A stretch of 49,109 bases of DNA, taken from positions 1-49,109 of the forward strand of contig CALDUF010000051.1 in the NCBI GenBank assembly GCA_937923515.1. Reading direction: 5' to 3'. Shown in pieces: positions 1-49,109 of this stretch. The notes below the pieces were generated by a model. That model saw nothing but the letters and a program-made list of their open reading frames with translations. It was not told the DNA's origin and ran no database searches. Numbering within the stretch: position 1 is the first letter of the stretch; each line of letters starts with the position of its first letter. The position numbers and the translations under genes were made by a program. Source of the DNA: an uncultured Flavobacteriaceae bacterium. Lineage in GTDB: Bacteria > Bacteroidota > Bacteroidia > Flavobacteriales > Flavobacteriaceae.

Positions 1-268
1 TGCAGATTGGATTAATAAACGCTTTTAGCAAAATTGCAGCGTGTTAATGCTTATGCTTTAAGTGCCTGAGCAATCACAACTGCATTCTTTTCAAAATAAT
101 ACGAAACAAAAGATTGAAAGACTTAAATCAAACAGGTTACCACATCGATAGCTCTTAATAATTGCATTTTAAAAAGATATAGCGAAGCATTTATGTTCTT
201 AAATTCAAATATTTAAAATATAAATGCCTGAAAGAAGCTCAAATACGCTTTCTTGCGGGGTAACGCCC
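1..268 (+). repeat. degenerate long intergenic repeat, copy 1
   Basis: Non-coding stretch downstream of the minus-strand obg gene; the left edge of the window cuts it. No open frame looks like a gene. The part around 172-213 (AAAGATATAGCG followed by CATTTATGTTC) matches sequence near 9545-9580 and 43586-43620, and the stretch ends with GGGGTAACGCCCAG, the same kind of end seen near 9635, 20105 and 43722. It is therefore read as an old copy of a dispersed repeat. Function unknown. Confidence 0.5.
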
Positions 269-272
269 AGAA

Positions 273-1271
273 TTAAACGTTAAGCATTTTCCAAAGTGTA
301 TCTTTAAGTTCTGTTATCCCTTTTTGCGCAACAGAGGATATAAACATGTATGGAATTGGTAGCGTTTTATCTAACTCTTGTTTTAATTCTGATTGCAACT
401 CACTATCTAACATATCGCTTTTTGAAATTGCTATTAAACGCTCTTTGTCTAGCATTTCTGGGTTGTATCGGCGCAATTCATCTAATAAAACTTCGTATTG
501 TTTTGCAATATCATCTGCATCTGCAGGAATTAAAAACAACAAAATCGAGTTGCGCTCTATATGCCTTAAAAAGTAGTGCCCTAAACCTTTGCCTTCTGCT
601 GCACCTTCTATAATCCCAGGAATATCGGCCATAACAAACGTTTGAAAATCGCGATATTCTACAATACCTAAATTAGGCTTAAGCGTAGTAAACTCATAAT
701 CTGCAATTTTAGGTTTAGCGGATGTGATGACTGAGAGCAATGTAGATTTACCCGCATTTGGAAACCCAACTAAACCAACATCTGCCAATACTTTAAGCTC
801 CATAGTAATGTAATGCTCTTGCATGGGCATACCAGGTTGCGCGTATCTTGGGGTTTGATTGGTTGATGATTTAAAATGCCAGTTACCTAAACCGCCTTTA
901 CCACCTTCTGCAACAATTTTTTCTTCACCGTGTTCTGTAATTTCAAATAGAATGGTGTTAGTTTCAGTATCTCTTACAACGGTGCCTAAGGGTACGTCTA
1001 GATAAAAATCTTCGCCATCTGCACCTGTACTTCTGCTTTTACTGCCATTATCGCCATGACCAGCACGTACGTGCTTTTTAAATTTAAGATGTAGCAGTGT
1101 CCAAAGGTTAGAGTTTCCGCGTATAATAACGTGTCCGCCACGGCCGCCATCACCACCATCGGGCCCACCTTTAGTAATATATTTTTCGCGATGTAAGTGC
1201 GCAGAACCTTGCCCTCCTTTACCAGAAGCAACATACATTTTTACGTAATCAACAAAATTCCCTTCGGTCAT
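273..1271 (-). CDS. obg: GTPase Obg/CgtA
   Basis: Ribosome-associated GTPase that acts in late 50S subunit assembly and stress signalling. From the chosen start the protein is 332 residues: a glycine-rich Obg fold (about 1-158, with the repeated Gly stretch near 35-46), then the G domain with P-loop GFPNAGKST (169-177), DIPG (216-219) and the base-recognition motif SKSD. It lacks the extra C-terminal OCT domain of Firmicutes, as is normal here. An upstream in-frame ATG at 1283 would add four residues, but that ATG falls in one arm of a hairpin repeat (1283-1299), whereas homologues I remember begin [10 protein letters not shown], so 1271 is preferred. It follows hpt-adk on the same strand after a gap of about 108 bases and may be cotranscribed with it. 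Confidence 0.96.
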
Positions 1272-1282
1272 TATTTCTCTCA

Positions 1283-1299
1283 TTCCCGCGTAAGCGGAA
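1283..1299. repeat. short hairpin repeat, TTCCCGC/GCGGAA type
   Basis: Imperfect inverted repeat: TTCCCGC, a four-base GTAA loop and GCGGAA, with one bulged C. Similar hairpins lie at 26399-26418 and 45608-45627. It sits directly upstream of the obg start. Such elements are common scattered repeats in bacterial genomes; a specific role cannot be seen. Confidence 0.5.
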
Positions 1300-1379
1300 A
1301 CATATTTAATTAAAATTGTATTTAAAGTAGATTACTCCTTCACTTTAACAAGGGTAGTGCAGGCGCAGAAACGACAAGA

Positions 1380-2489
1380 CTATAGTTTATCAATAACAGC
1401 ACTTAAACGCTCAGTAATATCAGCAATACTACCTACGCCATCAACACCAAAATATTTATTTTGTGCTGAGTAGTAGTCTTTTAAAATGGCTGTTTCGTTG
1501 TAGTACACTTCAATTCTATTTCTTATCACGCTTTCATCAGCGTCATCAGCTCTTCCACTAGTTTTACCTCGTTCTAACAGACGTTTTACCAAAACCTCAT
1601 CATCAACTTCTAGAGCAATCATCGCATTAATTTGAGAATCTTTATCGTCCATTAACGTATCTAAAGCTTCAGCTTGAGCATTAGTTCTAGGGAAACCATC
1701 AAAAATAAAGCCATTGGCATCAGCATTTTTTTCAACCTCGGCATTCAACATATCAATAGTAACTTGGTCTGGAACTAAAGCGCCTTTGTCTATATAAGAT
1801 TTGGCGAGCATACCTAATGCCGTTTCATTTTTAATGTTAAACCTAAAAACGTCTCCAGTAGAGATATGTACAAGGTTATATTTTTCCTTTAAAAAATTAG
1901 CTTGTGTGCCTTTACCTGCTCCTGGAGGACCAAATAATACTAAATTTGTCATGTGTTTGGTGTCTTTAATTTGATATACTTCTGGTAAATCTCTTCCTAA
2001 ATTATCATAGTCTAAACCATAGCCTACAATAAATTTATTAGCAATTTTTATACCTATATAATGTAGTTTATAATCTTTCTTGTACGCCTCTGGCTTATAA
2101 AAAAGTGTAGCGATTAGTAGTTTGCCTACATTTTCGTTTTTAAAAATTCTATGTACCTCTTCTAACGTAGACCCTGTATCAATAATATCCTCGAGAATAA
2201 CAACTGTTCTACCTGTTAAATCTTGAGTTAAACCTATTAATCGCTGTATGTCTTCACTAGATTTTACACCTTCGTATGACGCTAGTTTTATAAACGTAAC
2301 TTCACAAGGTTTTGGGTATTTCTTCACAAAATCACTAACAAACATAAAAGAGCCGTTTAAAATCCCAACAAAAACGGGAATTTCATCTCCAATATCATTT
2401 GCTATATCTTCCACCATTTTTTCTATTGCTAACGCGATAGCATCGGCAGAAATAAAGGGTTTAAAATATGAATCGTGAAGTTTTATCAC
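1380..2489 (-). CDS. hpt-adk: fused hypoxanthine phosphoribosyltransferase - adenylate kinase
   Basis: One 369-residue protein made of two purine enzymes. Residues 1 to about 175 are a type I phosphoribosyltransferase that salvages hypoxanthine or guanine with PRPP; the PRPP loop is VVILEDIIDTGST (96-108). After a short linker, residues from 180 onward are a short-type adenylate kinase (AMP + ATP to 2 ADP) with P-loop GPPGAGKGT (187-195), FDGFPR and the ERGKTSGRADD region. The junction is in frame with no stop, so this is a genuine fusion. Met180 (minus-strand ATG at 1952) could also serve as an internal start for free adenylate kinase. It neighbours purK-purE (divergent), so the context is purine metabolism. 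I recall similar fusions in other flavobacteria, so it is unusual but not unique. Confidence 0.93.
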   Translation of the reverse strand: MIKLHDSYFKPFISADAIALAIEKMVEDIANDIGDEIPVFVGILNGSFMFVSDFVKKYPKPCEVTFIKLASYEGVKSSEDIQRLIGLTQDLTGRTVVILEDIIDTGSTLEEVHRIFKNENVGKLLIATLFYKPEAYKKDYKLHYIGIKIANKFIVGYGLDYDNLGRDLPEVYQIKDTKHMTNLVLFGPPGAGKGTQANFLKEKYNLVHISTGDVFRFNIKNETALGMLAKSYIDKGALVPDQVTIDMLNAEVEKNADANGFIFDGFPRTNAQAEALDTLMDDKDSQINAMIALEVDDEVLVKRLLERGKTSGRADDADESVIRNRIEVYYNETAILKDYYSAQNKYFGVDGVGSIADITERLSAVIDKL

Positions 2490-2509
2490 TTTAATTTAGT
2501 TTAAAAAGG

Positions 2510-2517
2510 CAAAGATA
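2510..2517 (-). promoter_or_regulatory. putative -7 box for hpt-adk
   Basis: On the minus strand this reads TATCTTTG, matching the Bacteroidota -7 consensus TAnnTTTG, and lies 20 bases before the hpt-adk ATG. No good TTTG -33 element is seen at the usual distance. Confidence 0.45.
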
Positions 2518-2583
2518 ATTAAATGATTAACGTTTTACGATGTTTTGATTTACGATTTGGCTACTCAATTTGCTATTTAAGTG

Positions 2584-2591
2584 TATTTTTG
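2584..2591 (+). promoter_or_regulatory. putative -7 box for purK
   Basis: TATTTTTG matches TAnnTTTG and lies 32 bases before the purK ATG. The nearest TTTG upstream (2556-2559) is 24 bases away, a little longer than usual. It is divergent from the hpt-adk box, so both purine transcription units start in one 130-base spacer. Confidence 0.5.
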
Positions 2592-2623
2592 TACATCTTT
2601 AATTTATATTTTAAATTTTAATA

Positions 2624-3778
2624 ATGAATTATTTTTCTTCTGATTTTAAACTAGGCATCCTTGGTGGCGGACAATTAGGTAAAATGTTGTTGTATAATAC
2701 TAGAAAATTTGACATTTATACCTGCGTGCTGGACGCCAGTGAAGCAGCACCTTGCAAAATTGCCTGTGATGCGTTTCACTTAGGAGATTTGATGGATTAT
2801 GATGCCGTTTATAACTTTGGAAGGCAAGTTGATGTGTTAACTATTGAAATAGAGAATGTAAATGTAGATGCTTTAGAAACGCTTGAAAAAGAAGGCGTAA
2901 AAGTGTATCCTGCTTCGGATACGTTACGCACCATTCAAAATAAAGCAACTCAAAAATTATTTTATGTAGATAATGGGTTGCCCACTGCACCATTTACAAG
3001 GTTTGCTTATCTATCTGAAATTGAAGATGCTATTGCAAATGGTGGCTTAGAATTACCATTTGTTTGGAAAGCAGCACAATTTGGGTATGATGGCAACGGT
3101 GTTAAAGTTGTTCGTAAAGTATCAGATTTAGAAAACTTACCCAAAGGCGAATGTATTGCCGAAGCATTAGTGCCTTTTAAAAATGAATTGGCAGTAATTG
3201 TAGCACGAAACGCCTCTGGAGCAATTAAAACATTTCCTGTTGTAGAAATGGAATTTCACCCAGAAGCAAACCAGGTAGAGTATGTTATTTGTCCTGCAAG
3301 AATTTCTGATGAAGTAGCTAATAAAGCTAGAGCAGTTGCGCTTAATGTTTCAAAAGCTTTTAATCATGTTGGATTATTAGCGGTTGAAATGTTTCAAACT
3401 AAAGAGGATAACATATTAATTAATGAAGTAGCGCCAAGACCTCACAACTCTGGGCATCAAACTATTGAGGCGAGTTATACCTCACAATTTGAACAACATT
3501 TGCGCGCCATTTTAGATTTGCCTTTAGGCAGAACGGATAGTAAAGTTGGTGGTGTAATGGTTAATTTAGTTGGAGCCGAAGGGCACACAGGTAATGTGGT
3601 TTATAAAAACATAGAAAATATTATGACTATGGATGGGGTAACACCACACATTTATGGTAAAAAACAAACCCGACCTTTTCGTAAAATGGGACATGTTACC
3701 ATTGTAAATGAAGATTTAAATGAAGCACGTCGTATTGCCGAAGATGTTAAGAAATCGATTAAAGTAATAAGTGATTAA
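2624..3778 (+). CDS. purK: 5-(carboxyamino)imidazole ribonucleotide synthase PurK
   Basis: ATP-grasp enzyme of de novo purine synthesis: carboxylates AIR with bicarbonate and ATP to N5-CAIR. The 384 residues begin with the pre-ATP-grasp nucleotide fold (GILGGGQLGKM at 11-21), followed by the ATP-grasp domain; INEVAPRPHNSGH is the characteristic metal/ATP-binding stretch and a small C-terminal domain follows. Length is normal. purE lies 73 bases downstream on the same strand and catalyses the next step, so the two very likely form an operon. Confidence 0.96.
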   Translation: MNYFSSDFKLGILGGGQLGKMLLYNTRKFDIYTCVLDASEAAPCKIACDAFHLGDLMDYDAVYNFGRQVDVLTIEIENVNVDALETLEKEGVKVYPASDTLRTIQNKATQKLFYVDNGLPTAPFTRFAYLSEIEDAIANGGLELPFVWKAAQFGYDGNGVKVVRKVSDLENLPKGECIAEALVPFKNELAVIVARNASGAIKTFPVVEMEFHPEANQVEYVICPARISDEVANKARAVALNVSKAFNHVGLLAVEMFQTKEDNILINEVAPRPHNSGHQTIEASYTSQFEQHLRAILDLPLGRTDSKVGGVMVNLVGAEGHTGNVVYKNIENIMTMDGVTPHIYGKKQTRPFRKMGHVTIVNEDLNEARRIAEDVKKSIKVISD

Positions 3779-3851
3779 ATCACACTAAACTAAAAAATCA
3801 AATTCCATTAACTGGGTAATTCGCTTTTATTGGATTTTTAAAATAGAATAT

Positions 3852-4334
3852 ATGAGTAAAGTAGGTGTAATTATGGGTAGTAAAAGTGATCTTCCTGTAA
3901 TGCAAGATGCCATAGACATCTTAAAAGATTTTAATATTGAAGTTGAAGTTGATATTGTATCAGCACATCGTACACCAGAAAAATTATTTGATTATGGTAA
4001 AAACGCACACACAAGAGGATTTGCTGTAGTTATTGCTGGTGCTGGTGGAGCTGCACACTTGCCTGGGATGATAGCGTCTTTATCGCCACTTCCTGTTATT
4101 GGTGTGCCTGTAAAAAGTAGCAATTCTATTGACGGTTGGGATTCTGTACTTTCCATTTTACAAATGCCAGGAGGTGTGCCAGTAGCTACCGTAGCTCTAA
4201 ATGGTGCTAAAAACGCTGGTATATTGGCAGCACAAATTATCGGTGCTCAAAATACTACTGTTTTAGACAAAGTAATAGCTTACAAAGAAACGCTTAAAGC
4301 AAAAGTAAACGCGTCTGCTGAAGATTTAAAATAG
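3852..4334 (+). CDS. purE: N5-CAIR mutase PurE
   Basis: Class I PurE, which rearranges N5-CAIR to CAIR in purine synthesis. The 160 residues contain the family signature MGSKSDLPVM near the N-terminus, the SAHRTP catalytic His motif (about 38-43) and the AGAGGAAHLPGM loop. Pairs with purK immediately upstream. A GC-richer hairpin begins two bases past the stop codon, consistent with the end of the purKE operon. Confidence 0.96.
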   Translation: MSKVGVIMGSKSDLPVMQDAIDILKDFNIEVEVDIVSAHRTPEKLFDYGKNAHTRGFAVVIAGAGGAAHLPGMIASLSPLPVIGVPVKSSNSIDGWDSVLSILQMPGGVPVATVALNGAKNAGILAAQIIGAQNTTVLDKVIAYKETLKAKVNASAEDLK

Positions 4335-4335
4335 A

Positions 4336-4362
4336 GAAACCCCGACAAAAAGCCGAGGTTTC
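4336..4362 (+). terminator. probable purKE terminator hairpin
   Basis: GAAACCCCG and CGAGGTTTC arms close a stem with mismatches right after the purE stop. The U-tract is weak (ATTAGCTATT follows), so this is a modest terminator or an mRNA-end stabiliser. Confidence 0.45.
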
Positions 4363-4433
4363 ATTAGCTATTAACAATAATTCTTGCGAGTTATAAGATA
4401 ACTCTCTGAAAAATCAGTGCGAAAATATGAAAT

Positions 4434-4451
4434 AATAATTTGTAAATTATT
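4434..4451. repeat. AT-rich inverted repeat upstream of the M3 peptidase
   Basis: AATAATTT-GT-AAATTATT, eight-base arms with a two-base centre, 45 bases before the peptidase start. It could be an operator or chance in AT-rich DNA. Confidence 0.25.
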
Positions 4452-4496
4452 ATGCACGCATAACAACTATTGATTTTTTAACTTTTTTTTACAAAT

Positions 4497-6533
4497 ATGA
4501 TAGAATATTCATCGACAAACGGTTTTAAAACCAAATATAATACAGCCCCTTTTTCAAAAATTAAAGATGCACATTATTTGCCCGCATTTACTACTGCTAT
4601 AGCTGAAGCCAAGGCAGAAATTGATGCTATTACAAATAGTACAAATGCACCTACTTTTGAGAATACAATTGAAGCTTTAGAATTTTCAGGAGAAAAATTA
4701 GATAGAATTTCAAGTATCTTTTTTAATTTAAATTCTGCTGAAACGAATGAAACTATTCAAAGTATCGCTCAAGAAGTTTCGCCTTTACTTTCAGAATTTA
4801 GTAATGACATTACGTTGAATAAGGATTTATTTGAACGTGTTAAGGCGGTATATGACGCCAAAGCGACCTTAAATTTAACTATTGAACAACACACGTTGCT
4901 TGATAAAAAATACAAAGGTTTTTCTAGAAATGGTGCTAATCTTCCTGAAGATAAAAAAGAAAAACTGCGAGTAATAGATAAGCAATTGAGCCAATTAAAA
5001 TTAAAGTTTGGTGAAAATGTTTTAGCAGAAACCAATGCGTTTGAAATGCTAATTACCAATGAAGCAGACTTATCTGGTTTGCCAGATGGTGCAAAAGAAG
5101 CAGCAAAGCAATTGGCAGAAAGCAAACAAAAAGAGGGTTGGTTATTTACGTTAGATTACCCGAGTTATATTCCCTTTGTAACCTATGCCGATAATCGCGA
5201 ATTGCGTAAAAAAATCAGTATTGCAGCTGGTGCAAAAGGGTTTAAAGGTGATGATTTAGACAATCAAAATATTGTTTTAGATATTGTAAAATTAAGGCAT
5301 AATCGCGCTAATCTTTTAGGATATAAAACCCATGCGCATTTTGTTCTAGAAGAACGTATGGCTCAAACGCCAGAGACTGTTCTTGAGTTTTCAAACGACT
5401 TGTTAGAAAAAGCTAAACCCGCAGCAGAACGAGAATTTAAAACGCTAGAAAATTTTGCAAAAGATTTAGATGGTATTGAACAACTCCAAAAATGGGACGG
5501 TGCCTATTATTCTGAAAAATTAAAACAAAAACTATTCAGTTTAGATGATGAAATCCTGAAACCGTATTTTAAATTAGAAAGCGTAATTGATGGTTCGTTT
5601 AAAATAGCAGAAAAATTATTTGATTTACATTTTGAAGAAATTGATACTATTGATAAATACCATGACGATGTACTAACTTACAAAGTAACCGATTCTAAAG
5701 GTAATTTTATAGCTATTTTTTATGCTGATTATTTTCCAAGAGCAGGAAAACGCAACGGCGCGTGGATGACTGTATACAAACCACAATACATTAAAAATGG
5801 CGAAAATAGCAGACCACATATTTCCATTGTTTGCAATTTTACAAAACCCACTAAAACCAAGCCTTCGCTATTAACATTTAATGAAGTTACTACCTTATTT
5901 CACGAATTTGGGCATGCGCTACATGGTATGCTGGCTAATACCACCTACCCTAGTTTATCTGGCACCAGTGTATTTTGGGATTTTGTAGAATTACCAAGTC
6001 AGGTTATGGAAAACTGGTGTTACGAAAAAGAAGCATTAGAGTTGTTTGCTACACATTATGAAACAGGAGAAGTCATCCCGATGGATTTAGTTGAAAAAAT
6101 TAAGGCATCTGCCACGTTTCATGAAGGGATGCAAACTTTACGACAATTAAGTTTTGGACTATTAGATATGAGTTGGCATGGTACAAACCCAAGTGCTGTA
6201 ACCAATGTAAAAGCATACGAATCTAAAGCCTTTGAAAACACAAAATTATACCCAGATGTTGCTGAAAATTGTATGAGTACAGCATTTTCACATATTTTTC
6301 AAGGCGGGTATTCCTCTGGCTATTACAGCTATAAATGGGCAGAAGTTTTAGATGCCGATGCTTTTGAATTTTTTAAAGAAAAAGGTATTTTTAATAAAAC
6401 TGTTGCCAATAAATTTAAAGACAATGTATTAAGCCAAGGCGGTACAGAAAACCCAATGACGCTTTACAAACGCTTTAGAGGACAAGCACCCAAACCAGAA
6501 GCTTTATTAAAACGTGCTGGTTTGTTGAAATAG
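4497..6533 (+). CDS. M3 family oligopeptidase (Dcp/oligopeptidase A-like)
   Basis: Zinc metallopeptidase that degrades short peptides, probably in the cytoplasm because no signal peptide is visible. The 678-residue length is typical of the thimet oligopeptidase / oligopeptidase A / Dcp group. The zinc site is HEFGHALH at 469-476 (H469, E470, H473) with the third ligand E498 in FVELPSQ. The C-terminal half shows the conserved YSSGYYSYKWAEV stretch that shapes the substrate cleft. It stands alone, with no same-strand gene close by. Exact choice between Dcp and oligopeptidase A cannot be made from sequence alone. Confidence 0.93.
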   Translation: MIEYSSTNGFKTKYNTAPFSKIKDAHYLPAFTTAIAEAKAEIDAITNSTNAPTFENTIEALEFSGEKLDRISSIFFNLNSAETNETIQSIAQEVSPLLSEFSNDITLNKDLFERVKAVYDAKATLNLTIEQHTLLDKKYKGFSRNGANLPEDKKEKLRVIDKQLSQLKLKFGENVLAETNAFEMLITNEADLSGLPDGAKEAAKQLAESKQKEGWLFTLDYPSYIPFVTYADNRELRKKISIAAGAKGFKGDDLDNQNIVLDIVKLRHNRANLLGYKTHAHFVLEERMAQTPETVLEFSNDLLEKAKPAAEREFKTLENFAKDLDGIEQLQKWDGAYYSEKLKQKLFSLDDEILKPYFKLESVIDGSFKIAEKLFDLHFEEIDTIDKYHDDVLTYKVTDSKGNFIAIFYADYFPRAGKRNGAWMTVYKPQYIKNGENSRPHISIVCNFTKPTKTKPSLLTFNEVTTLFHEFGHALHGMLANTTYPSLSGTSVFWDFVELPSQVMENWCYEKEALELFATHYETGEVIPMDLVEKIKASATFHEGMQTLRQLSFGLLDMSWHGTNPSAVTNVKAYESKAFENTKLYPDVAENCMSTAFSHIFQGGYSSGYYSYKWAEVLDADAFEFFKEKGIFNKTVANKFKDNVLSQGGTENPMTLYKRFRGQAPKPEALLKRAGLLK

Positions 6534-6645
6534 AATCTTTAAATTGAGATTCTTTGTTCTTAACTCCTTCTGAAAGACATAATACTTGTTTTTTTATTCA
6601 GTACGTAACAAACTGTTTAAAAAATCTACTTTAAAATATTTACTT

Positions 6646-6674
6646 ACCTCACAGGTTTTAAAAACCTGTGAGGT
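6646..6674. repeat. perfect 14-bp-arm hairpin (ACCTCACAGGTTTT type)
   Basis: A 29-base inverted repeat with arms ACCTCACAGGTTTT and AAAACCTGTGAGGT around one central A. It lies 112 bases after the M3 peptidase stop and 29 bases before the regulator's operator. I recall this hairpin as a dispersed repeat in Bacteroidota genomes. It could also stop transcription in either direction. Confidence 0.7.
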
Positions 6675-6702
6675 CTTACAAGAAAATTACAAGTAAGCAA
6701 AA

Positions 6703-6730
6703 TAAACTTTCAATAATTATTGAAAGTTTA
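6703..6730. promoter_or_regulatory. operator-like perfect palindrome in the regulator promoter
   Basis: A 28-base perfect palindrome with core half-sites ACTTTCA-N8-TGAAAGT. It overlaps the presumed -33 TTG of the promoter (6720-6749) for the GbsR/MarR-type gene. The same half-sites with the same eight-base spacing recur at 7277-7300 in front of the first membrane gene. This suggests autorepression by the regulator. Confidence 0.65.
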
Positions 6731-6749
6731 GAAATTATTTATATATTTG
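6720..6749 (+). promoter_or_regulatory. putative promoter of the GbsR/MarR-type gene
   Basis: TTG (6720-6722), 19 bases, then TATATTTG (6742-6749), a good fit to the Bacteroidota TTG/TAnnTTTG promoter. The -7 box ends only four bases before the ATG, implying a leaderless or nearly leaderless message. The -33 element is within the palindrome 6703-6730. Confidence 0.55.
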
Positions 6750-6753
6750 TGCT

Positions 6754-7257
6754 ATGGAATATCAAGAAGCAAAAGAAAAATTTGTAAGTACTTGGGGAAG
6801 TTTAGGTACGTTATGGGGCATCAATAAAGCGATGGCGCAGATACAGGCGTTACTTTTTATTTCAACAAAACCATTATCTATGGAAGATATTATGGAAGAA
6901 TTAAAGATATCTAGAGGTAATACCAGTATGAATTTACGACAGTTAATGGATTGGGGTATTGTAACCAAAGAAATAGTTCGCGGTGAACGCAAAGAGTTTT
7001 TTACTACTGAAAAAGATGTACAAGAACTGGCAAGAATAGTAGCCAAAGAGCGTAGTCGAAGAGAAATAAAACCTGTTATAAAAGTTCTGGAAGAGGTAAG
7101 CACTATTAAAGATGACGGCACAGAAAAAACGAAAGAATTGATAAAACAAACCAGAGCATTAAAACACCTAACTGACGATTTAGATACTTTAATGAATAAA
7201 CTTGTAAACCAAAAACAAAACTGGTTAACAAAGTCTGTTTTTAAATTAATGAAATAG
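6754..7257 (+). CDS. GbsR/MarR family transcriptional regulator
   Basis: A 167-residue winged-helix DNA-binding protein of the GbsR type, which resembles MarR. Residues about 30-95 hold the fold: the N-terminal helix with WGINKAMAQIQALLF, the recognition helix region ISRGNTSMNLRQLMDWGIV, and the wing GERKEFFT. The C-terminal third is helical and charged, probably for dimerisation. Family members often control osmolyte or membrane-stress genes. Here it is the first gene of a cassette with small membrane proteins, and it has a perfect palindrome over its own promoter plus a related site after its stop codon, so it very probably regulates itself and the downstream genes. The inducing signal is unknown. 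Confidence 0.88.
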   Translation: MEYQEAKEKFVSTWGSLGTLWGINKAMAQIQALLFISTKPLSMEDIMEELKISRGNTSMNLRQLMDWGIVTKEIVRGERKEFFTTEKDVQELARIVAKERSRREIKPVIKVLEEVSTIKDDGTEKTKELIKQTRALKHLTDDLDTLMNKLVNQKQNWLTKSVFKLMK

Positions 7258-7276
7258 AAAATATTTTTTTAAACAC

Positions 7277-7300
7277 AACTTTCAATATTTTCTGAAAGTT
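7277..7300. promoter_or_regulatory. second operator-like site, before the membrane genes
   Basis: AACTTTCA-N8-TGAAAGTT, an imperfect palindrome with the same half-sites and spacing as 6703-6730. It lies 14 bases upstream of the first membrane gene. No clear TAnnTTTG box is visible next to it, so it may be an internal operator. Confidence 0.55.
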
Positions 7301-7313
7301 TAAAATACACAAA

Positions 7314-7667
7314 ATGAGCTATAACATCTTATCATATGTCATATATATTCCTATAATTTCCTTCATAATGATTCATGTTGGTTGGTTATTTTATAAAAAT
7401 GGAGAAATATTTCTTCTTAATTTATTTCAATACGATAAACTGCTTGTAAAAAGTATCAATAATATTCTATTAATAGGTTATTATTTATTAAATCTTGGAT
7501 ACGCCATTATAAGTATAGCCTATTGGGAAAAAATCAACTCAATTTCTGAAATGTTGAACGCTCTAAGCCATCATTTAGGAATTATAATCATGGGACTGGC
7601 AGTAATGCATTACAACAATGTCCTCTGTCTTACTTACTATGTCAAATCAAAATTATTAAATCAATAA
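7314..7667 (+). CDS. small membrane protein, paralogue A
   Basis: Unrecognised 117-residue protein with about three to four hydrophobic membrane segments (near 6-26, 50-70 and 85-105). It is a clear paralogue of the next gene: both share the order YxIYxPI, F-KNG-xF, an acidic or basic loop, then IGYYLLNLGYA / IGFYLINIGWA. The function is unknown; lack of charged residues in the membrane parts argues against an ion transporter. It is preceded by an operator-like site and followed after three bases by its paralogue, so it is surely cotranscribed with it. Confidence 0.75.
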   Translation: MSYNILSYVIYIPIISFIMIHVGWLFYKNGEIFLLNLFQYDKLLVKSINNILLIGYYLLNLGYAIISIAYWEKINSISEMLNALSHHLGIIIMGLAVMHYNNVLCLTYYVKSKLLNQ

Positions 7668-7670
7668 ATC

Positions 7671-8069
7671 ATGGAAAATTCAAAAATTATTATCGGCTAT
7701 TTAATTTATTTACCAATTGTGATTGTGCTAACAATTTACGTATCGAAGATGCTTTTTAAAAATGGAAAGTTATTTATGATAGACATTTTTAAAGGGAAAG
7801 AAGATATTGCGACAGCAACCAACAAACTATTTGAGATAGGATTTTATCTTATAAATATAGGTTGGGCTATGCTAATCTTAAAAATTTCTTACTACAGTAG
7901 TAATGGAATGAACTACCAAACACTTATTGAAATATTAAGTAAAAAAATTGGTGGATTCTCAATCTATCTGGGAGTAATGCTATTTATAAATCTATACTTA
8001 TTCTTTAGAGGAAGACGAATTTCTAGACAACAAAGCAGTAATAACGAAAATCAAATACAAAACCATTAA
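7671..8069 (+). CDS. small membrane protein, paralogue B
   Basis: Unrecognised 132-residue protein, homologous along its length to the preceding gene, with about four membrane segments and a polar C-terminal tail (RRISRQQSSNNENQIQ) that paralogue A lacks. It starts three bases after the stop of paralogue A; the next small frame begins three bases after its own stop. The tandem pair looks like a gene duplication. No catalytic motif is seen, and I infer only a role in the envelope under control of the upstream GbsR-type regulator. Confidence 0.75.
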   Translation: MENSKIIIGYLIYLPIVIVLTIYVSKMLFKNGKLFMIDIFKGKEDIATATNKLFEIGFYLINIGWAMLILKISYYSSNGMNYQTLIEILSKKIGGFSIYLGVMLFINLYLFFRGRRISRQQSSNNENQIQNH

Positions 8070-8072
8070 TTC

Positions 8073-8186
8073 ATGAAGGCTCTGCATTACATAAACTCTT
8101 TATTTTATGGACTTACAATAATACCATATTTAACTATACACTATTTTGCATATGGCGTGTATGCTCAATTTTTACTTGGAATATAA
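8073..8186 (+). CDS. 5' part of a membrane gene cut by an in-frame stop
   Basis: A 37-codon frame (begins MKALHYINSLFYG, ends AQFLLGI) followed by TAA at 8184-8186. The downstream frame at 8190 is in the same register, only CAA away. Read through, the two parts make one protein of about 115 residues with four membrane segments, and the junction LGI-stop-QMVIALILLLY looks like continuous membrane sequence. From memory, flavobacterial cassettes of this kind carry an intact gene here with a YAQ-xLG-xxQ pattern. Probably a nonsense mutation in a once single gene; a real tiny protein cannot be excluded. Confidence 0.45.
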   Translation: MKALHYINSLFYGLTIIPYLTIHYFAYGVYAQFLLGI

Positions 8187-8189
8187 CAA

Positions 8190-8420
8190 ATGGTAATTGC
8201 TTTGATTCTTTTGTTATATATCAAAAAATTTAATTTAAAAGTAAAAAGACACTTTAAGAATTATTGGATATCGACTTTAGGAACACTTTTAATTTTATTT
8301 CTATTTTCTCAAACAGAACAAACAATTAACGAGGCTTTAGTGATCGAATTTCTATTTATAATTCCAATATTTATTGCGAGTTATTTTATTTATATAACCT
8401 ATTTAATTCAAAAAAAATGA
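8190..8420 (+). CDS. 3' part of the split membrane gene
   Basis: A 76-residue frame starting at an ATG two codons past the TAA of the preceding piece and in the same frame. It has two or three membrane segments (about 1-13, 29-44 and 50-72) separated by the basic stretch KKFNLKVKRHFKNYW. It could be made by re-initiation at the nearby ATG, giving a truncated or two-part protein. Its stop overlaps the start of the epimerase gene (ATGA), so translation of that gene is probably coupled to this one, which may be why the frame has stayed open. Confidence 0.55.
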   Translation: MVIALILLLYIKKFNLKVKRHFKNYWISTLGTLLILFLFSQTEQTINEALVIEFLFIIPIFIASYFIYITYLIQKK

Positions 8421-9319
8421 AAACAATTATAATCGCAGGTGGAAGTGGATTTCTTGGAAATGTATTAGAAAAACACTTTACCCATAGAAATTATATCGTT
8501 AAAATATTAACCAGAACACCAAAGAGGGAGAATGATATTTTATGGAATGCTAAAAGCTTAGGAAAATGGACAAACGAGATTGAAGGATCTGAAGTTATTA
8601 TAAATCTCACAGGGAGATCTGTTGACTGTAGATATACTGAGGAAAATAAAAAATTGATTTATGATTCTAGAATAGATGCAACACAGGTACTTGGTTTAGC
8701 TATTAATCTTTGCGAAAACCCGCCGAAGACTTGGATAAACTCTTCTACAGCTACAATTTATAAACATTCGTTAAATAAAGAAATGACGGAAGAGAATGGA
8801 GACATTGGCAATGACTTTTCAATGAATATTGCAAAATCGTGGGAAACTACTTTTAACTCAATTGTAACTCCAAAAACAAGAAAAATAATATTAAGAACCT
8901 CTATTGTTTTTGGTAAAAATGGTGGTGCTTTTATTCCACTAAAAAATCTAGTTAAATTTGGTTTAGGAGGAAAACAAGGGTCTGGTCAACAAAAAGTAAG
9001 CTGGATTCATGAAGTAGATTTTAGTAGAGCAGTAGAATTTTTAATTGATAATAAAAAACTTGATGGCGTGTTCAACTTAAGCGTTCCTAGTCCTACGGAC
9101 AACTCAACTTTAATGAAAACACTAAGAAGTATACTAAAAATTCCTTTTGGAATTGCTCACTCAATAGCTTTATTGAAAATTGGTGCTAAAATAATTGGTA
9201 CAGAAACTGAACTAGTATTAAAAAGTAGAAACGTCGTTCCATATCGTCTCTTACAGAATAATTTTAAGTTTACTTTCACAAATATAGAAACCGCTTTGAG
9301 GGATTTGGTTACTACCTAA
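8417..9319 (+). CDS. TIGR01777 family epimerase (SDR39U1-like)
   Basis: A 300-residue extended short-chain dehydrogenase of the TIGR01777 group. The N-terminal Rossmann fold has GGSGFLGNVL (8-17). The family stretch NLTGRSVDCRYTEENK, the WINSSTATIYKH active-site region and the late VSWIHEVDFSRA segment are present; the C-terminal part matches the family's small domain. Substrate is not known for the family. It is the last gene of the GbsR-type cassette, translationally coupled (4-base overlap) to the split membrane gene. Downstream is a repeat-filled convergent spacer. Confidence 0.9.
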   Translation: MKTIIIAGGSGFLGNVLEKHFTHRNYIVKILTRTPKRENDILWNAKSLGKWTNEIEGSEVIINLTGRSVDCRYTEENKKLIYDSRIDATQVLGLAINLCENPPKTWINSSTATIYKHSLNKEMTEENGDIGNDFSMNIAKSWETTFNSIVTPKTRKIILRTSIVFGKNGGAFIPLKNLVKFGLGGKQGSGQQKVSWIHEVDFSRAVEFLIDNKKLDGVFNLSVPSPTDNSTLMKTLRSILKIPFGIAHSIALLKIGAKIIGTETELVLKSRNVVPYRLLQNNFKFTFTNIETALRDLVTT

Positions 9320-9740
9320 TAACTTGCACAAAATAACAAGGCTTAGAGTTAAGTATATTACTGCCAGTTGATTGCGTTAAGAGTTGCACGTAGAAAGCAT
9401 TTACGATACACTCAATGCACTAATGAACTTCTAGGCAAAAAAAGCGGCATTCTTTATGTAAAGCACTAAAAAGAGAAACCTTAATTAAATTAAAACGTTT
9501 CATTTTAGGGAGAAATCTACAAACACGTTCGGTTATACTTCCTAGAAAGATATACAACAACATTTATGTTCATGAATTTAGCACTGTAAGAAAGAAATAC
9601 ATGAATAAAATCCCTAGACGAAAAGGGTAACGCCCAAATATCCGTTTATAAAAAACTGTCTCGTAGTTAACTTGTATGACTTTTTATCTATTACGATTTT
9701 AACAATAATAACTACATAATTTTCACTAAAACACAACCAA
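9320..9740 (+). repeat. convergent spacer with long intergenic repeat, copy 2
   Basis: Spacer of 421 bases between two converging genes, with no credible coding frame. From about 9362 to 9637 it aligns in order with 43449-43722: a GCATTTnCGATACnCT segment, ACTAAAAAnAGanAAACCTTAATT, AGAAAGATATA...CATTTATG-TCATGAATTTA, and a GGGTAACGCCCAAA end. The beginning (GATTGCGTTAAGAGTTG) resembles GTTGCGTTAGGGATTG at about 19980. It is a degenerate member of the dispersed repeat family; no terminator with a U-tract is obvious. Confidence 0.6.
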
Positions 9741-10910
9741 CTATTTGGTAGCTGGTCTGTATTCTTTTTTGTCTATTATGATTTTAGCGATAATTTCTCT
9801 TAGAATTTCTGATGTACCGCCACCAATTGGTCCTAACCTGCTGTCTCTAAATAGTCGTGCCATTGGATACTCTTCCATATAGCCATAACCACCTAAAAAC
9901 TGAAGGCAGTGATAGATAACCTCGTCTGCCATTTTAGTAGACTTTAGTTTAGATATTGTGGCTTCTTTAACAACATATTCGCCTTTGTTTAAAGCACTCG
10001 CTACAGCATAGTTATAAGCTTTGTTAACATCTAAATCGGCATACAAATCTGAAATTTTGTGCCTTAGTGCTTGAAATTTATCGATTGTTTTACCAAATGC
10101 TGTACGCTCGCTCATGTATTGCATAGCATATTCTAAGGCAAACTCAGCGCGGGCATGGGCGTTTATTCCCATAATTAAACGTTCTAAAGCAAAGTGCTGC
10201 ATAATATAAGCAAAGCCTTTATTTTCATCGCCCATAAGGTTACTTGTAGGAATTACAACATCGCTAAATGCTATTTCTCCAGTATCTGAGGCACGCCAAC
10301 CAAGTTTATCTAGCTTAGTTGCAGATACGCCTGGTGTATCTCTATCTACTATAAAAATACTAATGCCTTTGTTTCCTAATTCTGGTTTTGTTTTGGCTGC
10401 AATTATTAAATAATCGCTATAAACACCATTTGTAATAAAGGTTTTTGAGCCATTAATAACATAGGTATCGCCTTGTTTAACAGCTGTGGTTCTCATACCC
10501 GCTACATCGCTACCACCAAAAGGCTCTGTAATACACAAGCAGCCTATTTTTTCGCCTGTAATACTTGGCACTAGGTAATTTTGCTTTATGGCTTCGTCAC
10601 CTTCAGCATTTAAATGCGTCATTGCTAAATACACATGCGCCCATACGGCTGCTGCAAATCCTCCTGAATTAATTTTTTGAAGTTCTTCTAACAGAATTAC
10701 TGTATAGAATAAGTCTAAATTTAATCCGCCATAAGCTTCTGGATAGTTGATACCTAAAAAGCCCATTTCACCAAACTTTAACCAAACTGATTTATCTATT
10801 TCTCCTGATGTTTCCCATGTATCAATGTTAGGAACTACTTCTTTTTTGAGAAAATCTTGTAAACTTTTTCTAAAGAGCTGGTGCTCCTCAGTGAAGTACA
10901 TACTTGTCAT
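9741..10910 (-). CDS. acyl-CoA dehydrogenase
   Basis: FAD flavoenzyme that oxidises an acyl-CoA to the trans-2-enoyl-CoA. The 389 residues follow the usual order: N-terminal helical domain, central beta domain with CITEPFGGSDVAGM and YVINGSKTFITNG, and the C-terminal helical domain with FLGGYGYMEEYPMARLFRD and GGGTSEILREI near the end, where the family's FAD and active-site contacts are. Long-chain or branched-chain specificity cannot be assigned. It stands alone on the minus strand; the next gene upstream (HhH protein) is 70 bases away and could be in the same unit. Confidence 0.93.
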   Translation of the reverse strand: MTSMYFTEEHQLFRKSLQDFLKKEVVPNIDTWETSGEIDKSVWLKFGEMGFLGINYPEAYGGLNLDLFYTVILLEELQKINSGGFAAAVWAHVYLAMTHLNAEGDEAIKQNYLVPSITGEKIGCLCITEPFGGSDVAGMRTTAVKQGDTYVINGSKTFITNGVYSDYLIIAAKTKPELGNKGISIFIVDRDTPGVSATKLDKLGWRASDTGEIAFSDVVIPTSNLMGDENKGFAYIMQHFALERLIMGINAHARAEFALEYAMQYMSERTAFGKTIDKFQALRHKISDLYADLDVNKAYNYAVASALNKGEYVVKEATISKLKSTKMADEVIYHCLQFLGGYGYMEEYPMARLFRDSRLGPIGGGTSEILREIIAKIIIDKKEYRPATK

Positions 10911-10980
10911 ACTTTTATTTTTAAATAAACATTAAAATCCTGTTTGGTTTGTAAAGGATAGAAAATTTTAATGTGCGCAT

Positions 10981-11856
10981 TTATTGAATATGCAAAGATA
11001 ATTTAATTATCTCTAATTTATTGGTGGGAAAGTCTTTTACTTTCAATAATTCATCTAAAGTTTTAAAACCTTCATGAAGGCTACGGTATTCAATAATATT
11101 GTACGCGACTTCATAATCAATATGCTGAATTGTAACCAGTGTTTCTGCCGATGCAGTATTCAAATTAATTTTAGAAATTGTTTTAGGTGTTTTTACTGTG
11201 AAATGTTCAGTTATTTTTAAAATTACCTCTGGAGACAATCCGTAGACGTCTTGCAATTGTACATCGGCAATAAACCCGCCGTTGCTTTCACGATATTTAA
11301 CAATACGTTCTGATAAGGTTTTACCAATACCGTTTACACGTTGTAGTTGCGTTACTGTTGCCTTATTTAAGTCGGTTTTTTGTGCAATTGTTTTTGGTCT
11401 ATTACTGTAAGATTTAGTGTGTGATACTTTTGGTTTAGGATTTGTAACCCATTCTGGAAATTTAAAATATGGTGAAATTTGAGCAAGTAAGCTATCGGAA
11501 ACTCCAGTAACCTGTTGAAATTGCAATGCAGAATTTATCCATTTATTTTGCGTTCGGTATGCCAGCAATCTATCAATCTCGCTAGTACTCATTCCTAAAG
11601 TTGCACCTTTATAATCTGTAATAAAGTTTGGATTAAAGGGATAAATTTTAGGCTTATTTTCTTCTATTTTAGCTTGTCGCAATGCGTCAATTTCAGCTTC
11701 ATACACTTTAAGTTCATCTGGGTTCACTACAACATCATCAGAAGAAAAATCTACAAAAAAATATATACACTGTAGCAAAACAATGATGAATAATAACCAA
11801 AAAATCCCATGACGTTGTTCTTTAGTGAATACGAAATGGGATTTTAAATTACGCAT
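10981..11856 (-). CDS. membrane-anchored helix-hairpin-helix (ComEA-like) protein
   Basis: A 291-residue protein with one N-terminal membrane segment (about 18-37) and a series of helix-hairpin-helix units in the rest. The clearest is DLNKATVTQLQRVNGIGKTL (about 163-182), followed by a second at INLNTASAETLVTIQHI; a degenerate one lies near residues 85-130. This is the layout of ComEA-type DNA-binding proteins, which in competent bacteria hold incoming DNA, though flavobacterial members are of unproven function. Its start is only six bases downstream of the AGCS symporter stop, so the two are cotranscribed. Confidence 0.85.
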   Translation of the reverse strand: MRNLKSHFVFTKEQRHGIFWLLFIIVLLQCIYFFVDFSSDDVVVNPDELKVYEAEIDALRQAKIEENKPKIYPFNPNFITDYKGATLGMSTSEIDRLLAYRTQNKWINSALQFQQVTGVSDSLLAQISPYFKFPEWVTNPKPKVSHTKSYSNRPKTIAQKTDLNKATVTQLQRVNGIGKTLSERIVKYRESNGGFIADVQLQDVYGLSPEVILKITEHFTVKTPKTISKINLNTASAETLVTIQHIDYEVAYNIIEYRSLHEGFKTLDELLKVKDFPTNKLEIIKLSLHIQ

Positions 11857-11862
11857 GGTAAT

Positions 11863-13464
11863 TTATGCTTTAAGACTTTTAATAGCCTCCATGTATTTTT
11901 TGAGTTCTTCTTTTACTTTTGGTGCGAGTAAAATGAGTCCTACCATATTGGGTACCATCATTGCAAATACCATAGCATCTGAAAAACCAATAACAGAGCC
12001 TAAGCTTGCCGCAGCACCGATAATCACAAAAATACAGAAGATAACTTTATAAGTATACTCTGTTCTTTTAGATCTTCCGAATAAATACGTCCACCCTTGA
12101 AACCCGTAATACGACCATGAAATCATAGAACTAAAAGCAAATAACACTACTGCTACTGTTAATACGTAAGGAAACCATGAGATAGAAGACTCAAATGCAC
12201 TTGAGGTTAATAAAATAGCTTGCGCATCATTAGCTGGTGGGTTTAACGGATCTACAAAACCTGTAATAATTAAAACTACAGCCGTCATAGTACACACTAC
12301 AACTGTATCAATAAATGGTTCTAAAAGCGCTACCATACCTTCGCTTGCCGCATATTTTGTTTTTACTGCGGAATGTGCAATAGATGCTGACCCTATACCG
12401 GCTTCGTTAGAAAACGCTGCACGCCTAAACCCTTGAATTAACACTCCTACAGCACCACCTGCGATACCTTCTGGACTAAAAGCACCGTTCCAAATTGCTG
12501 CAAAAGCAGAACCTATCATACTAAAGTTTGAAAAAATTACATAAAGTGCAGCAGCCACGTAAATGGCTACCATAAATGGTACAATTTTATCGGTTACTTT
12601 TGCTATTTTTTTAATACCGCCTATAATTACAATACCAACTAAAATAGCCATTACTAAACCGAATGCCCATCCATATCCGTGTAAAAACGATTGTTCGCCA
12701 CCTGTGATATTCTCAACCAATTGAAAGGCTTGATTTACTTGAAACATGTTGCCACCACCAAACGAACCACCAATAACAAATATGGCAAATAATACAGCCA
12801 ATACTTTACCTAAACCACCCATACCTTTAGATTTTAATCCTTTGGTTAAATAGTACATCGGGCCACCGTAAACAGTACCATCTTCTGCTATATCTCTATA
12901 TTTTACACCAAGCGTACATTCTACAAATTTTGAAGCCATACCAAGAAAACCAGCAATAATCATCCAAAATGTTGCACCTGCACCACCAATAGATACTGCT
13001 ATGGCAACACCTGCAATGTTTCCTAAACCAACAGTTGCTGATAAGGCGGCAGTTAGTGCTTGAAAGTGTGATACTTCACCATCGTGCCCTTCTACTCTAA
13101 TGGTATCAGGGTTATCTTCATCATCAATAAAAGATGTTTTGCCCTTTTCAACCTTATTATTTTCTCGTCCTTCTAAATCATCATACTTACCTCTTACAAT
13201 GTTTATAGAAGTTACAAAACCACTAAAATTTATAAAATTGAAGTATATGGTAAAGTAAATAGCACCTATAATTAGAGGAAATAACACCCAATACACGCTT
13301 ATGGTATCCGTAAATGGTATTTGATAAAATATTGCTTCTACAAACCATCCTGTGGCATTTCCAAATTTTTCATCTATGACTTGATCGATGCCTTTTTCAG
13401 CATCTTGCGCAAATGTTAAAAAAGGTGTTACTAATGTAAAAAATGAAAGAAGATAGTTCTTCAT
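11863..13464 (-). CDS. AGCS family sodium:alanine symporter
   Basis: Inner-membrane amino-acid/sodium symporter of the alanine or glycine:cation symporter family. The 533 residues carry about ten to eleven membrane segments; the signature GLGNIAGVAIAVSIGGAGA and the YGGPMYYLTKGL stretch are typical. An N-terminal hydrophobic stretch ending in FAQ looks like a signal peptide ahead of the first real segment, and an acidic loop (about 95-125) precedes the core, both usual in Bacteroidota versions. The HhH gene follows after six bases. Confidence 0.93.
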   Translation of the reverse strand: MKNYLLSFFTLVTPFLTFAQDAEKGIDQVIDEKFGNATGWFVEAIFYQIPFTDTISVYWVLFPLIIGAIYFTIYFNFINFSGFVTSINIVRGKYDDLEGRENNKVEKGKTSFIDDEDNPDTIRVEGHDGEVSHFQALTAALSATVGLGNIAGVAIAVSIGGAGATFWMIIAGFLGMASKFVECTLGVKYRDIAEDGTVYGGPMYYLTKGLKSKGMGGLGKVLAVLFAIFVIGGSFGGGNMFQVNQAFQLVENITGGEQSFLHGYGWAFGLVMAILVGIVIIGGIKKIAKVTDKIVPFMVAIYVAAALYVIFSNFSMIGSAFAAIWNGAFSPEGIAGGAVGVLIQGFRRAAFSNEAGIGSASIAHSAVKTKYAASEGMVALLEPFIDTVVVCTMTAVVLIITGFVDPLNPPANDAQAILLTSSAFESSISWFPYVLTVAVVLFAFSSMISWSYYGFQGWTYLFGRSKRTEYTYKVIFCIFVIIGAAASLGSVIGFSDAMVFAMMVPNMVGLILLAPKVKEELKKYMEAIKSLKA

Positions 13465-13561
13465 AGTTAAAATGTGTTAGTGTTTTTGTTGAAAAATATG
13501 CATAAGAAACAGCAAGATGCTAAAAAAAAACGATTTTTTAAAACATATTATATTAAAGTTG

Positions 13562-14596
13562 CTATTCTTCTAATTCGATATCGTATTCTGAATTTAGCTC
13601 TTCAATTTGTTCAGGTCTACCTAAAACAATTATTTTAGAATTTGGCGCTAAATGTAATTCGGCTTCAGGATTTACAGTATACTCACCGTTTTCGTCTTTA
13701 TAGCCTATAACAGTACAGCCCGTTTTTTTTCTTAAATCTAAATCCTTTATAGTTCTTGTGGTTTTGCTGTTTCTGCTAAACAACTTTTCTACAGCAACCT
13801 CTTCAATATTAATATTAGCGTTTCCTACAATGGCTAAATTATCAATAAACTCCATTAAACCAGGTACAACCACTAATGATGCCATGTGATCGCCTCCTAT
13901 TTTATCTGGCAAAATTACATTATTTGCACCTGCAAATTTTAGTTTTTTGTAAGACGACTCTTGAGATGCTCTACTAATAATATTTATACTACCATTTAAT
14001 TGTCGTGTAGAGAGCACTACAAACAAATTATCGGCATCGCTTGGTAGCGCAGATATAAAATTAGAAGCTCTATCTACACCTGCTAAAAGCAAGGTTTCAT
14101 CCTCATTTGCATTGCCAATAACATAAGGCACACCATCATTTTTTAAACGCTCTTCTACGTCTTTATCTTTTTCGATTACAACAAACGATTTGTTATGCGC
14201 TTGTAACTTTCTAGCAGCTTGCTTACCATTTCTTCCGTAACCGCAAATCACTACATGATCGCTGTAGGCATCTATCTTTTTTTGCATCTTTTTATGTTTT
14301 AATTCTTCAACATCATTTTTACTCAAAATATATTCTGTTATTATAGACAAGGCATATCCTACAATAATAACACTTGCTAAAATTAAAAATATGGTGAAAA
14401 TTTTGGACTGGTCGTCTAGCGGTACTACTTCGCCAAAGCCCACGGTAGTCATAGTTATCACCGTCATGTACAAGGCATCAACCCATGAGTAATTTGAAAT
14501 ATAGCGATAACCAAAAATGCCTACCATCATAATAAACACCAATAGTACTAATGCGGTGTATATTCTGGATCTAAAAAGGCGTACTATAGGATTCAT
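13562..14596 (-). CDS. potassium channel protein with RCK (TrkA-N) domain
   Basis: A 344-residue Kch/MthK-type channel. Two membrane helices (about 13-30 and 66-90) flank the pore loop with the selectivity filter TVGFGE at 51-56. A cytosolic RCK domain follows, with the nucleotide-binding GYGRNG (119-124) and a TrkA-C domain in the last 80 residues. It would let K+ across the inner membrane under ligand control. It is preceded by the PspC-like gene (stop three bases upstream of its start) and the DUF2851 gene, all in one minus-strand unit. Confidence 0.92.
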   Translation of the reverse strand: MNPIVRLFRSRIYTALVLLVFIMMVGIFGYRYISNYSWVDALYMTVITMTTVGFGEVVPLDDQSKIFTIFLILASVIIVGYALSIITEYILSKNDVEELKHKKMQKKIDAYSDHVVICGYGRNGKQAARKLQAHNKSFVVIEKDKDVEERLKNDGVPYVIGNANEDETLLLAGVDRASNFISALPSDADNLFVVLSTRQLNGSINIISRASQESSYKKLKFAGANNVILPDKIGGDHMASLVVVPGLMEFIDNLAIVGNANINIEEVAVEKLFSRNSKTTRTIKDLDLRKKTGCTVIGYKDENGEYTVNPEAELHLAPNSKIIVLGRPEQIEELNSEYDIELEE

Positions 14597-14599
14597 AGG

Positions 14600-14827
14600 C
14601 TATAAATCGAAAACAGAGGAACGTTTGGTGTAAATTAGGTCTTTAATACGCATCCAAAATGCCAAAAACATATACAGGGCAAAACCAAAACCAACGGTAA
14701 CAAATGTAATGTACATAAACGATGTACGTACCACCTTTGCGCGAATGCCAAATCTATCAGCAATACGCTGGCAAACATGGTACCCATGCTTTTGTAAATA
14801 CAGAAAAATGCTGTAGAAAATATTCAT
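14600..14827 (-). CDS. PspC-domain small membrane protein
   Basis: 75-residue protein with a PspC-like N-terminal amphipathic part (about 8-30) and one membrane helix (about 36-60, FMYITFVTVGFGFALYMF). PspC proteins act in envelope stress responses, but many single-domain ones have no tested role. It lies three bases before the K+ channel start and 37 bases after DUF2851, so it belongs to that operon. Confidence 0.75.
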   Translation of the reverse strand: MNIFYSIFLYLQKHGYHVCQRIADRFGIRAKVVRTSFMYITFVTVGFGFALYMFLAFWMRIKDLIYTKRSSVFDL

Positions 14828-14864
14828 ACCTGCAAGGTAATCTTTAGTTTAATCTTTTAAAAGT

Positions 14865-16139
14865 TTAGTGCGCTAAAAGTTTGTTTCCTATAGCACATTT
14901 TAAGCAATAGTTTTTATCGCAATATTCAGTTTTAAGTTGCAGTAATGCTTGAGAGTGCAGTGCTTGGGTAGACACTTTTTTAAGCGTATTAAATTTATTT
15001 ACAATGCTATTTTTTTCAGCTGGCAACGCTTCAATTAATTCTAAAATAGCGTTATCTGTAGATTTACCCTGACTTTTAGCATAGCTGAATTTTAAAGGAA
15101 TAATTGTATTGATAATCAATAAATTTATAAATGCTTTTGAAACCGTTTTTTTAGTGACTTTTGAAGTTTTTAAAAACGTATAATGATTTTCCCAAAAGGC
15201 AGAAGTTTCTGCAGAAAAAATAGAATACATAGCGTCTAAAGATTTTGCCTCTATAACTTTTGAAAACAAATTTTGATGTGTATGGTATACATTTGCCAAT
15301 TGCGACAACCTGATAGTTGGAAAATTATTAGGCCGTAACCTAAAGAATGATGGTGCTACCACATGTGCATTATCTAAACTGAATTTTTGTGTTAAAAACT
15401 CGTATTCCTTTTGAAGCAATTGGTAATACCCATCTTCTACAGCATCCTTTAGCAAGCCAGATTGACCAAATAACAATGCTTCAATAGTTATTAATTTTGA
15501 TTGCGATTTTCTTAAGATTGAAAAATCAAAGGAATTTGCTAAACTTGAAAATGCCTCACCATTTACTTTAAGGCCAAAATTTTTGGCTAGCATCTTAAAT
15601 AGTACCGCTTCCCAGTTGTTTTTTGAAGCTTTTAATAGTGCCAATACATCGTTAGATTTACGTTCTAAACGCTCAAAATACAAACGCTCTAGCCAATTAG
15701 AAATGGTAAAATCGTCAACCGATGTAAAATCGTTTTCACAATTAATCCAACGGTGTTGCGCATTAAAAAGTGTGGTGTACTTTTTTAGCGCTAGATGAGA
15801 CACATAATCCTTAAGCTGTAATGTTGGAATTTCGGTATTGTTTTGCCTAAACACCTCAGCGTCGTATTCCCAAACCACATGTAGAATTACATTATCGTAA
15901 GCTTTATCTTGTTCGTGATTATGCAAAAACCAATCTGAAGATTTTATATGAATTTCTACATTACCTGCCCAAAGCTGTTCGTTTATTTTAAGTTTCGCAT
16001 TAAAAAAATCGGGGCCAGCATTAAAATTATGTTCACCAACAGCACTAATTGTAACGGTATCATTGTTAACCGTTTTTAAATTGGTTTGCGTAAACATTTT
16101 ATGTTTCCAGATGTAATGTAAAAAATCTTCTTGCACCAC
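14865..16139 (-). CDS. DUF2851 family protein
   Basis: A soluble protein of about 424 residues belonging to DUF2851, a Bacteroidota family of unknown function. It shows EDFLHYIWKHKMF near the N-terminus, GPDFFNAKLKI and WAGNVEIHIKSSDW, and a cysteine cluster (CDKNYCLKCAIG) at the end that may bind a metal. The open frame extends upstream to an ATG at 16181, but family members begin close to (V/M)QEDFLHYIW, so the start is put at the tandem GTG codons 16139/16136. First gene of the DUF2851-PspC-channel unit. Confidence 0.85.
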   Translation of the reverse strand: MVQEDFLHYIWKHKMFTQTNLKTVNNDTVTISAVGEHNFNAGPDFFNAKLKINEQLWAGNVEIHIKSSDWFLHNHEQDKAYDNVILHVVWEYDAEVFRQNNTEIPTLQLKDYVSHLALKKYTTLFNAQHRWINCENDFTSVDDFTISNWLERLYFERLERKSNDVLALLKASKNNWEAVLFKMLAKNFGLKVNGEAFSSLANSFDFSILRKSQSKLITIEALLFGQSGLLKDAVEDGYYQLLQKEYEFLTQKFSLDNAHVVAPSFFRLRPNNFPTIRLSQLANVYHTHQNLFSKVIEAKSLDAMYSIFSAETSAFWENHYTFLKTSKVTKKTVSKAFINLLIINTIIPLKFSYAKSQGKSTDNAILELIEALPAEKNSIVNKFNTLKKVSTQALHSQALLQLKTEYCDKNYCLKCAIGNKLLAH

Positions 16140-16218
16140 CCGAAAATATAAAATCTTACACCAATTCAAAATATTAAACACTGGTAAAATTAATTTCTTA
16201 TGTTACATTTAGTATAAT

Positions 16219-16226
16219 TAACTTTG
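16219..16226 (+). promoter_or_regulatory. putative -7 box for DUF2721 gene
   Basis: TAACTTTG fits TAnnTTTG and lies 21 bases before the ATG at 16248. No TTG at the -33 distance is seen. Confidence 0.4.
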
Positions 16227-16247
16227 GGGTGCGTATTTTGATACATT

Positions 16248-16643
16248 ATGGAAGAATTAACACTTACTACACCAGCCTTATTATTTTCTGCTATTTCGTT
16301 AATTATGCTAGCCTATACCAATAGGTTTTTAGCTTATACAGCAGTGGTTAGAAACTTATACGATAAATATTTACTAAGCAAAGACCCTACGCTAGTGGCG
16401 CAAATACAAAATATTAAAAGGCGTGTATATCTTACCAGATCTATGCAAATTTTAGGTATTAGTAGCCTGCTGCTCTGCGTGATTACTATGTTTTTAATTT
16501 ATATAGAACAGCAAACTATAGCGGTGTGGGTGTTTGGTATTGCGCTACTATTACTTATAGCATCTTTATCATTACTAATTTTAGAGATACAAATTTCCGT
16601 AAAAGCATTTGAGCATCATATTGGTGATATTGATGGGGAATAG
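16248..16643 (+). CDS. DUF2721 family membrane protein
   Basis: 131-residue inner-membrane protein with an N-terminal segment that runs into the family stretch FSAISLIMLAYTNRFLAYTA, then two further membrane helices (about 66-88 and 91-115) separated by a short loop. DUF2721 has no known function. It stands alone; the following 160 bases to the lipoprotein gene show nothing recognisable. Confidence 0.82.
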   Translation: MEELTLTTPALLFSAISLIMLAYTNRFLAYTAVVRNLYDKYLLSKDPTLVAQIQNIKRRVYLTRSMQILGISSLLLCVITMFLIYIEQQTIAVWVFGIALLLLIASLSLLILEIQISVKAFEHHIGDIDGE

Positions 16644-16803
16644 GATTTAAAATTACATCACTAATAATCCTCAAAACATTATTGACCCAAAACATGATAT
16701 TTCTAAAAGTCATTAAAGAATTGCTAAAAAAACGATTATTTCTATGAAATTTGATAGTTTTCTATTTTTATATAAATTGAAAGAAATTTAAACTTTAATA
16801 CAA

Positions 16804-17367
16804 ATGACAAGAATTGCAGTTTTACTACTACTTTTTCTTTCTTTCGGTTGTTCCTCAGCTGGCCCTCTTTATAAAGGAAAAATAGCAGATGAACACCTAA
16901 GAACACCCGTAAATAATTTTACTGTAACTTTTACAGATAAACGAAAAAGCAAAAGTGCAAGAGCCCTAAACATAAACAAGATTACATTTGGAGGAGAAGG
17001 TGATCAAGTATCTGCTCCTCCACCTAAGGATATAGATAAAGCATTCAAAAACATTATAGAGAAATCAAAAATAAAAAGTGATAGCAATATAAATTTTGAA
17101 GTTGAATTAATTGAGGGTATTCAAAAGTTTCGTGCTACTGGGTTTCTTGAAATTGAGTATGTGGAAGTAACATTGAACATTAAAGCTTCGGATTTAGATT
17201 CTGGCACGACCATAGATGAAATTGAATCGAAATCATGGGGACAAAAAAAGTCAATGGATGCAAATAACTATAAAATAAATCGCATGTATCTAAATGTTTT
17301 TCTAGATGCTTTTAAAAAAGGAATTTCTAAACTTAAATTATTACCTACTCAAACCGAATCGCCTTAA
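16804..17367 (+). CDS. putative lipoprotein of unknown function
   Basis: 187 residues with a lipoprotein signal peptide: MTRIAVLLLLFLSFG then Cys16, the probable lipidation site. The mature part is small, basic and without a family I recognise; a predicted alpha/beta core (about 75-175) with paired long strands resembles small outer-membrane lipoproteins of the YajG type, but this is only an impression. Its last 23 bases overlap tail to tail with the end of the minus-strand LolC/E gene, so its final residues (PTQTESP) are read from the complement of that gene's 3' end. Confidence 0.7.
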   Translation: MTRIAVLLLLFLSFGCSSAGPLYKGKIADEHLRTPVNNFTVTFTDKRKSKSARALNINKITFGGEGDQVSAPPPKDIDKAFKNIIEKSKIKSDSNINFEVELIEGIQKFRATGFLEIEYVEVTLNIKASDLDSGTTIDEIESKSWGQKKSMDANNYKINRMYLNVFLDAFKKGISKLKLLPTQTESP

Positions 17368-18580
17368 CCGGAGAAATTTTAGTAATAATATACGATGGTA
17401 ATAAAAGCATTAACAAGCACAACAACAATGTGCCAATGTTTAAGCCCAAAACGTAGGTCCAGCTAATATATACTGGCGCTTCAGTTACATAATACACACT
17501 TGGATCTAAGGGAAAAAGCTTAAAGTATTTTTGCGCAAATAAAAACCCCAAGCCTAAAACATTACCCCAAAACAAGCCTAAAATAATTAAGTAAGCCGCG
17601 TTGTACAAAAACAGTTTTCTAATACTCCAATTAGAGCTTCCTAAGGCTTTTAAAATACCAATCATTTGGGTGCGCTCTAAAATAAGCACCAACAGCGCAG
17701 TTATCATGTTAATACCTGCAACCAAAACCATAATACCTATAATACCATAGATGTTGGTATCAAAAATTTTTACCCATTCAATAATTGAATAAAATTTTTC
17801 GTTAATAGTCGATGTATTTAATGTTGATGGTGTGTTTTGGTATAACGCAACGCCCATGCGTTCTATATCATCATAATTGTTTATAAACACTTCAAAATTA
17901 CCTATTTGGTCTTCTTTCCATTTGTTGATACGTTGAATGTGTCTTAAATTACCAATAAGATACTGTGCATCAAAATCTTGAAACCCCGAACTGTAAATAC
18001 CAACAATATTAAAACTGATGATATTTGGTGGTTTTTCGGTATCGTCTTTTAAGAAATACATTTGAAACGTATCGTTTAACTTAAAACCCAACCTATCGGC
18101 CAAATATTTAGAAATCAATACCTCTTCACTCCATTTTTTTTCAAAAAGCGGTAACCTGCCTTCAAGTAAAAATTCTTTAAAATACCTCCAATTATAATCG
18201 CTACCCACACCTTTTAAAATGGCGCCTTCAAAATCGGTTTCGGTACGAATTACTCCAAATTTTGTAGCTACAGCTTGTATATGGCTTACACCTTCTATTG
18301 CTGTAAATTCAGGATAAAAAGCTTGATTTTTAGAAATTGGCACTACACTTTCTTGTGATGCATTACTATCGTAATTTGTAATGGTAGCATGCCCATTAAA
18401 CGCCACTACTTTATCGCGTATTTTTTCTTGTAAGCCTACACCTGTTGCAATGGCAATCATCATCACAACCATGCCGATAGCTATAGCAGCAATACCAATT
18501 TTTATTATTGGTGCCGAAATACTACTTTTATACGCTTTACTACCAATAATGCGTTTTGCTATAAAATACTCGTAATTCAA
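17345..18580 (-). CDS. ABC transporter permease, LolC/LolE family
   Basis: A 411-residue permease with the MacB/FtsX layout: one N-terminal membrane helix (about 22-46), a large periplasmic domain (about 47-275) and three C-terminal helices (about 277-300, 328-352 and 372-395). This type, with a LolD ATPase that is not in this window, releases lipoproteins from the inner membrane for transport outward. The start is TTG at 18580: family members begin MNYE-FIAKR, no upstream start fits. Its start codon lies only nine bases from that of the divergent NamZ gene, and its 3' end overlaps the lipoprotein gene. Confidence 0.88.
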   Translation of the reverse strand: MNYEYFIAKRIIGSKAYKSSISAPIIKIGIAAIAIGMVVMMIAIATGVGLQEKIRDKVVAFNGHATITNYDSNASQESVVPISKNQAFYPEFTAIEGVSHIQAVATKFGVIRTETDFEGAILKGVGSDYNWRYFKEFLLEGRLPLFEKKWSEEVLISKYLADRLGFKLNDTFQMYFLKDDTEKPPNIISFNIVGIYSSGFQDFDAQYLIGNLRHIQRINKWKEDQIGNFEVFINNYDDIERMGVALYQNTPSTLNTSTINEKFYSIIEWVKIFDTNIYGIIGIMVLVAGINMITALLVLILERTQMIGILKALGSSNWSIRKLFLYNAAYLIILGLFWGNVLGLGFLFAQKYFKLFPLDPSVYYVTEAPVYISWTYVLGLNIGTLLLCLLMLLLPSYIITKISPVKAIRFE

Positions 18581-18589
18581 ACTTCTGTG

Positions 18590-19873
18590 ATGACTTTTAA
18601 AGATCTTTTCAAAAATACAGTTTTCCCTTTAATAATTGGGATGGTTTTAGTGCTGATTTCATGCGGAAACGTAAAGAAAACTGAGGATGGAAGGTTGGTA
18701 AAGAACATTGAAGAAGACCTGAAACAAGTTCAGGGTGACACAAGTGTTATTGTTGGTGCTAACAGAACAGCATTGTATTTGCCGCTTTTAAAAGGAAAAC
18801 GTTTGGGTGTGGTTGCTAACCAAACTTCGGTAATATTTAACAAGAGTGCCGCATTACAAAACACAACTCGCAATGGCAATTATACACACCTAGTAGATTC
18901 ACTTTTAAGTTTAAACATTACCATTAAAAAAGTGTTTTCTCCAGAACATGGGTTTCGTGGAAAAGCTGATGCTGGTGAATTGGTTGAAGATGGTATAGAT
19001 ACCAAGACTAAACTACCCATTGTGTCCTTACACGGTAAAAACAAAAAACCAACAAAAGCGCAATTGGAGGGTTTGGATATTGTGGTGTTTGACATTCAAG
19101 ATGTTGGCGTTCGGTTTTACACGTATATCTCTACGCTTCACCACGTTATGGAGGCCTGTGCAGAACATAATATTCCTGTTTTAATTTTAGATAGACCTAA
19201 CCCTAATGGACATTATGTAGATGGGGCCACTTTAAAACCCAAATACAGTAGCTTTTTGGGCATGCACCCTATTCCCTTAGTGCATGGTATGACTATTGGT
19301 GAATACGCTAAAATGATTAATGGCGAAAAATGGCTAGCTGGTGGTTTACAATGTGATATAACTGTTATACCTGTTAAGCACTATACGCATGATACTTTTT
19401 ATAGTTTACCAATACGCCCTTCACCAAATTTACCAAACGACCAAGCAATTGCATTATACCCAAGTTTAGGCTTGTTTGAAGGCACTACTATAAATGCTGG
19501 CCGTGGTACGGAGTTTCAATTTCAAAGGTATGGCGCGCCTTATTTAAATAAAGAGATAATGCGTTTTGAATATACGCCTGTTCCTAATTTTGGTGCAAAA
19601 CATCCTAAGCATAAAAATACTTTGTGCTATGGTGAGGATTTAAGGGATGCATCCGTTGAAGGAATGACACTAAAATGGGTTATTAGTGCTTACAAAAATG
19701 CAACTGATAAGTCCAAAATCTTTAACACTAAAAATTTTACCACGCACGCTGGTACCGAATTGTTACAGCAACAGATTGAACAGGGCTTAACCGAAGCTGA
19801 AATTAAAGCCACTTGGCAGGAGGATTTGGAAGCTTATAAAAAAATAAGAGCGAAGTATTTGATATACGATTAG
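18590..19873 (+). CDS. namZ: DUF1343 lipoprotein, exo-N-acetylmuramidase NamZ-type
   Basis: A 427-residue lipoprotein of the DUF1343 family. Characterised members (Bacillus subtilis NamZ/YbbC, GH171) remove N-acetylmuramic acid from the non-reducing end of peptidoglycan fragments, so it likely works in wall recycling. Signal peptide with lipobox LISC (Cys25), a low-complexity linker to about residue 60, then the domain: KRLGVVANQTSV, FSPEHGFRGKADAGE, FDIQDVGVRFYTYISTLH, LDRPNPNG, and EGTTINAGRGTEFQFQRYGAP. The linker contains a hairpin repeat (18718-18734) read as DLKQVQGD. A GTG one codon upstream (18587) is an alternative start. Confidence 0.9.
   Translation: MTFKDLFKNTVFPLIIGMVLVLISCGNVKKTEDGRLVKNIEEDLKQVQGDTSVIVGANRTALYLPLLKGKRLGVVANQTSVIFNKSAALQNTTRNGNYTHLVDSLLSLNITIKKVFSPEHGFRGKADAGELVEDGIDTKTKLPIVSLHGKNKKPTKAQLEGLDIVVFDIQDVGVRFYTYISTLHHVMEACAEHNIPVLILDRPNPNGHYVDGATLKPKYSSFLGMHPIPLVHGMTIGEYAKMINGEKWLAGGLQCDITVIPVKHYTHDTFYSLPIRPSPNLPNDQAIALYPSLGLFEGTTINAGRGTEFQFQRYGAPYLNKEIMRFEYTPVPNFGAKHPKHKNTLCYGEDLRDASVEGMTLKWVISAYKNATDKSKIFNTKNFTTHAGTELLQQQIEQGLTEAEIKATWQEDLEAYKKIRAKYLIYD
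18718..18734. repeat. CCTGAA/TTCAGG hairpin inside the namZ coding region
   Basis: CCTGAA-ACAAG-TTCAGG, a perfect six-base stem with a five-base loop, within the linker-coding part of the NamZ-type gene. I recall this hairpin as a dispersed intergenic repeat in Bacteroidota. It is in frame and encodes LKQVQ with flanking acidic residues. Confidence 0.55.
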
Positions 19874-20115
19874 TTCTCGATAGTTCTGCTGAGTTTATCG
19901 CAGTCTGATTTCGACCAAAAAAAGGAAATTACGTAAACTGACAGGTTGAAACATTGAATTGAAACTACCTTGGCAGATAGTTGCGTTAGGGATTGAACGG
20001 CATGTTTGAAATCCCCGACGAAGGAGGGATTGAGTAGTGAAAGCCCGACCGAAGCGATCCTGCAAGGTTTTTTTACCTTGTAGGTATGAGCGCAGGTAAC
20101 GCCCAAATAAAACTA
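19874..20115 (+). repeat. long intergenic repeat, copy 3 (best preserved)
   Basis: Spacer between converging genes with no coding content. It shows the most complete form of the family: GTTGCGTTAGGGATTGAACGGCAT at about 19979-20002, then AAGCCCGACCGAAGCGATCC (20041-20060), a strong hairpin (20059-20084) and GCGCAGGTAACGCCCAA to about 20106. The hairpin and end also occur, inverted, at 25431-25480. Because the genes converge here, the hairpin may double as a two-way terminator. Confidence 0.65.
20059..20084. terminator. ten-base-pair hairpin in repeat copy 3
   Basis: CCTGCAAGGT and ACCTTGTAGG pair over ten positions (one G-T) around a six-T loop. It lies between the 3' ends of two convergent genes. 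A U-tract after the stem is absent, so terminator activity is uncertain. Confidence 0.4.
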
Positions 20116-20946
20116 TTAAGGATCTAGCGTTGGTTTGTCATACTTTTGAAAGGGCTGTTTTAATAATTCTACGATGTTTCCGTTTTTTGTTTCATCTGGA
20201 AATACGTCTACGCCGTAAATAATTTTATCTGGGTCTAGTTTCATAAACGTACCAAACAACCTGTCCCAAACCGAGAAGATATTACCGTAATTAGAATCGG
20301 TATAAGGTAATCGGTAATGATGATGCACTTTGTGCATATCTGGAGATACTATTACATAACTTAATATGTTATCTAATTTCTTAGGTAATTTGATATTTGC
20401 ATGATTGAATTGCGTTGCTATGACTGACATGGATTGATATAGCATTACCAAAGCTATTGGTGCGCCGATAACAAAAACCCCTATTAGGGTAAAAACGTAG
20501 CGAATTACACTCTCTAGCGGATGATGGCGGTTTGCGGTTGTGGTATCTACATTATGATCGGTATGGTGTACCAAATGTACCATCCACAGTGGTTTTACTT
20601 TGTGTTCTACCAAATGCGGCAGGTACGCGCCTACCAAATCCATTAAAAACAAGCCTACAACTACGTATAACCAAAGTGGTAATTCTGGTAGCCAATTTAA
20701 AATACCAAAGCCATTGGCGGTAACCCAATCGGACGATTTTAGCAATACAAATGCTAATGGTAAATTAACTATTATGGTGGTTATGGTAAAGAAAATGTTG
20801 GGTATTGCGTGTTTCCATTTTTTATAGGGCTTGCCAAATAATGGCATAATGCCTTCTACAACCCAGAAAAATGTTAAGCCACCAACAATAATAACGGCAC
20901 GGTGGTGCGATGGAATGGTTTCGAAGTAGTTTAGTAGGTTTTCCAA
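20116..20946 (-). CDS. sterol desaturase / fatty acid hydroxylase family protein
   Basis: 276-residue integral membrane di-iron oxygenase. The histidine clusters that hold the two irons are all present: HLVEH (111-115), HLVHHTDH (124-131) and HKVHHH (204-209), with about five membrane helices around them (near 17-37, 50-70, 90-107, 148-175 and 185-203). Substrate could be a fatty acid, carotenoid or other lipid; the family is too broad to choose. It stands alone, downstream end facing the repeat copy 3. Confidence 0.9.
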   Translation of the reverse strand: MENLLNYFETIPSHHRAVIIVGGLTFFWVVEGIMPLFGKPYKKWKHAIPNIFFTITTIIVNLPLAFVLLKSSDWVTANGFGILNWLPELPLWLYVVVGLFLMDLVGAYLPHLVEHKVKPLWMVHLVHHTDHNVDTTTANRHHPLESVIRYVFTLIGVFVIGAPIALVMLYQSMSVIATQFNHANIKLPKKLDNILSYVIVSPDMHKVHHHYRLPYTDSNYGNIFSVWDRLFGTFMKLDPDKIIYGVDVFPDETKNGNIVELLKQPFQKYDKPTLDP

Positions 20947-21046
20947 AAATTTAATTTTCTTTAAATATAACTAAACTTTAAAACTCTCGCAAAGACGCTA
21001 AGCTGTAAAGAGATAGTAACAAAATAAATGCCTTTAGATACTAAAA

Positions 21047-21541
21047 CTAAACTTTAATACGCGCTTTCATGGCTTCAACAATATTGTATGCCGCAGGACA
21101 AATAGCCACATTTTTTAATGTTAGATTTGAAATCTGCTGAAACTTTTTTCTGTTAGTATGCGGAAATTCTCTACAAGCTTTAGGGCGCACATTATAAATA
21201 GAACAGTAATTATCTGCCCCTAAAAAAGTACAAGGCACGCTTTGTAAAACATAGTCGTTATCCTCGTCTACACGCAAATACTGATCTATAAACTGCTGTG
21301 GTTTTAGTTTTAAGAATTTTGAAATACGTTGCACATCTTTATCTGTAAATAATGGACCTGTAGTTTTACAGCAATTGGCACATGTTAAGCAATCTGTACG
21401 TTCAAATTCTTGATCGTGTAGTTCTTGCATTATATAATCTAAATTTTTTGGCGGTTTCTTTTTAAGCTTTGCAAAGAATTTTTTGTTCTCGTTATGTGTA
21501 TCTTTGGCCTGCTTTGGAAGATTCTTTATAATGTCTTGCAT
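21047..21541 (-). CDS. YkgJ family cysteine cluster protein
   Basis: 164-residue soluble protein with the YkgJ metal-cluster pattern: CLTCANCCKTTGP (about 57-69), then CTFLGADNYCSIYNVRPKAC (about 99-118) and the FPHT that follows. The family probably holds a zinc or iron-sulfur centre; its task is unknown. A basic N-terminal region (many Lys) precedes. A short minus-strand spacer of 100 bases separates it from the sterol-desaturase gene; the methyltransferase starts divergently 143 bases away. Confidence 0.88.
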   Translation of the reverse strand: MQDIIKNLPKQAKDTHNENKKFFAKLKKKPPKNLDYIMQELHDQEFERTDCLTCANCCKTTGPLFTDKDVQRISKFLKLKPQQFIDQYLRVDEDNDYVLQSVPCTFLGADNYCSIYNVRPKACREFPHTNRKKFQQISNLTLKNVAICPAAYNIVEAMKARIKV

Positions 21542-21683
21542 GCTGTAAAATTAGACATTTAGTTTTATTAGACCTTTTATACAGATAGAAATTTTAGTAT
21601 CAACATCGATCGTAACCTCTCTAAGCTTCTCATTTTTTTAGAGATGCTTATTTAGCGCTAAACATAGCATAACACCCCTAACA

Positions 21684-22388
21684 ATGAAGGACATTTTTGG
21701 AAAAGCTTTATTAGATTACCATAGCGGCAATTATAGTGAAGATATTATAACATCTACCAATATTTCGGATGAAGATGTATTACCGCTTCCCTATTTGTTT
21801 CGCGATTTTAATGACATGCCCAAGCTAGAGCAAAAGGCTTTACAATTGGCTAAAGGTGCTGTTTTAGATATAGGTTGTGGTACAGGAAACCATAGTTTGT
21901 ATTTGCAACAAAAAGGCCTTGAGGTAAAAGCGATTGATATTTCTAAAGGTGCTATTAAAGTGGCTAAACAACGTGGTGTATTACATGCTAAAGTTGTTGA
22001 TGTTTTAGATGAAGCCGAAAGGTTTGACACGCTACTTTTACTTATGAATGGTACTGGTATTTTTCAAGAACTTATTAAAGTTTCTAAATACTTACAGCAC
22101 TTAAAATCGTTACTAAAACCTAAGGGACAAATTCTTATTGACTCATCTGATATAAAATATATGTATGAAGATGAAGATGGTGGTTTGTGGGTTGATACCA
22201 ATGCAGGCTACTACGGCGAGTTAGATTATTTTATAAGTTATAAAGGTGAAAAAGAACACCCGATGAAATGGCTATACCTAGATTTTGATACTCTAAAACT
22301 AGCTTGCGAAACTGTTGGATTACAATGTGAATTAATTTTAGAAGGCAATCATTTTGATTATTTGGCGCGGTTATCTTTATCATCGTAG
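21684..22388 (+). CDS. class I SAM-dependent methyltransferase
   Basis: 234 residues with the seven-strand methyltransferase fold: motif I AVLDIGCGTGNHSLYL (59-74), an acidic residue at the end of strand 2 (VKAIDIS, about 83), and the LLLMNGTGIF segment in place of motif IV. It resembles the small Methyltransf_25 group; the substrate is unknown. It stands alone, divergent from the YkgJ gene. Confidence 0.85.
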   Translation: MKDIFGKALLDYHSGNYSEDIITSTNISDEDVLPLPYLFRDFNDMPKLEQKALQLAKGAVLDIGCGTGNHSLYLQQKGLEVKAIDISKGAIKVAKQRGVLHAKVVDVLDEAERFDTLLLLMNGTGIFQELIKVSKYLQHLKSLLKPKGQILIDSSDIKYMYEDEDGGLWVDTNAGYYGELDYFISYKGEKEHPMKWLYLDFDTLKLACETVGLQCELILEGNHFDYLARLSLSS

Positions 22389-22680
22389 CGCATTATTTTC
22401 ATCTGTTTTTTGAATTTGTAGAAAATTTAAATCCTCCCAAGCTGTTTAACTATAAATGTTGTTTGTGTAAAAACGACTCCTACCTGTAAATACGCATTAA
22501 GAAAAGTAAAAAAAGCTATACTTAAAGCTCAAAATTGCTTTCAGCTAAATTTAAAGTAATACGTTTTGATTTTGAATTAAAGAAAGCATCTAAAACGTGA
22601 AGTAGTTTAAGGTTGATGCTTTTTAGGAAGTTTTAAAAACGCTTGAGGCACTCATTAAAACACCACTTATAGTGGAGATA
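22389..22680. other. non-coding spacer between converging genes
   Basis: 292 bases with no credible reading frame between converging genes. It holds several polyA/T runs and, at its right end, a small hairpin (22663-22675). I see no copy of the long repeat in it. Confidence 0.5.
22663..22675 (-). terminator. weak hairpin after the DUF4097-like gene
   Basis: CCACT-TAT-AGTGG, a five-base stem just past the stop of the minus-strand envelope gene. On that strand it is followed by TGTTTTAA, a weak U-tract. Confidence 0.3.
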
Positions 22681-24210
22681 TTATTCTATAATTACTTTAC
22701 TATATTTAGCATTAACCGTAACGGTTTTGTTGCTTTCTGAATTACTCTTGGAAAAGGAGCTTACATCACTTTTATTACTAGTATTGTCAGGATGCACTAA
22801 GTAAGAATAATTGCCTTTATAATTAATGTTATACGGTACATTTTTAGGCATTGCAACATAAGCCTTATTGTTTTGAAAAATAAAATTTAAGTTGGTAAAA
22901 GTATCGGCGATATCTAGGATTTTAACATCGCCTATATTACTATCAATTATGGCACTACTTACCACATTATTTATTTTAACGTTAGACGATGTACAGTTAA
23001 GCACCAAATGCTTTACTGTTTTTAATTCGGCTTGCTTTACGTGGTTTAAGTTTAATTCTCCCAAATTCCAATTAGTTACATATACTGGTGCATAAGCAGC
23101 ATTAATGGAAGTATTACTTCCATTAATGCCAGTTGCTTTAAATATAGTATGCGATAAATCGGCTTGCACATCATCTAAAACTGATGCAAATTCTAGCTCG
23201 CCGTGGCGAACATCTACCTTAATTTTTGCCTTTTTAGGCATTCTTATAATAATAGTTTTTTTAAGATGCGAATGCCTGCTTTTATTAGAAAACAGATTTC
23301 TTTGTTTAGAAAATGCCTCACGCTTTTTGGCGAGTTCTGCTCTTTTTTCAGCTAGTTCCGCGCGCTTTTCTGCCATCGTTTCTCGTAGGGCTTCGCGTTT
23401 TTCTTCCATTTCAAATCTTTTTTCTGCTGCCTTCTGCCTTAATTCAGCTTGTTTTTCCTTTCCTTCAACAATACGTTCTGCTTTTCGCTCCATTTTTGCT
23501 GCAAAGCGTTCGCCCCAAGCTGCCATTTTTTCACCAAATTGCTCGCCCCATTCTTTTCCAAATCTCTCACCCCAAGCTTCCATTTTTTTGGCATAGTCCT
23601 TACCGTATTTAGATTCAAATGTATCAGACCATTTTTTTAAATACGCATCACCATCTTTCTTGTAAGCTTTATAATCAAATGCTATAGTATTTACACCATC
23701 GGGTAATTCTGGTAGTTCGGGCATCTCAGGTAGTTCCGGCAATTCGGGCATTTCTGGGAGATCTACAACTTGCAAATTATCAAAATTAAAATCGAAATCC
23801 ATATCTGATAAATCAGCCAATTCAAATTTCAATTCTTTTAATGCACGCTGTACCTCTTCGTTATAATGATTACTCTTATCATCATGCCTTAAGCTAACCG
23901 AATGGTTTGCTCTGGTATTAATAGTCACCAAATCTGTAGTACCATCAACATCAAGTTGCCAGCCTTTAGCAATATGCTCCAACTCTTCTTTAGAGAGTGC
24001 GTTACTCTCCACAAAAGCTTCAATTTGTACTTCGCCTTTGTTCCATGTATCAAAAATAATATTACAATGGCTTGTATTTAAGTCTATAGTAACATCTTTA
24101 TCTACGTTAAAACTTTGCGATACTTTAGTCACTTTTTCTTGCGCTCCCAATGTTACCATGGCAAAACAAGCAAGTAGTGCTATTTTAAATTTTATAATTG
24201 TGTTGTTCAT
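22681..24210 (-). CDS. secreted/envelope protein with low-complexity insert, DUF4097-like ends
   Basis: 509 residues with a signal peptide (cleavage near LGAQ, 21-24). Residues 25-110 and 315-509 are rich in short beta strands and look like the DUF4097/adhesin-type beta-helix often found after an ECF sigma and anti-sigma in Bacteroidota. Between them is an unusual stretch: six Pro-Glu-Met/Leu triplets (152-169), Trp-Gly-Glu-x-Phe repeats (W213, W221, W232), then a long Lys/Glu/Arg-rich helix (about 238-305). Third gene of the sigma/anti-sigma operon, 11 bases after the anti-sigma. Function unknown; the insert is the remarkable part. Confidence 0.75.
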   Translation of the reverse strand: MNNTIIKFKIALLACFAMVTLGAQEKVTKVSQSFNVDKDVTIDLNTSHCNIIFDTWNKGEVQIEAFVESNALSKEELEHIAKGWQLDVDGTTDLVTINTRANHSVSLRHDDKSNHYNEEVQRALKELKFELADLSDMDFDFNFDNLQVVDLPEMPELPELPEMPELPELPDGVNTIAFDYKAYKKDGDAYLKKWSDTFESKYGKDYAKKMEAWGERFGKEWGEQFGEKMAAWGERFAAKMERKAERIVEGKEKQAELRQKAAEKRFEMEEKREALRETMAEKRAELAEKRAELAKKREAFSKQRNLFSNKSRHSHLKKTIIIRMPKKAKIKVDVRHGELEFASVLDDVQADLSHTIFKATGINGSNTSINAAYAPVYVTNWNLGELNLNHVKQAELKTVKHLVLNCTSSNVKINNVVSSAIIDSNIGDVKILDIADTFTNLNFIFQNNKAYVAMPKNVPYNINYKGNYSYLVHPDNTSNKSDVSSFSKSNSESNKTVTVNAKYSKVIIE

Positions 24211-24221
24211 TTTTTGATTAT

Positions 24222-24797
24222 TTAACTAGTTTGTACTGCTTCGTTAGATGAATTTTTAGAAGCATCTAGGGTTTTTAATTGATTTTTTAAGCGATACAAT
24301 AGGTTTAAACGAAATCTTAAATTATCTATTAATGCAGTAATGGTTAACTCTGTAATGCCATTTTCGGTAAGTTCTAGAGACAGTGTTTTATATTCTTGGT
24401 CTAGCGTATTAAGCTGCTCCAGATATCCATCAAACACAACTTTTGTTTCGGCAGTGGGTTTCATTTTAGACAATTCTAAATGTATACTAGCCAAATAATA
24501 ATCTTCCACTTTTTTTAAATCTGGAGATACCTTTCCTAAAGCACCACCATTAAGCGGAATTGTATTATCAGCTACATCAACAGCTCTATCGGGTGTTATA
24601 AATTTATAAGCACCAAAACTCAACCCTATTAATACCACCACACTGGCTGCAATATTTAACCAATTAACTTTTGATGTTGGTTGCGCTTCAGGTAGCGCAA
24701 TTTCAAGTTTTTCAAGAAAACGTGCTTCGTGATTGTTTGGCATATCTTCATGAATTACTTGCGCTTGTTTAAATAAATCTCTAATATCCCGTGCCAT
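24222..24797 (-). CDS. membrane-bound anti-sigma-like protein
   Basis: 191 residues: a short cytosolic N-terminal part (1-43), one membrane helix (about 45-64, WLNIAASVVVLIGLSFGAYK) and a periplasmic helical domain (about 80-185) with no cysteine or zinc motif. Its start overlaps the sigma gene end by 17 bases, which together with the topology points to an anti-sigma factor of the membrane-anchored kind. The downstream gene codes for an envelope protein, fitting a cell-surface stress circuit. Identification rests on context. Confidence 0.7.
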   Translation of the reverse strand: MARDIRDLFKQAQVIHEDMPNNHEARFLEKLEIALPEAQPTSKVNWLNIAASVVVLIGLSFGAYKFITPDRAVDVADNTIPLNGGALGKVSPDLKKVEDYYLASIHLELSKMKPTAETKVVFDGYLEQLNTLDQEYKTLSLELTENGITELTITALIDNLRFRLNLLYRLKNQLKTLDASKNSSNEAVQTS

Positions 24798-25332
24798 TAT
24801 GTGCTGCTTTTAATAGTTCTTGTAATTTTACTTTACCCCTAGATAATTGTGTTCTGGAGGCTACTTCAGTAATACTTAATATTTCTGATATTTCCTTATG
24901 GTCATACCCTTCAATTAAATATAACATTACTACATATTGATATTTTTCAGACAGTCGATTAATTGCCTGTTTAACATCATTTACTGTTATTGTTTCATCT
25001 ACCAACCATTTGTCGTTATGTGCCGTATCAACAACTTTAAGGTGCACCTCTTCTAGTTCTACTAACTGTTGTTTTTTTGATTTCAGAACGTCAATACTTT
25101 TATTAACCACAATACGTTTTAACCAAGCCCCAAAAGTTACCTCAGCCTTATATTGGTGTAGCTTAGAAAACGCCTTAATAAACGCCTCCTGCACCACATC
25201 TTCAGCCTCTTGTGCATCTTTCAAAAACCGCTTCGCCACAATGTACATACCGTTGCAGTACTGGTTGTACAACTGCATTTGCGCCTTACGATTGTTCTGT
25301 TTACATTGTTCAATAATGTCAACTTGAAACAT
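24781..25332 (-). CDS. ECF RNA polymerase sigma factor (SigW-like)
   Basis: 183-residue group 4 sigma factor. Sigma region 2 is about residues 15-82, with the DAQEAEDVVQEAFIKAF element that contacts RNA polymerase and opens DNA. Region 4, about 125-178, is a helix-turn-helix ending in SRTQLSRGKVKLQELL. It heads a three-gene minus-strand operon (sigma, anti-sigma, envelope protein) and would direct that operon and others in response to an envelope signal. Upstream is a 465-base repeat-bearing spacer with no TAnnTTTG box seen next to the start. Confidence 0.92.
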   Translation of the reverse strand: MFQVDIIEQCKQNNRKAQMQLYNQYCNGMYIVAKRFLKDAQEAEDVVQEAFIKAFSKLHQYKAEVTFGAWLKRIVVNKSIDVLKSKKQQLVELEEVHLKVVDTAHNDKWLVDETITVNDVKQAINRLSEKYQYVVMLYLIEGYDHKEISEILSITEVASRTQLSRGKVKLQELLKAAHNGTGY

Positions 25333-25797
25333 GTTATACTTTTGGTTTTCTTGATTGGTTCACTTAAAAGACGAATCAAATCATAAAGTGTTGCAAAAAC
25401 TTTTATTTTTTTTTAAATAATTCTCTATGCATTACCTGCGCTAAGTCCTAAAAGGCTTAAAGAAACCTTGTAGGATCGCTACTGTAGATCTATACGCTAC
25501 AACTGCCTGACTGAAGGTAGGTCTTTTGTTTTTGTCATTCCTAAACAGCCATTAGTTTACGTTGATACCTTCTCCTTTAATTTAAATATTACTTTCTCTA
25601 CACGAAAAAACAAAAGGATACCGCTTCTATTCTAAACGGAAGCCAATTTGCTAACACTCGTTTTATGCTTCAAGATATATTTTATTTTTTCTAGTGGGCA
25701 CCAAAACTATAATACAACAAATCGAAACAAATTACCGTTTCTACTTTACCAATACTAAGGCATAAAGTATATTTGCTGCGCAAAACCCCACACATTC
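25333..25797 (-). repeat. divergent spacer with inverted long repeat, copy 5
   Basis: Spacer between the ECF sigma gene and the DUF2911 gene without coding content. Read on the minus strand, 25480-25431 is AGCGATCCTACAAGGTTTC... ending GCGCAGGTAAT, which lines up with 20053-20101 of copy 3, including most of the hairpin (CCTACAAGG and CCTTTTAGG arms, one mismatch). The match fades beyond about 25500. The rest of the spacer is unassigned apart from a promoter-like box at 25768. Confidence 0.55.
25768..25775 (+). promoter_or_regulatory. putative -7 box for DUF2911 gene
   Basis: TATATTTG fits TAnnTTTG and ends 22 bases before the ATG at 25798. The -33 region shows TTTC at about the right place, not TTTG. 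Confidence 0.45.
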
Positions 25798-26352
25798 ATG
25801 AATACTGTTTTAAAGCGTATTATTTTAGTATTATTTTTAGCTGCAATTGGTATTACAGCCTATTCTTACTTTAACGAGGGTTTACAAAAACGTAAAAGTC
25901 CTAAAAAAAGTGTAGCCTTTAAAGTAGACGATTTAAAGTTGAACGTGTTTTACAATAGACCATCAAAACGTGGAAGAACCGTATTTGGAGCCTTAGTACC
26001 TTATAACGAAGTTTGGCGAACTGGTGCCAACGAAGCCACAACATTCGAAACCAACACAGCACTTAAAATAGCCGAAAACACACTACCAGCAGGAAAGTAC
26101 ACCTTGTGGACGATTCCTAACGATACTACGTGGACAGTGATATTCAATGCAAAACAATACCCTTGGGGTGTAGATCAAATAACACATAAACCCTTAAGAG
26201 AACCAGATTTTGATGTTGTAAATTACAACGCGCCTGTTGAGTACCTAAACACTACCGTTGAGCAATTTACGATTGCTTTCGATAACTCTACAGATAAGTT
26301 GTTTTTAACTATGGCTTGGGATGATGTTCGTATAAAAGTACCCTTGCGTTAA
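25798..26352 (+). CDS. DUF2911 family protein
   Basis: 184 residues with one N-terminal membrane helix or signal anchor (about 6-24) and a DUF2911 domain: VWRTGANEATTFETN (about 77-91), LPAGKYTLWTIP and the WGVDQ stretch. The family is common in Bacteroidota, has no known function and is predicted to be extracytoplasmic. Next gene on the strand (MeaB-type) is 105 bases downstream across a set of hairpins. Confidence 0.85.
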   Translation: MNTVLKRIILVLFLAAIGITAYSYFNEGLQKRKSPKKSVAFKVDDLKLNVFYNRPSKRGRTVFGALVPYNEVWRTGANEATTFETNTALKIAENTLPAGKYTLWTIPNDTTWTVIFNAKQYPWGVDQITHKPLREPDFDVVNYNAPVEYLNTTVEQFTIAFDNSTDKLFLTMAWDDVRIKVPLR

Positions 26353-26354
26353 TT

Positions 26355-26385
26355 GTAAAGAACTTTACGTTGTTCAGCAACGTAA
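26355..26385 (+). promoter_or_regulatory. two overlapping hairpins after DUF2911
   Basis: GTAAAG-AA-CTTTAC (26355-26368) and TTACGTTG-TTCAG-CAACGTAA (26365-26385) share four bases, so only one can form fully. There is no U-tract. It may be a terminator or an attenuator-like element before the MeaB-type gene; the evidence is weak. Confidence 0.3.
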
Positions 26386-26398
26386 TCAATAATTTGTC

Positions 26399-26418
26399 AT
26401 TCCCGTGAAAACAGGAAT
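26399..26418. repeat. short hairpin repeat, ATTCCCGT/ACAGGAAT type
   Basis: ATTCCCGT-GAAA-ACAGGAAT, eight-base arms with one mismatch. Same general type as 1283-1299 and 45608-45627. Confidence 0.5.
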
Positions 26419-26457
26419 CTAAATAAAATACTATCTTAGAGACACATTGGTATAATT

Positions 26458-27543
26458 GTGACACACAAGAAAAAAACAGCTTTAAAAACTACAGATGGGG
26501 TTTCTAATTCAGAAATTATCAATCCTGCTTCTACAGCCAAATTTAAATCTAAACGCGCAAAAACACGTAATACAGACGCCTTAGTTAAAGGACTTTTAAA
26601 TAAAAATATTACAGATTTAAGTCGCGCCATTACAATAATAGAAAGTACCAACCCGCAGCACCAACAGCAGGCAAATCAAATTTTAAAACAATGCCTACCA
26701 CATGCAAATAAATCTATACGCATAGGCATTACAGGCGTGCCAGGTGTTGGTAAAAGCACCTTTATAGAAGCCTTTGGTAAGCATGCAACCGCCCAAGGCA
26801 AACGTGTTGCCGTTTTAGCTATAGACCCTAGCAGCTCTGTTACCAAAGGCAGTATTCTTGGAGACAAAACGAGAATGGAAGCTTTGGTTAATGATAAAAA
26901 TGCGTATATACGGCCATCGGCCTCAGGTAATTCTCTTGGTGGTGTAGCTCGAAAAACTAGAGAAACCATTATGCTGTGTGAAGCTGCTGGTTTTAATATT
27001 ATCCTTATTGAAACAGTGGGCGTTGGACAAAGTGAAACTGCTGTTCACAGTATGGTAGACTTTTTTTTATTACTAAAACTAGCTGGTGCTGGCGATGAGC
27101 TACAAGGTATTAAGCGTGGTATTATTGAAATGGCAGACGCCATAGCCATCAATAAAGCAGATGGTGACAACCAAAAGGCAGCAAAATTAGCGATGTTAGA
27201 ATTTAATAGAGCATTGCATCTCTACCCTAAAAAAGCATCTGGATGGTCGCCTAAAGTTTCATCATGCAGTGCTTTACAACATAAAGGTATTACCGATATT
27301 TGGGCACTTATTTCAGACTATATAACGCTAACCAAAAGCAATAGTTTTTTTGATAAGAAACGAAACGACCAAAATAAATTTTGGCTCATTCAAACCATAG
27401 AAAATCGTTTAAAATCTGATTTTTTTAATCGTCCTGATATCAAAAAGGAATTAGAGAAACAGTTATTGTTGGTGGAAAGTAATCAAGCTACACCGTTTGC
27501 CGCTGCAGAATTAATTTTGAATCTTAATAACAAATCGCTTTAA
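26458..27543 (+). CDS. meaB: methylmalonyl-CoA mutase-associated GTPase MeaB (ArgK)
   Basis: 361-residue G3E-type GTPase that protects and reloads the B12-dependent methylmalonyl-CoA mutase. P-loop GVPGVGKST (93-101), AIDPSSSVTKGSILGDKTRM, IRPSASGNSLGGVARKTRE, the ETVGVGQSE switch and INKADGDN base motif are all present. The start is a GTG; about 38 residues of Lys/Thr-rich N-terminal sequence precede the usual family start near DALVKGLLN. No mutase subunit lies in this window. Its last 33 bases overlap, tail to tail, the 3' end of the PAP2 gene. Confidence 0.92.
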   Translation: MTHKKKTALKTTDGVSNSEIINPASTAKFKSKRAKTRNTDALVKGLLNKNITDLSRAITIIESTNPQHQQQANQILKQCLPHANKSIRIGITGVPGVGKSTFIEAFGKHATAQGKRVAVLAIDPSSSVTKGSILGDKTRMEALVNDKNAYIRPSASGNSLGGVARKTRETIMLCEAAGFNIILIETVGVGQSETAVHSMVDFFLLLKLAGAGDELQGIKRGIIEMADAIAINKADGDNQKAAKLAMLEFNRALHLYPKKASGWSPKVSSCSALQHKGITDIWALISDYITLTKSNSFFDKKRNDQNKFWLIQTIENRLKSDFFNRPDIKKELEKQLLLVESNQATPFAAAELILNLNNKSL

Positions 27544-28092
27544 AAGATACTGCGCCAACTTATAAAATATAAATCCAGAAATGGCACCAAAGGTTAATCC
27601 GCAAACAATATCTAACGGATAATGCACGCCTAAATAAATTCTACTATAGGCCACAATTAGACTAATTAACACTAATATATATACAAGCTTTTTATAATAC
27701 GGTTTAAGCAATAACCCTCCAAACATAGCAACAGCCATAGAGTTTGATGAGTGCCCCGAAAAGAAACCGTATTTACCACATCTTACTGCTATAAATCGCA
27801 GTTGATCAACTATATCAAGATTTCCACAAGGTCTAGGTCTTGCAAAACCGCGTTTAAACACATTTGTAATTTGATCAGTAAATGTTATCATAAGAGCGCA
27901 AACCAACATGAGTAGCATTACAGCTTTCCATCCAAATTGCTTTTGAAAGCAATATATAAGTATCACACCTAAAACTGGCCCGAAAAAAAATTTGTTGGTT
28001 ATTGTTAACCAAAGCGCATCCCAAGTTTCAGAGCCAAGCGTATTTAAAACCAAAAATAAATCTGTATCGTATTCTAGTAGTGTATCAATCAT
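27511..28092 (-). CDS. PAP2 family phosphatase
   Basis: 193-residue integral membrane acid phosphatase of the type-2 phosphatidic acid phosphatase family, about five to six helices. The three catalytic motifs are complete: K80 to R87-P (KRGFARP), SGH at 112-114, and SRIYLGVHYPLD with R151, H157 and D161. Substrate may be a lipid phosphate or undecaprenyl pyrophosphate. It follows the small acidic gene by eight bases on the same strand and overlaps meaB at its 3' end by 33 bases. Confidence 0.92.
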   Translation of the reverse strand: MIDTLLEYDTDLFLVLNTLGSETWDALWLTITNKFFFGPVLGVILIYCFQKQFGWKAVMLLMLVCALMITFTDQITNVFKRGFARPRPCGNLDIVDQLRFIAVRCGKYGFFSGHSSNSMAVAMFGGLLLKPYYKKLVYILVLISLIVAYSRIYLGVHYPLDIVCGLTFGAISGFIFYKLAQYLLKRFVIKIQN

Positions 28093-28100
28093 ACAAAAAG

Positions 28101-28328
28101 CTATTCGTCGTATTTAGCAATTTCAGCATCATAAAATGCGGTTGCGTCTTTTATGGCATTTTCGGTTTCATGCTCTAATTCCTTTTCGTCTTCTGCATCA
28201 AAATCTTCAAACCATTCTACCTCATCATTTTCTAGATTGATAATAAATCGTGGAAATTCAGTATGAATTACAAATATAGCGTTGGGATATGCTGTATTGT
28301 CGCCTAATATAAATTTTGGGAGTGTCAT
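28101..28328 (-). CDS. small acidic conserved protein
   Basis: 75 residues, strongly acidic in the second half (DFDAEDEKELEHETE). No named family is recognised, though similar small proteins are, to my recollection, widespread in flavobacteria. It has a promoter-like box 40 bases upstream and lies eight bases before the PAP2 gene, so they form a two-gene unit. The function is unknown. Confidence 0.7.
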   Translation of the reverse strand: MTLPKFILGDNTAYPNAIFVIHTEFPRFIINLENDEVEWFEDFDAEDEKELEHETENAIKDATAFYDAEIAKYDE

Positions 28329-28368
28329 GTTGCGTTTTAAGTTATTAGTGCCTTAAATTTTTTCTAGG

Positions 28369-28376
28369 CAAAGTTA
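28369..28376 (-). promoter_or_regulatory. putative -7 box for the acidic protein/PAP2 unit
   Basis: Minus-strand TAACTTTG, matching TAnnTTTG, 40 bases before the ATG at 28328. Confidence 0.45.
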
Positions 28377-28490
28377 TAATTTCTTAGCTATTGAAGTAAA
28401 TATGGCTAAACGTAATTTAGCTTCCATTCGTAATTGAGTTGGTTTTTTTAGTTATCGTAACCTTTTTCAACTTTAAGTACTTTTAGTACT

Positions 28491-29870
28491 TTATTTGATT
28501 TCTAACTTAATTAGCCGCTTAGTTAAATAATTAAATCGAATATACAATAAAATTGCCGCCACTGTTAGTCCTGAAAGCAACCCAATCCATATACCAATAC
28601 TGCCATAAACATCAGCTTTACCTAAAAACCAGGACACAGGAAAACCAACAACCCAATAGGCTATGAATATAAATAGCATGGGAATTTTTACATCTTGCAA
28701 CCCACGTAATGCCCCTAAAAACACAACTTGAATACTATCACTTATTTGAAACACTGCTGCTACTAATAATAACTTTGATGCGATTTCTAGTACTTCTTTA
28801 TTATCTAATGCATTTATCACATCGTTATGATCTAAATATAATTTAGGTAATTGCTTATGAAACACTAAAAATAAAAGTGCAAAACTAACGGCAAACAAAA
28901 ACCCAAATAAAAATATTGAAAATGCAATGCGTCTTAATTCTTTATATTGCTTTAATCCTTTTTGGTTTCCTACACGAATCATAGCTGCTACACTCAACCC
29001 CATGGCTACCATAAACGTCATTGAAGCCAAATTTAATGCGATTTGATTTGCGGCTTGGGGATTTTTTCCTAATAAGCCACTTAACCATATGGCTGCAGTA
29101 AAAATTGCGACTTCAAAAAACATTTGCATTGCGCTGGGCATTCCTAAATTAAGGATTTTTTTAAGGATTGTTTTTTGTAAAACAAACAGTTTTATTTGTG
29201 ATACATAGTGTTGCGATACATGGTTTTGTTTTAATAAAAACCACAAATACCCTAACATGATAATTCTAGAAGCCAACGTGCCATAAGCAGCACCTACAAT
29301 GCCTAATTCTGGAAATCCAAACTTGCCAAAAATCAATAGATAGTTTAATCCAATATTCACAAGGTTACCGAGCAGTGTGGCATACATAGGATACTTTGTC
29401 ATAGACAACCCATCGCTAAATTGCTTAAAGCCTTGAAATACAATTAAGGGAATAAGCGAAACGGCTACCAAATCTAAATACGGAATTGCCAATACCACAA
29501 CCTCTTCAGGTTGTTGCATTAAATACATTAAAGGTTTTGCAAAAAACACCAAACCAAATAACAATATGCCCAAAATTGTACATAGAAATAACCCGTGTTT
29601 AAAATACGATTTACCTATTTTAAAATTTTTTGCAGCATCAGCTTCTGCTATTAATGGTGTTATGGCCGTAGAAAAACCTATACCTAAAGACATGGCTATA
29701 AACATAAAACTATTACCTAAAGATACCGCAGCTAATTCTGCCGTACCAAGTTGGCCCACCATAATATTATCCACAAAACTAACAAAGGTATGCCCTAGCA
29801 TGCCTAACATCACTGGTGCAGCTAGTTTCCAATTGTATTTAAACTCTTTAGTATAGTGCTTCAATTGCAT
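28491..29870 (-). CDS. MATE family efflux transporter
   Basis: 459-residue, twelve-helix multidrug/organic-cation antiporter of the MATE family (NorM-like). It shows the repeated two-lobe layout, with AAPVMLGMLGHTFVSFVDNIMVGQLG at the N-terminus typical of the family and an equivalent stretch after the mid-point (LGMPSAMQMFFEVAIFTAA). Substrate unknown. The ATG is just four bases from a -7-like box, suggesting a leaderless message. Confidence 0.93.
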   Translation of the reverse strand: MQLKHYTKEFKYNWKLAAPVMLGMLGHTFVSFVDNIMVGQLGTAELAAVSLGNSFMFIAMSLGIGFSTAITPLIAEADAAKNFKIGKSYFKHGLFLCTILGILLFGLVFFAKPLMYLMQQPEEVVVLAIPYLDLVAVSLIPLIVFQGFKQFSDGLSMTKYPMYATLLGNLVNIGLNYLLIFGKFGFPELGIVGAAYGTLASRIIMLGYLWFLLKQNHVSQHYVSQIKLFVLQKTILKKILNLGMPSAMQMFFEVAIFTAAIWLSGLLGKNPQAANQIALNLASMTFMVAMGLSVAAMIRVGNQKGLKQYKELRRIAFSIFLFGFLFAVSFALLFLVFHKQLPKLYLDHNDVINALDNKEVLEIASKLLLVAAVFQISDSIQVVFLGALRGLQDVKIPMLFIFIAYWVVGFPVSWFLGKADVYGSIGIWIGLLSGLTVAAILLYIRFNYLTKRLIKLEIK

Positions 29871-29874
29871 GAAA

Positions 29875-29882
29875 CAAATGTA
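29875..29882 (-). promoter_or_regulatory. putative -7 box directly before the MATE start
   Basis: Minus-strand TACATTTG, then four bases, then ATG. This is the same arrangement as at the GbsR-type gene (6742-6754). No -33 TTG is seen at the usual distance. Confidence 0.4.
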
Positions 29883-29989
29883 AAGTTTACATATAGTTTT
29901 ACCGAATTAAATTTCAATTAACACATCAAAATAAAACTTTAAAACATAGTGGTGAAATCTAGTATTATTCGTACACTTGTAGTAATTAT

Positions 29990-30013
29990 CACTAAACCTA
30001 GTAAGATTTAGTG
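29990..30013. repeat. small inverted repeat between MATE and oxidoreductase genes
   Basis: CACTAAA-N10-TTTAGTG in the spacer 29871-30109. Seven-base arms; role unknown. Confidence 0.3.
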
Positions 30014-30076
30014 TTAGAAACATTTAGCTTTCATTTTACAAAGGGATTTAAGAATTAAAGAATGTGTTTCTTACCC

Positions 30077-30108
30077 AAAAAAAGAGGGAAATCTATTCCC
30101 TCTTTTTT
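30077..30108. terminator. bidirectional terminator
   Basis: A-rich arm AAAAAGAGGGAA, loop ATCTA, arm TTCCCTCTTTTT. Stem of twelve base pairs with U-tracts on either strand. Lies right after the stop of the minus-strand oxidoreductase gene. Confidence 0.85.
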
Positions 30109-30109
30109 A

Positions 30110-31057
30110 TTAAATTTTAAGCTTGTTTATGTTTTGTTTGGCCGCTTCAAACTCGTTTATAATGGCTTCAACAATTTTAGATACAGGTTTTATATCATGA
30201 ATTAATCCAGAAACCTGACCAATTTCTAATTCACCTTCATCTAAATCGCCTTCAAACATACCTTTCTTAGCTCTGGCTCTACCCAAAAGCGTTTTTAGTT
30301 CTTCTATTGTAGCGCCTTTTTTGTATAATTCTTGAACATCTTGGTAAAATTTATTTTTTATCAACCTTACTGGTGCTAGTTCCTTTAAAGTTAATTGCGT
30401 ATCGCCTTCTTTAGCATCTACCACTATTTTTTTAAATGCGTGGTGCGCAGAACTTTCATCACTAGCCACAAACCTACTACCAATTTGTACACCATCTGCA
30501 CCTAAAACCATACATGCCAACATTGCTTTTCCTGTGGCTATTCCGCCGGCTGCAATTAAAGGAATGCTAATTTTTTCTCTTACCATTGGCAGTAAAGTTA
30601 GCGTGGTAGTTTCATCTCTACCGTTATGTCCTCCAGCTTCAAAACCTTCAGCAACTATGGCATCAACACCAGCCTCTAGCGCTTTTAATGCAAATTTTAC
30701 GCTACTTACAACATGCACTACGGTTATGCCTTTGTTTTGTAACCAGGTGGTCCAGGTATTAGGATTTCCTGCCGATGTAAATACAATTTTCACATCTTCC
30801 TCAACAATAATAGCCATTAGCTTTTCAATATCTGGATATAACATTGGCACATTTACCCCAAAGGGCTTATCTGTAGCTTTTTTGCATTTTATAATATGTT
30901 CACGAAGTACCTCAGGATACATAGAACCTGCACCTAACACCCCTAAAATTCCTGAATTGCTTGCTGCAGATGCTAATCGCCATCCACTATTCCAAACCAT
31001 TCCTGCTTGAATAATAGGGTGTTTAATATTAAAAAGTTTCGTTATGGCATTTGGCAT
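30110..31057 (-). CDS. NAD(P)H-dependent flavin oxidoreductase (nitronate monooxygenase-like)
   Basis: 315-residue FMN TIM-barrel enzyme of the nitronate monooxygenase / FabK group. N-terminal KHPIIQAGM, then FGVNVPM, the FMN phosphate site IAAGGIATGKAM (about 166-177) and GADGVQIGSRF are diagnostic. Either nitronate oxidation or an enoyl-ACP-reductase-like role is possible; I cannot choose. Its ATG overlaps the stop codon of the upstream protease gene by one base (TAATG), so it is translated in coupling with that gene. Confidence 0.88.
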   Translation of the reverse strand: MPNAITKLFNIKHPIIQAGMVWNSGWRLASAASNSGILGVLGAGSMYPEVLREHIIKCKKATDKPFGVNVPMLYPDIEKLMAIIVEEDVKIVFTSAGNPNTWTTWLQNKGITVVHVVSSVKFALKALEAGVDAIVAEGFEAGGHNGRDETTTLTLLPMVREKISIPLIAAGGIATGKAMLACMVLGADGVQIGSRFVASDESSAHHAFKKIVVDAKEGDTQLTLKELAPVRLIKNKFYQDVQELYKKGATIEELKTLLGRARAKKGMFEGDLDEGELEIGQVSGLIHDIKPVSKIVEAIINEFEAAKQNINKLKI

Positions 31058-32667
31058 TATTGCTTTGTTAGTTTTAACGTCTTTACGAGCGTATCTGTTT
31101 CAATTTTAACAATATAAATACCTTTTGAAAACGTAGCCATATTGATAATTTTATTTTTTTGAGACATCGCAAAAGATGATATGCGTTTACCCAACATATC
31201 AAAAATAGTAATACTGGCTTCCACAGGTTGAAACGTAAAATATATATGAAGTACATTGCTAACAGGATTGGGAAATACGTTAACAGTAGTATCGTCTTCA
31301 ATTATATCTGTATTTGAGACGGCAGCACTAAATGCCAATTGTAAATTTGGAATACCATGCCCTATAAAATTATCAGGCGTATTGTATTGTGATGCTGATG
31401 TTCTTACTAGCTGCATAATTTCAGCATTTGTCATATCAGGAAGTGCTTGCCATAAACAAGCAATACCACCTGCCAAAATAGGAGCACTAAATGATGTTCC
31501 GTTAGCGCGACCAATAGCATCAAGCTCAGTAATTACATAGCTTAAGCCACCTTGGGCAACAACATCGGGCTTTTGGGTAGGTTGAAATGAGGTACCAACC
31601 GAACTAAAAGACACGTAGTTACCAGAAGCATCAACAGCACCTACTGAAAGCACATTGGGCGAGTCTGCTGGTGCTGTTACTCCAAAACTCCCAGAATTTC
31701 CTGCCGAGGTAACTAGCAGCAATCCTTTTTCAAAAGCAATATTTGCACCTTTTGTAATAAATGCCGTGGCACCATTCATATTAGACTGTTGGTAATCGTA
31801 TTTGGCACCATCAAAATCAGAATACCCAAGAGACGTATTAATAATATCTACACCTAAACTATCGGCACGTTCTACAGCTTCAACCCAATAACTTTCTTCC
31901 ACAGGTGTTTCACTAGCAGTATCTTCTGTAATAAACAAATAATACGAGGCATCTGGTGCGGTACCCACAAACGCATTTTCTACATAACCCGCCATATCAC
32001 TTAATACCAAAGTGCCATGACTGCTTGTAGTGTTAGTATATACATCTGCGCTTCTATTTACAAAATTGTAAGTGCCATGAATATTTCCAGCATCTCTTAG
32101 GCGTTGAAAAGCTGACATTGAATTTACATTTGGAAAACCAGCATCAACAACCGCAATAGTTATTCCAGATCCTGTATAATCTAAAACATGAAGTTCGTCT
32201 CCATTAAACATTTCTATTTGATTGGCAGCATCACCATAATTAAAATTTGCTAAACTACCTTCTAACTTAGCTATGGTTTTATTATTTGCCGTTTTAGATT
32301 GGTTTAAATTAGTATCTGCAAAATCAATATTTAGAACAAAACTAAAACGCTCTAAAGCTTCAATATTTGTTTTATTTCCTGTAACGTGAACTGCATTAAA
32401 CCATTTTGATTTAGCAAGTACCGAAATTCCAGAAGCATTTTTTATTTGAGTAATATAGCTTTCGCTAACAGGAACGTCACGCGCATCTATACTAACGCCA
32501 TGTTTATTTTTTCTATCAATTGCTTTTTGAGTTAAAATAGTAACCGGGTTATCTATGGAAGCAGCTACATTTTCTTTATCGGCAAAATACACCCAAGCAT
32601 GCTCTAGCGCATGCAATTGCACATAAGATAAAAATATGAGTATGCTTAAACACAATGGTTTCATCAT
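31057..32667 (-). CDS. secreted S8 (subtilisin-like) serine peptidase with T9SS C-terminal domain
   Basis: 536 residues. Signal peptide to about residue 20, an N-terminal propeptide-like region, then the subtilase domain with D175 (IAVVDAGFPN), H217 (SSHGTL), N323 (oxyanion hole, SAGNSG) and S392 (NGTSFSAP). The last 75 residues, from VNVFPNPVSN to the end, are a type A sorting domain for the type IX secretion system, so the enzyme is exported across the outer membrane. All catalytic residues are intact. Coupled by TAATG to the flavin oxidoreductase gene. Confidence 0.93.
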   Translation of the reverse strand: MMKPLCLSILIFLSYVQLHALEHAWVYFADKENVAASIDNPVTILTQKAIDRKNKHGVSIDARDVPVSESYITQIKNASGISVLAKSKWFNAVHVTGNKTNIEALERFSFVLNIDFADTNLNQSKTANNKTIAKLEGSLANFNYGDAANQIEMFNGDELHVLDYTGSGITIAVVDAGFPNVNSMSAFQRLRDAGNIHGTYNFVNRSADVYTNTTSSHGTLVLSDMAGYVENAFVGTAPDASYYLFITEDTASETPVEESYWVEAVERADSLGVDIINTSLGYSDFDGAKYDYQQSNMNGATAFITKGANIAFEKGLLLVTSAGNSGSFGVTAPADSPNVLSVGAVDASGNYVSFSSVGTSFQPTQKPDVVAQGGLSYVITELDAIGRANGTSFSAPILAGGIACLWQALPDMTNAEIMQLVRTSASQYNTPDNFIGHGIPNLQLAFSAAVSNTDIIEDDTTVNVFPNPVSNVLHIYFTFQPVEASITIFDMLGKRISSFAMSQKNKIINMATFSKGIYIVKIETDTLVKTLKLTKQ

Positions 32668-32752
32668 CTAAAATGCAAAATAAAACAGTATGAATACAAT
32701 TAATTATTTTGAGTATGTTTTTACAATCGCCTCAAAATTGTGTGTTACTAAG

Positions 32753-33940
32753 TTACGAAATTACTCCAGAACCTATAAGTTCGTCTTCTAAATACCAAGC
32801 TGCAAACTGTCCTTCGGTTATTGCAGACTGCGCCTCTTCAAACTCAATATACAAACCATTAGCCACTTTATATAAGGTTGCTTTTTGAAGTTGTTGCCTA
32901 TAGCGTATGCGTGCAGCAACCTGCATGGTATCGTTAGTATGTAATGTTAAGTCTTCACGTATCCAATGTAATTCGGCATTAGCAATAAACAATGCTTTTT
33001 TAAATAACCCTGGATGATTTTTGCCTTGTCCAGTATAAATAACATTCTCTTTTACATCAGTATCTATAACAAACAAGGGTTCTGGTGTGCCACCAACAGC
33101 TAAACCTTTACGTTGCCCCTTGGTAAAATAATGTGCCCCTTGGTGTTTTCCTACTATTTTACCCGTATCCAAAGTATAGTCAATTTTTCGAGACAAATAT
33201 TCTAGTGTATCTTCTTTAGAAGTAAATACCTTTTTGATATCATTATATAAAGATGCATCTTCAGCAACTTCCACAATAACGCCTTCTTTGGGTTTAAGCT
33301 GTTGTTGTAAAAAATCTGGCAGCTTTACTTTACCTATAAAACAGAGCCCTTGAGAGTCTTTTTTTTCAGCAGTAACTAAATCTAATGATGTAGCTATAGC
33401 TCTAACCTCAGGTTTTGTTAATTCACCTATCGGAAATAAAGCTTTAGATAATTGTGATTGTGATAACTGACATAAAAAATACGACTGGTCCTTATTGGTA
33501 TCAACACCAGATAATAACTGATAAATGGTTTTACCCTGTTTATCGACACTTCCTTTTCTACAATAATGACCTGTGGCAACAAAATCTGCTCCAAGCTCTA
33601 AAGCAATATCCATAAAAACATCAAACTTTATCTCTCGGTTACATAACACATCTGGGTTTGGCGTTCTACCATTTTCATATTCCTTAAACATATAATCTAC
33701 AATACGTGTTTTGTATTGTGCACTTAAATCTACCGTTTGAAAAGGAATACCCAGTTTATCGGCCACTAGCATAGCATCATTACTATCGTCTAACCAAGGA
33801 CACTCATTAGAGATTGTTACAGAATCGTCATGCCAGTTTTTCATAAACAAGCCAATAACTTCGTAACCTTGCTTTTTAAGTAAATAAGCAGCAACACTAG
33901 AATCTACACCACCTGAAAGCCCAACAACAACTCTTTTCAT
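32753..33940 (-). CDS. mnmA: tRNA-specific 2-thiouridylase MnmA
   Basis: Thiolates U34 of tRNA for Lys, Glu and Gln. From the chosen start the protein has 395 residues: PP-loop SGGVDSS (9-15), catalytic Cys100 (DVLCNRE) and Cys200 (GLCFIGK), and the C-terminal beta domain. An in-frame ATG at 33979 would add 13 residues, but a -7-like box (33967-33974) overlaps that extension and the PP-loop normally sits within ten residues of the start, so 33940 is chosen. Confidence 0.96.
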
Positions 33941-33966
33941 TTTAATAGATGATAATTTTGAGACTG

Positions 33967-33974
33967 CAAAGATA
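33967..33974 (-). promoter_or_regulatory. putative -7 box that decides the mnmA start
   Basis: Minus-strand TATCTTTG (TAnnTTTG) ends 26 bases before the ATG at 33940 and lies downstream of the alternative ATG at 33979, so it favours the shorter protein. Confidence 0.5.
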
Positions 33975-34069
33975 CACATTTTGTTAGCGTTATAATGAAG
34001 GTAAAAACATCGTTAAACTACACAAAAACCTTATTTTGTTTAATTTTTACATTTTTTTATGAAACAAAA

Positions 34070-34102
34070 TTTGTTTTTTTGTTTAATTAATACGTAAATT
34101 TG
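34070..34102 (+). promoter_or_regulatory. putative promoter of the fasciclin lipoprotein gene
   Basis: TTTG (34070-34073), 21 bases, then TAAATTTG (34095-34102), a good Bacteroidota-type promoter; the ATG follows after 29 bases. The divergent mnmA box is about 100 bases away. Confidence 0.65.
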
Positions 34103-34131
34103 TTCAACAAAAATTTAAAATCATCAAAACT

Positions 34132-35514
34132 ATGAAACCATTAACAGTAACAAAAAACATGATAGTGCTATTCATGGCATCTATTTTTGTATTATCTTGT
34201 AGTGATGACGACGAAATTCAACCGTTTGTACCAACAAATAATATTGTTGAAATAGCTCAGTCAGTGCCACAATTATCAGATTTAGTAAGTGCTTTAACTA
34301 ATTATCCTGATTTAGTAAGCACATTGAGCGGTGATGGCAACTTTACTGTATTTGCACCTACAAACGAAGCGTTTGACAATTTGTTAGAAGCTATCGGTCA
34401 AGATGATATTGATGATGTACCAGAAGCTGTACTTAGAAATATTTTAGAATTTCATGTAAATTCCTCTTTCATCTCATCTGGTCAAATTAGTCCAGGAGCT
34501 ATTACAATGGTTAATGGAGAAGATGCGACAATTACTGCGGATGATACTGGTGTCTTTATAGAAGGTGCACAAATAGTAGTTGTTGATGCACAAGCTACTA
34601 ATGGTATCGTACACCTTATTAGTGATGTAATGGTGCCACCTTCAATAGCTCCCGTGGTTGGAACTGTTGTAGCGCCTGCTTTTTTTAATAATGAATTTAC
34701 AACTCTTATTGCTGCTGTTCAAAATGCAGATACAGATATATTATCGGTTTTATTAGGAAACGGACCAAGCGACGAAGGTTTAACATTATTTGCACCAACT
34801 AATGCTGCTTTTGAAGCTGCTGGAGTTACAGACGTTAATGGTGCTGATGCTGTTTTAACATACCATGTAATTGACGGCATTGTTAGAGCTGCAGATTTAC
34901 CAACTACATCAGGTGCTGCTGTTGCTGTTCCTACGCTTGGTGGTGATGTTTATTTATCAAACATGGGCGATGGTGTAAATTTAAATGGTTCTACAACTGT
35001 TACCGCAACAGATATAGAAGGATCAAACGGTGTGGTTCATGTTATTGATAGGGTTTTATTACCACCAACACAAACCATTAACGAAATAGTAGGTGAATTT
35101 GTAAATAGCGATCCAGCTGAATTTACATTACTTGCAGCTGCTTTACAAAGAGCTGGTTTGGGTGATACGTTTAGTGACGATGGTCCATTTACGGTTTTTG
35201 CACCAACAGATGCGGCATTTTTAGATGCAGGATTAACTGAAGAAGCAATTAATGAAACAGATCCAGAAACAGTTGCTGGAATATTAACACACCACGTGGT
35301 TGAAGCTAGCGCTTATGTGTTTTCAAGTGATTTAATGAGTGGTGATGTAACAATGATGAATACTCAAAATGTTGGGATTGATGTAGGTAACTTAACAGTA
35401 CAAGATGCTGCAAACAGCACACCTCCAGCAAATTTAATACCAACGTTGTTAAATGTGCATGCTACTAATGGTGTTGTACATGTTATAGATAAAGTGCTTT
35501 TACCAGCACAATAA
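34132..35514 (+). CDS. surface lipoprotein with three fasciclin domains
   Basis: 460 residues. Lipoprotein signal with lipobox VLSC (Cys23), followed by SDDDE, the acidic tract that in Bacteroidota marks lipoproteins for the outer surface. Three fasciclin (FAS1) domains, about 40-180, 185-315 and 318-460, each with the FTVFAPTNEAFD / LTLFAPTNAAFE / FTVFAPTDAAF signature and the closing GVVHVIDxVLLP. FAS1 domains mediate adhesion to cells or matrix, so it is probably an attachment protein. A strong promoter precedes and a terminator follows, so it is a single-gene unit. Confidence 0.93.
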   Translation: MKPLTVTKNMIVLFMASIFVLSCSDDDEIQPFVPTNNIVEIAQSVPQLSDLVSALTNYPDLVSTLSGDGNFTVFAPTNEAFDNLLEAIGQDDIDDVPEAVLRNILEFHVNSSFISSGQISPGAITMVNGEDATITADDTGVFIEGAQIVVVDAQATNGIVHLISDVMVPPSIAPVVGTVVAPAFFNNEFTTLIAAVQNADTDILSVLLGNGPSDEGLTLFAPTNAAFEAAGVTDVNGADAVLTYHVIDGIVRAADLPTTSGAAVAVPTLGGDVYLSNMGDGVNLNGSTTVTATDIEGSNGVVHVIDRVLLPPTQTINEIVGEFVNSDPAEFTLLAAALQRAGLGDTFSDDGPFTVFAPTDAAFLDAGLTEEAINETDPETVAGILTHHVVEASAYVFSSDLMSGDVTMMNTQNVGIDVGNLTVQDAANSTPPANLIPTLLNVHATNGVVHVIDKVLLPAQ

Positions 35515-35585
35515 TATAGTTTGGTTTGTTTAGAATAGACAAGTTTTAAAGTTTTTAGTTAGTAAAAAATTGTCTATGAAAAGAG

Positions 35586-35617
35586 TCCCTTTGAGAAATC
35601 AAGGGGATTTTTTTTTG
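35586..35617 (+). terminator. terminator of the fasciclin gene
   Basis: TCCCTTTGA-GAAA-TCAAGGGGA with a run of nine T. The stem includes the stop codon of the converging minus-strand gene (35599-35601). Confidence 0.85.
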
Positions 35618-36309
35618 GGTTTGTATTTACCCTTTACAGTAAAATCTTTAGTTTCCTTAAGTTTGGCGTTCTCATAATAAGACCAAACGCCATGCTTTTT
35701 ACCTTTTCTATAATGCCCCTCTGCTAACAAATTACCTTTTGGATCATAGAATTTAGCAACACCATCAAGTTCATTATTTTTATACGTCAAGGTTTTAAGC
35801 GTAACACCTTTTTCAGAATAATACACAGCATTACCATCTAGTAGGCCGTTGCTATAATTGGTTTCCTCTGCTATTTGCCCATTGTTGTAATACACATAAC
35901 GTAAACCACTTAATTTACCTTCGGTATTATAATGCTCTAATATTAAAAGTTTATCAGAATCTTTTTGGTAATATTTCCAGGTGCCTACATAAGTTTTATG
36001 TCGCATGTTACCTTCACTAATAACTTTTCCTTTTGAAGTAAAAAAGCGTACCTGAGCTAGAGTAGTACTATCGTTAAACAGTCTAGTTGCAGATAAAACA
36101 GACACACCCTTTATATTTTTATAAAACTTAAATAGCCCCACTTCTTTACCGTTAACAAACTTACCTTCGTACCGCAACACTTTGGTGCCATTAAAATATT
36201 TTTTCCAAACGCCATCGCGTTGCCCACTTTCGTTAAACTGATTAAGTGTTTGGGCATTTAAAATACTTAAACCACTTATCAAAAAACATATAACTATTAA
36301 TTGTTTCAT
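35599..36309 (-). CDS. YwqK/MORN-repeat protein, exported
   Basis: 236 residues with a signal peptide (cleavage about residue 19, NAQ) and about seven MORN-type repeats of the pattern G-x-W-x-YY...G (e.g. GLRYVYYNNGQIAEE, GNAVYYSEKG, GVAKFYDPKGN, GVWSYYENAK). Databases often call the family a YwqK-like antitoxin, but as an exported repeat protein without a toxin partner here that label means little. It is 100 bases downstream of yidC with a terminator in between, so it may have its own promoter. Confidence 0.82.
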   Translation of the reverse strand: MKQLIVICFLISGLSILNAQTLNQFNESGQRDGVWKKYFNGTKVLRYEGKFVNGKEVGLFKFYKNIKGVSVLSATRLFNDSTTLAQVRFFTSKGKVISEGNMRHKTYVGTWKYYQKDSDKLLILEHYNTEGKLSGLRYVYYNNGQIAEETNYSNGLLDGNAVYYSEKGVTLKTLTYKNNELDGVAKFYDPKGNLLAEGHYRKGKKHGVWSYYENAKLKETKDFTVKGKYKPKKKSP

Positions 36310-36365
36310 TTTTACATCAGGTTTATAATGCTAATTTTTTAACGTAGAATACTCTGTTTTGTTAT

Positions 36366-36395
36366 AAAAAAAAGCTGCCATTAGGCAGCTTTTTT
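36366..36395 (-). terminator. terminator of yidC
   Basis: AAAAGCTGCC-ATTA-GGCAGCTTTT with A and T tracts either side; it lies 15 bases past the yidC stop on the minus strand. Works in either direction. Confidence 0.85.
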
Positions 36396-36409
36396 AAAAT
36401 TGAAATCTT

Positions 36410-38308
36410 TTATTTTTTTCGTTTTTGTTGCATTTGCTTTTGCTGTTCTGCCTGCTCCATCATTTGTTTCATTTTAGCTTGAAACTTACTTTGCTTTTTA
36501 GGCTTCTTTTTATTCTCCTGCAATTGCGCATGAATTTTATCTTCATCTAAAATATAATTCTTTATTACTAGAATAATTCCAATACTAATTACATTAGATA
36601 TAAAGTAATACAAACTCAATCCAGAGGCATAATTATTAAAGAAAAACAACATCATTAACGGTGAAAAATACATCATATATTTCATCATTTTCCCCATATC
36701 TGGCATACCCTCTTGTTGTGGTTGCGATTGGATATTTTGCCCTGTTGTTAATCGCATGTAAAAGAAAATAGCAACTGCTGCAAGTATAGGAAATAAACTT
36801 ACGTGGCTGCCGTAAAACGGAATGTTAAATGGTAAGTTGGCAACGGTATCATACGATGATAAATCTTCTGCCCATAAGAAGCTTTTTTGACGTAAATCGA
36901 AAGCAGATGGGAAAAATTGAAACAATGCATAAAACACTGGCAATTGTATTAAAGCTGGCAAACATCCAGCTAGAGGGCTTGCGCCTGCCTTAGTTTGTAG
37001 CGCCATGGTTTCTTGCTGCGCTTTCATTTTATTATCCTTGTACTTTTCTCTAATGGCATCGAGCTCTGGCTTTAAAATTTTCATTTTTGCCTGAGACAGA
37101 AACTGCTTGTATTGCACAAAAGACAATAGAATTTTCACCAAAATCGTCATGACTACAATAGCAATTCCGTAAGGTAAAAACCCTCCTAAAAAGCCAAATA
37201 ACGGCATGAATATATAGCGGTTTATCAAACCAAAAATACCCCAACCAAATGGTACAATTTCATCTAGATTTCTGTCGTAACTGTTTAAAACTTCAAAATC
37301 ATTAGGACCTATGTACCAATCCATAGATTCGTTTATTTCACCACCTTTTAATGCTAACGGAATTTTAGAAGTAAACATTTTAGTGTAAACCGTATCGATC
37401 TCCTCGTCTTCTACTAAATTTTCAGTAGTTATTTTTGCAGATTTAAACGGTGCATCTGTTAGTAACACCGAAGAGAAAAAGTGTTGCTTATACCCTATCC
37501 AAGCCACATCATTTAAATCATCATCACCATCGCGTGCGCCAGTATAATCGGCGTTTCCACCATCGTGTTCGTAATGAATATCGGTATATCTGTTTTCGTA
37601 TGAAATACTTTTGGCATGGCGATAGCCTTTTAATTTCCAATCTAAATTAATAGCTTGAGAACTATTTATCACATCACCAAAACCTTGAGATTTCACACTA
37701 AAATCAATCATGTAATCTGCTGGTTTTAGCTCGTATCTATACTCTAAAAACTTGCTTTCAGAAACTTTAAATTTCATGGAAACAATGGTATTCTCTCCAT
37801 TTTTTGACACTGTTGGTTGAAAATAGCGTTCTTTTGTATTAATAACTCTACTATCAGTTGTACCAAAACCTAAATTAAAAAGCGCGTTGTTATCTTTTAC
37901 GATGTAAATAGGCACAGAGTCATAATCTACAAATTGTTTTAATTTTACTTCAGATAAATAACCACCTCTATGATTAAACTTAAGCTTAAAAACATCGGTC
38001 TCAACTTCTGTTTCGTTTTTTCCTGTGGCTAAGGTTTCAGAGTAGGCTAAAATGCCTAATTTATTTTTTAGTTGTACTAAACCTAAAGAATCTAAATCTT
38101 TAGCAGGCGTATAATCGTTTGGCGTAGTTACTAGAGTTTGATTATCAACTTTAGCTTTTTCTTGTGCCGCTACCTGTTCTTGTTTTGCTTTTTCTTGAGC
38201 TTCTAATTCTTCTGGTGTTGGCTTATTTTGCCAAAACATGTAAATCATGATAGCAAAAATGAGAACAAAGCCTATAATTGAGTTAATATCTAACTTCTTT
38301 TCTTCCAT
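36410..38308 (-). CDS. yidC: membrane protein insertase YidC
   Basis: 632-residue inner-membrane insertase/chaperone. N-terminal membrane helix (about 10-25), a polar linker, the periplasmic beta-sandwich domain (about 90-345) and the conserved five-helix core (about 365-585) with the cytosolic helical hairpin rich in Lys and Gln (QAKMKILKPELDAIREKYKD) and MALQTKAGASPLAGCLPALIQLPV. Positively charged C-terminal tail binds ribosomes. pyrG lies 87 bases upstream on the same strand. Confidence 0.96.
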   Translation of the reverse strand: MEEKKLDINSIIGFVLIFAIMIYMFWQNKPTPEELEAQEKAKQEQVAAQEKAKVDNQTLVTTPNDYTPAKDLDSLGLVQLKNKLGILAYSETLATGKNETEVETDVFKLKFNHRGGYLSEVKLKQFVDYDSVPIYIVKDNNALFNLGFGTTDSRVINTKERYFQPTVSKNGENTIVSMKFKVSESKFLEYRYELKPADYMIDFSVKSQGFGDVINSSQAINLDWKLKGYRHAKSISYENRYTDIHYEHDGGNADYTGARDGDDDLNDVAWIGYKQHFFSSVLLTDAPFKSAKITTENLVEDEEIDTVYTKMFTSKIPLALKGGEINESMDWYIGPNDFEVLNSYDRNLDEIVPFGWGIFGLINRYIFMPLFGFLGGFLPYGIAIVVMTILVKILLSFVQYKQFLSQAKMKILKPELDAIREKYKDNKMKAQQETMALQTKAGASPLAGCLPALIQLPVFYALFQFFPSAFDLRQKSFLWAEDLSSYDTVANLPFNIPFYGSHVSLFPILAAVAIFFYMRLTTGQNIQSQPQQEGMPDMGKMMKYMMYFSPLMMLFFFNNYASGLSLYYFISNVISIGIILVIKNYILDEDKIHAQLQENKKKPKKQSKFQAKMKQMMEQAEQQKQMQQKRKK

Positions 38309-38395
38309 AATTTTATATTAAACATCTTGTTGGTAAAGAATGATTTTTGATTGTCAAAAAGCTGTCCAATGTACAACAAAATGTCACAATGGCAC

Positions 38396-40045
<1,650 letters not shown>

Positions 40046-40265
40046 TTAAAATAGTTATTGGTGAATAGTTTTTTAACTATTTAAAATGATGTTATTAACA
40101 GTGGTTTTATTTACAAATTGTAGGTTTTGGAGTGGTTTTGTAAAAATTTTAGATAATGATTCACTTAGTGAAGGATTTTAAACATAATAAAACGACTAAC
40201 ATATTTAAGACTGTATTAATGTAGAACAGACTTTGGTATTCAACTAAAATATATTTACTTTATGA

Positions 40266-40388
40266 TACGATTTAAAACACATACAAACATCAATAATCAA
40301 AATCGAAAATTCAAAAGGACTTCGCCTAAGTAAGACTATTTTGGACAAACAGCTTCAAGACATCTCATACAACGAATATCAATTTTAA
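40266..40388 (+). pseudogene. possible relic of a MazE/AbrB-type antitoxin
   Basis: A 40-codon frame without a start codon, ending in TAA. It contains SIIKIENSKGLRLSKTILDK, which resembles the N-terminal DNA-binding strand-loop of MazE/SpoVT-AbrB proteins (typically IIKIGNSKGIRLPK). After it the similarity stops. No toxin gene is seen alongside. The resemblance is short, so it could be chance; it is scored low. Confidence 0.3.
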
Positions 40389-40399
40389 TCAAAAAAACC

Positions 40400-40891
40400 A
40401 TGAAACAAAAAACCATAATAGATTTTAAAACCTCAGCCAATACAAACCATTGGATTATAATTGACGATGTTGTTATGGGCGGTAAATCTTCAGGACATTT
40501 TAAAATTAATGATGATGGTTATGGTAAATTTTATGGCGAAATATCTTTAGATAATAATGGTGGGTTTTCATCAGTGCGGTATCGTGCAGAAAACATAGAT
40601 GTTGAAGATTTTACCAAAGTAACATTACACCTTAAAGGTGATGGTAAACGGTATCAATTTAGAATTAAAGCTGATGGTAACGACAAACATTCCTACGTCA
40701 CCCATTTTAGTACTACTGGTGATTGGGAAACCATTACAATTAACTTAAAAGCGTTGCAACCTAAATTTAGAGGTAAACATTTAAAACGCTCTAATTTTTC
40801 TGAAACCACTATTGCAGAACTTGGGTTTTTATTTGGCAATAAAACAGCAGAACCTTTTACGCTTTTAATTGATAGTATTGCGCTAGAATAA
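40400..40891 (+). CDS. CIA30 (NDUFAF1-like) family protein
   Basis: 163-residue single-domain protein of the CIA30 beta-sandwich fold, related to a carbohydrate-binding-like jelly roll. Family marks: the IIDDVVMGGKSSGHFK segment (about 20-35), GGFSSVRYRAE (about 54-64) and the closing AELGFLFGNKTAEPFTLLIDSI. In animals CIA30 assists assembly of respiratory complex I; bacterial members have no proven role. It is convergent with the outer-membrane barrel gene (18-base gap). Confidence 0.88.
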   Translation: MKQKTIIDFKTSANTNHWIIIDDVVMGGKSSGHFKINDDGYGKFYGEISLDNNGGFSSVRYRAENIDVEDFTKVTLHLKGDGKRYQFRIKADGNDKHSYVTHFSTTGDWETITINLKALQPKFRGKHLKRSNFSETTIAELGFLFGNKTAEPFTLLIDSIALE

Positions 40892-40909
40892 CAGCGTTAA
40901 AAAACTACT

Positions 40910-43285
40910 TTATCGGCGTTTACCTCCAGAATACTCCATAGCTTCGCCTTTACCAAAACCGTAACTAAAGCCAATAGCTACAAACCTACCGCGCTGACTA
41001 AAACTTGAGGCTCTTGAGTTTTGGTTTGCAATAAACGTTTCGAAAAACCGAGACGCAAATACATCTCTTATACTTAAATTAATAACGCCTTTATCTTTAA
41101 GTATTTTTTTGCGCACACCAATATCTAAAAACGTATTAGCACTTCTTACACCTTGTACGGTTTTAACTCTTGACCTATGGTTTCCAACAGCTTCTAAATC
41201 TATATCGGCAGGCAGATCAAATTTCGCCATAAGTTTTGAGCCCCATTGGTTGCCTCTAAAATCGAAAACCGAGGACATAAAAGTTCCTTTTCTATCAAAT
41301 TGATTGTAGTTAAAATCTACATTAAGGGTTAACCAAGTTGCAGGCTTGTATTTAGTATTAAACTCTATACCCAATACACTATTTGTACCAACATTTTCGG
41401 GCATGCTAGTATTTACATTATCATTAAAGGTAGAAATACGCTCAATAACATCGGTTGTGTATCGGTAATATGCACCAAAATTTAAACTTGTTTTTCCAAC
41501 GTCAAAAATGCTGGTGATTTCGTAAGAGTCTGTAAACTCTGGTAAAAGATTTGGATTACCTTGGCGGATATTAAAATTATTTCGAATATTAAAAAACGGA
41601 TTTAATTCTCTCATCCCAGGCCTATTTATTCTTGCTGAATACCCTGCTTGCAGCGACACAGCGTCAGACAATTTATAAGAGGTATGAATGCTAGGAAACA
41701 CATTTGTGTACTGTTGTGAGTTTGCTACGTTTGTATTTACTAAAGTGGTTTTTAAATTGGTTTGCTCTAAGCGCAATCCTGCTTTTAAACCCCACTGCTT
41801 AAACTCGTAACCACCAATTGCATAAACACCTAATACTTTTTGATCGAACTTAAAATTATTGGTAAGCCCTAAATCTGTTTCAAACTCGCCATTTACCAAA
41901 TTTTGCACTTCAAAATCATTACCAATATCGTCTATTTGGTATTGTGTACCCGTTTCGAGTATCCAAACATCAGAAAATGGTTTCGTATAATCTATCTTAA
42001 AGGTGTAGTTGTTAGACCCATAATCTGTTCTTGTGTTTTGCGTATTATCTCTGTTTGATCCAGAAACAGTGGCATCTTGAAATAATGAGGTTAAATCTTT
42101 AGAAAACGAACGCCCTGTAGCACTTAATACCAAATCGTGATCCTCATGATCTTTAAAATCACGTTTATAAACTAATTCGTATTGCCACTTGGGGTTTGTA
42201 GCTTCGGTAGTTTCGGTACGATTCCATTCTGAAGTCACTGCATTATTAGCATCAATTGCGGTAAACATTATGGTTGACGGTTGGTCTTCAATTTCATAAG
42301 CAAAATTACCCGAAAGCGTTAATACATTATTGGCATTCATATAGTAATCAGTACCTAAAGTAATGTTATAAAACTTTTCTACCCTTAAATCTGTTCCTTC
42401 ACTAACTATGGAATTGCCAGTATCTAAATTTTCATTGGTATTTTCTGAATCTCTTGGGTATACGCGCCTGCCCAAACCCATTTGTGTGAATAGATTAAAT
42501 TTTTCTGACCGTCTATTTAAACTAACACCTACACTATTATTATCTGGAATTCCAGTATTTAAACTCAATGCTCCATTTATACCTTTGCGTTCATCTTTTT
42601 TTATCACAATATTGATAATTCCTGATGTGCCTTCGGCATCGTATTTGGCCGATGGATTTGTAATAACTTCAATACTATCAATCATATCTGCAGTAATACT
42701 CCCTAAAGCACCACCATCATCAGTTAAAATTGATGGCTTTCCATTAATTAACACTTGTACTCCAGAGCTACCTCGCAAGCTTATGGCGCCTTCAATATCC
42801 ACATTTACAGATGGCACATTATTAAGCACCTCTAAAGCACTAGCACCTGTACTACTTAAATCTTTCCCGATATTAAAAATACGCTTGTCTAATTTAAATT
42901 GAGACGAAGACACCTCGGCTTCTACCACAATTTCTCCAAGCTGTTCTGCATCTTGCTTTAGACTTATCGTGCCCAAATTCACCTTACCGCGTACAATAGT
43001 AAAATCAGTTATGGTTTTAGGCACAAAGCCCATAAAACTTATTTGTAGATAACATTGTTTAGTTGCAGTTTCTATTTTAAATGTACCATCATCAGCGGTA
43101 ATTACACCTGTAATGGTTTGTTTTGTTGCACTATCAAACAACGCAACAGTAGCGTAAGCAAGCGGTAAATTACTGGATGCTTCAATAACTTTACCCTTAA
43201 TCTCTATATTTTGAGCATATAAATACTGTGAAAAACAACAAAGTGATGCTATTAAGGATAGTTTGAAAAGGTATTTAAGATTCAT
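40910..43285 (-). CDS. TonB-dependent/outer-membrane beta-barrel family protein
   Basis: 791 residues. Signal peptide (about 1-25, ending YAQ), a carboxypeptidase-regulatory-like beta domain (about 28-112), a plug domain with ALEVLNNVPSVNVDIEGAISLRG and the VITNPSAKYDAEGTSGIINIVI stretch, then a long 22-strand barrel. No clear TonB box is seen. The family takes up or binds large substrates across the outer membrane; the substrate is unknown. It is transcribed divergently from an ECF sigma/anti-sigma pair across a 520-base repeat region, which hints at joint control. Confidence 0.92.
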   Translation of the reverse strand: MNLKYLFKLSLIASLCCFSQYLYAQNIEIKGKVIEASSNLPLAYATVALFDSATKQTITGVITADDGTFKIETATKQCYLQISFMGFVPKTITDFTIVRGKVNLGTISLKQDAEQLGEIVVEAEVSSSQFKLDKRIFNIGKDLSSTGASALEVLNNVPSVNVDIEGAISLRGSSGVQVLINGKPSILTDDGGALGSITADMIDSIEVITNPSAKYDAEGTSGIINIVIKKDERKGINGALSLNTGIPDNNSVGVSLNRRSEKFNLFTQMGLGRRVYPRDSENTNENLDTGNSIVSEGTDLRVEKFYNITLGTDYYMNANNVLTLSGNFAYEIEDQPSTIMFTAIDANNAVTSEWNRTETTEATNPKWQYELVYKRDFKDHEDHDLVLSATGRSFSKDLTSLFQDATVSGSNRDNTQNTRTDYGSNNYTFKIDYTKPFSDVWILETGTQYQIDDIGNDFEVQNLVNGEFETDLGLTNNFKFDQKVLGVYAIGGYEFKQWGLKAGLRLEQTNLKTTLVNTNVANSQQYTNVFPSIHTSYKLSDAVSLQAGYSARINRPGMRELNPFFNIRNNFNIRQGNPNLLPEFTDSYEITSIFDVGKTSLNFGAYYRYTTDVIERISTFNDNVNTSMPENVGTNSVLGIEFNTKYKPATWLTLNVDFNYNQFDRKGTFMSSVFDFRGNQWGSKLMAKFDLPADIDLEAVGNHRSRVKTVQGVRSANTFLDIGVRKKILKDKGVINLSIRDVFASRFFETFIANQNSRASSFSQRGRFVAIGFSYGFGKGEAMEYSGGKRR

Positions 43286-43807
43286 TTTACTTAAATGTGT
43301 TTAACTAATTTACAGAAAATGCAATACTAAAGTTTAATCTACATTGCGAAGTTATAAAGCATTAAATAAAGATGTACTATTGTAGTTCTTAAAGGTTTAT
43401 TAAAATATCTTAAAAAGAAAGCCTAAGCTAAGGATTGTACTTCCAGAGCATTTCGATACGCTAAATAAACTCCTCAACAACAAAGCGACAATATTTATAT
43501 GAACTACTAAAAAAGACAAACCTTAATTGAATACAAAAATTTTACTTTAGTGAGAGGTAACCAAACACGCCCGAGACGGCTTTACAGAAAGATATAGCGC
43601 AACATTTATGATCATGAATTTAATACTTTAATATAGAAATGCACGAATAAAAGTACAAGCTCGATTAGGGTGTATTTCTATAAACTTAATAACCTACGCT
43701 GCAACCAAGCGGTGTAACGCCATAAAAAAAATGTAAAGTGCTATGTAACATTTACATAAATTCAATTGTTTTGCTTATTTTTGATTTTTAAAAAAACAGC
43801 TATACTA
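43286..43807 (+). repeat. divergent spacer with long intergenic repeat, copy 4
   Basis: Spacer of 522 bases between the outer-membrane barrel gene and the ECF sigma gene, without coding content. From about 43449 to 43722 it lines up in order with copy 2 (9362-9637), ending in GCGGTGTAACGCCATAA. A -7-like box (43776-43783) for the sigma gene lies beyond the repeat. Confidence 0.6.
43776..43783 (+). promoter_or_regulatory. putative -7 box that decides the ECF sigma start
   Basis: TATTTTTG (TAnnTTTG) ends 24 bases before the ATG at 43808 and lies within the longer open frame that begins at 43766, so it favours the start at 43808. Confidence 0.5.
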
Positions 43808-44359
43808 ATGCCCACACACACAATTGACCCGAATAAATGGATAGACCTTTATTCTGACTACCTTTTTAATTATACAATTACACGTGTTAGCGATCGTGAA
43901 ATTGCCCAAGATTTGGTACAGGAAACCTTTTTTGCTGGATTAAAGTCTATGAAAAATTTTAAAGGTGAAGCAAGTGAGCGTACTTGGTTGATTTCCATAC
44001 TTAAACGTAAAATTATTGATCATTACCGTAAAATAAATTCTAATAAAGGTAAAGCCGAAGTTAGAATTAATTATAATGATTCTGAAAGTGAAGGCGATTG
44101 GTTGGAAGAACGCGTTGCCGACCCTTATGACAAAACTGCTGAAGATAATATACAAAACAATGAGCTTGGTAGTGCTATACAAAATTGCCTAGACAAATTA
44201 CCTATTAAGCAAGCAGAGATTTTTAGAATGAAAACGGTTTTAAATTATGAAACTGAAGTAATTTGTAATGAACTAAACATTACAGCGTCTAACCTATGGG
44301 TAATTATCCATAGAGCAAGAACAGCTATGGCAGATTGCTTAAAAGAAAATTGGTTTTAA
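43808..44359 (+). CDS. ECF RNA polymerase sigma factor
   Basis: 183-residue group 4 sigma factor. Region 2 about residues 11-78 (YLFNYTITRVSDREIAQDLVQETF; SERTWLISILKRKIIDHYR) and region 4 about 125-180 (LPIKQAEIFRMK...ITASNLWVIIHRARTAM). A TTG at 43766 opens a longer frame, but its extra 14 residues are hydrophobic and contain the promoter box, so the ATG at 43808 is chosen. Its stop lies three bases before the anti-sigma-like gene. Divergent from a large outer-membrane barrel gene. Confidence 0.92.
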   Translation: MPTHTIDPNKWIDLYSDYLFNYTITRVSDREIAQDLVQETFFAGLKSMKNFKGEASERTWLISILKRKIIDHYRKINSNKGKAEVRINYNDSESEGDWLEERVADPYDKTAEDNIQNNELGSAIQNCLDKLPIKQAEIFRMKTVLNYETEVICNELNITASNLWVIIHRARTAMADCLKENWF

Positions 44360-44362
44360 GTT

Positions 44363-44650
44363 ATGAGTAAGAAAAATAAAATATTTATACCCTGCGATGA
44401 GGCAAATCATGTATGTGATAAAAATCAATACAAAGAAGCGTCTTTATGGGAAATGATAAAATTAAATATACACCTTATATATTGTAAAGCATGTAGAAAT
44501 TATACAGCTAGCAATACTAAGCTTAGTAAAATGATGAAAGCTTCTACTAACGATAATAGTAAAGTTATTAGTTTAGAACCTGATATTAAAAGCAACTTTA
44601 AAAATAAATTTGAAGAGGCTTTAAAACAGGAACAAAGCAAAAGTAGTTAA
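44363..44650 (+). CDS. small zinc-finger (ZAS-type) anti-sigma-like protein
   Basis: 95 residues, no membrane segment. Residues about 48-55 read HLIYCKAC, the His-x3-Cys-x2-Cys motif of zinc-binding anti-sigma (ZAS) domains, and the N-terminus has a further CDEANHVCD pair of cysteines. Lysine-rich C-terminal tail. Starting three bases after the ECF sigma gene, it is very probably that sigma's soluble anti-sigma, possibly a redox or zinc sensor. Confidence 0.72.
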   Translation: MSKKNKIFIPCDEANHVCDKNQYKEASLWEMIKLNIHLIYCKACRNYTASNTKLSKMMKASTNDNSKVISLEPDIKSNFKNKFEEALKQEQSKSS

Positions 44651-45481
44651 TTACAGTATTTTAAGTAATATTAGCCAAATTACAGGAATTATTTCTACCC
44701 AGAACGCACTGTAATATTTGCGTTGGTGTACTGTAGAGAACATTACAAAAAGCACTGTAACTATTAGTATCATTGCTAGCGATAGGATGTATGTTTCTAA
44801 TACTTCGTCTTTAAAAAATTCTAACAAAAAAATAAAAGCTGCTAATACGCCACCGATAATTTTGGTGGCTATAACACCTATTTTTTGCGGTATTGTTGAT
44901 AGTTTTAAACTATCATATTTTAAATCTCTAATCTCAAAAGGTAACATTAACAGTACTACGAACATAAAACGTTGAGTTGCTGTAATTAGCACATCTGTAT
45001 TTATAGGTTTATTATTACTTAAAATTGGCAAAAACACTGTTACTCCTGTCCAAACCAAAGCAATTACATAAACTTTTAAACCCGCAATACTTCTCAGGTT
45101 GTGATGCTTATCTATAAATAGCCGCTTTGGTAAAAATGGTATAGCATAAAAAAAGGTAATTACACCAAAAACCAAAATGTAACTCAGTATTTTTAAAGGT
45201 AATTGGTATGCATAATAACACATTAACACAAAGCATATTAGCGAGAATATTTGAATTGCTTTTAACCAAGCCGCCAAACTTCTATGATGAAATTTGGCTA
45301 ACCCAAAATACTTCACAAAATTATAGCCTGTTATGGTGGCATAAAACACAAAATATAAAACAGCTTCGTGGTAAGTAATTCCGAATGCTATTAAGGTAAT
45401 ATACGTTAGCGCATATACCGATAATGCTACGTGAACACTAGCGTTTAGGTAAAAATTAAAAAGCTGTTGCAACACTTTCAT
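44651..45481 (-). CDS. UbiA-like polytopic membrane protein, degenerate
   Basis: 276 residues with about eight membrane helices in the arrangement of UbiA prenyltransferases. The second Asp motif is preserved (RDLKYD with D186 and D190, followed by KLSTIPQKIG as in MenA/UbiA). The first motif, normally N-D-x-x-D, reads TGYNFVKYFG (N54, K57), so its acidic residues are lost. It may be an altered or non-catalytic member. Its stop abuts the stop of the ZAS-type gene (no gap) in convergent orientation. Confidence 0.7.
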   Translation of the reverse strand: MKVLQQLFNFYLNASVHVALSVYALTYITLIAFGITYHEAVLYFVFYATITGYNFVKYFGLAKFHHRSLAAWLKAIQIFSLICFVLMCYYAYQLPLKILSYILVFGVITFFYAIPFLPKRLFIDKHHNLRSIAGLKVYVIALVWTGVTVFLPILSNNKPINTDVLITATQRFMFVVLLMLPFEIRDLKYDSLKLSTIPQKIGVIATKIIGGVLAAFIFLLEFFKDEVLETYILSLAMILIVTVLFVMFSTVHQRKYYSAFWVEIIPVIWLILLKIL

Positions 45482-45567
45482 TTTGTAAAAATAAGCAATG
45501 TGTTAATAAGTGTGGTTTATGGTTAAAAACTTTCGATTTTCTCAAATAAAACCTTTCAGATTTTCAC

Positions 45568-45575
45568 TAATTTTG
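45568..45575 (+). promoter_or_regulatory. putative -7 box for gcvP
   Basis: TAATTTTG (TAnnTTTG). It would give a leader of about 125 bases before the gcvP ATG at 45705. No -33 TTTG is seen. The leader has a hairpin (45608-45627) but no glycine-riboswitch pattern is recognised. Confidence 0.35.
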
Positions 45576-45607
45576 CAAATTATGTAATAAAATGTATTAA
45601 ACATAAG

Positions 45608-45627
45608 ATCCTGCTTAAAAGCGGGAT
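45608..45627. repeat. short hairpin repeat in the gcvP leader
   Basis: ATCCTGCTT-AA-AAGCGGGAT, nine-base arms with one G-T pair. Same broad type as 1283-1299 and 26399-26418. Confidence 0.45.
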
Positions 45628-45704
45628 TAGTTCAACTTACTATTTTGAATACATTGCAAAACAGCGTTTCAAAATAAAAGTTTCACTAATAAATTTTGCT
45701 TTGA

Positions 45705-48554
45705 ATGAATACTAATGCTTTTGCTTTACGACATATTGGTCCGCGTGAAAACGACCAAAAATTAATGTTAGATACTATAGGTGTAACCACTGTAGATGAA
45801 CTTATAAACGAAACAATTCCTGATGATATTCGTTTAAAAAATGGCTTAAATTTAGAAGAGCCGATGACAGAATATGAGTATTTATTACATATTCACGAAC
45901 TGTCTAAAAAAAATAAAGCCCGAAAAACATATATAGGTTTAGGCTATCATCCTACTGTGATGCCAGCTGTTATCCAAAGAAATATCTTGGAAAATCCAGG
46001 TTGGTACACAGCCTATACCCCTTACCAAGCTGAAATTGCACAAGGTAGACTTGAGGCACTTTTAAATTTCCAAACCATGGTAACCGATTTAACTGGTATG
46101 GAACTGGCAAACGCATCACTTTTAGACGAAAGTACTGCAGCAGCAGAAGCCATGAGTTTATTATTTGCAGTAAGAAGTCGCCCTCAAAAAAAAGCAGGCA
46201 TCAATAAGTTTTTTGTTTCAGAACTTATTTTGCCGCAAACATTATCGCTTTTACAAACTAGAGCTACACCTATTGGTATTGAGCTAGTTGTGGGGAAAGA
46301 AGATGCTTTTGATTTTTCTTCGGAATTTTTTGGTGCCATTTTACAATACCCAGGAAAGAACGGACAAATTACAGATATTAAAACATTTATAGAACAGGCA
46401 AACGCCGCTGAAATTAAAGTAGCCGTAGCTGCTGATATTTTAAGCTTAGTAAAACTTGAAGCTCCAGGTAAATTTGGAGCTGATGTTGTTGTGGGCACAA
46501 CACAACGTTTTGGCATACCTATGGGCTATGGTGGCCCGCACGCTGCATATTTTGCAACTAAAGAAGCGTATAAGCGTGATATTCCTGGTCGTATTATTGG
46601 AGTAACTAAGGATACTGATGGTAAACGCGCTTTACGTATGGCATTACAAACGCGGGAGCAACATATTAAACGCGACAAGGCAACATCAAATATTTGTACG
46701 GCCCAAGTACTATTGGCTGTTATGGCAAGTATGTATGCCGTATATCACGGCCCAAAAGGACTTCAATTTATTGCTAATAAAGTGCATAATAAAGCTTCAA
46801 AACTAGCAGAAGTTTTACAGTCGTATGGATTTGAACAGGTAAATGCATCATTTTTTGACACACTTCAAATTCAAACAAAAGCTAAAAAGATTAGAAAAAT
46901 TGCTTCTGAAAAGAAAGTAAATTTATGGTATCCTGATAAAAATACGGTTACCATTTCTATTAATGAAACAACATCTATTAGAGACATTAATTATTTAATT
47001 TCAATTTTTGCAGAGGCCGCAGGAAAAGCACCTATTGAAATCTCAGAAGTTTCTAAAGCTAACAACATTGCTGTAAACGTATCTAGAACTTCAGAGTTTT
47101 TAACTCAAGATGTTTTTAACACCTATCATTCTGAAACCGAATTAATGCGTTACATCAAATCTTTAGAGCGTAAAGATTTGGCATTAAATCATTCCATGAT
47201 ATCCTTAGGGTCTTGTACCATGAAACTTAATGCAGCTTCAGAAATGTTGCCATTAAGTATTTTTAAATGGGCTAATATTCATCCTTTTGTACCATTAAAA
47301 CAGGCTAAAGGTTATCTTGAGGTTTTAAAAGCACTAGAAGATCAGCTTACTGAAATTACAGGTTTTGCAGCAACATCGTTACAGCCAAACTCTGGAGCAC
47401 AAGGTGAGTTTGCTGGCCTTATGGTTATAAAAGCGTATCATGAATCTCGTGGAGATCATCATAGAAATATTTGCTTAATTCCGTCGTCTGCACATGGTAC
47501 AAACCCAGCAAGTGCTGTTATGGCCGGTATGAAGGTAGTTGTTACTAAAGCTACAGAAGAAGGTAATATTGATGTGGAAGATTTACGCGAAAAAGCAACA
47601 CTGCATAAAGACAATTTATCTGCCTTAATGGTAACCTATCCATCAACACACGGTGTTTACGAATCTGCTATTAAAGAAATCACCAAAATTATACACGATA
47701 ACGGTGGGCAAGTATATATGGATGGTGCAAATATGAATGCCCAAGTAGGTTTAACAAACCCAGGAAATATTGGCGCAGATGTTTGCCACCTCAACCTCCA
47801 TAAAACGTTTGCTATTCCTCATGGCGGTGGTGGCCCTGGCGTTGGCCCAATATGCGTTGCAAAACAATTAGCACCATTTTTACCAGGTAACCCCATAATT
47901 AAAACTGGAGGAAAAGATGCCATTACTGCAATTTCAGCAGCACCATTTGGTTCTGCATTAGCATGTTTAATATCGTATGGTTATATAAAAATGTTAGGCG
48001 CTCAAGGCTTAACAGAATCTACCAAAGTTGCTATATTAAATGCTAATTACATAAAGCACCGCTTAGAAGGTTATTATAACACCTTATATTCAGGTGAAAA
48101 AGGAAGAGCAGCGCACGAAATGATTATTGACTGTCGCCCTTTTAAAGAAAACGGCATAGAGGTTACTGATATAGCTAAGCGTTTAATGGACTACGGTTTC
48201 CATGCACCAACGGTTTCGTTTCCTGTTGCTGGCACTATGATGATTGAACCAACTGAAAGTGAAAGTAAAGCAGAAATAGATCGGTTTTGCGATGCTATGA
48301 TTTCTATAAAACATGAAATAGACATGGTTTCTGCTAGTGAACCTAATAACGTTTTAAAAAATGCACCGCATACATTAGAAATGATTACAGCAGATGAATG
48401 GTATTTTCCATATACAAGAGAGAAAGCTGCTTTTCCTTTAGAATATGTGCGTTCAAATAAATTTTGGCCAACTGTAAGACGTGTGGATGATGCCTATGGT
48501 GACAGAAATTTAATCTGTACTTGTACGCCAATAGAGGCATATGCTGAAGCTTAA
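45705..48554 (+). CDS. gcvP: glycine dehydrogenase (aminomethyl-transferring) GcvP
   Basis: P-protein of the glycine cleavage system: PLP enzyme that decarboxylates glycine and loads the aminomethyl group onto the H-protein. A 949-residue single-chain form, both halves of the alpha and beta types fused, as in most Gram-negative bacteria. The PLP lysine is K700 in NLHKTFAIPHGGGGPGVGP; HIGPRE near the N-terminus and SSAHGTNPASAVMAGM are family signatures. gcvT and gcvH are not in this window. A terminator follows 63 bases after the stop. Confidence 0.97.
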   Translation: MNTNAFALRHIGPRENDQKLMLDTIGVTTVDELINETIPDDIRLKNGLNLEEPMTEYEYLLHIHELSKKNKARKTYIGLGYHPTVMPAVIQRNILENPGWYTAYTPYQAEIAQGRLEALLNFQTMVTDLTGMELANASLLDESTAAAEAMSLLFAVRSRPQKKAGINKFFVSELILPQTLSLLQTRATPIGIELVVGKEDAFDFSSEFFGAILQYPGKNGQITDIKTFIEQANAAEIKVAVAADILSLVKLEAPGKFGADVVVGTTQRFGIPMGYGGPHAAYFATKEAYKRDIPGRIIGVTKDTDGKRALRMALQTREQHIKRDKATSNICTAQVLLAVMASMYAVYHGPKGLQFIANKVHNKASKLAEVLQSYGFEQVNASFFDTLQIQTKAKKIRKIASEKKVNLWYPDKNTVTISINETTSIRDINYLISIFAEAAGKAPIEISEVSKANNIAVNVSRTSEFLTQDVFNTYHSETELMRYIKSLERKDLALNHSMISLGSCTMKLNAASEMLPLSIFKWANIHPFVPLKQAKGYLEVLKALEDQLTEITGFAATSLQPNSGAQGEFAGLMVIKAYHESRGDHHRNICLIPSSAHGTNPASAVMAGMKVVVTKATEEGNIDVEDLREKATLHKDNLSALMVTYPSTHGVYESAIKEITKIIHDNGGQVYMDGANMNAQVGLTNPGNIGADVCHLNLHKTFAIPHGGGGPGVGPICVAKQLAPFLPGNPIIKTGGKDAITAISAAPFGSALACLISYGYIKMLGAQGLTESTKVAILNANYIKHRLEGYYNTLYSGEKGRAAHEMIIDCRPFKENGIEVTDIAKRLMDYGFHAPTVSFPVAGTMMIEPTESESKAEIDRFCDAMISIKHEIDMVSASEPNNVLKNAPHTLEMITADEWYFPYTREKAAFPLEYVRSNKFWPTVRRVDDAYGDRNLICTCTPIEAYAEA

Positions 48555-48617
48555 AATGCGGTTTGAACATCGTAAATTTATTTGAAAAAAAAATGTATCT
48601 TATCTAAAACAAATTAT

Positions 48618-48652
48618 ATTGCTTTTGATTGAATAATTAAAAGCAATTTTTC
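48618..48652 (+). terminator. terminator of gcvP
   Basis: ATTGCTTTT, twelve-base loop, AAAAGCAAT, followed by a T-tract (TTTTTCT). The stem is nine base pairs. Confidence 0.75.
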
Positions 48653-48657
48653 TAACT

Positions 48658-49109
48658 ATGACTATTAAAATTACTGGTACAGGAAGCTATATTCCTTCTA
48701 ACGTTGAAAAAAACGAAAATTTTCATAATCACGAATTTTTAAATGCCGATGGTTCTGCCATTAAAGCATCAGGTGAAGTTATTGTTAAAAAATTTAAAGC
48801 CATAACAGGTATCGAAGAACGCCGTTATGCTAAAAACCATTTAAACACTTCAGACATTGCCTCTTTTGCAGCTGAAAAAGCTATTGATAATGCGGGCATT
48901 AACCGTGAAGATCTAGACTATATTATTGTAGCTCATAATTATGGTGACGTAAGGCACGATAGTCAGCAAAGTGACACTGTACCTAGTGTGGCATCGCGCG
49001 TAAAACATTTACTTCGTATTAAAAGTCCTAAATGCGTAGCGTACGATTTACTTTTTGGTTGCCCAGGTTGGGTAGAAGGCGTTATTCAAGCTAATGCCTT
49101 TATTACAGC
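48658..49109 (+). CDS. 3-oxoacyl-ACP synthase III (FabH-like) family, 5' part
   Basis: The first 150 codons of a gene that runs past the window edge. N-terminal thiolase-fold sequence TIKITGTGSYIPSNV, the KFKAITGIEERRY stretch and AHNYGDVRHD match the long FabH-like variety (3-oxoacyl-ACP synthase III family) rather than the classic FabH; the active-site Cys is C135 in FGCPGW, later than in standard FabH (about 112) because of an insert near residues 24-45. The product may start fatty-acid, polyketide or aryl-polyene chains. A start at 48658 right after the gcvP terminator is the only sensible one. Confidence 0.85.
   Translation, partial: MTIKITGTGSYIPSNVEKNENFHNHEFLNADGSAIKASGEVIVKKFKAITGIEERRYAKNHLNTSDIASFAAEKAIDNAGINREDLDYIIVAHNYGDVRHDSQQSDTVPSVASRVKHLLRIKSPKCVAYDLLFGCPGWVEGVIQANAFIT

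Follow-up and report, generated by a model that had tools for sequence, protein, structure and literature searches.

The closest described counterpart of the locus reported here is that of CydE, a GbsR-type repressor of cydAB in Alishewanella sp. WH16-1, whose gene is co-transcribed with its targets and for which sulfate is reported as a derepressor (PMC6096048). According to the accessible part of that report, the CydE DNase footprint, TATTTCAGAAATTTCTGAAAGTTCA, contains the core TTTCA-N8-TGAAA in the form TTTCAGAAATTTCTGAAA, a second CydE site is without this core, and both sites lie in one promoter region (PMC6096048). The same part of the text makes no mention of a palindrome, an inverted repeat or a motif, and the 18-base core string was found in literature text in this paper only, subscription papers lying mostly outside the search. 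In B. subtilis, as described in the available sections, GbsR works by roadblocking transcription, OpcR by covering the -35 element (PMC7396694). The GbsR operator there has a spacer of 4 bases, so family membership alone does not set the operator. A survey of the family, in its accessible part, describes Bacteroidetes members without a consistent gene neighbourhood or role (PMC6207618). No prior work on a Bacteroidota GbsR operator was found in the literature searched, which covered few subscription papers.

The window, that is the whole stretch of DNA analysed, comprises 49,109 nucleotides from an uncultured member of the Flavobacteriaceae (contig CALDUF010000051.1); among named organisms this genome is closest to Algibacter and Winogradskyella. 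On its + strand, positions 6754–7257 encode a regulator of 167 amino acids, identified as GbsR/MarR-type by profile and homology searches. The protein contains a winged-helix MarR-type domain (Pfam MarR_2, 36.8 bits against a cut-off of 27), scores above the Pfam cut-off for HTH_5 as well, and over residues 4–133 is homologous to the GbsR family's structural template, Mj223 (1KU9; phmmer E 6.1e-21). The GbsR-type call of the original prediction holds by sequence and by the annotation of homologues, and on these grounds the regulator is a member of the GbsR family. Judged by an equivalog model and by its gene neighbourhood, it is not a choline-type GbsR: it scores 50.7 bits against a cut-off of 218 with the CudC model NF047500, and neither the genes of the window nor the ten cargo and flank proteins scanned include any for betaine synthesis or Opu transport. 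From the two-fold symmetry of the operator described below and from homologues, we infer a dimer that represses transcription.

Two candidate operators accompany the regulator gene. The first, O1 (TAAACTTTCAATAATTATTGAAAGTTTA, 6703–6730, strandless), is a perfect 28-base palindrome with the core TTTCA-N8-TGAAA at 6708–6725. The second, O2 (AACTTTCAATATTTTCTGAAAGTT, 7277–7300, strandless), is palindromic except at its centre and carries the same core at 7280–7297; it lies between the regulator stop codon and the first cargo gene, its 22-base motif (7278–7299) standing 20 bases past the former and 14 bases ahead of the first cargo ATG. Both the perfect palindrome and the slightly imperfect second site ahead of the membrane genes had been predicted correctly to the base, and so had the half-sites ACTTTCA and TGAAAGT, common to the two with exactly eight bases between: ACTTTCA-N8-TGAAAGT without mismatch has two matches in the window, namely O1 and O2. 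At up to three mismatches there are 6 matches against a chance mean of 5.7, the four besides O1 and O2 bearing three mismatches each. A second, unrelated inverted repeat with AAACCTGTGAGGT arms is found upstream of O1, at 6646–6674, and is unique within the window even when one mismatch is allowed.

The presumed -33 element of the regulator promoter, TTG (6720–6722, + strand), falls inside the right half of O1, as had been proposed, and stands 19 bases from a sigma-A -7 box, TATATTTG (TAnnTTTG; 6742–6749, + strand). Because this box occupies -12 to -5 relative to the start, according to the accessible part of PMC9723704, transcription is predicted to begin at 6754, the A of the regulator ATG, so that the mRNA is predicted to be leaderless. 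The same part of that source gives 5.5% of the mRNAs examined in F. psychrophilum as leaderless. With all sets of loci pooled, an exact TAnnTTTG lies 3' of O1 in 125 of 138 O1-bearing loci, and the predicted leader measures 0 nt in 101 of them and -1 in 11, so the leaderless regulator mRNA, as a prediction, itself appears conserved.

A search of one-per-species genomes with the regulator as query yielded 381 relatives; the top 80 were retained, and in 80/80 of these loci both sites are present at 12 or more of the 14 positions. The motif is kept upstream of orthologous regulators also in genomes sampled by rank, where within the short clade (164–170 amino acids) O1 occurs in 27/27 family-sample, 10/11 order and 13/15 class/phylum loci; in the 27 family-sample upstream regions 0.03 chance matches are expected from dinucleotide shuffles. 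The corresponding figures for O2 are 26/28, 9/11 and 3/15, leaving it absent from two, two and 12 loci, respectively, and therefore not essential to the regulator family. Since O1 is widespread and O2 scarce beyond the order, O1 looks ancestral and O2 looks mainly a trait of the window's order. The farthest O1 carrier, L148, has a regulator of 38% identity to that of the window, and seven further family loci (L121, L123, L124, L130, L162–L164) have both sites in every case. Distant matches were fetched after selection by eye (11/34 at order level, 11/21 at class level, 14/71 at phylum level). L130 was counted outside the 11-locus order set, L122 was left out as a wrong region, L118 was left out of the O1 counts and the tree as its contig begins within the gene, and L085–L092 and L165–L182 stand outside the further locus analyses. 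In ten loci of a longer GbsR clade (190–215 amino acids), neither O1 nor O2 reaches 12 of the 14 positions (0/10), and one of the ten has a bare core within 300 bases upstream; in eight of these loci a gene for what is presumably a YraN-like protein lies 3' of the regulator. In two phylum-level loci, L145 and L147, the regulator with O1 alone is followed by a gene which we take to encode a 1-deoxyxylulose-5-phosphate synthase-like protein.

The core is invariant in 107 distinct O2 sequences and changed at one base in one of 89 distinct O1 sequences, the threshold for the compared sites, at least 12 matching positions out of 14, leaving room for core changes; the changes lie almost all at the two outer positions. 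Across 60 short-clade loci, a spacing of 8 between TTTCA and TGAAA was counted in 119 cases, against 1–12 for each other spacing from 0 to 26. The position of O2 is likewise regular: in 111 of 126 loci it begins 13–24 bases past the regulator stop, and in 101 of 126 it ends 14–18 bases ahead of the first ATG. Some 85–100 additional bases separate the regulator stop from O2 in L026, L032, L034, L036, L038, L039 and L044. The centre of O2 is conserved yet non-palindromic, which is not explained by simple dimer binding.

Palindromes of this kind could in principle act as RNA elements, be it a hairpin, a terminator or a processing site, and O2 does fold into a hairpin of modest stability (-6.6 to -6.9 kcal/mol, z -1.9 to -2.8). 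Nevertheless, this reading was dropped and its probability is close to negligible: O1 precedes the predicted start and so falls outside that mRNA, the core is invariant, O2 is absent from the terminator-like matches, and there is little covariation, with 2 compensatory against 47 one-sided changes at motif positions 1–2 of O2 and 5 against 24 in O1.

Away from the regulator locus the full motif is not scattered through genomes. In the window's own genome (2.71 Mb, 87.6% complete), exact ACTTTCA-N8-TGAAAGT is confined to O1 and O2, and two more matches with 1 mismatch both lie within reading frames. Among 149 family genomes, the regulator locus accounts for 36 exact sites; the 8 copies elsewhere compare with 7 of the reversed control pattern, so the full motif is at background off the locus. 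The regulator is present in 29 of these 149 genomes (E up to 1e-20), an exact site stands beside it in 24 of the 29 and a site with 12–13 of 14 positions in four, and in the last the contig begins within the gene. Within the window's genus, a total of 17 exact sites is spread over 10 of 12 genomes, and one of the two genomes without them (G004) has an empty site, of which more below. As the binding of the regulator to its sites is argued from sequence, they might be true operators of a different DNA-binding protein; this is very unlikely, given that the sites follow this regulator clade, that the full motif elsewhere is at background, and that the footprint of the homologue CydE, in the accessible part of the report, has the same core (PMC6096048).

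The bare 10-base core behaves differently from the full motif, with 25 copies in the window's genome against 14 for its reversed control, which puts a strict single-locus regulon in doubt, and weaker further targets of the regulator in this genome are possible. Two of the 25 copies are O1 and O2 and one lies in the open reading frame at 36410–38308; among 20 others examined, 18 fall in stop-free frames of 180 codons or more (whose coding nature is not proven), and L221 and L232 lie outside such frames. The L221 copy (1016–1041) is a core-bearing palindrome, AAGGTTTCAGTAAATACTGAAACCTT, in no long open frame, and could be an extra target or a terminator stem.

The original prediction of a binding site for the regulator within a closed regulatory loop is supported by these comparisons, and the explanation we consider probable is autorepression at O1 combined with a roadblock at O2 in one operon, released by an inducer. 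A GbsR-family, CydE-like dimer would recognise TTTCA-N8-TGAAA. Bound at O1, whose position over the -33 element implies steric autorepression, it would exclude RNA polymerase and so impose negative autoregulation on the predicted leaderless mRNA. The regulator and its cargo would form one operon transcribed from the regulator promoter; a dimer at O2 would halt those polymerases that leak past O1, so that new repressor is still made but the cargo remains silent, and an inducer would free the dimer from both sites, allowing the membrane- or lipid-type cargo to be made. Binding by the regulator, repression, the roadblock at O2, co-transcription and induction are what we infer from the arrangement of the locus. 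The scheme resembles that of B. subtilis GbsR and OpcR in protein family and repressor logic, with both modes proposed here for one protein; in the accessible parts of the sources, the B. subtilis system differs by its other, A/T-rich operators, its control by choline or glycine betaine and its betaine/Opu targets (PMC7396694, PMC6207618).

O2 looks like an operon-internal roadblock and not a second promoter block, which is the simplest reading of its place between the regulator stop and the cargo ATG with no exact -7 box nearby: TAnnTTTG is found in 0 of 126 loci, for boxes whose first base falls 3–50 bases 5' of O2 or 20–44 bases 3' of the first base of O2. The same repressor and sites would also serve if the cargo had a weak, non-canonical promoter of its own at or before O2, with O2 blocking the access or escape of polymerase. 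A weak cargo promoter is possible because, once one mismatch is tolerated, 81 of 126 loci show a -7-like box within the 50 bases 5' of O2, and shuffled sequences give 39; up to 72 loci with TAnnTTTT at -16 to -18 and a conserved T-rich stretch before O2 point the same way. Against it stand the absence of the exact box from the stretches scanned and the AAAAAAATTTAA-like sequence which the other displayed loci carry there instead, and we hold this variant to be rather unlikely. Five class-level loci have palette genes and no O2, the gaps between gbsR and the next gene being -4, 5, 70, 97 and 122, so that gbsR overlaps or nearly touches its neighbour in two of the five, which counts in favour of the roadblock scheme.

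The distance between the two sites bears on another possibility, in which O1 and O2 cooperate through a DNA loop of about 570 bases that silences the promoter. The sites share their core and lie at a near-constant distance (565–573 in 98 of 125 loci), but this distance follows from the constant length of the gene, the distances range over 559–665 without helical phasing evident by eye, and no sign of tetramerisation was seen; looping is improbable.

In the window, the autorepression and roadblock scheme would govern a short series of genes on the + strand. T1 (7314–7667) encodes a small membrane protein of 117 amino acids with no Pfam match, whose fold prediction was judged weak (mean pLDDT 75, pTM 0.43), and T2 (7671–8069) a small membrane protein of 132 amino acids and 29% identity to T1. 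Module S (8073–8420), also a small membrane protein, is broken in this assembly by one in-frame stop after codon 37 (open part 8190–8420), full-length relatives of about 112 amino acids being common. E (8417–9319) is a TIGR01777-family SDR oxidoreductase (259 bits, cut-off 207). Across loci the modules comprise TIGR01777 SDR, CMAS-like methyltransferase, fatty acid desaturase, DCC1-like, DUF2071, DoxX-like and small membrane proteins, from which palette we would guess at a membrane or lipid stress response. TIGR01777 genes (E <1e-40) occur in 17 of the 149 genomes, all 17 within the 29 regulator genomes (Fisher 5e-15, kinship uncorrected). A cassette TIGR01777 gene with several stop codons, apparently decaying, was seen in L181 and L182 (G062). 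The palette recalls the light-inducible LitR/PmlR clusters of Pseudomonas, where a short-chain dehydrogenase, a fatty-acid-modifying enzyme and genes of unknown function are linked to the regulator; the likeness is one of palette only, since those clusters, in the accessible part of the report, have a LitR/CarH-type regulator and photolyase genes (PMC9758184) and no light link was found here. Rhodopsin is present in 4 of the 29 regulator genomes (one below the family cut-off) against 26 of the 120 without the regulator (Fisher p 0.44), so that a light or rhodopsin connection is not supported. A defence island as a reading of the variable cargo was rejected: in a PADLOC scan of 10 proteins the regulator gave weak Csa3/CasR-type HTH matches (best 2e-6), attributed to a generic domain, and the resemblance of module M to mad2 (3e-12) was likewise taken as a generic domain match.

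The cassette occupies a recurrent site. Its left side is formed by an M3-family oligopeptidase gene (4497–6533, + strand in the window), preceded here by genes which we take to be purK and purE, and its usual right flank is an ECF sigma gene, reached within the fetched flank in 75 of the best 80 of 381 relatives. In the window this gene (43808–44359, + strand) lies about 34 kb farther on, positions 9320–43800 parting it from the cargo it usually follows directly, which suggests that the customary arrangement was disrupted by an insertion or a rearrangement. The ECF sigma factor was discarded as a required part of the system, being present in 120 of 149 genomes with the regulator in only 29. 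Among 20 cassette-less ECF regions (19 from regulator-less genomes and one from a genome with the regulator elsewhere), 15 have the M3 and ECF genes directly side by side, 35–141 bases apart, an arrangement taken as an empty site and seen also in G004 of the window's own genus. In L187, L188, L191, L201 and L202 other genes fill the M3–ECF gap without a cassette, and the gap may therefore be a small insertion hot spot.

Between regulator and ECF gene those 75 loci show 35 distinct cargo arrangements, 5 of which include unrecognised open reading frames, and on the regulator tree each module changes state 3–31 times, a rough count based on 111 loci, a single FastTree tree and open reading frames from a simple caller. 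Four loci (L067, L100, L124, L130) have a further operator match (13 or more of 14 positions) between cargo genes, each directly 3' of module S and ahead of four different next genes; a fifth such match is intragenic, and over all loci the reversed control yields 2. Their position after module S fits operators copied along with modules. A tentative and somewhat doubtful extension is that O2 and its copies (O3) serve in Bacteroidota as joints for swapping membrane-stress modules at one site under a fixed GbsR control head, with the core kept across phyla; a newly inserted module would come under control by lying 3' of an operator.

The regulator of the window is 96% identical to that of L005, from another genus, and 82–86% (six), 95% (one) or 49–51% (two) to those of its genus mates. 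For the flanking protein TM277 the identity is 60% to L005 and 57–75% to genus mates, and the M3 and ECF identities differ little between L005 and the genus-mate groups. This gives a weak hint of horizontal exchange. No match was found for phage carriage. Plasmid carriage was rejected, the 157 plasmid records matching the regulator all being below 60% identity; the ten named genera are Proteobacteria, and four more genera include Azospirillum and one archaeon.

Twelve of these GbsR-like plasmid loci from outside the phylum were compared, 3 from the best matches and 9 spread down the list, the gene start in the unannotated L211, L213 and L216 being set by alignment or analogy. The exact core lies within 45 bases upstream of the gene in 7 of the 12, all seven alphaproteobacterial. 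Five alphaproteobacterial regulators are followed by cydD and another by a gene for a cytochrome ubiquinol oxidase subunit, a CydE-type neighbourhood. TTTCT-N8-AGAAA is found in Methylobacterium, Cupriavidus and Burkholderia, thus in both betaproteobacterial loci, and the Pseudoalteromonas locus has one half of each core form; these four further loci all fit TTTCN-N8-NGAAA. Neither form was found at the archaeal locus, one of the 12. The Methylobacterium regulator precedes a DUF4166 and an SDR protein. Residue 59 of the recognition helix was considered as the setter of TTTCA versus TTTCT and gave no clean rule.

At the window's locus, TTTCA-N8-TGAAA likewise stands close to the regulator's own start, and the regulator most likely acts on its operator as CydE does, by analogy with a GbsR-type protein whose footprinted site 1, as given in the accessible part of its report, lies in its own promoter region with the core and the same N8 spacing (PMC6096048). 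The two systems differ in that CydE targets cytochrome bd, whereas no cyd genes were found among the recognised cargo here and the second matched site of this locus separates the regulator from its cargo.

By these comparisons the operator core extends beyond the window's phylum, and its presence in alphaproteobacterial loci together with the Alishewanella footprint suggests that part of the GbsR family may be annotated from DNA alone. If true, pairing an autorepressor with an internal roadblock would offer a simple means of supplying repressor with the operon tightly off. Part of the Bacteroidetes GbsR group would thereby gain a defined operator, a concentrated locus and a cargo palette, making its function directly testable.
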